From positions 1 to 42,763 of the forward strand of contig CALEIY010000007.1 in the NCBI GenBank assembly GCA_937898665.1: a DNA stretch of 42,763 nt, written 5' to 3'. A program made the position numbers and the translations under genes. The DNA is from Candidatus Bathyarchaeota archaeon (GTDB taxonomy: Archaea; Thermoproteota; Bathyarchaeia; TCS64; B23). The notes beneath the pieces were generated by a model. The model saw only the letters and a list, made by a program, of their open reading frames with translations, was not told the origin of the DNA and ran no database searches. Each line of letters starts with the position of its first letter. The first letter of the stretch is position 1. Of the stretch, positions 1-42,763 are shown in pieces.

Positions 1-395
<395 letters not shown>

Positions 396-427
396 GCGCT
401 CAATCCGGGTTCCACAGGAGAAATCGG

Positions 428-461
428 AGGCCTATGCACGGCCTAAGCATCATCGATTTTT
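428..461 (+). terminator. candidate rRNA terminator (hairpin plus T5 run)
   Basis: Inverted arms AGGCC (428-432) and GGCCT (440-444) enclose a 7-nt loop and are followed by a T5 run at 457-461. It lies just past the 23S 3' end and overlaps the stop codon of the convergent adenine deaminase gene. Archaeal termination needs mainly the U-tract, so the hairpin may be incidental. Confidence 0.35.
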
Positions 462-2172
462 ATGGGAAGAGGCTGACAACCTGGAAGAGCTCCACATCTA
501 TTAGGCCATAGTCCGTTATCCGGAGTTTAGGTATGACCGGCAGGGCTAGGAAGGAGAGCTTCATGAAGGGGCTTCTAAGCTCGCAGCCCAGCTTCTCAGC
601 CTCCCTATGTAGATGCTCAACCCTCTCAGCCACCTCCTCCGCCTTCAGCGTCGACATGAGGCCTGCGACGGGAAGCGGCAGCTCGGCCTTCACCTCGCCC
701 TTCTCCACGACGATGAGGCCGCCGTTCATCTCCCTTAGCCTATTGGCCGCTGTACAGATGTCCCTGTCGTCGACGCCTACTGCTATGAGGTTGTGGGAGT
801 CGTGGGCCACGGTGGAGGCGATGGCTCCGGATTTCAGGCCGAAGCCCTTCACGAAGCCCCTGCCTATGCGTCCACTCCACCTATGACGCTCGAAGACGCA
901 GACCTTCAATACATCATTCTCCACATCGGGTTTCACTACGCCCCCCTCAACGCTGAGGGTGTAGGTCAGGCTCTCGGTGTATATCTGATCCTCAATCACC
1001 CCGATGACCCTAACCTCAACCTCATCGCCTTCATGACGTATCTCGATTCGGTCAGGTGTGGCTGGGGGCATATTCATCGTCTTCCGCCTCGCCACCTCGG
1101 GTAGATCACCCCTAATCCCCGCGAGGTAGCGGCCCTCCCTGGCGGCGATCTCGCCGTCTAGGATGACGAGGCGGGCCTCGAAATCCCTGAGGTTGTTCAC
1201 GACGACGAGGTCTGCCGACTTGCCTGGGGAGATTGCGCCTAGGTGTCTGAGGCCGAAATACTCGGCGGGATTTAGGGTGGCCATCCTCACCGCCTCTATG
1301 GGGTCTACACCCTCCTCCACGGCCCTCCTGAGACATCTATCCATGTGGCCGTCGGAGAGTATGTCATCCGCATGTATGTCATCTGAGACAAGCATCAGGC
1401 GTCTATAACCCCTCCTGGCGAGGGGTGCGAGAGCCTTGAGGTTTTTTGAGGCTGACCCCTCTCGGATCATGATCCACATACCCTGAGAGAGCTTCTCATA
1501 GGCCTCCTCAAGGGAGATGCACTCGTGATCCGACCCTATGCCGGTTGAGAGGTAGGCTGATAGCTCCGCGCCTCTCAGTCCTGGAGCGTGGCCGTCGATG
1601 ACGGCGTCCCTAAAGGCCTTGAGCTTCGAGATGACAGCCTCATCGAGGCTGAGGACTCCTGGATAGTTCATCATCTCCCCGAGGCCGATGACTTCGGGGA
1701 GCCTCCTCAACTCCTGGAGCTCCTCGACGCCGAGCTCTGCACCCGAGGTTTCGAGATGGGTGGCGGGGACGCAGGAGGGAACCATCACATAGACCTTCAG
1801 CGGAGTCCTCCCGGCGTCCTCCACCATGAATCTGACGCCTTCGACGCCGAGGACATTAGCTATCTCGTGGGGGTCGATGACTATGCATCCAGTCCCCCTT
1901 GGGATGACGGCCTCGGCGAAGCGACTGGGGATGAGGAGGGAGCTCTCTACGTGGAGGTGGCCGTCGATGTAGGCGGGGAGGATGACGCCCTCAACCTCCA
2001 GCGTCTCCCTCGCCTTTAGGGGTTTGGAGCCGACGTAGGCGATTCGACCATTCTTAGCTGCGATGTAGGCCTCCTGAAGCTCACCTATGTAGACGTTGAG
2101 GAGCTCCCCGTGTAGCTGTAGGTCTGCTGGGACTTTACCCAGGGCGACCTCTATGAGCGACTCCATCGACAT
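460..2172 (-). CDS. ade: adenine deaminase
   Basis: A 570-residue protein of the amidohydrolase superfamily, adenine deaminase (Ade) family. It hydrolyses adenine to hypoxanthine and ammonia in purine salvage, in the cytoplasm. Visible family signatures are the metal-binding DGHLHVESS near residue 70, the DPHEIANVLG block near 100, GHAPGL and GSDHE near 195-220, VSDDIHADD near 265, and the C-terminal Ade domain with HDSHNLIAVGVDD near 465. The length fits the family (about 550-600). The start is ATG at 2172; a second ATG two codons in is equally possible. It diverges from a phosphoribosyltransferase across 77 bp, so both may act in the same salvage route and share control (see the palindrome at 2184-2198). 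The 3' end meets the rRNA terminator region. High confidence in function. Confidence 0.95.
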   Translation of the reverse strand: MSMESLIEVALGKVPADLQLHGELLNVYIGELQEAYIAAKNGRIAYVGSKPLKARETLEVEGVILPAYIDGHLHVESSLLIPSRFAEAVIPRGTGCIVIDPHEIANVLGVEGVRFMVEDAGRTPLKVYVMVPSCVPATHLETSGAELGVEELQELRRLPEVIGLGEMMNYPGVLSLDEAVISKLKAFRDAVIDGHAPGLRGAELSAYLSTGIGSDHECISLEEAYEKLSQGMWIMIREGSASKNLKALAPLARRGYRRLMLVSDDIHADDILSDGHMDRCLRRAVEEGVDPIEAVRMATLNPAEYFGLRHLGAISPGKSADLVVVNNLRDFEARLVILDGEIAAREGRYLAGIRGDLPEVARRKTMNMPPATPDRIEIRHEGDEVEVRVIGVIEDQIYTESLTYTLSVEGGVVKPDVENDVLKVCVFERHRWSGRIGRGFVKGFGLKSGAIASTVAHDSHNLIAVGVDDRDICTAANRLREMNGGLIVVEKGEVKAELPLPVAGLMSTLKAEEVAERVEHLHREAEKLGCELRSPFMKLSFLALPVIPKLRITDYGLIDVELFQVVSLFP

Positions 2173-2183
2173 CGATTAGGGGT

Positions 2184-2198
2184 ATGCCCAAGGGGCAT
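2184..2198. promoter_or_regulatory. 15-bp palindrome between divergent purine-salvage genes
   Basis: Perfect inverted repeat ATGCCC-AAG-GGGCAT in the 77-bp spacer between ade and the phosphoribosyltransferase gene. Its place between two divergent promoters suggests an operator shared by both. There is no second copy in view to support this, so the regulatory role is inference. Confidence 0.35.
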
Positions 2199-2249
2199 TT
2201 AGGGTTTAGGAGGCTCGCAATCCATTTTAGAGGCTTTAGGGAAGTGTGA

Positions 2250-2843
2250 ATGATCGTGATGGCTGAGACCCGATTCATCGCTCCAAGCTGGGATGACATC
2301 GAGAATATGGTCTCCAGGATCGCTGAGGAGGTTATGCGGAGAGGCTTTAGACCCGACCTCATCCTCGGCGTCTCCAGGGGAGGCATAATACCGGCGCTCC
2401 TCCTCTCAGATAGGTTGGAAGCACCCGTCGACATCATAGGTGTAAGATTCTACAAGGGGGTGGGAGACGTAGAGGAGAGGCCTCACATCATCCAAGACAC
2501 CTCCCAGAAACTGGAGGGTAAGCGGATTCTCATCGTCGACGACGTCTCAGACACCGGCCACACCCTGAAACTGGTTAAGGGATACGTGGAGGAGCGGGGA
2601 GCTGAGGAAGTGATGGTCTGCACGCTCCACTATAAGCCCTGGGCGGTCTATAGGCCGGATTACTACGTGGAGGAGACCGAGGCCTGGATCATCTATCCCT
2701 GGGAGGTGGTGGAGACGCTGGAGTATCTCTCCACGAAGCTGAGGGAGAGGGGATTAACCCACAGAGAGATTCTGGAGGAGATGAGGAGGAGGGGGATACC
2801 AGAGGAGATATTGGAGATGCTCAAGGAGATGAAGGCTCCCTAA
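2250..2843 (+). CDS. purine-type phosphoribosyltransferase
   Basis: A 197-residue type I phosphoribosyltransferase. The PRPP-binding signature RILIVDDVSDTG lies near residues 92-103, and the preceding GVSRGGIIPA loop near 42-51 is the pyrophosphate loop. The C-terminal tail is helical and Glu/Arg-rich. The family transfers 5-phosphoribose from PRPP to a nucleobase. The divergent adenine deaminase makes hypoxanthine, so hypoxanthine/xanthine/guanine is the likely base, but the sequence alone does not settle specificity, and archaeal members of this group have been annotated under several names. It starts at ATG 2250 after a purine-rich tract; ATG 2259 (residue 4) is an alternative. Sure about the fold and chemistry, unsure about the substrate. 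Confidence 0.85.
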   Translation: MIVMAETRFIAPSWDDIENMVSRIAEEVMRRGFRPDLILGVSRGGIIPALLLSDRLEAPVDIIGVRFYKGVGDVEERPHIIQDTSQKLEGKRILIVDDVSDTGHTLKLVKGYVEERGAEEVMVCTLHYKPWAVYRPDYYVEETEAWIIYPWEVVETLEYLSTKLRERGLTHREILEEMRRRGIPEEILEMLKEMKAP

Positions 2844-2935
2844 CCCAGGGAGACGAGGAGGAAGATTGGGATATGGGAATCCAGGTAGGGTAAGGTTATT
2901 AGTTGAAAGGGCCATAGGATGTGGAGGGATTGTCT

Positions 2936-4309
2936 ATGCCCCATCCCTACATTCCAAACAGCGTCGCTGAGATTAAGGAGAAGATGATGGAGGAGATGGG
3001 GATAAAATCCATCGACGACCTCTACGCCGACATACCGGCTGAGGTGAGATTTGAAAGAGAGTTGAATGTTCCAGGGCCTTACCCAGAGCAGGAGGTGAGG
3101 AGGAGAGTTGAAGCCCTATTGGGGCGAAACCAACGATTTCGATGCCCCCCCTTCCTCGGCGGAGGAGTCTGGCCGCACTACGTCCCAGCGGTCGTCGACG
3201 AGATCGTCAGCCGAGCGGAGTTCCTCACCAGCTACACCCCATATCAACCCGAGATAACGCAGGGGATGCTGCAAACCCTCTTCGAGTATCAAAGCCTCAT
3301 CTGCGAGCTGACCGGAATGGAGGTAGCTAACTCATCGATGTATGACTGGGCCACAGCCCTGGGAGAGGCGGCCAGGATGGCTGGAAGACTGACGAGGCGA
3401 GACGCCATCCTCGTCCCCTACCTCATGAGTCCTAATAGATTGGCGGTTCTAAGAGCCTACACCGAACCTGTTGGGATGAGGGTTATCCAAGTCGATTATG
3501 ACGAGGCGACGGGACTCATAGACCTGGAGGATCTGAAGGAGAAGACCAACAGCGAGACCGCCGCCGTCTACATCGAGAATCCCTCCTACCTCGGCTTCGT
3601 TGAGGAGGAGGTGGAGGCCATAGCGGAGGTGGCGCATGACGCCGGGAGCCTCTTCATAGTCGGCGTGGATCCCATCTCCCTCGGCCTACTGAGACCCCCT
3701 GGAGATTATGGGGCTGACATCGTCATCGGGGAGGGACAGCCCCTAGGGAACCATATGAATTATGGGGGGCCGCTGCTCGGAATCTTCGCCTGTCGAGGAG
3801 AACCTAAGATGATTAGGCAGATGCCTGGCCGCATCATAGGAATGACAACCACTGTCGACGGCTCTAAGAGGGGTTTCGTCATGACGCTTCAGACCCGTGA
3901 ACAGCATATCAGGAGGGAGAGGGCGACGTCGAATATCTGCACAAATCAGGCTCTCTGCGCCGTCGCGGCAGCCGTCTACCTATCACTCCTCGGCCCAAAT
4001 GGTCTCAGGGAGCTCGCCGAGCTGATAACCAGCAGGGCGCACTATGCCATGAGGAGGATCGGTGAACTCCCCGGCGTGAGGGCGCCGATCTTCAGCAGCT
4101 ATCACTTCAAGGAGTTCACCGTCTCCTTCGAGGATAGGACCGTGGGGGAGGTTCACAGGGAACTATTATCTCGGGGGATACATGGGGGAAAGAGCCTGGT
4201 GGAGGAGTTTCCAGAGCTGGGGGAGACAGCCCTCTACTGCGTGACGGAGCTCCACACCAAGGAGGATATAGACCTACTGGTTTCAGCGCTGGAGGAGGTG
4301 CTGGGATGA
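2936..4309 (+). CDS. gcvPA: glycine dehydrogenase (decarboxylating), subunit 1
   Basis: N-terminal half of the P-protein of the glycine cleavage system, 457 residues from ATG 2936. With GcvPB it forms the PLP enzyme that decarboxylates glycine and passes the aminomethyl group to the lipoyl arm of GcvH. The family pattern is clear: HPYIPNS at the N terminus, FLGGGVWPHYVP near 75, TPYQPEISQG-like and MYDWATALGEAARMAGR near 105-150, and the QTREQHIRRERATSNICTNQAL block near 325-345. An in-frame GTG lies at 2921, but GGAGG at 2923-2927 sits at normal spacing from the ATG at 2936, which decides the start. The gene overlaps gcvPB by 4 bp (ATGA), so the two are co-translated. No gcvT, gcvH or lipoamide dehydrogenase gene is in the window. 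Confidence 0.96.
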   Translation: MPHPYIPNSVAEIKEKMMEEMGIKSIDDLYADIPAEVRFERELNVPGPYPEQEVRRRVEALLGRNQRFRCPPFLGGGVWPHYVPAVVDEIVSRAEFLTSYTPYQPEITQGMLQTLFEYQSLICELTGMEVANSSMYDWATALGEAARMAGRLTRRDAILVPYLMSPNRLAVLRAYTEPVGMRVIQVDYDEATGLIDLEDLKEKTNSETAAVYIENPSYLGFVEEEVEAIAEVAHDAGSLFIVGVDPISLGLLRPPGDYGADIVIGEGQPLGNHMNYGGPLLGIFACRGEPKMIRQMPGRIIGMTTTVDGSKRGFVMTLQTREQHIRRERATSNICTNQALCAVAAAVYLSLLGPNGLRELAELITSRAHYAMRRIGELPGVRAPIFSSYHFKEFTVSFEDRTVGEVHRELLSRGIHGGKSLVEEFPELGETALYCVTELHTKEDIDLLVSALEEVLG

Positions 4310-5841
4310 GGAGGTTTAGGCAGGCGGATTGGGATGAACCCCTAATATTCGAGCTGAGCCGCCCAGGTCGAGTTGGCTTTACGCCGCCGAAGGCTGAGCC
4401 GGAGGTGAGCGACGCCGCCGGCGACATAGAGGAGCTGGTTCCACAGAATATGCTGCGCAGAGAACCGCCGAAGCTACCTGAAGTCTCGGAGATCATGGTG
4501 CTGAGGCATTACATCCATCTGTCGCAGATGAATTACGGCGTAAACTCGGGGAGATTCTACCCGCTTGGGAGCTGCACCATGAAGTATAACCCAGTCATCA
4601 ACGAGGTCTTAGCCTCAAACCCTGGATTGACGGAGCTCCATCCAGAGCAGGATGAGTCGACGGTTCAGGGAGTTCTGGAGATGATGTATTGGTTGAAGAG
4701 GTGGCTCCTGGAGATCACAGGCATGGATGATGGAACCCTTCAGCCGGCGGCGGGCGCCCATGGAGAGTTCCTCGGCTGCCTATTGATCAGGGCGTATCAC
4801 GAGGATAGGGGCGAGATAGATGAGAGGAGGGAGATCATCGTCCCCGACTCGGCTCATGGAACCAATCCGGCGAGCGCCATGATGGCCGGCTTCAAGGTGG
4901 TGGAGATACCCTCAAGGGAGGATGGCTGCGTCGACCTTGAGGCTCTGAGAAGCGTTGTGGGGGAGCATACAGCGGGGATGATGCTGACGAACCCCAACAC
5001 CCTGGGAATCTTTGAGAGCGACATAGTTGAGATCGCCGAGATCGTCCATGAGGCCGGTGGATTGATGTATTACGACGGGGCGAACCTCAACGCCATCCTC
5101 GGCAGATGTAGACCTGGAGACATGGGCTTCGACATCGTCCACCTCAACCTCCATAAGACCTTCTCGACGCCCCACGGCGGGGGAGGGCCAGGCTCAGGCC
5201 CCATCCTCGTTAAGGAATTCCTATCGGACTTCCTCCCCGTCCCGACGGTGGAGAGGGGGGAGGAGGGATACTACCTCAGCTATGATAGACCCAAAACCAT
5301 CGGGAAGATTCACGGCTACTATGGAAACATCAACCCCATGCTGAAGGCCTACGCCTATATCCTATCCATGGGCCCCGAGGGCCTGAGGGAGGCGGCTGAG
5401 GTATCGGTGCTGAACGCCAACTATATAGCGAGGAAGCTGATGAAGGTGAGGGGAATAACGCTGCCCAGAGCGCCTGAGAGGCCTAGGAAGCATGAGGCCG
5501 TCCTAAGCGCCTCGGAGATGGAGAGGGAGACGGGTGTGAGGACGCTGAACATCGCTAAGGCCCTCTTGGATAGGGGGCTACACGCACCTACCATCTACTT
5601 CCCCCTCATCGTCCCAGAGGCCCTGATGATCGAGCCTACGGAGAGCGAGCCTCTAGAGGCTTTAGACGCCTTCATCGAGGCGGTCAGAGAGATATCGGAG
5701 ATCGCCTACTCGAAGCCTGAGGAGGTGTTGTCAGCTCCTAGGAACACATCGGTGACCAGGCTTGACGAGGCTAAGGCAGCTCATCCCAAGACCCTCTGCC
5801 TCAGTTGGAGGATGTATAAGGAGCGATTGAGAGGAGGATAG
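4306..5841 (+). CDS. gcvPB: glycine dehydrogenase (decarboxylating), subunit 2
   Basis: C-terminal half of the glycine cleavage P-protein, 511 residues, carrying the PLP lysine. The lysine lies in NLHKTFSTPHGGGGPG near residue 280; PLGSCTMKYNP near 85 and GAHGEFLGC and HGTNPASA near 150-190 are further family motifs. It pairs with GcvPA to form the active heterodimeric unit found in archaea and many bacteria. Translation is coupled to gcvPA through an ATGA overlap. The product would supply or consume C1 units as methylene-tetrahydrofolate or methylene-tetrahydropterin; which carrier is used cannot be told here because no T-protein gene is present. Confidence 0.96.
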   Translation: MRRFRQADWDEPLIFELSRPGRVGFTPPKAEPEVSDAAGDIEELVPQNMLRREPPKLPEVSEIMVLRHYIHLSQMNYGVNSGRFYPLGSCTMKYNPVINEVLASNPGLTELHPEQDESTVQGVLEMMYWLKRWLLEITGMDDGTLQPAAGAHGEFLGCLLIRAYHEDRGEIDERREIIVPDSAHGTNPASAMMAGFKVVEIPSREDGCVDLEALRSVVGEHTAGMMLTNPNTLGIFESDIVEIAEIVHEAGGLMYYDGANLNAILGRCRPGDMGFDIVHLNLHKTFSTPHGGGGPGSGPILVKEFLSDFLPVPTVERGEEGYYLSYDRPKTIGKIHGYYGNINPMLKAYAYILSMGPEGLREAAEVSVLNANYIARKLMKVRGITLPRAPERPRKHEAVLSASEMERETGVRTLNIAKALLDRGLHAPTIYFPLIVPEALMIEPTESEPLEALDAFIEAVREISEIAYSKPEEVLSAPRNTSVTRLDEAKAAHPKTLCLSWRMYKERLRGG

Positions 5842-5844
5842 ACG

Positions 5845-6369
5845 ATGCCGCCCCTCCTATCGGCCCTGGGCATCGAGTTTCTCAAGGAGCCTCCAGCCTC
5901 AACCCTCTTTATTCTCCTCCTATCAGCCGCCGTAAACCTCGCCGTCGGCATCGCCAACAGGATGGTTATAGATCTCGACGAGTATCGCCGATGGATGATA
6001 GAATCAAGCAGGCTGAGGAGGGAGATGATAGATGCCGTTAGGAGGGGTGATCAGCGGAAGGTGGCGAGGCTTCAGAAGCGTCAGCAGAGGATGATGGCTG
6101 AGCAGTCTAAGATGACGATGGAGAGGATGAAGCTAACCCTATTCTTCTTCATCCCCCTCATCCTCATCTGGAATCTCCTCATCAAATTCTTCGGCAGGAC
6201 GCCTATCGCCTACATGCCCTTCAAAGCCCCATGGGTAGGGGAGAACCTCAACATAACTGTCTGGTATATCCTCTGCTCCCTCGCAACCAATGTCGTCATC
6301 TCCAGAGCCTTGGGATTAACCTTCGAGATAGATGCGGGGGAGGAGGTTGCCCAGCAGAAGAAGACGTAA
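5845..6369 (+). CDS. EMC3/TMCO1-like (DUF106) membrane insertase
   Basis: A 174-residue protein of the archaeal DUF106 family, part of the Oxa1/YidC/EMC3/TMCO1 superfamily of membrane-protein insertases. Hydrophobic segments lie near residues 17-37, 95-115 and 135-155. Between the first two is a basic, helical cytoplasmic stretch (about 45-95, rich in Arg/Lys/Met), the coiled-coil hallmark of the family. A strong ribosome binding site (GGAGGATAG, 5832-5840) precedes ATG 5845. It is followed directly by cmk and L14e, matching the DUF106-cmk-rpl14e order that often follows secY-adk in archaea; here secY and adk are replaced upstream by gcvPB. Family assignment is firm; insertase activity is inferred from the superfamily. 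Confidence 0.85.
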   Translation: MPPLLSALGIEFLKEPPASTLFILLLSAAVNLAVGIANRMVIDLDEYRRWMIESSRLRREMIDAVRRGDQRKVARLQKRQQRMMAEQSKMTMERMKLTLFFFIPLILIWNLLIKFFGRTPIAYMPFKAPWVGENLNITVWYILCSLATNVVISRALGLTFEIDAGEEVAQQKKT

Positions 6370-6910
6370 GGGATTGGTCATCACCGTCAGCGGCCTCCAC
6401 GGAAGCGGAACCTCAACCCAGGCCAGAAGACTGGCTGAAGCCCTAGGCCTCAGATATGTCTCAGCAGGCCTCCTCTTCAGACGGATCGCCGAGGAGAGGG
6501 GGCTAACCATCGAGGAGCTCTCGAAGCTGGCGGAGGAAGACCCCGAGCTGGATAGGATGATAGATGAGAGGACGAAGGAGGAGGCGAGGAGGGGGGACGT
6601 CGTCATCGATGCCGCCCTAGCCGGATGGATGGCGGAGGATGCAGACCTAAAGATATTCCTCACGGCGCCCCTGGAGGAGCGTGTGAGACGTATAGCACGG
6701 AGGGAGGGGCTATCCCTGGAGGAGGCGAGGAGGGAGACCTTGAGGAGAGAACAGAGCGAGAGGGAGAGATTCAAGAGGTATTATGGCATAGACATCAACG
6801 ACCTCTCCATCTATGACGTAGTGCTGAATACAGCCCTCTTCAAACCGGATGCGACGGCGAGGATACTGAGGAAGATCATCCAGGAACTCCAGGGGGAGAG
6901 AAAACATTGA
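6332..6910 (+). CDS. cmk: cytidylate kinase, archaeal type
   Basis: Phosphorylates CMP/dCMP with ATP. The nucleotide-binding loop SGLHGSGTSTQARRLAEALG starts near residue 19, followed by RYVSAGLLFR near 40, the LID-like RRIAREGLSLEEA region near 120 and the YYGIDINDLSIYDVVLNT motif near 150-165, all typical of the short archaeal CMP kinases. The longest frame (192 residues) begins at ATG 6332 inside the preceding gene and adds a very basic 14-residue leader. TTG at 6374 gives a 178-residue protein beginning right before the beta strand and may be the true start. The stop codon lies within an inverted repeat (6907-6933). Confidence 0.9.
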   Translation: MRGRRLPSRRRRKGLVITVSGLHGSGTSTQARRLAEALGLRYVSAGLLFRRIAEERGLTIEELSKLAEEDPELDRMIDERTKEEARRGDVVIDAALAGWMAEDADLKIFLTAPLEERVRRIARREGLSLEEARRETLRREQSERERFKRYYGIDINDLSIYDVVLNTALFKPDATARILRKIIQELQGERKH

Positions 6911-6933
6911 TCTTACAATGACTGTAAGATCAA
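6907..6933. repeat. perfect 11-bp inverted repeat over the cmk stop codon
   Basis: TTGATCTTACA (6907-6917) and TGTAAGATCAA (6923-6933) are exact inverted copies around a 5-nt centre. The left arm includes the TGA stop of cmk. No T-run follows, so it is not a standard terminator. It sits about 15 bp upstream of the TATA-like box for rpl14e, so an operator or an mRNA-processing hairpin are both possible. Confidence 0.8.
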
Positions 6934-6948
6934 CAATTAGGGCTGAAC

Positions 6949-6958
6949 CATAAAAGAT
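6949..6958 (+). promoter_or_regulatory. TATA-like box for rpl14e
   Basis: CATAAAAGAT lies about 55 bp upstream of the L14e ATG at 7011 in the 100-bp gap after cmk. An initiation site would fall near 6980, leaving a short leader with the ribosome binding site GAGGTGTAAGGGG (6998-7010). Confidence 0.4.
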
Positions 6959-7010
6959 ATGGAGAGCTTTTTTGATCTATCCGAGACAGCTCCCATGGAG
7001 GTGTAAGGGG

Positions 7011-7283
7011 ATGCCGCTGATCGAGGTTGGCAGGATCTGCGTGAAGACGAGGGGGAGGGAGGCTGGGAGGCGCTGCGTCATCGTCGACATCATCGACAGA
7101 AACTTCGTCCTCATCACGGGGCCGAGGGATGTGACCGGCGTCAGGAGGCGGAGGGCGAACATCGATCATCTCAAGCCGCTTGATGAGAAGATAGACATCA
7201 GGCCTGGAGCCTCAGACGAGGAGGTTAAGGCAGCCTTGGGGCTGAAAACGGAGGGTCAGCCCTCCCAGGATTCTAAGAGCTGA
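7011..7283 (+). CDS. rpl14e: ribosomal protein L14e (eL14)
   Basis: A 90-residue large-subunit ribosomal protein with a KOW/SH3-like barrel. [20 protein letters not shown] at the N terminus and the following [17 protein letters not shown] block are the family signature, and KPLDEKIDI follows. The frame is open upstream to 6972, but homology and the ribosome binding site just before 7011 fix the start at ATG 7011. It lies downstream of cmk, its common neighbour in archaea. The last 28 bp overlap the end of the convergent TrmB-like regulator gene. Confidence 0.93.
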
Positions 7284-8140
7284 GTCTCAACCTCAGCTCC
7301 CTCCAAGAGTCTTGAAAGAAGCCGTATGAGGAGCTGATCCTCGGAGTAGATGGCCTCCACCAGGCGTCCACGATGACCCGAAGCCTCAACTCCAGCTAGG
7401 AGAAGCCTCCCCCCATCGGAGATGAGTAGTAGAATGGAGACGTCGAGAGGCATCCTCCTCACCTCGAAGAGATAGGAAAGCTCCCGAGCTAGATGATTCA
7501 TCTCGGGATGGAGGGGGGAGAATATCTTAACCTCCACACCCCGCTCATAAAGCTCATCCAGCTCCCTATGGGCATCATTGAATAGAAGCGAGAGCGATAG
7601 ACCTCCAGCGAGGATCAGGAGACTATACCTCGAATGCCGCAGGAGCTCCCTACATCTCAGCATTATCTCATCCCCACCATCTATATACCAAAACTCTCCT
7701 CGAAGGGGATGATGGAGCTCCCTAGAGGCCTGATAGATACCCATCAACATGGTTAGAAGAGTGGAGAAATCCTCAACTCTTCTCCTGGCCACGCCGAGCA
7801 GCGCTCCAAAGGCCTCATTGGGCGGGGTGGGAGCGAAGAGGCTGGGATTCCCAGGCATCTCCCTGATCAGGCCCATCTCGATCAGCCTTCTCAGAGCCGT
7901 ATAGATCTTGGTTCTCGGCACCCCCGTGAGAGCGCTGATCCTCCTAGCTCCGGAGCAGCCGAGGCCTAGGAGGCAGAGATATATCTTGGCCTCATACTCG
8001 GAGAGACCGGCATACTCAGCCAGCTTAGGCCAGAGGGTTAGGGCCTCTACAAGGGCTGATTCACCCATAGGCGTCGAGGCTCTTCCTATCGGAGAACCTC
8101 CCCATCCGAGGCCCATCGCATTTAAGGTCGATTTCAACAC
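7256..8140 (-). CDS. TrmB-like transcriptional regulator
   Basis: Up to 294 residues. A winged helix-turn-helix lies near residues 45-110 ([31 protein letters not shown] followed by [16 protein letters not shown]), the diagnostic TrmB-type DNA-binding domain. The second half (about 140-285) resembles the phospholipase D-like ligand/effector region of TrmB proteins, including [19 protein letters not shown]. TrmB proteins usually control sugar uptake or central metabolism. No sugar gene is adjacent, so the target is unknown. The start is uncertain: GTG 8140, ATG 8116 or ATG 8068; the helix-turn-helix is intact with all three. It is convergent with rpl14e. Confidence 0.8.
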
Positions 8141-8307
8141 TTTTCCAATTTTCTCAGGATATTATCGGTCATCTCGATATCAGAAAATATGTTAAGGGGT
8201 TAACCGCGGAGAATCGGCTTCTAATTTTAGGGAAATTCATCTCTTTGAGGAGGGGTGAGGCCATATTATTGGATTTTTAAGCATTAAGAAACTCAATATT
8301 ATATGGC

Positions 8308-8694
8308 TTGGAGGCGCTGAGGGAGAGACTTAGGGTTCTGGGGAAGAGATACTCGATGGAGATAATAGCCCTCCTCTCCGAGGGGTCAAGATACATCTCC
8401 CAGCTCTCAGAGGAGTTGGGGGTTCCCTATGCGACGATTCAAAACAGGGTGGTTGAGCTGGAGAGAGCTGGCCTAGTGGAGGTGATAGACGCCGTCGACG
8501 AAGCATCTAGGAGGGCTGTGAGACTTGTGAGGGCTGTGAACTTCAGATTGGAGATCTCGCCTAGGGTGCTGAGGGAGCTATGGATGGGAGAAGCCGAGGC
8601 GAGAATCCCCCGTCGAATAAGGATATCCACATATCCCAGAGAGGGTGAGAAAGGGAGAACACTGGGAACACTGAGGAGGGAGAGTTATCGATAA
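8308..8694 (+). CDS. ArsR-like winged-helix DNA-binding protein
   Basis: A 128-residue protein. The first 70 residues form a winged helix-turn-helix of the ArsR/MarR type: EALRERLRVLGKRYSMEIIALL, then YISQLSEELGVPYATIQNRVVELERAGLVE. There are no clustered cysteines or histidines for metal sensing. The C-terminal 45 residues are basic and unlike any domain I know. Translation begins at TTG 8308; a TATA-like TTTTTAAGC at 8273-8281 places the initiation site almost on the start codon, suggesting a leaderless transcript. It ends 25 bp before a nucleoside phosphorylase gene, so the two probably form a transcription unit and the regulator may sense a nucleoside or nucleobase (inference). Confidence 0.7.
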   Translation: MEALRERLRVLGKRYSMEIIALLSEGSRYISQLSEELGVPYATIQNRVVELERAGLVEVIDAVDEASRRAVRLVRAVNFRLEISPRVLRELWMGEAEARIPRRIRISTYPREGEKGRTLGTLRRESYR

Positions 8695-8719
8695 TAGGTG
8701 TTTCGGGAAGATACATATC

Positions 8720-9475
8720 GTGATCCCGAGGGGAGATGCCAGCATCTATACTCGAAGCCTCTATGGATGTGAGGCATCTGAGGTCTCCGACGTCGTAGTC
8801 CTCACCCCGATAGACGACATCATCCAGGGTTTAAGGGAGAGGGGAGAGGAGACCATAGAGCTTAAGGGATTCTTCAAGGGATTCCACGCCCACATCGGCG
8901 GCAGACGATTCACCCTCTTCAAATCCCTCATAGGCAGTCCAGGAGCCGGCGACTGCCTCTACTACCTCAGATTCACCCCCTGCCGCTATGTGATCTACAC
9001 GGGGCTGATAGGGGCGTTACAGGATTGGATAGAGGTTGGAGACCTTATCATCCCCACCTCAGCCTATAGGGGTGAGGGAGCCTCAAAATACTTCGTCGAT
9101 GAGGCCTATCCCGCGGCGGCTGACTTCCAGCTCCTCCGAAGACTCTCAGACGTCCTCGACGAACTCCTCAAGGGGGAGGAGATCAAAACCCATTACGGCG
9201 CGATCTACACGACCGACTCCTTCGCCTCCGAGACGGATGAGTTCCTAGAGAGGTGGAGGAGCCGCCGCCTCATAGGCATCGAGATGGAGACCTCGGCGAT
9301 ATACACCATAGCGAGGCTACTTGGCATCAAAGCCGCAGCCATCCACCTGGTGAGCGACAACCCTATAACGGGTAAAACCCTCTTCCACAAACTCCCAGAG
9401 GAGGATAAGCGACGCATGGAGAGGGGTAGAGGCCTCCTCATCGAAGCCTTAGCCAGACTCATCGAGAGCCTTTAA
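8720..9475 (+). CDS. nucleoside phosphorylase (PNP/UDP family)
   Basis: A 251-residue cytoplasmic enzyme of the PNP_UDP_1 family, which cleaves a nucleoside with phosphate to base and ribose-1-phosphate. Family features include the phosphate-site-like GSPGAGD near residue 73, YTGLIGALQDWIEVGDLIIPTSA near 93-113, and the nucleoside-binding GIEMETSAIYTIARLLGIKAAAIHLVSDN near 190-215. It starts at GTG 8720. It is transcribed with an ArsR-like regulator immediately upstream and overlaps the end of a convergent gene by 27 bp. The base (purine or uracil) cannot be decided by eye. Together with adenine deaminase and the phosphoribosyltransferase it points to active nucleoside salvage. Confidence 0.85.
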   Translation: MIPRGDASIYTRSLYGCEASEVSDVVVLTPIDDIIQGLRERGEETIELKGFFKGFHAHIGGRRFTLFKSLIGSPGAGDCLYYLRFTPCRYVIYTGLIGALQDWIEVGDLIIPTSAYRGEGASKYFVDEAYPAAADFQLLRRLSDVLDELLKGEEIKTHYGAIYTTDSFASETDEFLERWRSRRLIGIEMETSAIYTIARLLGIKAAAIHLVSDNPITGKTLFHKLPEEDKRRMERGRGLLIEALARLIESL

Positions 9476-10186
9476 CCTCAACTCCCTATAGGCCCTCCTA
9501 GCAGCCTCATAGGTCTCCCTCATCTCCCCCTCCGAGACGACCCCGACAGCCGCACTCCCAACATATCGATAGACGAATCTAAAGGCCTCCAGGGGCTTTA
9601 GACGTCCAGCTGCGAGAGGCTTGATGGCTATCACCCCAAACCTACAACGCCTGATGGCCTCCAGGCTTTCATCGAAGCTGGGCTCCATGGCATAGCCAAC
9701 CCTATTGAGGGGGGCTAAAACCACCTTGATGGGCAGCTCAACCCTCTCCAGCCAGGGGATGGTCATACCTGGCCTATGGGTTGCTACGCCTCCACAAGCT
9801 CCATACTCCTCTATAACCTCCAACCTCCTGGCTATGGCATCCACATCCCCTCTATCAGCCACCTCGGCGTGGACAGCCACAACCTCAGGCTCTAGGGGGG
9901 AGAGTCGGTTCAGGATTTCCCTCAAAGCCCTGCCGGATAGATGGGTGGAGTATACGACGTAGGGCTTTACGCCGCTACGCCTGGAAGCCTCTATCAGGGC
10001 GTCTATGGGTCTATCAGCCAATAGTTGGACGGCGTCGACGCCCAGCTCGAAGCTCTTGAGGAAGAGTCTAACCATATTCTCGGGGTTTAGGTAGAAGCGT
10101 TGATAGTAGAGGAGGCTCTTAGCACCGAATTGCCCCGCACCTATGAAGGGGCTGCAGCCCATCAGGAGGGGTGGAAGCCTCATCAT
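9449..10186 (-). CDS. conserved archaeal protein, probable TIM barrel
   Basis: I do not recognise a characterised function. The 245-residue protein starts at ATG 10186 (or 10183) with MGCSPFIGAGQFG, a glycine-rich opening, then alternates short hydrophobic strands and helices. The repeating spacing (VDAVQLLAD, KPYVVYSTH, PEVVAVHAE, IKVVLAPL, FGVIAIKPLAAGRL, VGSAAVGVVSE) is that of a (beta/alpha)8 barrel. The late strand IAIKPLAAGRLKP resembles the seventh strand of aldo-keto reductases, but the usual catalytic Tyr and Lys pattern is not evident. No signal peptide or membrane segment. It is monocistronic or starts a short minus-strand group, convergent with the nucleoside phosphorylase. Confidence 0.65.
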   Translation of the reverse strand: MMRLPPLLMGCSPFIGAGQFGAKSLLYYQRFYLNPENMVRLFLKSFELGVDAVQLLADRPIDALIEASRRSGVKPYVVYSTHLSGRALREILNRLSPLEPEVVAVHAEVADRGDVDAIARRLEVIEEYGACGGVATHRPGMTIPWLERVELPIKVVLAPLNRVGYAMEPSFDESLEAIRRCRFGVIAIKPLAAGRLKPLEAFRFVYRYVGSAAVGVVSEGEMRETYEAARRAYRELRLKALDESG

Positions 10187-10221
10187 CTGTTAAAAAGGGG
10201 TGTGAACCTTATAGGATGCGC

Positions 10222-10704
10222 TCAGCCGTGAAGCCTCTTGGTTAGTCGAGCCACCCGTCTCCCCATCTCCCTACAGGTCTCTAAGTCCTCATCGTCGGGG
10301 GCGCCGACGGAGACGGCTCCATAATGGTTTCGGCCTGAGGTTCCCTGGATGACCATGCCGTGGATTAGCATGGCGTGGATCAGCGACAACAACGTCGTCT
10401 CAGCTCCGGAGTGGACTCCCCCGCTGCTGGTGAAGGCTGCGCCGACCTTCCCCTCCAGCTTTCCGTGATGCTTAACCGAGGCGTCTATGAACTCCTTTAT
10501 CTTAGCCGTCGCCTGCCCATAGTAGACGGGCGACCCTATTATGATGCCGTCGTATTGGGGGAGTTCATCCACGGAGGCCTCATCCACCCGTTTAACCTCA
10601 ACCTCCACCCCCTCCTCCCTCACACCCTCAGCGACAGCGTAGGCCATCTTCTCCGTGTTCCCAGTCCTAGAGTCATAGACGATGAGAATCCTCACCATAC
10701 GCAT
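10222..10704 (-). CDS. flavodoxin / WrbA-like flavoprotein
   Basis: A 160-residue flavodoxin-fold protein. The FMN phosphate loop SRTGNTEKMA is at about residues 12-21, GSPVYYGQATAKIKEF near 57-72 matches the WrbA/NAD(P)H:quinone oxidoreductase subgroup, and AAFTSSGGVHSGAETTL near 88-104 is the third FMN loop. It probably carries electrons or reduces quinones in the cytoplasm. It starts at ATG 10704 (or 10698), about 25 bp from an AT-rich palindrome that contains the likely TATA box, suggesting a leaderless message. It follows a flavin reductase-type gene on the same strand, so a joint flavin-redox role is plausible but unproven. Confidence 0.85.
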   Translation of the reverse strand: MRMVRILIVYDSRTGNTEKMAYAVAEGVREEGVEVEVKRVDEASVDELPQYDGIIIGSPVYYGQATAKIKEFIDASVKHHGKLEGKVGAAFTSSGGVHSGAETTLLSLIHAMLIHGMVIQGTSGRNHYGAVSVGAPDDEDLETCREMGRRVARLTKRLHG

Positions 10705-10718
10705 CCCATAAAGAGAAG

Positions 10719-10732
10719 TTTAAGGCCTTAAA
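10719..10732. promoter_or_regulatory. 14-bp palindrome over the flavodoxin TATA region
   Basis: TTTAAGG-CCTTAAA is a perfect 14-bp palindrome in the 34-bp gap between the flavin reductase stop and the flavodoxin start. Read on the minus strand, the TTTTTAAGG it contains lies 22-30 bp before the flavodoxin ATG, the right place for the TATA box of a leaderless transcript. A repressor site is possible. Confidence 0.4.
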
Positions 10733-10738
10733 AATTGG

Positions 10739-11278
10739 TTAGGGTAGCCTATCCCTCGCATCCTCCTCGGCGTAGACCCCTAGGATGAGGCCGAAGTAGA
10801 GGGTGTGGTAATCCCCAGCTGGGTAGCACTCCCCCCTCAGCTCTTCCTCAAGGGCCTCAGGCTTCAAATCCGTCTTGTAGGCGACTCTACACTCATAGTG
10901 AACTGGGCATTCAGCTATGTAGGGGACATCCACCTCAAAGCCCTTGACGGGGGTTAGGTTCAGCGCCCTAAACTTATCGACATCCCTCCCAGATTTTGTT
11001 CCACAGAACTCTAGGGCCTGCTCCATCCCCCTGGCGGGGAGGCAGACGGTGAACTCACCTGACTCCTCGATGAGGTGATGCGTGAATCTCGAAGGCCTGA
11101 CGGCGACCAGGAAGAAGGGTTTACGCCAGATCGTCCCTATGAGGCCCCAGCCGATCGTCATCGCGTTGGCCTTACCATCCTCACCGGCGGAGACTAGGAA
11201 GAGGCCATCTCCCTTCAATAGCCTCTCGGTCTCGATTAGATATTCGAAGGGATCGACTTTTCCCCTCACATCGATCAC
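10739..11278 (-). CDS. flavin reductase-like FMN-binding protein (flavoredoxin family)
   Basis: A 179-residue protein of the flavin reductase-like domain (split-barrel FMN-binding) family. The opening GLFLVSAGEDGKANAMTIGWGLIGTIWRKPFFLVAVRPSRFTH pattern (residues 26-67) is diagnostic, followed by the FTVCLP strand near 77-82 and FCGTKSGRDVDKF near 91-103. Members bind FMN and act as flavoredoxins or flavin reductases in archaea and sulfate reducers. Cysteines are present near 80, 92, 124 and 129. It starts at GTG 11278; this codon lies in the left arm of a 9-bp inverted repeat, so expression is probably controlled there. It precedes the flavodoxin gene on the same strand. Confidence 0.85.
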   Translation of the reverse strand: MIDVRGKVDPFEYLIETERLLKGDGLFLVSAGEDGKANAMTIGWGLIGTIWRKPFFLVAVRPSRFTHHLIEESGEFTVCLPARGMEQALEFCGTKSGRDVDKFRALNLTPVKGFEVDVPYIAECPVHYECRVAYKTDLKPEALEEELRGECYPAGDYHTLYFGLILGVYAEEDARDRLP

Positions 11279-11298
11279 CTTTAAGGCAGAAGGTGATC
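11273..11298. promoter_or_regulatory. inverted repeat over the flavin reductase start codon
   Basis: GATCACCTT (11273-11281) and AAGGTGATC (11290-11298) are perfect 9-bp inverted arms spaced by 8 bp. The left arm holds the GTG start (11276-11278, minus strand). A minus-strand TATA-like ATTTTAATCC (about 11310-11319) places transcription start within or next to the repeat. This is the geometry of a repressor operator, or of an mRNA hairpin masking the start. Confidence 0.5.
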
Positions 11299-11348
11299 AC
11301 CTCTCCCTGGATTAAAATCCATCGATAAGTGTCAAAGGAAAATCTCGA

Positions 11349-11825
11349 TTAGACTATGTATCTGCCGTCGAAGCGCTCGAAGTCCTTCACCAGCTCCAGC
11401 TCCAACCCCTCTGATAGCTCGTCGAACTCCTCCTCGCTCAGGTCTGTCCAAGGCCCCGTTATGGAGACATCTACGACGGGATGTTCACGACCGAAGTTCT
11501 CGACGCACACCCTATAAGCCAAGGCCCTAACCCGCCTCTCATCGACGTAGCCGAGGGCGTGGAGATACTCGTGTAGGAGAACCGTGAAGATGTAGGCCTT
11601 ACGCCTCCGCTCACATCGCTCACCCTCTATGAGGCGTCGATTCAGGATGATCTCGTTGGTTCCCAGCGGGTGGAAGGCTCCAACGTTTCTTGGGAGATTC
11701 CCCAGGTAGAGCATTAAGCCCACTCTGTGTTCGCCTAGGGTTCTCTTAACCGCCCTCTTCACGAGGGCGAAGATGTCGGCATAGTCCCTCGCCTTCTCCA
11801 AATCCTCTGAGAGGGACATCCTCAA
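11349..11825 (-). CDS. small zincin-like putative metalloprotease
   Basis: A 158-residue soluble protein of unknown family. Residues 85-95 read HEYLHALGYVD, an HExxHxxGxxD zinc motif: His85, Glu86 and His89 as in all zincins, and Asp95 where metzincins have the third His (the snapalysin-type variant). The stretch before it, YIFTVLLHEYLHAL, is the expected active-site helix. There is no signal peptide and no obvious pro-region. The acidic C-terminal half (about 115-150) has no recognised motif. The start is likely ATG 11825 or 11819. It lies 9 bp downstream of nfu and close to tatD on the same strand, so the three may form an operon. Protease activity is inferred from the motif only. Confidence 0.6.
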   Translation of the reverse strand: MRMSLSEDLEKARDYADIFALVKRAVKRTLGEHRVGLMLYLGNLPRNVGAFHPLGTNEIILNRRLIEGERCERRRKAYIFTVLLHEYLHALGYVDERRVRALAYRVCVENFGREHPVVDVSITGPWTDLSEEEFDELSEGLELELVKDFERFDGRYIV

Positions 11826-11834
11826 CGACTCCAG

Positions 11835-12080
11835 CTAGACGGCCTCAACGGCCTTAACCCCAGGGACACGTCTACGTAGATAGCCCTCTATGCTCATCTT
11901 CAGCGTCAACTGGGCCATGGGGCAGTGGGCGCAGGCTCCCTTCAGCCTCACCTTCACGACGTCGTCTGCGACGTCAACCAGCTCTACGTCTCCTCCATCC
12001 ATCTGTAGATAGGGGCGAACCTCCTCTATGGCCCTCTCAACATCTGCTCTAGATACCATCTTCCCATAGGTTGGAGGCAT
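11835..12080 (-). CDS. nfu: Nfu-type Fe-S cluster scaffold/carrier (NifU C-terminal domain)
   Basis: An 81-residue protein consisting of one NifU-like C-terminal domain. Residues from about 10 on match the family: VERAIEEVRPYLQMDGGDVELVDV, then the cluster-binding CAHCPMAQLT near residues 50-59 with its CxxC pair. Nfu proteins bind a [4Fe-4S] or [2Fe-2S] cluster between two monomers and hand it to client enzymes. That fits a genome with complex I, a [NiFe] hydrogenase and PriL. A later ATG at residue 8 (12059) is a possible alternative start. It lies between tatD and the zincin-like gene, all on the minus strand and closely spaced. Confidence 0.9.
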   Translation of the reverse strand: MPPTYGKMVSRADVERAIEEVRPYLQMDGGDVELVDVADDVVKVRLKGACAHCPMAQLTLKMSIEGYLRRRVPGVKAVEAV

Positions 12081-12103
12081 GCTATATAAGGGTTGATAAA
12101 GCC

Positions 12104-12844
12104 TTAAAGCCTCAGCAATCGCCTCAGGTTCCTCGTCGCCTTCTCCCCAATCTCCCTAGGCCTCACGTCCATCAGCGTGGCGATATGTTCAGCTACCCTC
12201 AATACATCTCTAGGCTGAGCTGAATCGGTCTCCGTCAGGAGGAGCTCCAGGGGTATACGCCTAACCGCATCGGGTGTCAACTCACCTCTGTTCAGGGGTC
12301 TCACCCCAATTGAGAGATAGATGCCCAAGTCCTCGCATCGCTCAACGTATTCCACGTCCCTGGAGAAGCCGTGGATGACCGCCCCCATTTCCACGTTTCC
12401 CTCCCCCTCTATTAATTCCAGGGTCTCGAAGCTAGGCGTCCTATCGTGGACGATGACGGGAAGCTCGAACTCTCGGGCCAGTCTAAGCTGAGCCTTGAAA
12501 GTCTCCCTCTGAATCTTCTTATCGATGATCCTCTCCTCATATACCCAATCTTTCGTCATTCTCCCAACGTAGTCCAATCCGATCTCGCTGACGGCGATGA
12601 CCTTACCCTCCTCGATGAGCTTCCTGAAGAGATGCTCAACCTCCACATCGTATTCATCCGCATACCAGGGGTGAACCCCTATACAAGCCCTCACAGCCTC
12701 GAAGCGATCAGCGATCTCCACCGCCCTCCTAGAGGACTCAAGGTCGATGCCAGCCGTGAGGATCAGGCCTACATCCACCTTTAAGGCCTCCATCACGGCG
12801 CTCTCAGCATCCTCCCCGAGATGACAATGACAATCCGAGAACAT
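12104..12844 (-). CDS. tatD: TatD-family metal-dependent hydrolase/DNase
   Basis: A 246-residue TIM-barrel amidohydrolase of the TatD family. The N-terminal metal motif DCHCHL (residues 4-9), GVHPWYADE near 57-65, SEIGLDYVG near 86-94, the PVIVHDRTPS strand near 130-139 and LLTETDSAQP near 209-218 follow the family order. TatD proteins are Mg-dependent 3'-5' DNases; archaeal members are mostly untested. It begins at ATG 12844. A minus-strand CTTTAAGTC at about 12867-12875 could be the TATA box of a leaderless mRNA. It diverges from the dsrE-like operon. Confidence 0.85.
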   Translation of the reverse strand: MFSDCHCHLGEDAESAVMEALKVDVGLILTAGIDLESSRRAVEIADRFEAVRACIGVHPWYADEYDVEVEHLFRKLIEEGKVIAVSEIGLDYVGRMTKDWVYEERIIDKKIQRETFKAQLRLAREFELPVIVHDRTPSFETLELIEGEGNVEMGAVIHGFSRDVEYVERCEDLGIYLSIGVRPLNRGELTPDAVRRIPLELLLTETDSAQPRDVLRVAEHIATLMDVRPREIGEKATRNLRRLLRL

Positions 12845-12909
12845 ATTGGAAGAGAGGGAGACGAGACTTAAAGGGGTTGCCCCTCGATTTAGGTTATGTT
12901 AAATTTTCC

Positions 12910-12937
12910 TTCAATTAAAAGGGAAAGTCTTATATCA
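12910..12937 (+). promoter_or_regulatory. promoter region of the dsrE-tusA-SQR operon
   Basis: Two TATA-like elements lie here: CAATTAAAAG (12912-12921) and CTTATATCA (12929-12937). The second is 29 bp before the DsrE ATG and the first about 45 bp before it. Which one is used cannot be decided by eye. Confidence 0.4.
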
Positions 12938-12965
12938 CATGGCTTGGAGGGAAAGGTGATGCGAA

Positions 12966-13373
12966 ATGGCTAAGGGACTTGGAATAATAATGTTCTCCGG
13001 AACCGCCGACAAGTTCATACCCCTCGGCGTTCTGACGCAGACGGCTGCCAACCTCGGCGTCCCTGTGCGCATCTTCGTCACCGGCTTCGCCCTACCATAC
13101 TTCACGAAGAATAAGCCTGAGCCTAGATTCCCAAAGGAGTTCGAGGACATGGTTCCAAAGGTTCATGAAGGCATGGAGCGGGTGAAGGCGCCGACCTGGT
13201 ATGACATGCTGAAGGATGCCAAGGAGCTTGGAGACGTCAAGGTCTACGTCTGCTCCCTCATGGCCGAGATCGTCGGCGTCAAGAAGGAGGATATGGATCC
13301 CATCGTGGACGATGTCGTCGGCGCCGCCTTCTTCATGAATGAGACGGAGGACTATGAGATCATCTTCATCTGA
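12966..13373 (+). CDS. DsrE/DsrF-like sulfur-relay protein
   Basis: A 135-residue protein of the DsrE-like superfamily (DsrE2/DsrE3-like branch). The alternating pattern LGIIMFSGTADKFIPLGVLTQTAANLGVPVRIFVTG at the N terminus is typical. Its single cysteine, Cys96 in VKVYVCSLMAEIVG, is where family members carry persulfide or thiosulfonate. In Metallosphaera, DsrE3A and TusA exchange thiosulfonate, and here tusA follows after 20 bp. It starts at ATG 12966 after GGTGATGCG. It is the first gene of a four-gene operon with an SQR-like flavoprotein and DUF1641, so a sulfane-sulfur carrier role is well supported by context, though not by direct data. Confidence 0.85.
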   Translation: MAKGLGIIMFSGTADKFIPLGVLTQTAANLGVPVRIFVTGFALPYFTKNKPEPRFPKEFEDMVPKVHEGMERVKAPTWYDMLKDAKELGDVKVYVCSLMAEIVGVKKEDMDPIVDDVVGAAFFMNETEDYEIIFI

Positions 13374-13393
13374 GGTGGGTAGAGGTGGTGGAG

Positions 13394-13633
13394 ATGCCTG
13401 AGCTGATAAAGGTTGATGCGAGGGGTATGGCCTGCCCAGGCCCGATATCGGCGCTGACCAGAGCCTACAGGAAGGCGAAGAACGGCGACACCATAGAGGT
13501 CTTAGCCACAGACCCAGGCTTCAAGCCTGACGTCCAGGCTTGGGTTAAGAGAACCAACAACGAGCTGATAGAGCTGACCGAAGAGGGAGGCGTAATCAAG
13601 GCCGTGATCAAGGTCACGGGGAAGAGGGGTTAA
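13394..13633 (+). CDS. tusA: TusA-family sulfur carrier protein
   Basis: A 79-residue two-layer alpha/beta sulfur carrier. The CPxP signature appears as ARGMACPGPI, with reactive Cys14 and Pro17, followed by the conserved GDTIEVLATDPGFKPDVQAWVK stretch. TusA carries persulfide sulfur for thiouridine synthesis, cofactor synthesis or dissimilatory sulfur oxidation. The frame is open to GTG 13385, but GAGGTGG at 13382-13388 spaces correctly to ATG 13394, the better start. It sits between the DsrE-like and SQR-like genes, which favours the dissimilatory or sulfide-handling role. Confidence 0.93.
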   Translation: MPELIKVDARGMACPGPISALTRAYRKAKNGDTIEVLATDPGFKPDVQAWVKRTNNELIELTEEGGVIKAVIKVTGKRG

Positions 13634-13658
13634 ACCCCATTTTTCTGAGGTGGTAGAG

Positions 13659-14834
13659 ATGAAGAAGGTTCTAATTCTCGGTGGAGGCGGAGGAGGAGCG
13701 ATTCTCGCAAATCTCCTACCAAAGGAGGAATTCGAAGTCACCGTCGTCGACCGAGATGAATATCACGTCTTCCAGCCTGGAAACCTCTTCATCGCCTTCT
13801 ACGGGGACAGCGTAGAGAAGTATCGAAGACCGATTAGATCGCTGCTGAAGCCCCATGTAAAACTCATCAGGGATGAGGTCACGGAGGTAAACCTCAACGA
13901 TAGAAAGGTGAAGCTTAAGGGGGATAAGAGCCTCGAGTATGACTACATAATCATCGCGACGGGAGCCAACCTCGACTTCGACGCCATAGAGGGGAATAGG
14001 GAGCTCCTGGAGAGCTATGGAGACTTCTACTCAACATTGGAGAACGCTGAGAAACTCTACAAGACGCTGAAGGAGATGAGGGAGGGACGCTTCGTAATAG
14101 CCATCGCAGACCCAATATACAAGTGTCCACCAGGCCCCCATAAGGGAGCCTTCCTCTCATCGACGCTCTTCGAGAGGATGGGCGTCGACGTTGACGTGGT
14201 TCTCGCCCTTCCCTTCCCACACGCCTATCCATCGAAGACCATCAGCGACATAATAGAGCCGGAGCTGGAGAAGAGGAACATAGAGGTTCACACCTTCTTC
14301 ACCGTCGACAGCATCGACGTTGAGAAGAAGCGCATCTACAGCCTCGAAGGCGAGGAGCTTGAATACACCGTCGCCACCGTCATACCGCCGCATGAGGGGC
14401 CGAGATACAAGGTTGAGCCCTCAGAGGTGAAGGATGACAGCAACTATCTGAAGATCGATAAGTATACCTGCCTCATAGAGGGCTTCGACGACGCCTACGC
14501 CATAGGGGACTGCACAAATGCCCCGACGTCGAAGAGCGGGGTCACAGCCCACCTCCAGGCTGAGGTTGTCGCTGAGAGGCTTCAGGGCTTCGACGCCAGA
14601 TACAGCGGCAGAACAAACTGCCCGTTGATCACCGACGGCATGGGACTCTTCATCATCAGCGACTATGATCACCCACCGATACCTGTGAGATTGTCGAGGT
14701 TTAAGAGGCTGCTCGAAGACCTCTTCGTCGCCACCTACTGGGATGCCATAAGGTATCCGGAGCTCTGGCAGCCCATCTTCCACGCCTACTTCGAGGCCAC
14801 ATCCCCAGCTAAACTCGGGGAGAGGGGATGGTGA
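13659..14834 (+). CDS. sulfide:quinone oxidoreductase-like FAD flavoprotein
   Basis: A 391-residue FAD-dependent pyridine nucleotide-disulfide reductase-fold protein of the SQR/flavocytochrome c sulfide dehydrogenase group. The FAD dinucleotide fold is at the N terminus (KVLILGGGGGGA, residues 3-13). IIATGAN (97-103) and YAIGDCTN (279-286) are the other FAD motifs. Redox cysteines expected for the group are Cys155 (YKCPPGP) and Cys320 (TNCPLIT). The third cysteine typical of true SQR (around 128 in Rhodobacter SQR) is absent, so the chemistry may be closer to FCC or a persulfide-linked variant. There is no signal peptide; the C-terminal LLEDLFVATYW stretch could be the amphipathic membrane-docking helix. 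GAGGTGG at 13647-13653 supports ATG 13659 over GTG 13650. Confidence 0.85.
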   Translation: MKKVLILGGGGGGAILANLLPKEEFEVTVVDRDEYHVFQPGNLFIAFYGDSVEKYRRPIRSLLKPHVKLIRDEVTEVNLNDRKVKLKGDKSLEYDYIIIATGANLDFDAIEGNRELLESYGDFYSTLENAEKLYKTLKEMREGRFVIAIADPIYKCPPGPHKGAFLSSTLFERMGVDVDVVLALPFPHAYPSKTISDIIEPELEKRNIEVHTFFTVDSIDVEKKRIYSLEGEELEYTVATVIPPHEGPRYKVEPSEVKDDSNYLKIDKYTCLIEGFDDAYAIGDCTNAPTSKSGVTAHLQAEVVAERLQGFDARYSGRTNCPLITDGMGLFIISDYDHPPIPVRLSRFKRLLEDLFVATYWDAIRYPELWQPIFHAYFEATSPAKLGERGW

Positions 14835-14843
14835 GGCGGGGAG

Positions 14844-15398
14844 ATGAGCGTCGAAACCGAGGAGCTCCTCACACAGCTTAAGGAGAGGGGAATCCTCGAC
14901 ACTCTGGTTCACGTCACCGAGCCGGAGGTCATAGAGAGGCTCTCAACGCTGCTGCTCAACGCGGGAACCCTACGCCTCATGGATCACCTGGACAGACTTT
15001 TGACGACGCTGGGAGAACTAGATGAGGACGCCATAGAGGGATTGGAGAAGATCATCAGGATACTAAAAACCTTGAATAGGATGGGGGTACTCGACACCCT
15101 GGAGAGCGTTCTGACACCTGAGATCATAGGAAGCCTATCCAGATACCTCGTGAGTGGAGGATTACTACGCCTCGTCGACGGCCTTGAGACGCTGAGTGAA
15201 GCCCTAGGTGAACTGGAGTTTGAGAAGGTTGGAGAGGCGATGCCGCTGGTGAGGGGCGCCCTTGAGGGGATACCTGAGAGGGCTGAGCGAGTCGGCCTCC
15301 TCGGACTGCTTGGGAAGCTGAGGGATAAAGACATCCAGAGAGGCCTAGGCGTAGTCATGGAGATACTTAAGGCCATAGGAAAAACCTATGGAGATTAA
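14844..15398 (+). CDS. DUF1641 helical protein of the SQR-like operon
   Basis: A 184-residue, almost entirely helical protein matching the DUF1641 pattern: two copies of a Leu-rich unit, roughly residues 10-55 and 75-120. Each reads like LTQLKERGILDTL...EVIERLSTLLLNAGTLRLMDHLD and MGVLDTLESVLTPEIIGSLSRYLVSGGLLRLVDGL, which is an internal repeat. There are no cysteines and no transmembrane segment. DUF1641 proteins recur beside SQR-like flavoproteins and formate dehydrogenases, but no biochemical role is established. It starts at ATG 14844, 9 bp after the flavoprotein stop, and ends the operon. A partner or scaffold for the flavoprotein is a reasonable guess only. Confidence 0.8.
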   Translation: MSVETEELLTQLKERGILDTLVHVTEPEVIERLSTLLLNAGTLRLMDHLDRLLTTLGELDEDAIEGLEKIIRILKTLNRMGVLDTLESVLTPEIIGSLSRYLVSGGLLRLVDGLETLSEALGELEFEKVGEAMPLVRGALEGIPERAERVGLLGLLGKLRDKDIQRGLGVVMEILKAIGKTYGD

Positions 15399-15469
15399 AC
15401 TCACCCTTCTTTCTGAAGCGGTTTAGGATTAAATATCGATTTAATTTTTATTTTAAGTTAGGTGTGAGG

Positions 15470-16534
15470 ATGCATCATCCTCAGCTGTCTGGATCTTATT
15501 ATGAGATGGGTTTCAAGTATGGTAGTATCTTGAAGAGAGTTGGTTATCAGATGCCGAGGATTTCGGAGGAGATGCGTAGGTTTGCGAAGGAGTGTGAGGC
15601 GGAGGTTAAACGGGTTTTCCCCGAAATCCTAGAGGAGCTTCAAGGCCTCGCCGATGGATGTGAAATCTCCTATGAAGATTTAAAGGCCTTCTTTCTATCG
15701 TTGGATTCGGGAGAGCATGAGCATGAATCCTGCAGCATTTTTGCCTCCTCATCCCCCCAACCCATCCTTGGCAGAAACTACGACTTCTACTATGCCTATA
15801 AGAAGTATGCGCAGACATGCTTGACGATGCCAAGGGATGCATACTGGAGTTTAGGCAATTCAACCATATTCATCGGAAAGGAGGATGGAATAAATGAGGC
15901 TGGAGTAGCCATAGGCGTATCTGTCATTCGCATTAAGGAGATTAGACCTGGAGTAAACTGGTTCATAGCTGTTCGAGCCATCTTAGATAAATGCTCCAAC
16001 GTCTCCGAAGCCAAAAAATTCCTTTCAAACATCAAATTTTCCACCGGTAACAATTACCTGCTAATAGATGAAAGTGGAGACATGGCCGTCGTCGAGGCCT
16101 CTCCACAAAGAGTAAGGGTGAGAGAAAAATTTGAGGAGGACTTCCTAATCGCAACCAACCATTTCATACATCCAGATATGAAGGATTTTGAAAACATTAA
16201 GGAGAGACCACCTACATCCATGATGAGATATGAACGTATAAAAGAAATCATAAAGCTCAACAACGGAAAAGTCGACATCGAGCTGGCTAAGAAGATACTA
16301 TCAGACCATAAGGGATCCGTCTGCTCCCACGTGAAAGCGATAAAGCTAGGAACATTATGGTCTTTCATAGCACTTCCAAGAGAGAGGAAAGCACTAATAG
16401 CAGAGGGACATCCATGCAAGGCACATTACAAGGAGGATAAAAGACTAAAACAAGCGTTGATGAAGAGGGGGAGGTTCCAAGCCCCGGGCGGGATTCGAAC
16501 CCGCGGCCAACAGCTTACGAGGCTGCCGCTCTGA
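15470..16534 (+). CDS. peptidase C45-like (acyl-CoA:6-APA acyltransferase family) hydrolase, 3' end altered
   Basis: An Ntn-hydrolase-fold protein of the C45 family. The nucleophile candidate is Cys88 in ESCSIFAS, followed by ILGRNYDF near 100 (the family RNxDF motif), GNNYLLIDESGDMAVVEASP near 200 and ATNHF near 230. Members undergo autoproteolysis before the Cys and hydrolyse or transfer amide-linked acyl groups. ATG 15470 with GGTGTGAGG before it is preferred over GTG 15464. The frame has no stop before the tRNA-Thr gene: the last 18 or so residues (after about 337) are antisense tRNA, so the native C terminus was probably lost or replaced. Codon use is AT-richer than the neighbours, which suggests transfer. 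Confidence 0.75.
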   Translation: MHHPQLSGSYYEMGFKYGSILKRVGYQMPRISEEMRRFAKECEAEVKRVFPEILEELQGLADGCEISYEDLKAFFLSLDSGEHEHESCSIFASSSPQPILGRNYDFYYAYKKYAQTCLTMPRDAYWSLGNSTIFIGKEDGINEAGVAIGVSVIRIKEIRPGVNWFIAVRAILDKCSNVSEAKKFLSNIKFSTGNNYLLIDESGDMAVVEASPQRVRVREKFEEDFLIATNHFIHPDMKDFENIKERPPTSMMRYERIKEIIKLNNGKVDIELAKKILSDHKGSVCSHVKAIKLGTLWSFIALPRERKALIAEGHPCKAHYKEDKRLKQALMKRGRFQAPGGIRTRGQQLTRLPL

Positions 16535-16553
16535 CCATCTGAGCTACCGGGGC
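16480..16553 (-). tRNA. tRNA-Thr (anticodon CGU)
   Basis: On the minus strand the sequence folds into a full cloverleaf. A 7-bp acceptor stem pairs GCCCCGG with CCGGGGC. The D arm is GCTC...GAGC, the anticodon arm GCAGC-CTCGTAA-GCTGT with anticodon CGT, and the T arm GCGGG-TTCGAAT-CCCGC. The base after the acceptor stem is T, the discriminator of archaeal tRNA-Thr. CCA is not encoded and there is no intron. It reads Thr codon ACG. Confidence 0.95.
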
Positions 16554-16574
16554 CTTTCAAGATATATCTGGGGG

Positions 16575-16585
16575 CTTTTATTAAG
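16575..16585 (-). promoter_or_regulatory. TATA box of tRNA-Thr
   Basis: Minus-strand CTTAATAAAAG lies 22-32 bp upstream of the tRNA 5' end, the standard distance for an archaeal stable-RNA promoter. Confidence 0.55.
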
Positions 16586-16629
16586 GATATGGGTTATGCT
16601 CTGCGAGGAAGCCTCACCGGTGGATCGGC

Positions 16630-17658
16630 TTGATAGGGGTTTTGGAGGCTAAGTATCCCTTCCTCGATAGGGCTGTGGAGATAGTTGGAGCCCTCGGACT
16701 TAGGCTTGAGGAGCTTGCCAGCCTCGGCGACGTCGTGGATAGAGGGTTTGAACGGGTCTCCGAGGCGATTCTCAGGGGGGTTGTCAGCTATAGGGGGGAG
16801 AATCCCGAGGTGGAGATGCTCTCCTTCCCCGTAGCCCTCATGTTCGTCTCCCTCATTGGAGACCCCTTCCTAGACCGCCGATACGCATTGGCTGAGGGGA
16901 AGAGGGCCTATAGGCTGTTGAGGGAGGAGCCTGAAGAGGTTATAGCTGAGGTGGCGAAGAACTTCAACTGGAATATAAGGCTGAGGAGAGTCATCTTAGA
17001 CGGGCAGCTCTACTCCTTCGAGCTCCACTTTGTAGATTATCTGCGGAATGCATCGGGATTCCATGAGGATAAGTGGAAGCTGGTGAATAGACTGATGAGA
17101 AGCGGCTACGTGCTATTGACGAAGGCTGAGGCCGCCAGGCTGCTGGAATGTGAGGTTGAGAACCTCATCCTCAGAAGGGTCTCAAGGCATCGAAGGGTGG
17201 AGCTCCCAGGGGAGCTGGAGAAACGAATTGAGATGCTTAAAAAGCTGCTTGAGGAGCATAGAGGCCAAATAGGCGGTGAAACACTTCCAGAAAGAGTTGA
17301 CGTCGAGGCCTTCCCACCCTGCATTAGACAGATCTTCGAGGCCGTCTTAGCTGGGAGGAAGGCGTCGCATATGGAGAGATTCGCCCTCGTCTCCTTCCTC
17401 CTGAACGCTGGTATGAGCATAGAGGAGACGGCGGAACTCTTCACCTCCATAAGCGACTTCGACCCCGAGATGACCCGATACCAAGTTGAGCATATAGCCG
17501 GCCTAAGGGGGAGCAGAACCAAATATAAGCCTCCAAACTGCGACACATTGAAGACGCATGGCATCTGCCAAAACCCCGACAACCTATGCGGAAGGGTGAG
17601 GAACCCCATAACCTACTACATCATAAAGGCCAGGAGGAGGCGGAGGAGAAAGCCATAA
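16630..17658 (+). CDS. priL: DNA primase large subunit
   Basis: A 342-residue regulatory subunit of the archaeal/eukaryotic primase, which works with PriS to make primers at the fork. The N-terminal two-thirds is helical. The C-terminal domain carries the four cysteines that bind the [4Fe-4S] cluster: FPPCIRQ near 228, then PPNCDTLKTHGIC near 303-314 and NLCGR near 320. The tail ends in a run of Arg/Lys. The start is TTG 16630 or TTG 16642; no ATG is close. The HEPN-MNT pair separates it from priS on the same strand. Confidence 0.92.
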   Translation: MIGVLEAKYPFLDRAVEIVGALGLRLEELASLGDVVDRGFERVSEAILRGVVSYRGENPEVEMLSFPVALMFVSLIGDPFLDRRYALAEGKRAYRLLREEPEEVIAEVAKNFNWNIRLRRVILDGQLYSFELHFVDYLRNASGFHEDKWKLVNRLMRSGYVLLTKAEAARLLECEVENLILRRVSRHRRVELPGELEKRIEMLKKLLEEHRGQIGGETLPERVDVEAFPPCIRQIFEAVLAGRKASHMERFALVSFLLNAGMSIEETAELFTSISDFDPEMTRYQVEHIAGLRGSRTKYKPPNCDTLKTHGICQNPDNLCGRVRNPITYYIIKARRRRRRKP

Positions 17659-17663
17659 CAGGG

Positions 17664-17718
17664 TTATAAATTTCCTCAGATGTTAATGGTGGCGCTAACA
17701 TAATGATAAAGGGCGCCA
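17664..17718 (+). promoter_or_regulatory. promoter and putative operator of the HEPN-MNT pair
   Basis: A TATA box TTATAAAT (17664-17671) is followed about 25 bp later by an interrupted inverted repeat, TGGCGC (17690-17695) and GCGCCA (17713-17718). The repeat would straddle the transcription start (near 17695). This arrangement suits autorepression by the toxin-antitoxin complex, which is inference. Confidence 0.45.
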
Positions 17719-17761
17719 AACCTAGCAAGCTTTAATGGGGGGTCGGGGAAGTCCCTTATTG

Positions 17762-18166
17762 ATGCGTAGAGAGGCGAGGAACTGGTATGATGGGGCCCTC
17801 ATAGATCTGGAGGAGGCCAGGTCTGCCCTTGAGGGAGGGAGGCCAAACTGGGCCCTCTTCGCAGCCCATCAAGCCGTCGAGAAAGCTCTGAAGGCGGCCA
17901 TAGTGGCTCTGAGGAGGGAGAGGCCCCCGAGAACCCACGACCTCACCGAGCTTTACAGGGCCTCCGGACTGGAGCTGGGGGAGGATTCCATAGCCCTCTC
18001 TGAGCTTACCCCATACTACACGGTGGCGAGATATCCAAACGCCGGATTGGAGAGGCCCTGGGAGGGGATATCGAGGGAGCTGGCCTCCCGACTTCTGGAG
18101 GCAGCTAAGAGGATCGTGGAGGTGGTGGGGGAGGAGATTGACCGAGGAAATACCGAGGGAGATTAG
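17762..18166 (+). CDS. HEPN domain protein (putative toxin of HEPN-MNT pair)
   Basis: A 134-residue helical HEPN-domain protein from ATG 17762; an upstream in-frame ATG at 17735 would add 9 residues. The opening ARNWYDGALIDLEEARSALEGGRPNWALFAAHQAVEKALKA is the classic HEPN start. The motif RPPRTH (R-x4-H, about residues 54-59) followed by DLTELY is the ribonuclease signature of active HEPN toxins. HEPN-MNT pairs act as toxin-antitoxin modules: HEPN cleaves RNA and the nucleotidyltransferase AMPylates it. The 3' end overlaps the MNT gene by 29 bp, so translation is coupled. Confidence 0.88.
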   Translation: MRREARNWYDGALIDLEEARSALEGGRPNWALFAAHQAVEKALKAAIVALRRERPPRTHDLTELYRASGLELGEDSIALSELTPYYTVARYPNAGLERPWEGISRELASRLLEAAKRIVEVVGEEIDRGNTEGD

Positions 18167-18464
18167 AGGATACCTAGATGGATTATTGAGGAAGTTGAGG
18201 GGTGTAGACCCCCATGTTGAGGTCTATCTCATCGGCAGCTATGCGAGGGGGGATTGGCTGAGGGATAGCGACATAGACCTCATCATCGTCTCAAAGGCCT
18301 TCAAAGGCCTAGATTTGGGGAGGAGATATAGATTGGTTAAGGAGTTGGCCGGAGCTGGCTTCGGCCTAGACCTATTAACCTACACCCCAGAGGAGTTTAA
18401 GAAGATGAAGAAGAGAAGCATCATAATTCAAGACGCATTAGAATACGCCATAAGACTCTGTTAG
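18138..18464 (+). CDS. minimal nucleotidyltransferase (MNT, putative antitoxin)
   Basis: A 108-residue minimal nucleotidyltransferase of the DNA polymerase beta superfamily. The catalytic signature is complete: GSYARGDWLRDSDIDLIIV (about residues 33-51) contains GSYARG and the DxD aspartates of SDIDL. In characterised HEPN-MNT systems the MNT partner transfers AMP to a tyrosine of the HEPN protein and silences it. Translation starts at TTG 18138 inside the HEPN gene; no ATG is suitably placed. The C-terminal KKMKKRSIIIQDALEYA helix is typical of the family. Confidence 0.88.
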   Translation: MTEEIPREIRGYLDGLLRKLRGVDPHVEVYLIGSYARGDWLRDSDIDLIIVSKAFKGLDLGRRYRLVKELAGAGFGLDLLTYTPEEFKKMKKRSIIIQDALEYAIRLC

Positions 18465-18517
18465 GCAAAGAGGATAAACCTAGGAGATTTAAGACGGCTC
18501 ACCCCTTTAAAGGCTGG

Positions 18518-19738
18518 ATGGCCGCTGAGAGGGAGATACAATTCATCTCCGAGAAGTTTAGGGAATTCTACGCTAGGGGGAGGATCGAGACGCCGAGGGA
18601 GATGGAGCGCCGAGAATTCGGCTTCATCCCCTTCGGCGCCAAGGCGATGTTTAGGCATCTCTCCTTCTCAACTCCTGAGGACCTGAGGCTTTACCTCGTT
18701 GAGAATACGCCGGCCCATGTCTACTACTCCTCAGCCTACTATGAGAATCCGGAGGCTGAGATGGAGAGGAAGGGTTGGCTGGGGGCCGACCTCATCTTCG
18801 ATATAGACGCCGATCACATAGAGACCCCCTGCAAGGCTGAGCATGATAGATGGCGATGTAAGGGATGCGGATTAGAGGGGAGGGGGGAGACACCTGAAAG
18901 CTGTCCACGATGTGGAGGCATATCCTTCGAGGAGGAGAAATGGATATGTAATCGATGCCTCGACGCCGCGAGGCATGAGGCTCAAAAGCTGCTGGACATA
19001 CTCATCGGAGACTTCGGCTTCTCCCCCCTCGATGAGCTGGAGGTTAGCTTCACGGGGCATAGAGGCTACCATATCCACGTCTCAAGCCCCAATATCAGAG
19101 AGCTGGATCAGCCGGCTCGAAGGGAGATCGTCGACTACATCCTGGGAACGGGGATAAAGGCTGAGCTACACGGCTTTAAGCCCTCCCTTGAACGACTGAC
19201 CACGGGTGAAGGAGGATGGAGGGATCGATTGATTAAAGCACTCTACGACTACCTGGAGGAGGCTGATCTCAAGGCCCTCATGGAGGCTGGTCTGAGCAGG
19301 GCTACAGCCTCGAAAATCCTGGAGATCAAGGATAGACTCCTCCAAATTCTATGGGATGGAAGGCCAAGCCTAGTCCTGAGACTCATCAGGAGGAGAACCC
19401 TAGATAAATTGGTGGAGGCAGCCGTGGGGAGAGAGGCCTCAGCGATAGACACCGTCGTCACCACCGATCTACATAGGTTGATAAGGCTTCCAGGAACATT
19501 ACATGGGAAGACAGGTCTCATAGCTCAGAGGGTCTCCGTGGAGGGCCTCGACGATTACGACCCCCTGGTGGAGGCCGTCGCCTTTAAGGGTGGAAGCCTT
19601 AAGGTCTATGTGGAGAGGGCGCCGAGATTCAGCATCGGAGGCGCCCTCTACGGCCCCTACATTGGGGAAGAGGTGGAGCTGCCTATGGAGGCGGCGCTCT
19701 ACCTCCTCTGTAAGGGGGCGGCGAGGTTAGCGGGATGA
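18518..19738 (+). CDS. priS: DNA primase small (catalytic) subunit
   Basis: A 406-residue archaeal/eukaryotic primase catalytic subunit. The metal-binding aspartates are in LIFDIDADH (Asp95, Asp97), SFTGHRGYHIHVSSPN (about 180-195) is the nucleotide-binding motif, and DLHRLIRLPGTLHGKTG (about 313-329) completes the active site. Between these lie many metal ligands: Cys105, His109, Cys114 and Cys117 match the known zinc site, and Cys129, Cys132, Cys144 and Cys147 suggest a second zinc ribbon. A TATA-like CCTTTAAAGG at 18504-18513 lies only a few bases upstream of ATG 18518, too close for a leaderless start, so an upstream promoter is likely. The gene overlaps gins15 by 4 bp. Confidence 0.94.
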   Translation: MAAEREIQFISEKFREFYARGRIETPREMERREFGFIPFGAKAMFRHLSFSTPEDLRLYLVENTPAHVYYSSAYYENPEAEMERKGWLGADLIFDIDADHIETPCKAEHDRWRCKGCGLEGRGETPESCPRCGGISFEEEKWICNRCLDAARHEAQKLLDILIGDFGFSPLDELEVSFTGHRGYHIHVSSPNIRELDQPARREIVDYILGTGIKAELHGFKPSLERLTTGEGGWRDRLIKALYDYLEEADLKALMEAGLSRATASKILEIKDRLLQILWDGRPSLVLRLIRRRTLDKLVEAAVGREASAIDTVVTTDLHRLIRLPGTLHGKTGLIAQRVSVEGLDDYDPLVEAVAFKGGSLKVYVERAPRFSIGGALYGPYIGEEVELPMEAALYLLCKGAARLAG

Positions 19739-20295
19739 AGGGCGCCTATAACCGCCTCTTCGAGGCGTGGAGGAGGGAGCGCTGGAGCAGGGAGCTCCAG
19801 AGACTTCCAGACGGCTTCCTGGAGGAGATGAGGGAGTACGCCCAGAGGCTTCGAGAGCAGGGTAGGATGGTGGATAGAAGCTCCCTCATAGGGAGGATAG
19901 CTGAGAGGGAGAGGGAGAACGCGGAGCGCATGTGGAGGGAGCTGCTGGAGCTTAGGGTGAGGAAGATCATCGAGGCAGTCCTAGAGGGGAGGGCCATCCC
20001 AATTGAGAACCTCACACCGGAGGAGAAGGGGCTTCACGCCGGCATAGGGAGGCTGATAGCCGAACATCTAGAGAAGATGAGGAGCACCCCAACCCGGGGG
20101 GTCTCCATACCTAGGGGTAAACCCCCTAAAGGGATGAAGGTCGTCAGATTCCTCCAATCCACACCCGCCATCATAGGGGTTGACATGAAGACCTACGGCC
20201 CCTTCAAGGCGGAGGATGTGGCCCTGCTACCGGAGGAGAATGCTGAAAACCTAATAAGGAGGGGCATCGCAAAGGAAGTGGAGACTGGGGGATGA
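19735..20295 (+). CDS. gins15: GINS complex subunit, Gins15/51 type
   Basis: A 186-residue replication protein. The first 115 residues are helical (GINS A domain), with LEEMREYAQRLREQGRMVDRSSLIGRIAERERENAERMW. After a proline/glycine linker the last 50 residues form the small beta-rich B domain: MKVVRFLQSTPAIIGVD, GPFKAEDVALLPEENAENLIRRGIA. The A-then-B order is that of Gins15 (Gins51). It would join MCM and Cdc45/RecJ in the replicative helicase. Position after priS, with ATGA overlap, is the usual archaeal arrangement and supports the call. It overlaps rpl44e by 4 bp as well. Confidence 0.85.
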   Translation: MKGAYNRLFEAWRRERWSRELQRLPDGFLEEMREYAQRLREQGRMVDRSSLIGRIAERERENAERMWRELLELRVRKIIEAVLEGRAIPIENLTPEEKGLHAGIGRLIAEHLEKMRSTPTRGVSIPRGKPPKGMKVVRFLQSTPAIIGVDMKTYGPFKAEDVALLPEENAENLIRRGIAKEVETGG

Positions 20296-20567
20296 AGGTT
20301 CCAAGGGAGATTAAGAGCTACTGCCCTCGATGCAGGACCCATACAGTCTTCACCGTCACCCTATACAAGGCGGGTAAACGGCGTAAGCTGAGCTGGGGTG
20401 AGCGGAGACACGAGGAGGAGAAGCATGGATACGGTGGACAGAAGTATCCGATACTACGGAGGAAGGCGAAGACGACGAAGAAGCAGACCCTGAAGATAAG
20501 ATGTAAGGAGTGCGGCTACATCATTCATCGAAAGGGGATAAGGATGAAGCGTATAGAGGTGGTCTAA
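20292..20567 (+). CDS. rpl44e: ribosomal protein L44e (eL42)
   Basis: A 91-residue zinc-ribbon protein of the large subunit. KVPREIKSYCPRCRTHTVFTV at the N terminus and IRCKECGYI near residues 70-78 supply the four zinc cysteines, and YGGQKYPILRRKAKTTKK between them is the family core that touches the tRNA E site. Overlaps exist at both ends: ATGA with gins15, and TAATG with rps27e. So gins15, L44e and S27e belong to one transcription unit. Confidence 0.96.
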   Translation: MKVPREIKSYCPRCRTHTVFTVTLYKAGKRRKLSWGERRHEEEKHGYGGQKYPILRRKAKTTKKQTLKIRCKECGYIIHRKGIRMKRIEVV

Positions 20568-20761
20568 TGAGCTGGGAAGACCTCATCCCAAGGCCTACAT
20601 CGAAGTTTCTAAGGGTGAGATGTCGAAACTGCCAGAGCGAGAAGATCATCTTCAGCCACGCCTCAAGGGTTATAAGATGCGACAATTGTGGTGAGATCCT
20701 CGCAGAGCCGACGGGTGGGAAGGCGAAGATATACGGCGAGATCATAAAGGAGCTGGGGTGA
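20567..20761 (+). CDS. rps27e: ribosomal protein S27e (eS27)
   Basis: A 64-residue zinc-ribbon protein of the small subunit. Two CxxC pairs, RVRCRNCQSEKIIFSHAS and IRCDNCGEILAEPTGGKA, form the zinc site and are strongly conserved. The frame is open further upstream, but homology begins at MSWEDLIPRP, so the start is ATG 20567, overlapping the L44e stop (TAATG). It is followed by aIF2-alpha after 6 bp, the standard archaeal order. Confidence 0.95.
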   Translation: MSWEDLIPRPTSKFLRVRCRNCQSEKIIFSHASRVIRCDNCGEILAEPTGGKAKIYGEIIKELG

Positions 20762-20767
20762 AACCCC

Positions 20768-21550
20768 TTGATAGGTAGACCCGAATGGCCTGAGGTGGGG
20801 GAACTCGTCGTCGCAACCGTCAGGCGCATCGAGAGCTATGGAGCCTACGTCACCCTAGACGAATATGACGACAAGGAGGGGCTGCTCCACATCTCCGAGA
20901 TCAGCCCATCATGGGTGAGGAACATAAGAGACTTCGTCAGGGAGGGGCAGAAGGTCGTATTACAGGTCTTGAGAGTGGACAAGGCGAGGGGCGAGATCGA
21001 CCTATCGCTGAGGAGGGTGTCAAGAGATGAGCGGAGACGTAAGATGAAGAGCTGGAAGCAGGAGCGAAGAGCCGAGACCATACTGATGATGGCCGCGGAG
21101 AAGCTGGGCATCGACGAGGAGGAGGCCTACAGGGAGGGCTTGAAGATCCTAGAGCACTATGGCAGCCTATATACGGGCCTGGAGGCGGCGGTTAGAAGGG
21201 GCGTTGAGGCCCTGCTCTCGGCGGGAGTCTCAAAGCGTATGGCTGAGACGCTCACCGAGATAAGTAGGGAGAAGATCACGCTGAAGGGAGTTACGATCCA
21301 CGGCTTCTTCAAGGCGGTCTCCACGGAGCCCAACGGCGTCGAGATCATCAAGGAGGCCCTACTGAAGGGTAAGAGGGCGGCGGAGGCTCAGGGCGTGGAG
21401 GTCTCCATCTACGCCATTGGGGCGCCTAGATACAGAGTGGAGGTGAGGGCTGAGGACTATAAGAAAGCAGAGGCCGCCCTTAAGGTTATGATCCAGGCGG
21501 CGGAGGCAGCCTGGCATGGAGGGGGAGAAATCTCCTTCCAGAGGGAGTAG
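20768..21550 (+). CDS. eif2a: translation initiation factor 2 alpha subunit (aIF2-alpha)
   Basis: A 260-residue subunit of the heterotrimeric factor that delivers initiator Met-tRNA to the small ribosomal subunit. An S1 RNA-binding domain lies at residues 8-85 (GELVVATVRRIESYGAYVTL, GLLHISEIS, GEIDLSLRRVS). A helical middle domain follows (about 90-170), then the alpha/beta domain (about 175-255) that binds the gamma subunit. The start is TTG 20768. It lies between rps27e and nop10, the conserved archaeal neighbourhood. Confidence 0.96.
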   Translation: MIGRPEWPEVGELVVATVRRIESYGAYVTLDEYDDKEGLLHISEISPSWVRNIRDFVREGQKVVLQVLRVDKARGEIDLSLRRVSRDERRRKMKSWKQERRAETILMMAAEKLGIDEEEAYREGLKILEHYGSLYTGLEAAVRRGVEALLSAGVSKRMAETLTEISREKITLKGVTIHGFFKAVSTEPNGVEIIKEALLKGKRAAEAQGVEVSIYAIGAPRYRVEVRAEDYKKAEAALKVMIQAAEAAWHGGGEISFQRE

Positions 21551-21552
21551 CC

Positions 21553-21738
21553 TTGGTATGGCTTCTGAGATACTGCGATCACTGTGACAGATATACGCTT
21601 AGGGAGAGATGCCCCCTCTGCGGAGGGGAGGTTCGAATCCCCCATCCAGCCAAATTCTCCCTCGATGACCGTTATCAGCGTTATAAGTTATTGATGAGGA
21701 GGATGGCGCAGGAGAAGGCCTCCTCACAAAATTTTTAA
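21553..21738 (+). CDS. nop10: H/ACA ribonucleoprotein component Nop10
   Basis: A 61-residue protein that joins Cbf5, Gar1 and L7Ae in H/ACA-guided RNA pseudouridylation. Two CxxC pairs, YCDHCDRYTLRERCPLCGG, bind zinc, and the conserved PAKFSLDDRYQRYKLLMRR helix/linker contacts Cbf5. It starts at TTG 21553, two bases after the aIF2-alpha stop. It ends the replication-translation operon; a new promoter for the ATPase genes lies over its 3' end. Confidence 0.94.
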   Translation: MVWLLRYCDHCDRYTLRERCPLCGGEVRIPHPAKFSLDDRYQRYKLLMRRMAQEKASSQNF

Positions 21739-21760
21739 TGAAACCCGCTTCATATAGGTG
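21728..21760 (+). promoter_or_regulatory. promoter of atpI-atpK
   Basis: TATA-like AATTTTTAATG (21729-21739) overlaps the nop10 stop codon. The ribosome binding site TAGGTGAGC (21755-21763) precedes the atpI start at 21771. Initiation near 21755 would leave a very short leader. Confidence 0.4.
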
Positions 21761-21770
21761 AGCTAACTTG

Positions 21771-23918
21771 ATGAGGAAGGTCGTCATCTTCACACCTTCA
21801 GAGTACGAACCCTTAATCCTAGAGGAGCTTGGTAGACTTAAGGTTATACAGCTTAAGGAGGTCTCTGGGGGATACGCCGAGGAGCTGGGCCGACTACGGG
21901 AGGAGGTAGACTACACTGCCCTTTATGAGAGATATCACCAGAGATATGTCGAGCTGAGGGAGCTGCTGGGCGTCGAGGCCAAGGCCATATCCCCGACGGA
22001 GGAGGAGCTTAAGAGGCTGACAACAGATCCCGAGGGGGAGGTGGAGAGGACTCTTGGGGAGCTCTCAGGGCTTCGAGGCAGGCTCACAGCCCTGGAGGAG
22101 AGGCAGGGCGAGGAGCGTAGAAGGGTTGAGGAGGAGAGGGAAGCTGAGCTGGAGGAGAGGCGTCGACGCTTCGAGGAGGAGAGGGAGCGTATAGAGAGCG
22201 AAATAGAGGAGATAGAGCGTCGACATAGGGAGGCCTCCTGGAATATAAGCCTCGCAAAGCTGATGGAAGAGGTGGATATTAAGGAGAGTCTAGCCGTCGG
22301 CGTCGTCGATAAGGGAAACCTGGAGCGGATGAGGGGCTACCTAACCCTCCATAAGGATGTCGAATACAAGGCCTTCGACATATATGGTGAGGATACTCTC
22401 CTAGTTGTCTACGGCCCCGCTGAGCGGAGGGATTGGATAGAGGCCCTCTTCCTCGTCTTCAAGGTTAGAAATCTAATGGAGGTCTTGAAGGAGAGGAAGC
22501 TGACAGCCATCTTAGACCCTGAGAAGAGGGCGAAGAGGCTGGAGAAGCTGGAGGAGGAGCTGAAGAGGCTGGAGGAGAGGAGGAGGGAGATTCCAAAGCT
22601 GGAGGAGAAGCTGAAAGAGCTGGAGGAGGAGTATAGGAGAGAGCTGGAGGAGATTGAGGCGAGATACGATGAGGAGCTGAAAAGGCTGGAGGAGAGGCAT
22701 AGAGAGGAGAGGGAGAAGCTGCTGACGGAGGTGGGGGAGGCCCTGAGGAGGGCTGCCTTCCTAGACTACGCCCTCCACATCCTCTCCCTAAGCCATCCCC
22801 AGACGCTGAGAACGAGGGTGATCGCCGTCATCGAGGGATGGCTCCCTGAGGAGTATGCCAAGCGCTTCGAGGAGGCGATGAGAAGGCTAAGTGAGAGATT
22901 GGAGGGGGCAATCCACTACGAGTATGCTGAGATCTCGGAGGAGGAGATACCGCCATCCAAGCCACGGGTTCCATCGATCCTCAGACCCTTCTACGTCCTG
23001 ACGAGGATGGTGGGCATCCCGAATCCGAGGGAGCTGAACCCGACGGTGCTCTTCACAGCGATATGGATCGTGATGTTCGGCTTCATGTTCCCCGACATCG
23101 GCCAGGGAATCCTCATCGCAGCCCTAGGCTTCCTCTTCGCCTACGTCATCAAAAGGCGACTTATGGGTCTAAACTTCGTTAAGGTTGGAAAGCTATGGAT
23201 CGGCCTCGGAATCTCCAGCGCCTTCTTCGGAGCCCTCTTCGGGGAATTCTTCCTCCTGGAAGTCCATCCAATCCTCTTCAAGCCCCTCTGGAACATCTGG
23301 ACGATGATAAAGATCGCCCTCTTCGTGGGGATGTTCGAGATCGCCTTCGCCCTCATCCTCGGAGCCGTGAACAGGTTTAGGATGGGAGACAAGATCGGAG
23401 CCCTCATGGGGGAGAGGGGGCTTGGGGGACTGCTGCTCTACGCAGGCATCGTCTGGATGATCTTCACCTTCTGGAGCATCAGGGGGTTGAAGGCCTTCAC
23501 TTCACCGGCTATGGGGGTGACACTCGCCGGAATAGCGGTCATCTTCGTAGAGCCCTTCGTCCACGCCAAGCTCCATCATGGAGGGGAGGGCGGCCTCGAC
23601 CTCCTCTTCCAAGGCTTTGGAGCCGCCTTCGACAGCGTCATATCGCTGCTAAGCAACACCGTCTCCTTCGCCCGTCTAGCGGGCTTCGCCCTAGCCCACG
23701 TAGCCCTCGCAGAGGTGGTTCACGCCCTCAGCGAGATAAGTGTCGGCCTAGGCATCTTCGGCCTCGTCTTCATGAACTTCCTCGCGATGTCGATAGAGTT
23801 CATGGTGGTCATCATCCAAAGCCTGAGGCTGCTATACTACGAGTTCTCGACGAAGTTCTACTTCGGCGATGGAACACCCTTCAAGCCCTTTAGGGTTCCA
23901 ACAGTAAGAGTTAAATGA
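21771..23918 (+). CDS. atpI: A-type ATP synthase subunit I (a-subunit)
   Basis: A 715-residue membrane subunit equivalent to the a-subunit; it forms the ion half-channels and the stator anchor. The N-terminal half is soluble, with long charged coiled coils (roughly residues 90-165 and 240-335, dense in Glu/Arg/Lys). The C-terminal half (about 410-700) has seven or so membrane helices, including MFGFMFPDIGQG, LFGEFF and the channel helix FARLAGFALAHVALAEV with its essential Arg. ATG 21771 directly follows an in-frame TTG at 21768. It overlaps atpK (ATGA) and converges with the other ATPase genes on the minus strand. Confidence 0.95.
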   Translation: MRKVVIFTPSEYEPLILEELGRLKVIQLKEVSGGYAEELGRLREEVDYTALYERYHQRYVELRELLGVEAKAISPTEEELKRLTTDPEGEVERTLGELSGLRGRLTALEERQGEERRRVEEEREAELEERRRRFEEERERIESEIEEIERRHREASWNISLAKLMEEVDIKESLAVGVVDKGNLERMRGYLTLHKDVEYKAFDIYGEDTLLVVYGPAERRDWIEALFLVFKVRNLMEVLKERKLTAILDPEKRAKRLEKLEEELKRLEERRREIPKLEEKLKELEEEYRRELEEIEARYDEELKRLEERHREEREKLLTEVGEALRRAAFLDYALHILSLSHPQTLRTRVIAVIEGWLPEEYAKRFEEAMRRLSERLEGAIHYEYAEISEEEIPPSKPRVPSILRPFYVLTRMVGIPNPRELNPTVLFTAIWIVMFGFMFPDIGQGILIAALGFLFAYVIKRRLMGLNFVKVGKLWIGLGISSAFFGALFGEFFLLEVHPILFKPLWNIWTMIKIALFVGMFEIAFALILGAVNRFRMGDKIGALMGERGLGGLLLYAGIVWMIFTFWSIRGLKAFTSPAMGVTLAGIAVIFVEPFVHAKLHHGGEGGLDLLFQGFGAAFDSVISLLSNTVSFARLAGFALAHVALAEVVHALSEISVGLGIFGLVFMNFLAMSIEFMVVIIQSLRLLYYEFSTKFYFGDGTPFKPFRVPTVRVK

Positions 23919-24235
23919 GGAAGGGGGAAGTGTGTAAGGATATGTTAGCCTCCAACGCCCTCCTGATGCTGATGGCGCTCGGCGGCCTAGTTGGAGAGGT
24001 TCTGGGAGACGTTGGAATCGGCTTCCTATCGATGGCCTTCGTCACGAGCCTAGCCTGCATCGGAGCCGCCTACGCCGTCGCCGCCACTGGAACAGGGGCT
24101 ATCGCCTCGACGACGGAGAAGCCAGAGCTATTCGCTAGGGCCTTGATCTTCGTCGGCCTGGCGGAGGGAATCGCCATCTACGGCCTCATAGTTGCGCTGC
24201 TCATCTGGATCAACCTGCCATCCCTCGCCGCCTGA
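23915..24235 (+). CDS. atpK: A-type ATP synthase subunit K (c-ring proteolipid)
   Basis: A 106-residue proteolipid forming the rotating c-ring. A hydrophobic N-terminal stretch (about 10-33) resembles the cleavable leader or extra helix of some archaeal K subunits. The two ring helices are about 34-62 (GIGFLSMAFVTSLACIGAAYAVAATGTGAIA) and 70-100. The ion-carrying Glu is in VGLAEGIAIYGL (residue 84 or so). It is one hairpin, not a fused double or triple one. The Glu is followed by Gly rather than the Ser/Thr seen in many Na+-binding rings, which favours H+ coupling (inference). The start may be ATG 23942 instead of 23915. Confidence 0.93.
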   Translation: MRKGEVCKDMLASNALLMLMALGGLVGEVLGDVGIGFLSMAFVTSLACIGAAYAVAATGTGAIASTTEKPELFARALIFVGLAEGIAIYGLIVALLIWINLPSLAA

Positions 24236-24278
24236 GGCAAACCTTTTCTCCATCCCAACCCTTCCGGAGCGATAGAGG

Positions 24279-24497
24279 TTGGCCGCCAAGCGGAGGAGAT
24301 CTAACCGTAGAATCCTGATAACCTACCTAGCGATGCTGGCGATTATACAGGCAGTCGGCCTCATCTCCCTATACATCTTTAGGGGATTCTTCAGGAGGAA
24401 TCCCCTACTCATACTCCTCGTCGGCTTCCTCCTAGGGACGGCTCTCCCAATAATCCTTGGATTGATCTTTCATAGATGGATAAGGTCTCTTAGATGA
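24279..24497 (+). CDS. small two-helix membrane protein, unknown
   Basis: I do not recognise a family. The 72-residue protein begins at TTG 24279 after GATAGAGG with a strongly basic stretch (AAKRRRSNRR), then has two hydrophobic segments, about residues 12-34 and 42-64, joined by a basic turn (RGFFRRN), and ends WIRSLR. The positive ends predict both termini inside. It follows atpK by 43 bp and overlaps the end of the convergent atpC by 8 bp. The position suggests an assembly factor comparable to bacterial AtpI/UncI, but this is speculation. A chance frame cannot be excluded, though the positive-inside topology argues for a real gene. Confidence 0.55.
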   Translation: MAAKRRRSNRRILITYLAMLAIIQAVGLISLYIFRGFFRRNPLLILLVGFLLGTALPIILGLIFHRWIRSLR

Positions 24498-25533
24498 GGA
24501 GGAGATGCCTGGAGAAAAGCTCGTAGGGCAGCTTTTGATCTATGCCCCAGGCGATTCTGACGAGGTCTCTCGCCTCAGCCTCGCAGCGCATCAGGAACCA
24601 GAGGATGTAGGGGAAATCGAAATATCTCATCTTCACAGCCTCCTCCACGAGGGTCATAAGCCTCTCCTCCTGCCTCCTCCTCACAGCTGCGGCATCCCCC
24701 TCTAATATCGGCTCCATCACCTCATCTATCGGATGCTTCAGAAGCCCTAAGGCCTCTCCAATCTCCCCCCGCTCCATGATCACCTCGACGACCTCCGGAG
24801 GGACTTCGACTACATGCTCCAATATCGGCTTCACAACATCGGGATCGAGGTATTCGCAGCCGACCGTCGATACGCTTACGGCTAGGAGGAGGGCGTCGAC
24901 GCCAACCCTGATGGAAGTTATGGATCGCAGGAGATCCCTAAACCTCCTGGGCGAGGACTCCGCAGCCCTCTCCAACTCCTCAGCGAAGATGTGAAGCAGC
25001 TCAGCCTCTAGAACCCAGAGGGCGTAATGCTCCCTATAGAGCTCTAGGCGTTCATAAAGAGGCGTGTAGATTGTCCCCCTTAAGGCCTCGACGACTCCCT
25101 CAACATCCTCAGCCTCAAGAAGAGATTTATAGTCGGAGATCTCCAGGGGGCTTAGGGGGAGGAGGGAGTCCCTGATCTCAGCTATATCCCTCCCAGCGTG
25201 TTTCCCCCGTAGAATCCTCTTCAGATTGAATATCTCAAATTTAAGGGGGAAATAGACCCTTAGATAGGCCTTGAAATCCTCAGGGGCCACCTTTATGACA
25301 CGTTCAACCCGATTCATAAGTAGAGTATAGATGGCGCCCTCATAGTCTATCGCCCTCGCATCTGGGGGCAGCTCCTCCATCACAAGCCTATAGGGGGTGG
25401 CGAGCATTCGATCCCTAAAATCTGCTTCATCCCTAGCCTTAGCGATCTCCAGGAGCTCCTCTCGGCTGAGGAGCTCGGTTGACATGGCGTGACATCTGAC
25501 GATGACATATTCAGGGCTTAAGGCCGTCTTCAC
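24490..25533 (-). CDS. atpC: A-type ATP synthase subunit C
   Basis: A 347-residue, mostly helical subunit that sits as a funnel between the central stalk and the c-ring (homologue of V-ATPase d). Family features are the ELLSREELLEIAKARDEADF start, FEIFNLKRILRGKHAGRDIAEI near 100-120 and the closing MRYFDFPYILWFLMRCEAEARDLVRIAWG near 305-333. It starts at GTG 25533, overlapping atpD by 4 bp (GTGA). It is the last gene of the minus-strand ATPase group. Confidence 0.93.
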   Translation of the reverse strand: MKTALSPEYVIVRCHAMSTELLSREELLEIAKARDEADFRDRMLATPYRLVMEELPPDARAIDYEGAIYTLLMNRVERVIKVAPEDFKAYLRVYFPLKFEIFNLKRILRGKHAGRDIAEIRDSLLPLSPLEISDYKSLLEAEDVEGVVEALRGTIYTPLYERLELYREHYALWVLEAELLHIFAEELERAAESSPRRFRDLLRSITSIRVGVDALLLAVSVSTVGCEYLDPDVVKPILEHVVEVPPEVVEVIMERGEIGEALGLLKHPIDEVMEPILEGDAAAVRRRQEERLMTLVEEAVKMRYFDFPYILWFLMRCEAEARDLVRIAWGIDQKLPYELFSRHLLLI

Positions 25534-26150
25534 CCTCTTCGTCGTGCCAACGCACCCCCTATGAGCTTTAACCTCACCAATTCGTCGAGGCTCTCCTCAT
25601 CGATCTTATCCTCTATGAACTTGATGATGTTCTTAAACTGTGGTATGACGATGTTCTCCAGGGCGTTCACCTTCCGATTCGTCTTGCCCAACTCATCGGC
25701 AATCCTCTCCGTTCTAGCCTCGAACTCGGCGAGGTGGATCAGCTGCTCCAATAGGCTCATAATCTTCTCAGCAGCCTTAGCGAGGGAGGCATCCAGCTCA
25801 ACGTCTATGGAGGGCTTCTCCAAAATCTTCATCATGGGATATAGAACACCCATGGTGCTTAGGGGGAGGACATCAACCTTAAGCCTCCGCCTAACCGACC
25901 TGGTCTGAGACCTCGCCTCCATAGGCCCCAGGGTTAGATAGGCGGCCGTCAGGGCTTCATAGGCCTCTTTCAGCTGTTCGATGAGAAGCTGCCTCTGACC
26001 CCTCATAACCTCCAGGGATTCGCGGAGCTCCTTGGCTAGGTGATCCCTCTTAAGCTTCAGGAACTCGCATCCCCTCTCTATGAAGCCAAGTCTCTTCTTC
26101 ATCTGGAAGAGGAATCCCTTCGTGGGTCTGATGCCGCTGATGGAGGACAA
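25530..26150 (-). CDS. atpD: A-type ATP synthase subunit D
   Basis: A 206-residue central-stalk (rotor axle) subunit, gamma-like in role. It is long and helical with the family opening RPTKGFLFQMKKRLGFIERGCEFLKLKRDHLAKEL and closing helix ANRKVNALENIVIPQ-like TNRKVNALENIVIPQFKNIIKFIEDKIDEES. It starts at TTG 26150, one base after the atpB stop. It is followed by atpC with a GTGA overlap. Confidence 0.95.
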   Translation of the reverse strand: MSSISGIRPTKGFLFQMKKRLGFIERGCEFLKLKRDHLAKELRESLEVMRGQRQLLIEQLKEAYEALTAAYLTLGPMEARSQTRSVRRRLKVDVLPLSTMGVLYPMMKILEKPSIDVELDASLAKAAEKIMSLLEQLIHLAEFEARTERIADELGKTNRKVNALENIVIPQFKNIIKFIEDKIDEESLDELVRLKLIGGALARRRG

Positions 26151-26151
26151 C

Positions 26152-27549
26152 TCAGCCAGCCCGCCTATACTTCGGATGGAACTCCTTGATGTACTCCTCC
26201 CGTATCCTGATTAGATCATCCTCTGGGAGCATCGCCAACAGGTTCCAGGCTATGTCCAGGGTCTGCTCTATCGTTCTGTTTTCATAGTATCCCTGGTTGA
26301 CGAACTCCCTCTCGAAGCGGTCTGCGAACTCCAGGTAGCGGCGCTCCCTCTCGCTTAGGCCGACGACGCCCACTATCCTGACGAGGCCCCTCGCCCTAGT
26401 CCCCTCTGCGTAGGCCATGTAGAGCTGGTTTGAGACATCCGCATGATCCTTTCTGGTTCGACCCTCGCCGATGCCATCCTTCATAAGCCTCGATAGGCTG
26501 GGGAGAACATTCATCGGCGGATAGATGCCCCTGAGGAAGAGATCCCTCTGGAGGATGAGCTGCCCCTCCGTGATGTAGCCCGTTAGGTCTGGAACGGGGT
26601 GAGTGATGTCTCCACCTGGCATCGTCAATATCGGCATCAGCGTTATCGAACCCTTCTTCCCCTTGATCCTCCCAGCCCTTTCATAGATGGTTGCCAAGTC
26701 GCTGTATAGGTAGCCTGGATAACCCTTTCGGGTTGGGATCTCCTCCCTGGCGATGCTTATGCTCCTCAGCGCCTCAGCGTAGTTGGTCATGTCGGTGAGG
26801 ATGACGAGGATATGCATACCAAGGTCGAAGGCGAGATACTCAGCCACCGTCTGAGCGATCCTCGGGGTGATAAGCCTCTCGATCGGCGGGTCGTCAGCCA
26901 AGTTGAGGATCATAACCGACCGGCTGAGAGCTCCAGTCCGCTCGAATTCACGCCTGAAGAACTCCGCCTCCTCATGCTTTATACCCATAGCTGCGAAGAC
27001 TATGGCGAACTCCTCCTCACGCCCAGGGATGGTGGCCTGCCTCGCTATCTGAGCCGCCAGCTGGTTGTGGGGGAGCCCCGACTCGGAGAATATGGGGAGC
27101 TTCTGCCCCCTCACAAGGCTGTTCATACCGTCGATGGCTGAGATCCCCGTCTGGATGAACTCGCTGGGCACGGCCCTCGCGGCGGGATTGATGACGCCGC
27201 CGTGAATATCCCTCTCATCGGTGCTGAGGGGCCTAGGCATCCCATCGAGGGGCTCGAAGCTCCCGCTGAAGACCCTCCCTATCAACTCGTCGGACACAGG
27301 GATCTTCATAGTCTCCCCCGTGAAGTGGACGCCGACGTTTAGATCCATGCCGCTGGTCTCGCCGTAGACCTGTATGAGGGCGTAATCCTTCGATACGTCG
27401 AGCACCGAGCCTAGAACCTCCTCTCCATCGGGGGTGATGACCTTCACCACCTCGTCGTAGGCGACGTCTCGAACGCCCTCCACGAAGATGAGGGGACCCC
27501 TAATCTCCCGCGCCGTCTTATATATCAGGCCTGCCTCCTTCAGACTCAT
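26152..27549 (-). CDS. atpB: A-type ATP synthase subunit B (non-catalytic)
   Basis: A 465-residue regulatory nucleotide-site subunit of the A3B3 head. It has the RecA-like fold with family segments [17 protein letters not shown] at the N terminus, [37 protein letters not shown] near 135-170 where catalytic subunits have a P-loop, and [19 protein letters not shown] near 280. The missing Walker A lysine pattern (SGLPHNQ) is normal for B. It starts at ATG 27549, immediately after the atpA stop. Confidence 0.97.
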
Positions 27550-29307
27550 CTAGATCACCCCATACTCCTCCGCTAGGGCCCTAGCCTGCTCCGTGATGAG
27601 GCCCATAACCCTCTCTATGGCCTCGACACCCCTCCGCTCCTTAAGCCTCATGATCTCGGTGATGACTCTCATCTCCCTCACCCGCTCGATGGGGATGCCC
27701 TTCCTCACCAGGGGTTCAACGGAGTCATAGAACCTCAATATGGCCTTGAGAAGCTTCACCTGCTTCTCAGCCTCACAGTAGGTGTCCACCTCATGGAAGG
27801 CATTCTGAACCAGGAAGCCCTCACGGATCATCTCAGCGATCAACAGTATCAATCTCTGCTCATCCGGCAGCGCCTTCTCACCGATTATTCGAGCCGTCTC
27901 CTCTATCTCCGAGGCCTCCTCCAGGAGCTCCAGCGCCCTAGCCCTCATCGCCGCCCAGGCGGCGTCGTATTGACTCCACCACCTCGAGGCGACGTCGATG
28001 TATCGGCTGAAGCTCCTAAGCCAGTTTATCGCGGGGAAATGCCGTCTGAAGGCGAGCTCGGTGTCTAGGGCCCAGAAGGTTCCGATGAACCTAAGCGTAT
28101 GAGTCGTCACGGGCTCGCTGAAGTCTCCACCTGGCGGCGAGACAGCCCCTATAATGGTGACGCTTCCTATACGCCTCTCAGAGCCGAGGGTGACGACTCG
28201 CCCAGCTCTCTCATAGATGCCCGCAATCCTGTCGGCGAGATACGCTGGGAAGCCCCTCTCCGCAGGGATCTCCTCCAATCGTCCGGATAGGTCTCTCAGG
28301 GCCTCAGCCCACCTGGAGGTTGAGTCGGCCATCACCGCCACGTCGTATCCCTGATCTCGATAGTATTCAGCGAGGGTGACGCCCAGGTAGATGCTCGCCT
28401 CCCTAGCCGAGATGGGCATGTTGCTGACGTTGGCGACGATTACGGTTCTCTCTATGAGCTTCCTCCCCGTCCTTGGATCCGTCAGCTCCGGGAAGTGGGT
28501 GACGACATCGGCCATCTCGTTTCCCCTCTCCCCGCAGCCTATGAGGACGATTATGTCGGCGTCAGCCCACTTGCTTATCTGCTGGAGCATGACGGTCTTA
28601 CCCGTTCCGAAGCCCCCTGGGATGGCTGCGGCCCCGCCCTTAGCGACGGGGAAGAAGGTGTCGATGACCCTCTGACCCGTGAGGAGCGGCGAGACGAGTG
28701 GCAGCCTCTCCTTATAGGGTCTGGGAACCCTCACGGGCCAGACCTGCATCATCTTCAGCTCCTCCTCCCCCTCAGGGGTCTTCAGCTTCCCAACAGGCTC
28801 CTCCACGGTGAACTCGCCCTCATAGATCTCGGTGACCTTCCCCTCCATGCCTGGCGGAACCAGGATGCGATGCTGGAAGTATTCCGTCTCCTGGACTACA
28901 CCGATTATGTCTCCTCCCACGACTTTGGCACCTACCTCCACCTTAGGCTCAAAATACCACTTCTTCTCCCTATCCAGCGGTGCGATCCTCACCCCCCTGG
29001 TGATGAAGGGGCCTGCGATCTCCCATAGCTTCAGCTCGGAGCGCTCTACGCCATCTAGGATGGTTCCCATCAATCCCGGCCCCAGCTCTGCTGCGAGGGG
29101 CCTACCCGTATCCAGAACAGGCTCACCTGGCTTTATCCCGCTGGTGACCTCGTAGCACTGTATGGCAGCCCTCTCACCACTGAGCCTGACGATCTCTCCC
29201 ATGAGGCCGAGGTTTCCAACCTCAACTAGGTCTCCGATCTTGGGCTCGGCCTCGAATTGAGCGATGACCAGTGACCCATTTATCCTCTCTATGACTCCCC
29301 TAATCAT
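27550..29307 (-). CDS. atpA: A-type ATP synthase subunit A (catalytic)
   Basis: A 585-residue catalytic subunit. The Walker A loop is [12 protein letters not shown] (about residues 231-242), [14 protein letters not shown] follows, and [14 protein letters not shown] holds Walker B neighbours. The non-homologous region typical of A/V-type A subunits lies at about 110-200 ([15 protein letters not shown]). [12 protein letters not shown] near 385 is the conserved catalytic-interface segment. The length matches the family and no intein interrupts the P-loop. It overlaps atpE by 4 bp (ATGA). Confidence 0.97.
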
Positions 29308-29945
29308 CCTATCACCCCCAATCTCTCCGCCACCTTTGCGGAGAGGAGGCGTCTAGCCCTAAGTAGGCGGCCGTCGAGGGTGTTGTTATAGACCTTCAAT
29401 CTGTCTCCACTTTCCACTATTACTCCTCCGAGGCATTCGATGGGCTCCTCAGAGAGTGTGAGCTTCAACTCTCTGGAGGGGAGGCTTCTCCTTATCTTTC
29501 CAAGATTCCTCTTTAGGAGCTCTAGATCCCTCTCGTTGGCTGAGATGATGAACTCTGATCCCCCTATTCTCTCTACGGCTTCGGCGATGAGCTTTGAAAG
29601 TATCTCTAGATACTCATCCCTCCTCTCCTCATCGTTGATGAGATTCTCGATCCTCTTTGTGGCCTCCTCGAAGACCCTTGAAACCATCTCCTCCCTCGCC
29701 TCCATCAGCTTTCTCCTCCCCTCCATCTCAGCCTCGCCTAGGATGCGTTCCCGAGCGGCTCTGAGACGTCGATCTATTATGAGCTTGGCCGCCTTCTCCG
29801 CCTCGCCTTTTATGCGCTTGGCCTCCTCCTCCGCCGCCCTCCGAATCCTCTTCGCCTCCCTCTCTGCCTCGGCTAGAATCTCCTTACGTCTCTGATAGAC
29901 CCTCTCTATCAGCGAGACCTCGACCTCTACCTGCCTAGAGCTCAT
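29304..29945 (-). CDS. atpE: A-type ATP synthase subunit E (peripheral stalk)
   Basis: A 213-residue peripheral-stalk subunit that pairs with subunit H. The N-terminal half is a charged coiled coil (QRRKEILAEAEREAKRIRRAAEEEAKRIKGEAEKAAKLI, about 15-55). The C-terminal globular part (about 100-205) has the family pattern RRDEYLEILSKLIAEAVERIGG and CLGGVIVESGDRLKVYNNTLDGRL. It starts at ATG 29945, overlapping atpH by 4 bp, and overlaps atpA likewise. So H, E and A are translationally coupled. Confidence 0.93.
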   Translation of the reverse strand: MSSRQVEVEVSLIERVYQRRKEILAEAEREAKRIRRAAEEEAKRIKGEAEKAAKLIIDRRLRAARERILGEAEMEGRRKLMEAREEMVSRVFEEATKRIENLINDEERRDEYLEILSKLIAEAVERIGGSEFIISANERDLELLKRNLGKIRRSLPSRELKLTLSEEPIECLGGVIVESGDRLKVYNNTLDGRLLRARRLLSAKVAERLGVIG

Positions 29946-30274
29946 CTCATCAACACCTCCTTGACCACCATCTCCACGGCCTCCTCGAAGTGCTCCTCAG
30001 CCCTCCGCCTCATCTCCTCAACCCGCTGTTCATAGCGTTTAAGGAGCTCCTCTCCCTCCCTCTTAGCCTTCTCCTCCTCCTTCTCTATCAGCGGTGGGAG
30101 GGTTTCACCCCTCTCCACCTCAACCCTGAGGTTCTCGGCCTCGATCCTGGCCTTCTCAACTATTCGGGAGGCCTCAGCCTTGGCCTCCTCTACTATACGC
30201 CTCGCCTCCTCCTCCGCCTCCCTGAGGAGCTCATCGAGACGCTCCGTTATGGAGATGAGAGGCTCCTCGGACAT
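29942..30274 (-). CDS. atpH: A-type ATP synthase subunit H (peripheral stalk)
   Basis: A 110-residue, wholly helical coiled-coil protein with heptad-like alternation of Glu/Arg and Ala/Leu throughout (ITERLDELLREAEEEARRIVEEAKAEASRIVEKA). It is assigned as subunit H (AhaH/subunit G) by its size, coiled-coil make-up and place between atpF and atpE. Low-complexity coiled coils carry little family-specific signal, so the gene order is the main support. It starts at ATG 30274, 4 bp after atpF. Confidence 0.8.
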   Translation of the reverse strand: MSEEPLISITERLDELLREAEEEARRIVEEAKAEASRIVEKARIEAENLRVEVERGETLPPLIEKEEEKAKREGEELLKRYEQRVEEMRRRAEEHFEEAVEMVVKEVLMR

Positions 30275-30278
30275 ATTC

Positions 30279-30596
30279 TCACAGCTCCACCCTCGCCCCT
30301 ATGGCGAGGCTTATGATATTCCTCAACTCCTCCATCCTCATCCCCGTCTCCAGGGTGAGGTCGGGTATGAGGGCGAAGACGGGCGCAATCTCCTCGCTCT
30401 CCCGCAGCTTCTCCCTTATATACCTCGTATCCTCGGCGAAGCGCTCCGGTATTATGATGAGCTTGAACCTCCGCTCCTCCACCAATCCTCGAAGTATCCT
30501 GGCGGCGGTCCTCCCATCATCGGCCTCGAAGCCCTCGGCGCCTATCAGCTCGAAGCATGAGACGAAGGAGCTTGGCCCGACGACCGCCACGCTCAT
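30279..30596 (-). CDS. atpF: A-type ATP synthase subunit F
   Basis: A 105-residue subunit of the central stalk with a small alpha/beta (CheY-like) fold: MSVAVVGPSSFVSCFELIGAEGF at the N terminus, then FKLIIIPERFAEDTR near 50-65 and FALIPD near 80. It regulates rotation through the C-terminal helix. The frame is open to TTG 30617, but family alignment and a minus-strand TATA element at 30621-30629 favour ATG 30596, giving a leaderless message. It is the first gene of the minus-strand ATPase group, 52 bp after nuoM. Confidence 0.88.
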   Translation of the reverse strand: MSVAVVGPSSFVSCFELIGAEGFEADDGRTAARILRGLVEERRFKLIIIPERFAEDTRYIREKLRESEEIAPVFALIPDLTLETGMRMEELRNIISLAIGARVEL

Positions 30597-30620
30597 GTCA
30601 TTAAGGCTTGCCGCCAAGGT

Positions 30621-30629
30621 CTTAAAAAC
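30621..30629 (-). promoter_or_regulatory. candidate TATA box for the atpF-H-E-A-B-D-C operon
   Basis: Minus-strand GTTTTTAAG lies 25-33 bp upstream of the atpF ATG at 30596, in the only real gap (about 50 bp) between the nuo and atp genes. It suggests the ATPase operon has its own promoter besides any read-through from nuo. Confidence 0.4.
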
Positions 30630-30648
30630 GTTAGCCTCTAAACCTAGG

Positions 30649-32148
30649 TCAGCCCAGCAGCGACCCTATCAAAGGCAGCAGGGAGTCGGTGATAAGCCTC
30701 GGATAGACGCCGAGTATCAGTGATATCGCTGCGAGGATTATGAGGGGCGCCGTCATCACCGGTGGAGCCTCCCTCACCTCCCTCAGCCCCTCTGGGAGAG
30801 GGCCGAAGAAGACTCTGCGTATCATCCACAGCGTATAGCCGACGGTGAGGACGGTCATGATTATGGAGACGGCGGCGAAGACGGCGGCGTCTAGCGATGG
30901 AAGGGAGGAGTCGAAGACGCCTGAGAAGATGAGCCATTTAGACATGAAGCCGGCCGTCGGGGGGACGCCGGCGATGGAGAAGACCCCTATCAAGGCGAGG
31001 GTCGCCGTCAGCGGCATCCTATCGGCGAGGCCGCCCATGTGTTTCATGCTCCTCGTCCCCACCTGAGTTATGAGGATCCCGGCGACGCAGAAGAGGATGC
31101 ACTTTCCCAGCCCATGGCTGACATAGTGAAACATGGCCCCTGAGACGCCGAGGGTTGAGACGCTAGCCATTCCGAGGAAGATGTAGCCCATCTGGCTTAT
31201 GCTGCTATAGGCGAGGAATCTCTTCACATCATCCTGCGCCAGGGCCATTAGGCCTCCGTAGACCATGGTCACCAGGGCCCAGAGGGAGAAGATGAGGGAG
31301 AAGTGGCTGAAGATCGTTGACATGGGCAGCAGCACCAGCCTAGTGGCTGCATAGGCACCTATGCCGATCATCGCGGGGCTCAGCAGAGCTGAGATGGGCG
31401 TCGGAGCCTCTGCGTGGGCGTAGGGAAGCCAGATGTGGAGGCCGAAGACCGCCATCTTGGTGAAGAATCCTATCAGGATGGCCACCGCTATAAGGGGTGC
31501 ATTCGGGCTGGAGGCTACAGCGGGAAGCGCCGAGATCTCAAAGCTCCCCGTGACCCAGTAGGCCGATAGGAGGCCGACGAGGAGGATAACCGCTCCGACA
31601 TGGGTCCAGAGGAAATACATCATCCCTATCCGCTCCCGCTCTCCGTAGCCATAGTTGTTGATGAGGAGCCAGCTTGGGATGAGCATCAGCTCGTAGAAGA
31701 GATAGAACTCGATGAGGTTGGTCGCCATCACCGTTCCCATCATGCCGGCGACGTAGAGCATGTAGAGGGCGTAGTAGTTGGCGTAGTCCGACTTTGAGAA
31801 GTGTTCATGCCCCTCATGCTCCTCCTCAAAGCGATGCTCCATATACCTAACCGAGTAGATGCTGACGAGGAGGGAGAGGAGATTTATGGTTAGGAGCATC
31901 CATATGCTTAGGCCATCGGCCAACAGGCCGAAGGTTAAGGCCGCCCCGGGAGCCCAGGTGTAGCTCTCGAGATGCGATGCGCCTTTCAGAACCTCGTTGA
32001 GGAGGGCTAGGAGGAGTAGAAGCGTGTAGGTGAGGGGTATGGCGGCTGCATATCCACCATATTTACCAGCTCTACGGGCGTAGAGGTAGATGAGGGGAGT
32101 CGACAGCAGGGGGATGAGGAGAACCTGCATGAGGGGATTAGGCATCAT
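30649..32148 (-). CDS. nuoM: complex I-like membrane subunit M (antiporter-like)
   Basis: A 499-residue ion-pumping subunit with about 14 membrane helices. Family motifs: NLIEFYLFYELMLIPSWLLI near 145-165 with the conserved Glu of the proton channel, FTKMAVFGLHIWLPYAHAEAPTPISALLSPAMIGIGAY near 228-265 with the channel Lys and His, and LAYSSISQMGYIFLGM near 315. A His/Glu-rich loop (EEEHEGHEHF, near 110) precedes them. The frame opens at GTG 32157, but GGAGGTG at 32154-32160 spaces properly to ATG 32148. It is the last nuo gene, followed by the ATPase operon. Confidence 0.92.
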   Translation of the reverse strand: MMPNPLMQVLLIPLLSTPLIYLYARRAGKYGGYAAAIPLTYTLLLLLALLNEVLKGASHLESYTWAPGAALTFGLLADGLSIWMLLTINLLSLLVSIYSVRYMEHRFEEEHEGHEHFSKSDYANYYALYMLYVAGMMGTVMATNLIEFYLFYELMLIPSWLLINNYGYGERERIGMMYFLWTHVGAVILLVGLLSAYWVTGSFEISALPAVASSPNAPLIAVAILIGFFTKMAVFGLHIWLPYAHAEAPTPISALLSPAMIGIGAYAATRLVLLPMSTIFSHFSLIFSLWALVTMVYGGLMALAQDDVKRFLAYSSISQMGYIFLGMASVSTLGVSGAMFHYVSHGLGKCILFCVAGILITQVGTRSMKHMGGLADRMPLTATLALIGVFSIAGVPPTAGFMSKWLIFSGVFDSSLPSLDAAVFAAVSIIMTVLTVGYTLWMIRRVFFGPLPEGLREVREAPPVMTAPLIILAAISLILGVYPRLITDSLLPLIGSLLG

Positions 32149-32149
32149 C

Positions 32150-34231
32150 TCAGACACCTCCCATTAGGTAGAGAAGAGTCAGAAGGAGGGCGATGTAGGC
32201 GAGGGCGATGTAGAGCATGTTATAGGAGAGCACACCCGTCTGGAGGCGTTTAACCCTATGGTAGAGGCCGGTGAAGACGGCGGGGACACCCTCGTTTAGA
32301 CCCCTATCGACGACGGCTGACTCGAAGAATTTGAATATGGCATCCTTAAACGCCAATAGGCCGTCGACGAAGATGGCGTAATAGAGGGGGTTGATATACC
32401 AACGGTTCCAGAGGAAGCTGTATATCCCCCTGAGGATCGGCGATGACTCCACAAACTCCTTTGGGTCGATGCGTCGAGCGAGGTAGAAGAGATATCCCGC
32501 GACGCCTCCGAGGAGCAGCATCGCGGCTGAGAGGGAGATGGTTCCTATGGGTGAGGGGGCGGCGACGTGAGAAGGCAGCGGGATCTCCATCTCATGCAGC
32601 ATTAGATGCAGCTTCCCCTCTATGATGTGCTCCGGCGAAAGGGAGGGGGCGACGAGGCCGATGAGGCCTAGGAGGCCGATGACGATGACGAGGGCGTCGA
32701 GGATGGCGATGGGAACCCACATGATGGGGCCTGCCTCATGGATGTGATGCTCCCGCTCCAGCTCCTCCACGTGATGGCTGGGCTCGCCGTAGAAGGTGAG
32801 GGAGATGAATCTGAGGCTGTAGAAGAAGGTCATGGCGGCCGTGATGGCGGCGACGATGAGGAGGGCGTAGGCGAGAGGGCTGCCTGCATAGAGGCAGCTG
32901 AGGAAGACGGCGTCCTTACTCCAGAACCCTGAGAGCGGCGGGACACCTGAGAGGGAGAGGGCGGCTATAAGCATGAGGATATGCGTAATCGGCATCCAGC
33001 GTCTAAGCCCACCCATGTCAAACATGTAGATGGACTCCACGGCGTGGATGGCGCAGCCTGCGCAGAGGAAGAGGGCCGCCTTGAAGAGGGCGTGGCTGAG
33101 GAGGTGGAAGACGCCGCTGGTGAGGCCGGGTAGCAGCGCCCCCTCCCCGAGGCCTGCGACTCCTAGGGCGAGCATCATATACCCTATCTGGCTGATGGTG
33201 GAGTATGCCAGGGCCTTCTTAAGCTCTAGGGCCACCATAGCCTGGGAGGCGGCGAGGAAGGCGGTGAAGGCCCCTATGACGGCGATGGCGGTGAAGAAGG
33301 TGATGGCCTCAGCTATGCCGTGAACCCAGTAGCCTATGTAGAAGATGGGGGAGAGCCTTGCGACGAGGTAGACCCCAGCCTTAACCATCGTGGCGGCGTG
33401 TATAAGCGCCGAGACAGGGGTCGGCCCAGCCATCGCCTCAGGGAGCCACTCATGCAGGGGGAACTGAGCAGACTTCCCTATCGGACCTCCGAGGAGTAGT
33501 AGGGCCGTGAGGGATAGGAGGCCAGGCGTCGCCGCTATGGCTGAGAGCCAGTGGGGAGCCGCCTCGATGAGCTCTAGGAAGTTGAAGGTTCCGGCGTAGT
33601 GGTAGATGATGAAGATGGCTGCCAATAGGAGGACGTCGCCGAAGCCCGTGACGACGAAGGCCTTCATGCCGCAGTGAGACGGCGGATACATCGGCGTCGG
33701 CGGAGGGCCTCCAAGCCAGTTCTCCTTCTCATCTCTATAGTAGAAGCCTATGAGGCCCCAGCTGCACATGCCGACGCCCTCCCAGCCTACGAGGAGCATG
33801 ATGAAGTTGTCGCTGAGGACTAGGAGGAGCATGCTGCCGATGAAGAAGAGGAAGAAGAACCAGTATCGGGTTAGGCAGGGGTCTCCATGCATGTAGCCGA
33901 CGGAGTAGACGACGATGAGGAAGGCGATGAAGGAGACGACGTTGGCGATGATTATGCTCAACGGATCGACGAGCAGCCCCACCTCCAGCGGAGGCTTATC
34001 CGGGAAGGCGATCCAAGTCAGCAGCTTTATGTCCCCGGGATACTCCCCTGAGATGAGCCAGGGTATCATCGAGAATGTAGACAGGACGGCGGCGAAGGCG
34101 AAGAGGACGGCCGCGAGATCCCTGACGCGGTCACCGGCCTTGGCTAACAGGGGCATTAGGAGTGCTCCTGCCATAGGTATCATCCAGGCGAGCCAGGGGC
34201 CGGGATAGGTTGAGATGACCTCTAGACCCAT
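32150..34231 (-). CDS. nuoL: complex I-like membrane subunit L (antiporter-like)
   Basis: A 693-residue, largest antiporter-like subunit. Motifs: SVGYMHGDPCLTRYWFFFLFF near 110-130, LLVGWEGVGMCSWGLIGFYY near 146-165, PLHEWLPEAMAGPTPVSALIHAATMVKAGVYL near 258-290 and LKKALAYSTISQIGYMMLALG near 330-350. A His-rich loop (HHVEELEREHHIHEAG) lies near 485-500. The C-terminal region after 600 includes the final helices and the lateral-helix area. It starts at ATG 34231, 6 bp after nuoN, and its stop overlaps the upstream region of nuoM. Confidence 0.94.
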   Translation of the reverse strand: MGLEVISTYPGPWLAWMIPMAGALLMPLLAKAGDRVRDLAAVLFAFAAVLSTFSMIPWLISGEYPGDIKLLTWIAFPDKPPLEVGLLVDPLSIIIANVVSFIAFLIVVYSVGYMHGDPCLTRYWFFFLFFIGSMLLLVLSDNFIMLLVGWEGVGMCSWGLIGFYYRDEKENWLGGPPPTPMYPPSHCGMKAFVVTGFGDVLLLAAIFIIYHYAGTFNFLELIEAAPHWLSAIAATPGLLSLTALLLLGGPIGKSAQFPLHEWLPEAMAGPTPVSALIHAATMVKAGVYLVARLSPIFYIGYWVHGIAEAITFFTAIAVIGAFTAFLAASQAMVALELKKALAYSTISQIGYMMLALGVAGLGEGALLPGLTSGVFHLLSHALFKAALFLCAGCAIHAVESIYMFDMGGLRRWMPITHILMLIAALSLSGVPPLSGFWSKDAVFLSCLYAGSPLAYALLIVAAITAAMTFFYSLRFISLTFYGEPSHHVEELEREHHIHEAGPIMWVPIAILDALVIVIGLLGLIGLVAPSLSPEHIIEGKLHLMLHEMEIPLPSHVAAPSPIGTISLSAAMLLLGGVAGYLFYLARRIDPKEFVESSPILRGIYSFLWNRWYINPLYYAIFVDGLLAFKDAIFKFFESAVVDRGLNEGVPAVFTGLYHRVKRLQTGVLSYNMLYIALAYIALLLTLLYLMGGV

Positions 34232-34237
34232 TCACCT

Positions 34238-35755
34238 TCACCTCCCAACGACGGCTTGGATATATCTCCCAAGGCCCTCCACCAGCATCCTGGAGGCCGC
34301 ATCGGCGTATCGGATGGCTGGCTGAGGCCAGAGGCCGAGGAGGAGTATGAGGAGGGCCATGAGGAGGTTGACGGCCACCATGAGGGCTGGAGCCTCCTCC
34401 GCCTCGAATTCGCCCTCAGGGGTGGAGATGAAGTTCTTCATCACCCTTAGGTAATAGGCCATGGAGAGGGCGCTGTTCAGGACGCCAGCCACGGCGAGGA
34501 TGGGCATCCCTGCGCCTATGGCGGAGGAGAAGAGGATGAACTTGCTGATGAAGCCATTAGTCGCTGGAACCCCTCCGAGGCCGAGGAGGGAGATGGAGAG
34601 GGAGAGCATCGTATAGGGCATCATCCGGCCAACACCTCTCAGCTTCTCTATATCCCTCATACCGGTTTGATGGGTGATGTTTCCAGCGGCGAGGAATGCC
34701 AGCCCCTTCATCAATGAATGGTTGAGGATGTGGAGCAGCGACCCCATCAATCCATAGGCCGTCCCCGTTGAGAGGCCTATGAGCATATACCCTATCTGGC
34801 TGATGCTGCTGTAGGCTAAAAGCCTCTTCAAGTCGTTCTGGAGCAGGGCCATTATATTGGCCACCGTCATCGTTATGACGGCGAGCGCAGCGAAGACGCT
34901 CCGATAGACGGAGGGGGTGAAGGTGAGGTACGTAACCCTCATCAGGGCGTATAGGCCGGTCTCGATGACTATGCCCGACAGCAGTGCGCTGATGGGGCCT
35001 GGAGCCTCGGGGTGGGCATCCGGAAGCCATGTGTGGAAGGGGACTATGGCCGACTTGACGCCGAAGCCGACGATGAGGGTGGCCAACAGCAACAGCAGCC
35101 AGGGCGACGGCTCCACCCCTCTAAGGCTGGCGGAGAGATATGCGAAGTTGAGGGTTCCGCTCATGCCGTAGATGAGGGACATGCTCAAGAGCAGGAAGGC
35201 GCTTCCAGTGGCGCTCATTATGAGATATTTAAAACCGGCCTCGATGGGCCCCCATCGATACTTGAGGAAGGCGACGAGGACGTAGCTGGAGATGCCCATC
35301 ATCTCCCAGAAGACGAAGAGGGTGAAGAAGTCGCCGGCTAAGGCGACTCCGGTCATCCCAGCCATCATGAGGAGGACGAGTGTATAGAACTCCGTGAGCC
35401 GACTCTCCTCCTCCATATAATGATAGGAGTAGACGACGGCTAGGAAGCCTAAAAGGGCGACGCAGCCAGCCATATAGACGCCGAGGGTGTCGATCTCGAA
35501 ACATCCCGCTAGGGGGGGACTCCCCAGGAGGGAGGAGACGATAACCCGCCCTGGAGAGGCCCTGAGCTCCTGGTAGAGGAGATAGATCGAGATGAGGTTT
35601 AGCGCAGAGAAGGCTATGGCCCAGAGCTCCCTAAGCCTCCTGAGACCCGTCTTCTCAGCTAGGAGGCCGATGAGGGGGAGGGTTCCACCTCCGAGGAGGA
35701 GAACCGCTAGGGGCAGGGGGAGGAACGAGGCCGATAGGGGAGAGATCATCACCAT
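34238..35755 (-). CDS. nuoN: complex I-like antiporter-type subunit, probably NuoN
   Basis: A 505-residue membrane protein with about 14 helices of the proton-translocating Nuo L/M/N family. Motifs: GDFFTLFVFWEMMGISSYVLVAFLK near 140-165, VKSAIVPFHTWLPDAHPEAPGPISALLSG near 233-262, and LAYSSISQIGYMLIGLS near 315. It shares features with MrpD/MbhH-type subunits, so N versus a second M-type subunit is decided mainly by elimination (L and M are clear). It starts at ATG 35755, overlapping nuoK by 7 bp; ATG 35749 gives a TGATG overlap and is equally possible. Confidence 0.8.
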   Translation of the reverse strand: MVMISPLSASFLPLPLAVLLLGGGTLPLIGLLAEKTGLRRLRELWAIAFSALNLISIYLLYQELRASPGRVIVSSLLGSPPLAGCFEIDTLGVYMAGCVALLGFLAVVYSYHYMEEESRLTEFYTLVLLMMAGMTGVALAGDFFTLFVFWEMMGISSYVLVAFLKYRWGPIEAGFKYLIMSATGSAFLLLSMSLIYGMSGTLNFAYLSASLRGVEPSPWLLLLLATLIVGFGVKSAIVPFHTWLPDAHPEAPGPISALLSGIVIETGLYALMRVTYLTFTPSVYRSVFAALAVITMTVANIMALLQNDLKRLLAYSSISQIGYMLIGLSTGTAYGLMGSLLHILNHSLMKGLAFLAAGNITHQTGMRDIEKLRGVGRMMPYTMLSLSISLLGLGGVPATNGFISKFILFSSAIGAGMPILAVAGVLNSALSMAYYLRVMKNFISTPEGEFEAEEAPALMVAVNLLMALLILLLGLWPQPAIRYADAASRMLVEGLGRYIQAVVGR

Positions 35756-36060
35756 CTCAATCGCCTCAACTTTCTCACATCGAGGGTTCCATAATGTTTA
35801 TAGGCGTTGAGGACCATCGCGAGGCCTACGGCGATGACACAGCCGTCGAGGACTATAGCCATCATCACTATGGATTGACCGAGGGGATCTACGAAGCCCG
35901 CTCGGCTGAGGGAGAGGGCGACGAAGTTTAGATTCGCGGCGTTGAAGAGTATCTCCAGGCCGATGAGCATCCTTATCATATCCCTCTTCATCATTAGGCA
36001 TCCCAATCCGATGAGTAGGAGGAGGAAGACCGAGACTAGATAGGGGATAAGGGCATTCAC
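35749..36060 (-). CDS. nuoK: complex I-like subunit K
   Basis: A 103-residue protein with three membrane helices (about 5-22, 27-50 and 60-85). GCLMMKRDMIRMLIGLEILFNAANLNFVALS matches the NuoK signature with its conserved membrane Glu in GLEIL. The start is GTG 36060, overlapping the nuoJ2 stop (GTGA). It lies between nuoJ2 and nuoN and works in the ion-pathway chain linking the quinone site to the antiporter-like subunits. Confidence 0.93.
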   Translation of the reverse strand: MNALIPYLVSVFLLLLIGLGCLMMKRDMIRMLIGLEILFNAANLNFVALSLSRAGFVDPLGQSIVMMAIVLDGCVIAVGLAMVLNAYKHYGTLDVRKLRRLRW

Positions 36061-36344
36061 CTCTCCTCACCTCCAGGCTTTAGGAGGGCTATGCAGCACA
36101 TGATGGCTGCGAGGATGACGAAGGCTTGGGAGAGGAGGTCTAGCATCCTCCAACTCCAGAGGAATCTGCCGACGGCGGATGAAACCTCCTTAAAGGCTCT
36201 CAGGGGTATGAGGCGGCGAGGTAGATCCTCCACGGCGTAGGCTAATAGGGGAAACTCATACTCGACTGTGAACCATGCGAGGATTATCAGTGAGAGGAGG
36301 AGGAAGATGGAGGAGGCGATGTAGAGCTTCACGTCGTCTCTCAT
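36057..36344 (-). CDS. nuoJ2: complex I-like subunit J, C-terminal part
   Basis: A 95-residue protein with hydrophobic segments at about 7-27 and 68-90, separated by a polar loop of about 40 residues containing PRRLIPLRAFKEVSSAVGRFLW. Its place right after the J1 gene and before nuoK, and the QAFVILAAIMCCIALL final helix, mark it as the second half of a split NuoJ, as in the FpoJ1/J2 pair of Methanosarcina. Sequence similarity to J is weak; the assignment rests mostly on position. ATG 36344 overlaps the J1 stop (ATGA). Confidence 0.75.
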   Translation of the reverse strand: MRDDVKLYIASSIFLLLSLIILAWFTVEYEFPLLAYAVEDLPRRLIPLRAFKEVSSAVGRFLWSWRMLDLLSQAFVILAAIMCCIALLKPGGEER

Positions 36345-36580
36345 TCCGCTTCACCTCCCCTCGTTAGGATGACTGTTATGAGGAAGAAGACGACGATGGC
36401 CCCTGCGAAGATGGCGAGCTGGAAGACGGAGACCATGGGGGCGCCCATCATATAGTAGAGGATGCCCAGCGAGACGTTGGTGCAGAGGAGGAAGAGGACG
36501 GCGTAGACGATGTTGGGAACAGAGACGGCTAACAGGGCGGTGATGACGACGATGGCTAGGAGGATGGAAGCCCAGATCAT
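36341..36580 (-). CDS. nuoJ1: complex I-like subunit J, N-terminal part
   Basis: A 79-residue protein with three membrane helices. SVPNIVYAVLFLLCTNVSLGILYYMMGAPMVSVFQLAIFAGAIVVFFLITVILT is the conserved NuoJ core, including the VYAGAIVVLF-like stretch near residues 57-70, where the usual Tyr-Ala is Phe-Ala. Its stop overlaps the J2 start. It begins at ATG 36580, overlapping the nuoI stop (ATGA). Confidence 0.9.
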   Translation of the reverse strand: MIWASILLAIVVITALLAVSVPNIVYAVLFLLCTNVSLGILYYMMGAPMVSVFQLAIFAGAIVVFFLITVILTRGGEAE

Positions 36581-37047
36581 AGCTCCTCCACCACCTCATA
36601 CTTCATCTCTTTATCGGTTAGAACCGGCTTTATACGCCGTTTAAGCATCGGCAGAACCTCCTTTATGTCTGGAACCTCAGCCAGCCGCTCTGGGGAGTAG
36701 ACCAAATCGCTCCGCTTGTAGGCTGAGAACTCGACGAAGTCCGTCATCGTCAATGCGCCCCGGGGACAGGCGTCGACGCAGAGGCCGCAGAGGCTGCAGG
36801 TTCCATAGTCTATCTGTGGATACTTCCCCTCCCGCCCCTCGACGGGGACGAGAACTATGGAGGCGCAGGGGCATATCCTGGCGCAGAGGCCGCAGTGGAT
36901 ACACTTATCGAGATCGAGTCGATGGCGACCCCTGAAGCGCTCGGAGAAGACTAGGCGCTCATCGGGATACTTAACGGTCTGGGAACTCCTCGCCACGTAG
37001 GGGGCGACGACGAGGAAGGGTTTAACCAGCTTCTTGAGGAGGCTCAT
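36577..37047 (-). CDS. nuoI: complex I-like subunit I (2x[4Fe-4S] ferredoxin)
   Basis: A 156-residue ferredoxin-type subunit from ATG 37047. Two CxxCxxCxxxC motifs bind the N6a/N6b clusters: Cys49, 52, 55, 59 (CIHCGLCARICP) and Cys84, 87, 90, 94 (CSLCGLCVDACP). An extra Cys61 follows the first motif. A longer frame to 37119 exists, but it lies inside nuoH and homology starts at MSLLKKLVKP, with an ATGA overlap to the nuoH stop. The C-terminal tail after residue 110 has no cysteines and may contact the missing donor module. Confidence 0.95.
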   Translation of the reverse strand: MSLLKKLVKPFLVVAPYVARSSQTVKYPDERLVFSERFRGRHRLDLDKCIHCGLCARICPCASIVLVPVEGREGKYPQIDYGTCSLCGLCVDACPRGALTMTDFVEFSAYKRSDLVYSPERLAEVPDIKEVLPMLKRRIKPVLTDKEMKYEVVEEL

Positions 37048-38177
37048 ATCATCAACCCCCACTTCAGGATTATAGTTATGAAGAGGTTGAGTAGAGCTAG
37101 GGGCATCAGATAGTTCCATCCCAGCCTCAGCGTCTGATCCAGCCTAAGCCGTGGATAGACCGTTCTGATGAGGACTACTATGACCACGATGACTGCGAGC
37201 TTCAATAACATCCAAAATATATGATCATATAATGGGACTCCGAGGAGGCTGGGGCCGAGGTATCCCCCAAGGTAGAGGACGATGAACAGCAGAGTCCATC
37301 CGAGGAAGCTGACATATTCAGCCATCATGGTGAAGCCGAAGAGAACTCCGCTGAACTCCGTTCTCCAACCTATAACCAGCTCCGTCTCAGCCGTAGGCAC
37401 GTCGAAGGGCGTCCTCTCAGCCTCTAGGATGAGGCCTACGAAGAAGACCAGGAACCCTATGAACTGGGGTATAGCAAACCATAGAGGCCTTTGAGCCTCA
37501 ACGATGTCGACTAGGTCGAGGCTTCCAGCCAGCAGAGCCGTGGCGGCGGCGCAGATGACGAGGGGTATCTCCCCTGAGACGTAGAGATAGGCGGTTCTGA
37601 AGCTTCCGATGATGGTGTACTTATTGTTGGCAGCCCAGCCGGCGAAGATGGGAATCACCGGAGCCAGGCCAGCTATGGCTAGGAAGACAGGTAGGCTTAG
37701 GCCTCCGGCGTCGAAGAGAACCCAATTGCTGTCGAAGGGTATGAGGGTGATGGCCAAAGCCGGAATCGTCGGCAATAGAACCGGAGCGGCGAGGAAGAGG
37801 GCTTTCTCAACATCGTCGGGGATGACGAACTCCTTGAAGAAGAGTTTGAGGAAGTCGGCGATGACCTGAAGCCAGCCTGAACGCTTGCCACAGTAGTAGG
37901 GGCCGATGCGGAGCATGGCCCTGGCGAGGAACTTCCTCTCAAACCAGACGGCTATCATGGCGAAGAGGAGTATGAAGGCCAAGCCAGGTATAACGATGAT
38001 CTGGGCTAAGGGCTTGAAGTTGAACCAGATGAAGTCCCATAGCCATTTAAGGAGCTCCGGAATGAGCGTTGGAAGACTCTTGATGAAGTTTATGACCTGG
38101 AGTGGAGCCTCATGGAGGAGCCATCTAACCAGGCTGAGGATGTAAAGCCAGATCAGGGTGACGACATCCATACGCAT
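37044..38177 (-). CDS. nuoH: complex I-like subunit H
   Basis: A 377-residue membrane subunit with eight or so helices; it forms the floor of the quinone (or methanophenazine-like) site. Signatures: AVWFERKFLARAMLRIGPYYCGKRSGWLQVIADFLKLFFKE near 75-115, GSFRTAYLYVSGEIPLVI near 190-207, and EAERTPFDVPTAETELVIGWRTEFSGVLFGFTMMAEYV near 255-290. ATG 38177 gives a TGATG overlap with the nuoD stop and is preferred over GTG 38180. Confidence 0.96.
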   Translation of the reverse strand: MRMDVVTLIWLYILSLVRWLLHEAPLQVINFIKSLPTLIPELLKWLWDFIWFNFKPLAQIIVIPGLAFILLFAMIAVWFERKFLARAMLRIGPYYCGKRSGWLQVIADFLKLFFKEFVIPDDVEKALFLAAPVLLPTIPALAITLIPFDSNWVLFDAGGLSLPVFLAIAGLAPVIPIFAGWAANNKYTIIGSFRTAYLYVSGEIPLVICAAATALLAGSLDLVDIVEAQRPLWFAIPQFIGFLVFFVGLILEAERTPFDVPTAETELVIGWRTEFSGVLFGFTMMAEYVSFLGWTLLFIVLYLGGYLGPSLLGVPLYDHIFWMLLKLAVIVVIVVLIRTVYPRLRLDQTLRLGWNYLMPLALLNLFITIILKWGLMI

Positions 38178-39295
38178 CACCTATCGCAGTCTAGATACCA
38201 GGGGTCTATGGAGTAGAGGATGACGGGGAGGTCAGCCACCAACACCTTATCCAGCTCGGCGAGTCGCTCGAAGACATACATATTCCTCAGGGTCGGGGAG
38301 TTAATCTTCACCCTGTAAGGCTTCATCCCGCCGTCGGTGAAGATGTGAACCCCAAGCTCACCGCGGGCAGTCTCAACCCTGCTTAGGGCCTCTACGCCAG
38401 GCTTAGACCTTGGGAAGAGGGGAACCTTAGTCCTCACGGGGCCGCCGGGTATCTCATCGGCGATCTGCTCCATGATGTTCAAGCTCTGCTCGATCTCGTG
38501 GAACCTCACCTTCAACCTGGCGAGGCAGTCCCCCTCCTTCTCGGTTATAACCTTGAAGTCGAGGTCTCCATAGGCGGCGTAGGGCTCGTCCCGCCTCACA
38601 TCCATGTCAACCCCTGAACCCCTTAAGACGGGGCCTGTGGCCCCCAGTCTTATGGCGTCTTCACGGCTTAGGATGCCGACGCCTCGATTTCTCATCTCGA
38701 AGAGGGGGTTCTCAACCATCGCATCCCAATAATCCTGAAATCTGCGTCTGAGATATTTGACAGCCCTCTTCACCTCATCTCTAAATCCCTCTGGGAGATC
38801 AGCTCGGACGCCGCCTGGTATGAAGAAGCTGTAGCTCCACCTCGCCCCAGTGAGCTTCTCGAAGAGGTCTAGGAGAACCTCCCTGTCGACGGTTGTCCAG
38901 AGGAAGACCGCTGGGAAATATCCAGTGCACTCAACCTGTAGGCCGAAGGCGTAGAGGTGGCTATTGATCCGGCCCATCTCACATATCAGCGACCTAATCC
39001 ACTTCGCCCTCTCAGGCACCTCTATGCCCAGGGCCTCCTCCACGGCCTGGACGTATCCGAGGGCGATGTTGGCCGTGTCGGCCATCACCATCCGCTCGAT
39101 TGGGACGATGCCCTGGATGAAGGTTCTCTTCTCCAATATCTTCTCAATACCTCTATGCGTGAACCCTATATCGGCTATGATGCGTCTAACAACCTCCCCG
39201 TCGACGTCGATGAGTATGCGGGTCTGACCACTCATGGGGTGCTGAGGACCCCAGCTTATACGCATGACCTCGGGCTTGACCTCGGGCTCCGTCAT
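38177..39295 (-). CDS. nuoD: complex I-like subunit D (49-kDa type)
   Basis: A 372-residue subunit related to the large subunit of [NiFe] hydrogenases. SWGPQHPMSG near residue 12 and GFTHRGIEKILEKRTFIQ near 42-60 are NuoD signatures. The nickel-binding CxxC pairs of hydrogenases are absent at both ends (C-terminal YSIDPWYLDCDR), so this is an oxidoreductase core and not a group 4 hydrogenase. The frame extends to 39349, but ATG 39295 matches the family start and overlaps the nuoC stop (ATGA). Confidence 0.95.
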   Translation of the reverse strand: MTEPEVKPEVMRISWGPQHPMSGQTRILIDVDGEVVRRIIADIGFTHRGIEKILEKRTFIQGIVPIERMVMADTANIALGYVQAVEEALGIEVPERAKWIRSLICEMGRINSHLYAFGLQVECTGYFPAVFLWTTVDREVLLDLFEKLTGARWSYSFFIPGGVRADLPEGFRDEVKRAVKYLRRRFQDYWDAMVENPLFEMRNRGVGILSREDAIRLGATGPVLRGSGVDMDVRRDEPYAAYGDLDFKVITEKEGDCLARLKVRFHEIEQSLNIMEQIADEIPGGPVRTKVPLFPRSKPGVEALSRVETARGELGVHIFTDGGMKPYRVKINSPTLRNMYVFERLAELDKVLVADLPVILYSIDPWYLDCDR

Positions 39296-39771
39296 GGTGT
39301 GACCCCCTCCCCCTTGAAGTCTTTCCTCAGGGGGTAGCCACCCCTCCAATCCGGCGGTAATAGTAGATGTGTCAGGTTTGGATGGCCCTCGAAGTCGATG
39401 CCGAACATCTCCCAGGCCTCCCTCTCATGGAAGCTCATAGCCTCCCAGACCTGCGTCATCGACGGCATCCTGGGGTTATCCCTCGGCAGGTCGACTCTCA
39501 GCATCAACATGAAACGGGACTCAGGGTTCATGAGGTAGTAGATCATCTGCATCCTCCCTTCCTTGATGTAGTCGACAGCCCCAGCTGAGACGGGATGGGT
39601 GAAGCCATATTTGTCCCTTAGAAGCCTTGCGAGTTCCAGGATCTTCTCCCTCTTCGCGACGATGGACACCCGTTTGGATCTATGAATCACAGCCTCCACT
39701 AGGAGCTCCGGATGCTCCCGCTTCAGCTCCTCTACGAGCTCCTCCTCACTCCTTGCCGGCACGGAATCCAC
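39292..39771 (-). CDS. nuoC: complex I-like subunit C (30-kDa type)
   Basis: A 159-residue peripheral-arm subunit. The family signature HEREAWEMFGIDFEGHPNLTHLLLPPDWRGGYPLRKDF is near the C terminus (about 115-155). NuoC and NuoD are separate genes here, not fused as in E. coli. It starts at GTG 39771 (or GTG 39762), overlapping the nuoB 3' end by 26 bp. It is translationally coupled to nuoD. Confidence 0.94.
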   Translation of the reverse strand: MDSVPARSEEELVEELKREHPELLVEAVIHRSKRVSIVAKREKILELARLLRDKYGFTHPVSAGAVDYIKEGRMQMIYYLMNPESRFMLMLRVDLPRDNPRMPSMTQVWEAMSFHEREAWEMFGIDFEGHPNLTHLLLPPDWRGGYPLRKDFKGEGVTP

Positions 39772-40219
39772 ACTCCCTCCGTATCTTCTCCTGCAGCAGC
39801 ATCAGGCCGTGGATTATGGCCTCAGGCCTCGGGGGGCATCCCGGTATGTAGACGTCGACGGGCACTAGATCGTCGATGGCGACGGTGGCGTAGGAGTCGT
39901 AGAAGGGGCCTCGACCCGTTGGGCAGGCTCCGACGGAGACGACGAATTTGGGTTCACCCATCTGCTCATAGAGGTATTTGACCCTCTCCCCCATCTTCCT
40001 GGAGATTACGCCGACAACCATGAGGCAGTCACATTGACGGACGCTGGCGAAGGGGAGGACGCCCAATCGCTCCATGTCGAATCTGGAGCCTGAGACCTGC
40101 ATGAACTCTGGGCTGCAGCAGCCGGTGACGAAGTGGACTGGCCAGATGCTGAACTTCCTCGCCCATGTTAATAGGTAGTCGATGACTCCATAGATCGGGG
40201 CCGCAAATCTCTCAGCCAT
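39746..40219 (-). CDS. nuoB: complex I-like subunit B (N2 cluster, PSST type)
   Basis: A 157-residue subunit that binds the terminal N2 [4Fe-4S] cluster next to the quinone site. The ligands are Cys34 and Cys35 (the tandem pair in TGCCSPEFM), Cys99 (SVGACPTG) and Cys128 (IPGCPPRPEA). MERLGVLPFASVRQCDCLMVVG between them is the family core. It starts at ATG 40219, one base after the nuoA stop. Confidence 0.96.
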   Translation of the reverse strand: MAERFAAPIYGVIDYLLTWARKFSIWPVHFVTGCCSPEFMQVSGSRFDMERLGVLPFASVRQCDCLMVVGVISRKMGERVKYLYEQMGEPKFVVSVGACPTGRGPFYDSYATVAIDDLVPVDVYIPGCPPRPEAIIHGLMLLQEKIRRECGFRAGKE

Positions 40220-40220
40220 A

Positions 40221-40601
40221 TCATCTCACCAGCTTATCGAGCTCTGATAGGAAGTATCCTATGCCGATGAGGATTATGAGGGTGTAGAGGAAGACAGCTG
40301 TGAGGGTGAGGGGGCTGGGGGAGTAGACGGAGGTTAGGATGATCCATGTGAAGGCGTCGAGGGCGAAGAAGACGACGGCGTATCCGAAGTATCGGAGGGC
40401 CCCCGTCACCCTGAAGCTTAAAGCCCTCCCAAAGGGGGGTTGACCACACTCATAGATGTTCCTCTTAATCGGATTCGGCTTACTTGGGGCTAGAAGCTTG
40501 GATAGGAGGATTGCGATGGAGAGGAAGGCTATGAAGAGGGCGGTGAAGAGCCAGAAGGCGATATAGCCTCCTATTTTAATCATGAGGCGTCCACTCCCCA
40601 A
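40221..40601 (-). CDS. nuoA: complex I-like subunit A
   Basis: A 126-residue protein with three membrane helices (about 12-34, 69-90 and 95-118). The loop NIYECGQPPFGRALSFRV near 48-65 contains the conserved YECG of NuoA. It starts at TTG 40601 with GGAGGAG a few bases upstream on the minus strand; ATG 40583 is an alternative but lacks a binding site. It opens the twelve-gene nuo run and faces the hydrogenase operon across a 125-bp spacer. Confidence 0.93.
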   Translation of the reverse strand: MGSGRLMIKIGGYIAFWLFTALFIAFLSIAILLSKLLAPSKPNPIKRNIYECGQPPFGRALSFRVTGALRYFGYAVVFFALDAFTWIILTSVYSPSPLTLTAVFLYTLIILIGIGYFLSELDKLVR

Positions 40602-40639
40602 TACTCCTCCAATAACCCTATTTAATCTTTAACCCCTCA

Positions 40640-40662
40640 AAATTTTAGGATGCCTAAAATTT
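40640..40662. promoter_or_regulatory. perfect palindrome between hydrogenase and complex I operons
   Basis: AAATTTTAGG (40640-40649) and CCTAAAATTT (40653-40662) are exact inverted copies around ATG. It is centred in the intergenic region between the divergent nuoA and hydrogenase genes, about 10 bp upstream of the TATA-like box of the latter, and its AT core could overlap the minus-strand promoter of nuoA. This is the position of an operator controlling both operons; the regulator is unknown. Confidence 0.6.
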
Positions 40663-40670
40663 ACGGGTAA

Positions 40671-40720
40671 AACAATAAATAGGCCGAGAAGAGATTAGAG
40701 CAGACATTTTTTGAGGAGGG
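40671..40720 (+). promoter_or_regulatory. promoter and ribosome binding site of the hydrogenase operon
   Basis: TATA-like AACAATAAATA (40671-40681) would give initiation near 40705. The ribosome binding site GAGGAGGG (40713-40720) is 6 bp from TTG 40727 and decides that start. Confidence 0.45.
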
Positions 40721-40726
40721 AGAAGC

Positions 40727-41692
40727 TTGGAGCCTGAGAAGATACATGTAATCTGGCTGTCGGGGCAGGCATGCACGGGGTGCACGGTCTCCTTCCTAAA
40801 TGCGACGCATCCAAGCCTCGTCGACATCCTGACGGGCTTCATACCCCAGGCCGCTGGAATAACCCTCGACTACCACCAGACGATCATGCTCCCCTGGGGT
40901 GAGGAGGCCTTGAAGGCTGTGGAGGCCGCGGAGCGAGGTGAACTCGAACCCTTCGTCCTCGTCGTCGAGGGAGCCGTCCCAGATGAGGATAAGGCCGGAG
41001 AGGGATACTGGTGTGCCATCGGAGAGGAGAATGGCAGACCCATAACCTTCTCAGAGCGCCTAAAGAAACTCGCCGATAAGGCGGTTGCAGTTGTCGCCGC
41101 GGGAACATGCTCAAGCTTCGGGGGTATACCCCACGGCAAGCCGAATCCGACGGGCGCGATGGGGGTGATGGACTTCCTCGGCAGAGACTGGAGGAGTAAG
41201 GCTGGAATCCCCATAATCAACGTCCCTGGATGCCCAGTTCATGGGGAGCATCTCGCCGAGGTTTTAGCCCACGCAGTCCTAGCCGTGAGGGGATATCTAC
41301 CGCTGCCGGAGCTGGATGAGTGGCATAGGCCAAAATACATATTTGGACAGACCGTTCACGACAACTGTCCGAGGGCTGGCCTATACTCGGATGGGAAGAC
41401 TAGCCACGCCTTCGGTGAGCCATACTGCATGGGCCTCCTAGGATGTAAGGGGCCGATAAGCCACTGCGACGCCCCGAAGAGGGGGTTCGTCGAGGGCGTC
41501 GGGGGATGCACGGCCATCGGCGGCATCTGTATAGGATGCACGGAGCCGGAGTTCCCCGATGAACCTTATGGGCCGTTCCTGAAGAAGGCGCCAGCCACAT
41601 TCTTCATCGCCGAGAAGATACGTGGAATAATCGCTGGACTCGACGCCGTCTGGCATAGATTTGAGGAGAAGCTCGTGGGGAGGAAGCTGTGA
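40727..41692 (+). CDS. [NiFe] uptake-type hydrogenase small subunit, no Tat signal
   Basis: A 321-residue Fe-S subunit of a [NiFe] hydrogenase of the group 1/2 type. The proximal cluster ligands are Cys16, Cys19 (CTGC), Cys128 and Cys169. The distal cluster ligands are His211, Cys214, Cys234 and Cys240. The medial cluster has Cys247, Cys268 and Cys271, plus Cys261 seven residues before Cys268, where standard group 1 enzymes have Pro, so a [4Fe-4S] instead of a [3Fe-4S] is predicted. There is no twin-arginine signal and no C-terminal membrane anchor, so the enzyme is cytoplasmic, most like group 2 (an archaeal 2e-like type is possible). It starts at TTG 40727. The large subunit follows 10 bp later. 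Confidence 0.9.
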   Translation: MEPEKIHVIWLSGQACTGCTVSFLNATHPSLVDILTGFIPQAAGITLDYHQTIMLPWGEEALKAVEAAERGELEPFVLVVEGAVPDEDKAGEGYWCAIGEENGRPITFSERLKKLADKAVAVVAAGTCSSFGGIPHGKPNPTGAMGVMDFLGRDWRSKAGIPIINVPGCPVHGEHLAEVLAHAVLAVRGYLPLPELDEWHRPKYIFGQTVHDNCPRAGLYSDGKTSHAFGEPYCMGLLGCKGPISHCDAPKRGFVEGVGGCTAIGGICIGCTEPEFPDEPYGPFLKKAPATFFIAEKIRGIIAGLDAVWHRFEEKLVGRKL

Positions 41693-41702
41693 GGTGGTGA
41701 AA

Positions 41703-42763
41703 ATGGTGAAGAAGGAAGTCCTGATCGAGCCGATGACGAGGCTGGAGGGACACCTGGGCATCCACGCCGTCGCAGACCTGGAGAAGGGGATCTACGTCGA
41801 CGCCCACAGCTTCGTCGTGATGTTCAGGGGCTTCGAGATCATCCTGAAGGGGCGTGAACCCGCCGACGCCATCTGGATCACACAGCGTATCTGCGGAGTC
41901 TGCCCAACACCCCACGCCATCGCCTCGGTTCAGGCAGTGGACATGGCCTATCAGGCCCCGCCGCCGCCGATGGGGGTGCTGCTTAGGAACTTCCTCCATG
42001 GGGCTGAACAGCTCTACGATGCGGCTCTCGGCTGCCTCGTCCTCGAGGGGCCGGACTACAGCGAGGCGGCCGTGAAGAAGTGGAATCCCGACTGGTGGGA
42101 GAAGGCGAGGAGGGCGAAGGCTCCGAATGCGAAGCTCCACGGCTATAAGACCATCGCCGACATCATGAGAGCCCTCAACCCTCTATCAGGAGAGCTTTGG
42201 CTGAGGTCATTAGCCGTGGAGAAGCTGGGTCGAAAGATGGCCTCACTTCTAGGCGGTAAGCATCCCCACGTCGTCTCCATAGTCCCTGGGGGAGTGGCGA
42301 AGACGTTGACGCCTACGGATCTGGAGCAGTATGCCGCCATGCTGGCCCATCACATCGCATTTGCCAAGGAGTTCATACCCGTGATGGATGACCTCCTAGA
42401 CTTCGTCCTCTCCATGGGCTATGAGGAGTGCGGCTCAAGGAGGGTGAACCTCCTCTCCTATGGGGCCTACGACGACCCAGAGGCCTACACGGCGAACTAT
42501 GAGGATATGCCCAACTGGGGGCTGAAGCGGGCCGTCTCGCCAGGCGTAGTGATAGACGGTGAACTCGTCACACAGGACTTGGTAGAGATAAACGTAGGCG
42601 TGAGGGAGTTCGTTGATAGAAGCTACTATGAGGATTGGGCTGGGCCTAGCATCGCCGAGGATCCGGCTGGAAACCCGTTGGATGCCAAGCATCCATGGAA
42701 TAAGGAGACTAAGCCTAAGCCTGGCCCCTATAAGGCTTGGGACTCTAAGTATAGCTGGGCTGG
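41703..42763 (+). CDS. [NiFe] hydrogenase large subunit (partial, runs off the window)
   Basis: N-terminal 353 residues of the Ni-Fe active-site subunit; the 3' end, including the second CxxC pair and maturation cleavage site, lies beyond the window. The first nickel-binding motif is RICGVCPTPHA with Cys64 and Cys67. IEPMTRLEGHLGI at residues 8-20 is the L1-type opening with its conserved Glu. The HHIAFAKEFIPVMDDLL and GVREFVDRSYYEDW segments are also typical of uptake hydrogenases. It starts at ATG 41703 with GAGGTGGTGAAA before it, 10 bp after the small subunit stop. The active-site cysteines separate it from the NuoD-type homologue at 38177-39295. Confidence 0.93.
   Translation, partial: MVKKEVLIEPMTRLEGHLGIHAVADLEKGIYVDAHSFVVMFRGFEIILKGREPADAIWITQRICGVCPTPHAIASVQAVDMAYQAPPPPMGVLLRNFLHGAEQLYDAALGCLVLEGPDYSEAAVKKWNPDWWEKARRAKAPNAKLHGYKTIADIMRALNPLSGELWLRSLAVEKLGRKMASLLGGKHPHVVSIVPGGVAKTLTPTDLEQYAAMLAHHIAFAKEFIPVMDDLLDFVLSMGYEECGSRRVNLLSYGAYDDPEAYTANYEDMPNWGLKRAVSPGVVIDGELVTQDLVEINVGVREFVDRSYYEDWAGPSIAEDPAGNPLDAKHPWNKETKPKPGPYKAWDSKYSWA

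Follow-up and report, generated by a model that had tools for sequence, protein, structure and literature searches.

A DsrE-TusA-SQR-DUF1641 operon in a Bathyarchaeota genome: candidate for a two-component sulfide:quinone oxidoreductase encoded together with sulfur carriers

The locus studied here raises the question of what a flavoprotein resembling sulfide:quinone oxidoreductase (SQR) does when its gene is joined to those of two sulfur carriers and of a DUF1641 protein. The four genes lie at positions 12966–15398 (+ strand) of the window, i.e., the whole stretch of 42,763 nucleotides analysed, from contig CALEIY010000007.1 of a Candidatus Bathyarchaeota archaeon.

The four genes of the operon

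All four open reading frames proved to be real and co-directional, with intergenic gaps, in gene order, of 11, 25 and 9 bases. The first gene (12966–13373, 135 aa) codes for a DsrE-like sulfur carrier that matched Pfam DrsE_2 (PF13686) with 45 bits against a cut-off of 25 (E 1.5e-11), and reached 23.5 of the 210 bits required by the NCBIfam DsrE2 model (SulfCarrDsrE2). Its Cys96 (codon 13251–13253), likely to be the persulfide-carrying residue, was invariant in alignment A6 (21/21). The second gene (13385–13633, 82 aa) encodes the sulfur carrier TusA (PF01206, 78 bits, cut-off 28.6, E 5e-22), in which the CPxP cysteine is Cys17 of a CPGP motif (codon 13433–13435), found in all 18 sequences of alignment A7. 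The third (13659–14834, 391 aa; Pyr_redox_2, E 9.4e-21) encodes the flavoprotein; it was read from the ATG at 13659, a GTG at 13650 being a possible alternative start. The fourth (14844–15398, 184 aa) encodes the DUF1641 protein (PF07849, 53.6 bits, gathering cut-off 21, E 2e-14), for which a role as quinone-coupling stalk subunit is proposed below. The reading frames and Pfam matches confirmed the view of an earlier note, made from the DNA letters, that two sulfur carriers and an SQR-like flavoprotein share one operon.

Assignment of the flavoprotein

Comparison of the flavoprotein with human SQOR by phmmer gave an E-value of 7e-36, and its best NCBIfam model, by far the top one, was type III SQR with 251 bits. 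Since the cut-off of NF049943 (type III, selenoprotein subtype) is 525 bits, the protein does not belong to that subtype. The AF2 model (pLDDT 94.5) showed the two-dinucleotide-binding fold of SQR, and the best Foldseek match was human SQOR (TM 0.86), that to A. aeolicus SQR having a TM of 0.83. Four cysteines are present, numbered from the ATG as 156, 271, 285 and 321. Cys156 (codon 14124–14126) was conserved in 33/33 relatives of alignment A5 and Cys321 (codon 14619–14621) in 30/33; they line up with the KC..P and CPL motifs, respectively, that hold the redox pair of human SQOR. Cys285, within a GDC motif, was common to only 10/33 relatives, human SQOR having a cysteine at the aligned place, and Cys271 to 3/33. 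The two cysteines named earlier as Cys155 and Cys320 thus exist, with positions off by one. The accompanying claim that a third SQR cysteine is lacking did not hold, nothing being missing from a two-cysteine state which human SQOR and type III SQR share. The cysteine pair reported for type III SQR (PMC13047784) matches Cys156 and Cys321. With none of the further cysteines conserved across the family, special chemistry arising from a missing third one was rejected. Judged from its sequence, the flavoprotein belongs with the ordinary SQRs that have two cysteines.

Both sequence search and Foldseek related the NDH-2 fold to that of the flavoprotein. Its assignment as an NDH-2 was rejected, as the SQR cysteine pair is present. 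NDH-2 enzymes are not known to have this pair. Both cysteines were kept in 56 of the 60 flavoproteins found as partners of DUF1641, and these partners therefore look like SQRs and not like NDH-2.

The DUF1641 protein and its linkage to SQR

The DUF1641 protein had been set down in the earlier note as an uncharacterised partner; leads to its function do exist. When the window protein was searched against the PDB as a single sequence, two weak matches (E 0.03) were obtained, and its relatives were detected only with a profile of 19 sequences (A3), which matched ForE1 (1.8e-16), YjlC (2e-8) and HucM (1.2e-5). ForE1 is reported to be needed for the reduction of menadione by ForC1, and probably also for the binding of MK-7 (PMC8808070), and HucM builds the menaquinone stalk of Huc (PMC10017518); both act in menaquinone reduction by soluble redox enzymes. 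The partner of YjlC is, according to the PDB chain titles, the NDH-2 YjlD, and YjlC itself is annotated there as 'NDH-2 membrane coupling protein'. To judge from these relatives, the DUF1641 protein is the probable link between the flavoprotein and the quinone pool of the membrane.

Each of the three systems resembles the operon in part. In the ForCE formate dehydrogenase of Bacillus subtilis, the DUF1641 protein ForE lies, as here, beside a quinone-linked enzyme without transmembrane segments; that enzyme is a molybdenum enzyme, whereas the window partner is a flavoprotein, and sulfur carriers are not mentioned for ForCE in the sections of PMC8808070 drawn on here. YjlC-YjlD (PDB 9pxk, 9snk and 9a63) likewise combines a DUF1641 relative with a flavoprotein of related fold, but YjlD oxidises NADH and the window flavoprotein retains the SQR cysteine pair. 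In Huc, menaquinone is delivered to a non-integral enzyme (PMC10017518), which is a [NiFe] hydrogenase, and the C-terminal stalk of HucM aligns with the DUF1641 profile over the C-terminal half only.

The two halves of the DUF1641 protein aligned with each other with a score of 115, against 28 ± 5 for shuffled sequences, none of 500 shuffles reaching 115. This alignment placed a first helical repeat at residues 7–72 (14862–15059) and a second at about residues 73–137 (15060–15254). They are followed by a conserved motif at residues 145–180 (15276–15383), against which the HucM stalk aligns with its C-terminal end. The single-chain model of the protein was poor (pLDDT 53).

Absence of co-occurrence of DUF1641 and DsrE with the flavoprotein in other genomes had been named in advance as grounds for abandoning the proposal; the opposite, a strong linkage, was found. 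DUF1641 genes were linked to SQR in 5/5 cases among 250 genomes of the class. Among 398 genomes of the phylum, searched with the Pfam model alone, 29 of the 30 top-scoring genes were so linked, the 30th being cut by a contig end. Linkage was also found in 34 of 40 further regions of the phylum sample, which were picked by hand down the ranked list, and hence not at random, with four genomes counted twice. Three of the six misses (L213, L232 and L240) adjoin long proteins of about 970 aa, labelled formate dehydrogenase-like from reading their sequence and not from a family search, and the other three (L216, L235 and L243) had no clear partner. In a control search, PF07849 also found matches in Sulfolobus acidocaldarius and Haloferax volcanii.

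Seen from the flavoprotein, DUF1641 was present in 48 of 57 fully flanked SQR relatives (81 minus 24 with shorter flanks, flavoproteins of less than 330 aa having been excluded beforehand), as found with profiles A3 and A4, which were built partly from loci counted among these relatives; 17/19 and 18/19 of their members, respectively, match Pfam's own DUF1641 model. The 18 control flavoproteins had flanks of only about 1.5 kb. A sulfur carrier was present in 54 of the 57, and TusA and DsrC never occurred together among them, DsrC standing in for TusA in bacteria. Nine of the 57 relatives keep SQR without DUF1641, and for C. maquilingensis PMC9666304 relates that the type III SQR under study was anchored through its C terminus; DUF1641 is therefore not always needed. 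No clear relation was seen by eye in A5 between the length of the C-terminal tail and the loss of DUF1641.

A full-text search on 'DUF1641', which covered few subscription papers and had preprints outside its scope, found no paper joining DUF1641 and SQR. On the reading proposed below, the family, still of 'unknown function' in Pfam, would gain a role in sulfide oxidation that can be tested, and formate dehydrogenase, [NiFe] hydrogenase, NDH-2 and SQR would be linked through quinone-coupling subunits of one kind.

Proposed function and alternative readings

The operon probably codes for a sulfide:quinone oxidoreductase of two components, accompanied by sulfur carriers of its own. In the complex that we infer, the flavoprotein would use FAD and its Cys156-Cys321 pair to oxidise sulfide, and the tandem-repeat helical DUF1641 protein of the ForE/YjlC/HucM family would dock the enzyme at the membrane and bring quinone to the flavin; electrons would pass to the quinone by way of this stalk. 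The sulfane sulfur would be handed to Cys17 of TusA and Cys96 of the DsrE-like protein instead of being released. More tentatively, and with somewhat less than even confidence, type III-like SQR may across much of the archaea and bacteria be a two-subunit enzyme and not a single monotopic protein, with quinone arriving along a DUF1641 stalk, the count of tandem helical repeats fixing how long the stalk is, and with a persulfide carried on TusA (archaea) or DsrC (bacteria) as product in place of free sulfur. It is suggested that many SQRs studied alone lack their natural partner, and that the SQR product goes to carrier proteins. SQR, TusA and a DsrE-type carrier also occur together in Methylacidiphilum fumariolicum, whose operon of type III SQR, TusA and DsrE2 was up about 1.7–1.8-fold under H2S (PMC10205796), and in the TusA-SQR-DsrE4 cluster of Metallosphaera cuprina (PMC4175335). 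Both differ from the window operon in gene order, and DUF1641 is not mentioned in the parts of the two reports used here; unlike these organisms, that of the window seems to be without terminal oxidases.

This last difference bears on the direction of electron flow. The module could work in reverse, reduced quinone serving, through DUF1641 and the flavoprotein, to reduce the sulfane sulfur of DsrE and TusA to sulfide in an anaerobic sulfur reduction. No haem-copper (COX1) or cytochrome bd oxidase was found in 3/3 genomes of the genus (the own genome and two congeners), yet complex I-like genes lie within the window; this favours the reverse reading, and the missing oxidases count against sulfide oxidation, for which they leave no evident electron sink. 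COX1 was found in only 8 of 18 module-bearing genomes, hand-chosen from 80 loci, and oxygen respiration was rejected as a general electron sink. Ignicoccus respires sulfur. Its abundant proteins include a DUF1641 protein and, one locus number on, an FAD pyridine nucleotide-disulphide oxidoreductase (PMC3149612). Nevertheless, we consider sulfur reduction fairly unlikely, as the sole expression study seen reports H2S induction and sulfide oxidation (PMC10205796), and the DsrMK-like pair on contig C184 of the own genome offers another quinol outlet. Moreover, electron transfer from quinol to sulfur is uphill at the usual potentials.

That DUF1641 only supports the structure or the assembly of the flavoprotein, with no handling of quinone, is unlikely. 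Without ForE1, ForC1 loses most of its formate:benzyl viologen activity (kcat 2 vs. 96 per s; PMC8808070), so that ForE stabilises the enzyme too, and the quinone role is drawn from just a few relatives; however, ForE1, HucM and YjlC each serve a quinone-linked enzyme, the three enzymes being unrelated, and MK-7 binding drops without ForE1 (PMC8808070). A use of the operon in detoxification or biosynthesis, its persulfidated proteins serving tRNA thiolation or Fe-S work and not energy, appears quite unlikely. TusA functions in tRNA thiolation in E. coli, and a NifU-domain gene is found nearby (11835–12080), but the latter lies on the other strand with one gene between it and the operon; the conservation of a quinone-linked subunit with SQR and the replacement of TusA by DsrC in bacteria also stand against this use. 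As for mere neighbourhood of four unrelated genes, it is hardly credible: the arrangement is met again in two congeners and in distant archaea, and bacteria have it with another carrier, which argues against chance, the linkage is repeated in several gene orders across phyla, and nothing was found in its favour.

The two-component oxidoreductase, our preferred reading, calls for a quinone. MenA-like, UbiE-like, polyprenyl synthase and geranylgeranyl reductase-like genes stand together in the own genome. The quinone is only putative, because the MqnA/MqnD family is absent from 3/3 genomes of the genus, which counts against the preferred reading, and the MenA-like and UbiE-like matches fall below the NCBIfam cut-offs. 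No hdr genes occur at the dsrE-tusA locus among the neighbours scanned, the locus not being of the sHdr kind (hdrC1B1A-hyp-hdrC2B2 with dsrE/tusA and lbpA), and no match to TusA or DsrE was found in the 13 kb covered at the hdrABC-like cluster on contig C177 of the own genome. The suggestion that the locus is a compact self-contained sulfur module is weakened by the presence elsewhere in that genome of this cluster and of the DsrMK-like pair, and by a dsrA (end)-dsrB-dsrD arrangement in one congener.

The operon and its encoded proteins

Four open reading frames running in one direction were found in the window at 12966-15398 (+), with intergenic gaps of 11, 25 and 9 bases. The first encodes a DsrE-like protein of 135 aa and the second, 11 bases further on, TusA (82 aa); these are followed by an SQR-like flavoprotein (391 aa counted from the ATG at 13659) and, 9 bases after it, by a DUF1641 protein of 184 aa. 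All four proteins scored above threshold for one or more appropriate Pfam families. The operon is preceded by a divergent ORF (12104-12844) and followed, 65 bases 3′, by a gene for an acyl-transferase family (AAT) protein. The genome, 1.83 Mb in 255 contigs, looks archaeal, with an archaeal-type ATPase subunit A and a primase large subunit.

All 21 aligned relatives of the DsrE-like protein keep its Cys96, and all 18 aligned relatives of TusA keep its Cys17. The combination of SQR, TusA and DsrE is already known, since published excerpts describe an SQR-TusA-DsrE2 set in M. fumariolicum, with a 1.7-1.8-fold rise with H2S in cells producing elemental sulfur (PMC10205796), and Mcup_1722-1724 in M. 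cuprina, the DsrE encoded downstream of SQR being group DsrE4 (PMC4175335). A literature search on DUF1641 and neighbouring terms returned no published link of DUF1641 to this set.

The nearest solved relative of the flavoprotein by sequence is human SQOR (E 7e-36), which was also the best structural fit (TM 0.86) of the predicted structure (pLDDT 94.5). Among NCBIfam models, "type III SQR, selenoprotein subtype" scored best; the 251 bits lie under its cut-off of 525. Among 33 aligned relatives, the four cysteines of the protein, at 156, 271, 285 and 321, were conserved in 33, 3, 10 and 30 cases, respectively, the three exceptions at Cys321 being Ala. In the sequence alignment Cys156 and Cys321 line up with two cysteines of human SQOR, its redox pair. 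Because two cysteines are also given as canonical for type III SQR in the published excerpt (PMC13047784), the two-cysteine state is normal, and so is the lack of a third SQR cysteine pointed out in the earlier note.

The SQR-like proteins of loci L061, L101 and L117, on contigs labelled Thermoplasmata or Thermoplasmatota, carry Ala in place of Cys321 and yet retain DUF1641; loci L207, L225 and L226 show a cysteine change of the same kind.

Linkage across genomes

Within the class, DUF1641 was present in 5 of 250 genomes, and four of the five genes directly adjoin an SQR-like gene. The fifth, at a contig end (L154 1-318 (-), G016:C40), has the start of an SQR gene fused in frame to the end of DUF1641 and is a deletion remnant. 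Within the phylum DUF1641 occurred in 77/398 genomes; an SQR-like gene lay directly upstream in 29 of the best 30 loci, the remaining one ending at a contig edge, and on the same strand upstream in 34 of 40 further, hand-picked (not random) regions, sometimes with a DsrE gene between. Both cysteines were found in 56 of 60 partner flavoproteins drawn from these 40 regions and from 20 mostly overlapping the best 30; three had one cysteine with Ala or Val and one was truncated.

Starting from SQR similarity, at least 80 loci were retrieved, and 57 SQRs with at least 2.6 kb on each side were used for counting. Among the matches listed, DUF1641 was present near 48 of the 57 and DsrE near 53, so the co-occurrence with the flavoprotein in other genomes, on which the four-gene sulfur module of the earlier note depended, is borne out. 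DsrC accompanied 36, TusA 17 and any carrier 54, TusA and DsrC together being found at none of these 57 among the same matches. None of DUF1641, DsrE, DsrC and TusA was seen near 18 weaker SQR-like proteins of the class, for which only short flanks were available.

The order DsrE-TusA-SQR-DUF1641 recurs at L039, L190 and other loci; TusA-SQR-DsrE-DUF1641 was found at L217, L218, L229 and others, and the bacterial order is SQR-DUF1641-DsrC-DsrE, the gene between DUF1641 and DsrE being DsrC (three copies scanned, E 2e-33 to 1e-39). The four-gene operon is real, conserved and functionally coherent, and a linkage that survives reshuffling of gene order speaks for one job shared by DUF1641, SQR and the carriers.

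Two SQR-like/DUF1641 pairs per locus were seen at L228, L234, L237, L238, L248 and L040. At L064 and L085 (contigs labelled Heimdallarchaeota) the arrangement is TusA-SQR-TusA-DsrE-DsrE, without DUF1641.

Relatives of the DUF1641 protein

A profile built from 19 DUF1641 proteins of SQR loci and searched against PDB chains matched ForE1 of formate dehydrogenase (E 1.8e-16), YjlC of NDH-2 (2e-8) and HucM of the Huc hydrogenase (1.2e-5); a second profile, of mostly bacterial DUF1641 proteins, matched ForE1 at 2.6e-11. A chain near-identical to YjlC is deposited in the PDB as "NDH-2 membrane coupling protein". According to the published excerpts, ForC1 without ForE1 holds little MK-7 and has zero formate:menadione activity (PMC8808070), and HucM is the scaffold of Huc, its C-terminal helices forming a hydrophobic tube that reaches the membrane and is able to hold menaquinone (PMC10017518). 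The profile alignment falls on this tube-forming C-terminal part. The window protein contains a tandem repeat (half-versus-half score 115; shuffles 28 ± 5, 0/500 reaching 115), and four longer DUF1641 proteins from the phylum sample (230-373 aa) have more repeats, judged by eye.

At L213, L232 and L240, of the same phylum, DUF1641 genes adjoin genes for formate dehydrogenase-like proteins of ~970 aa, named by reading the sequence, in a ForCE-like arrangement. In Ignicoccus hospitalis with Nanoarchaeum equitans, Iho_0672 (DUF1641) is reported up 10-fold and Iho_0673, an FAD-dependent pyridine nucleotide-disulphide oxidoreductase, 5-fold (PMC3149612, in excerpt).

Proposed function and genomic setting

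The operon does not define a novel class of enzyme, but it hints at a subunit that a known class had been missing. Most probably, sulfide would be oxidised at the Cys156/Cys321-FAD centre of the flavoprotein, the DUF1641 stalk would fetch the quinone that takes up the electrons, and the sulfane sulfur would go to TusA/DsrE. The main rival, operation of the module in reverse, owes its place to an organism that seems anaerobic and to COX1 being found in only 8/18 module genomes; we regard it as unlikely. A purely structural role of DUF1641 is quite unlikely, and a biosynthetic or detoxifying role of the operon is slightly more so, the probabilities of all these readings partly overlapping.

The MqnA/MqnD family, COX1 and cytochrome bd gave no match in the own genome or in two congeners (0/3 each), and CCG proteins occurred in 3/3. 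Contig C230 of the own genome carries clustered UbiE-like and MenA-like genes (each under its NCBIfam cut-off) alongside genes for a polyprenyl synthase and a geranylgeranyl reductase-like protein, so that a prenylquinone is plausible. Contig C177 holds an hdrA-like gene with hdrB/C-like neighbours, and contig C184 a DsrM-like and DsrK-like pair, both under NCBIfam cut-offs. No NIR_SIR match was obtained in the own genome or G005. A contig end of the congener G043 (L251, G043:C1:44000-49116) encodes the C-terminal end of dsrA, dsrB (600 bits against a cut-off of 341.5) and DsrD; this cluster could be foreign, since the assembly is listed with 3% contamination.

In C184 (L150 193-3464, G000) the DsrM-like and DsrK-like genes stand in a row with genes for a UbiA resembling haem O synthase and for a GcvH protein; no haem-copper oxidase was matched in this genome. 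The window also contains complex I-like genes at 30649-39349 (-), five scanned proteins matching NuoL, NuoM/N, NuoH and NuoD models, and archaeal ATP synthase subunit A at 27550-29307.
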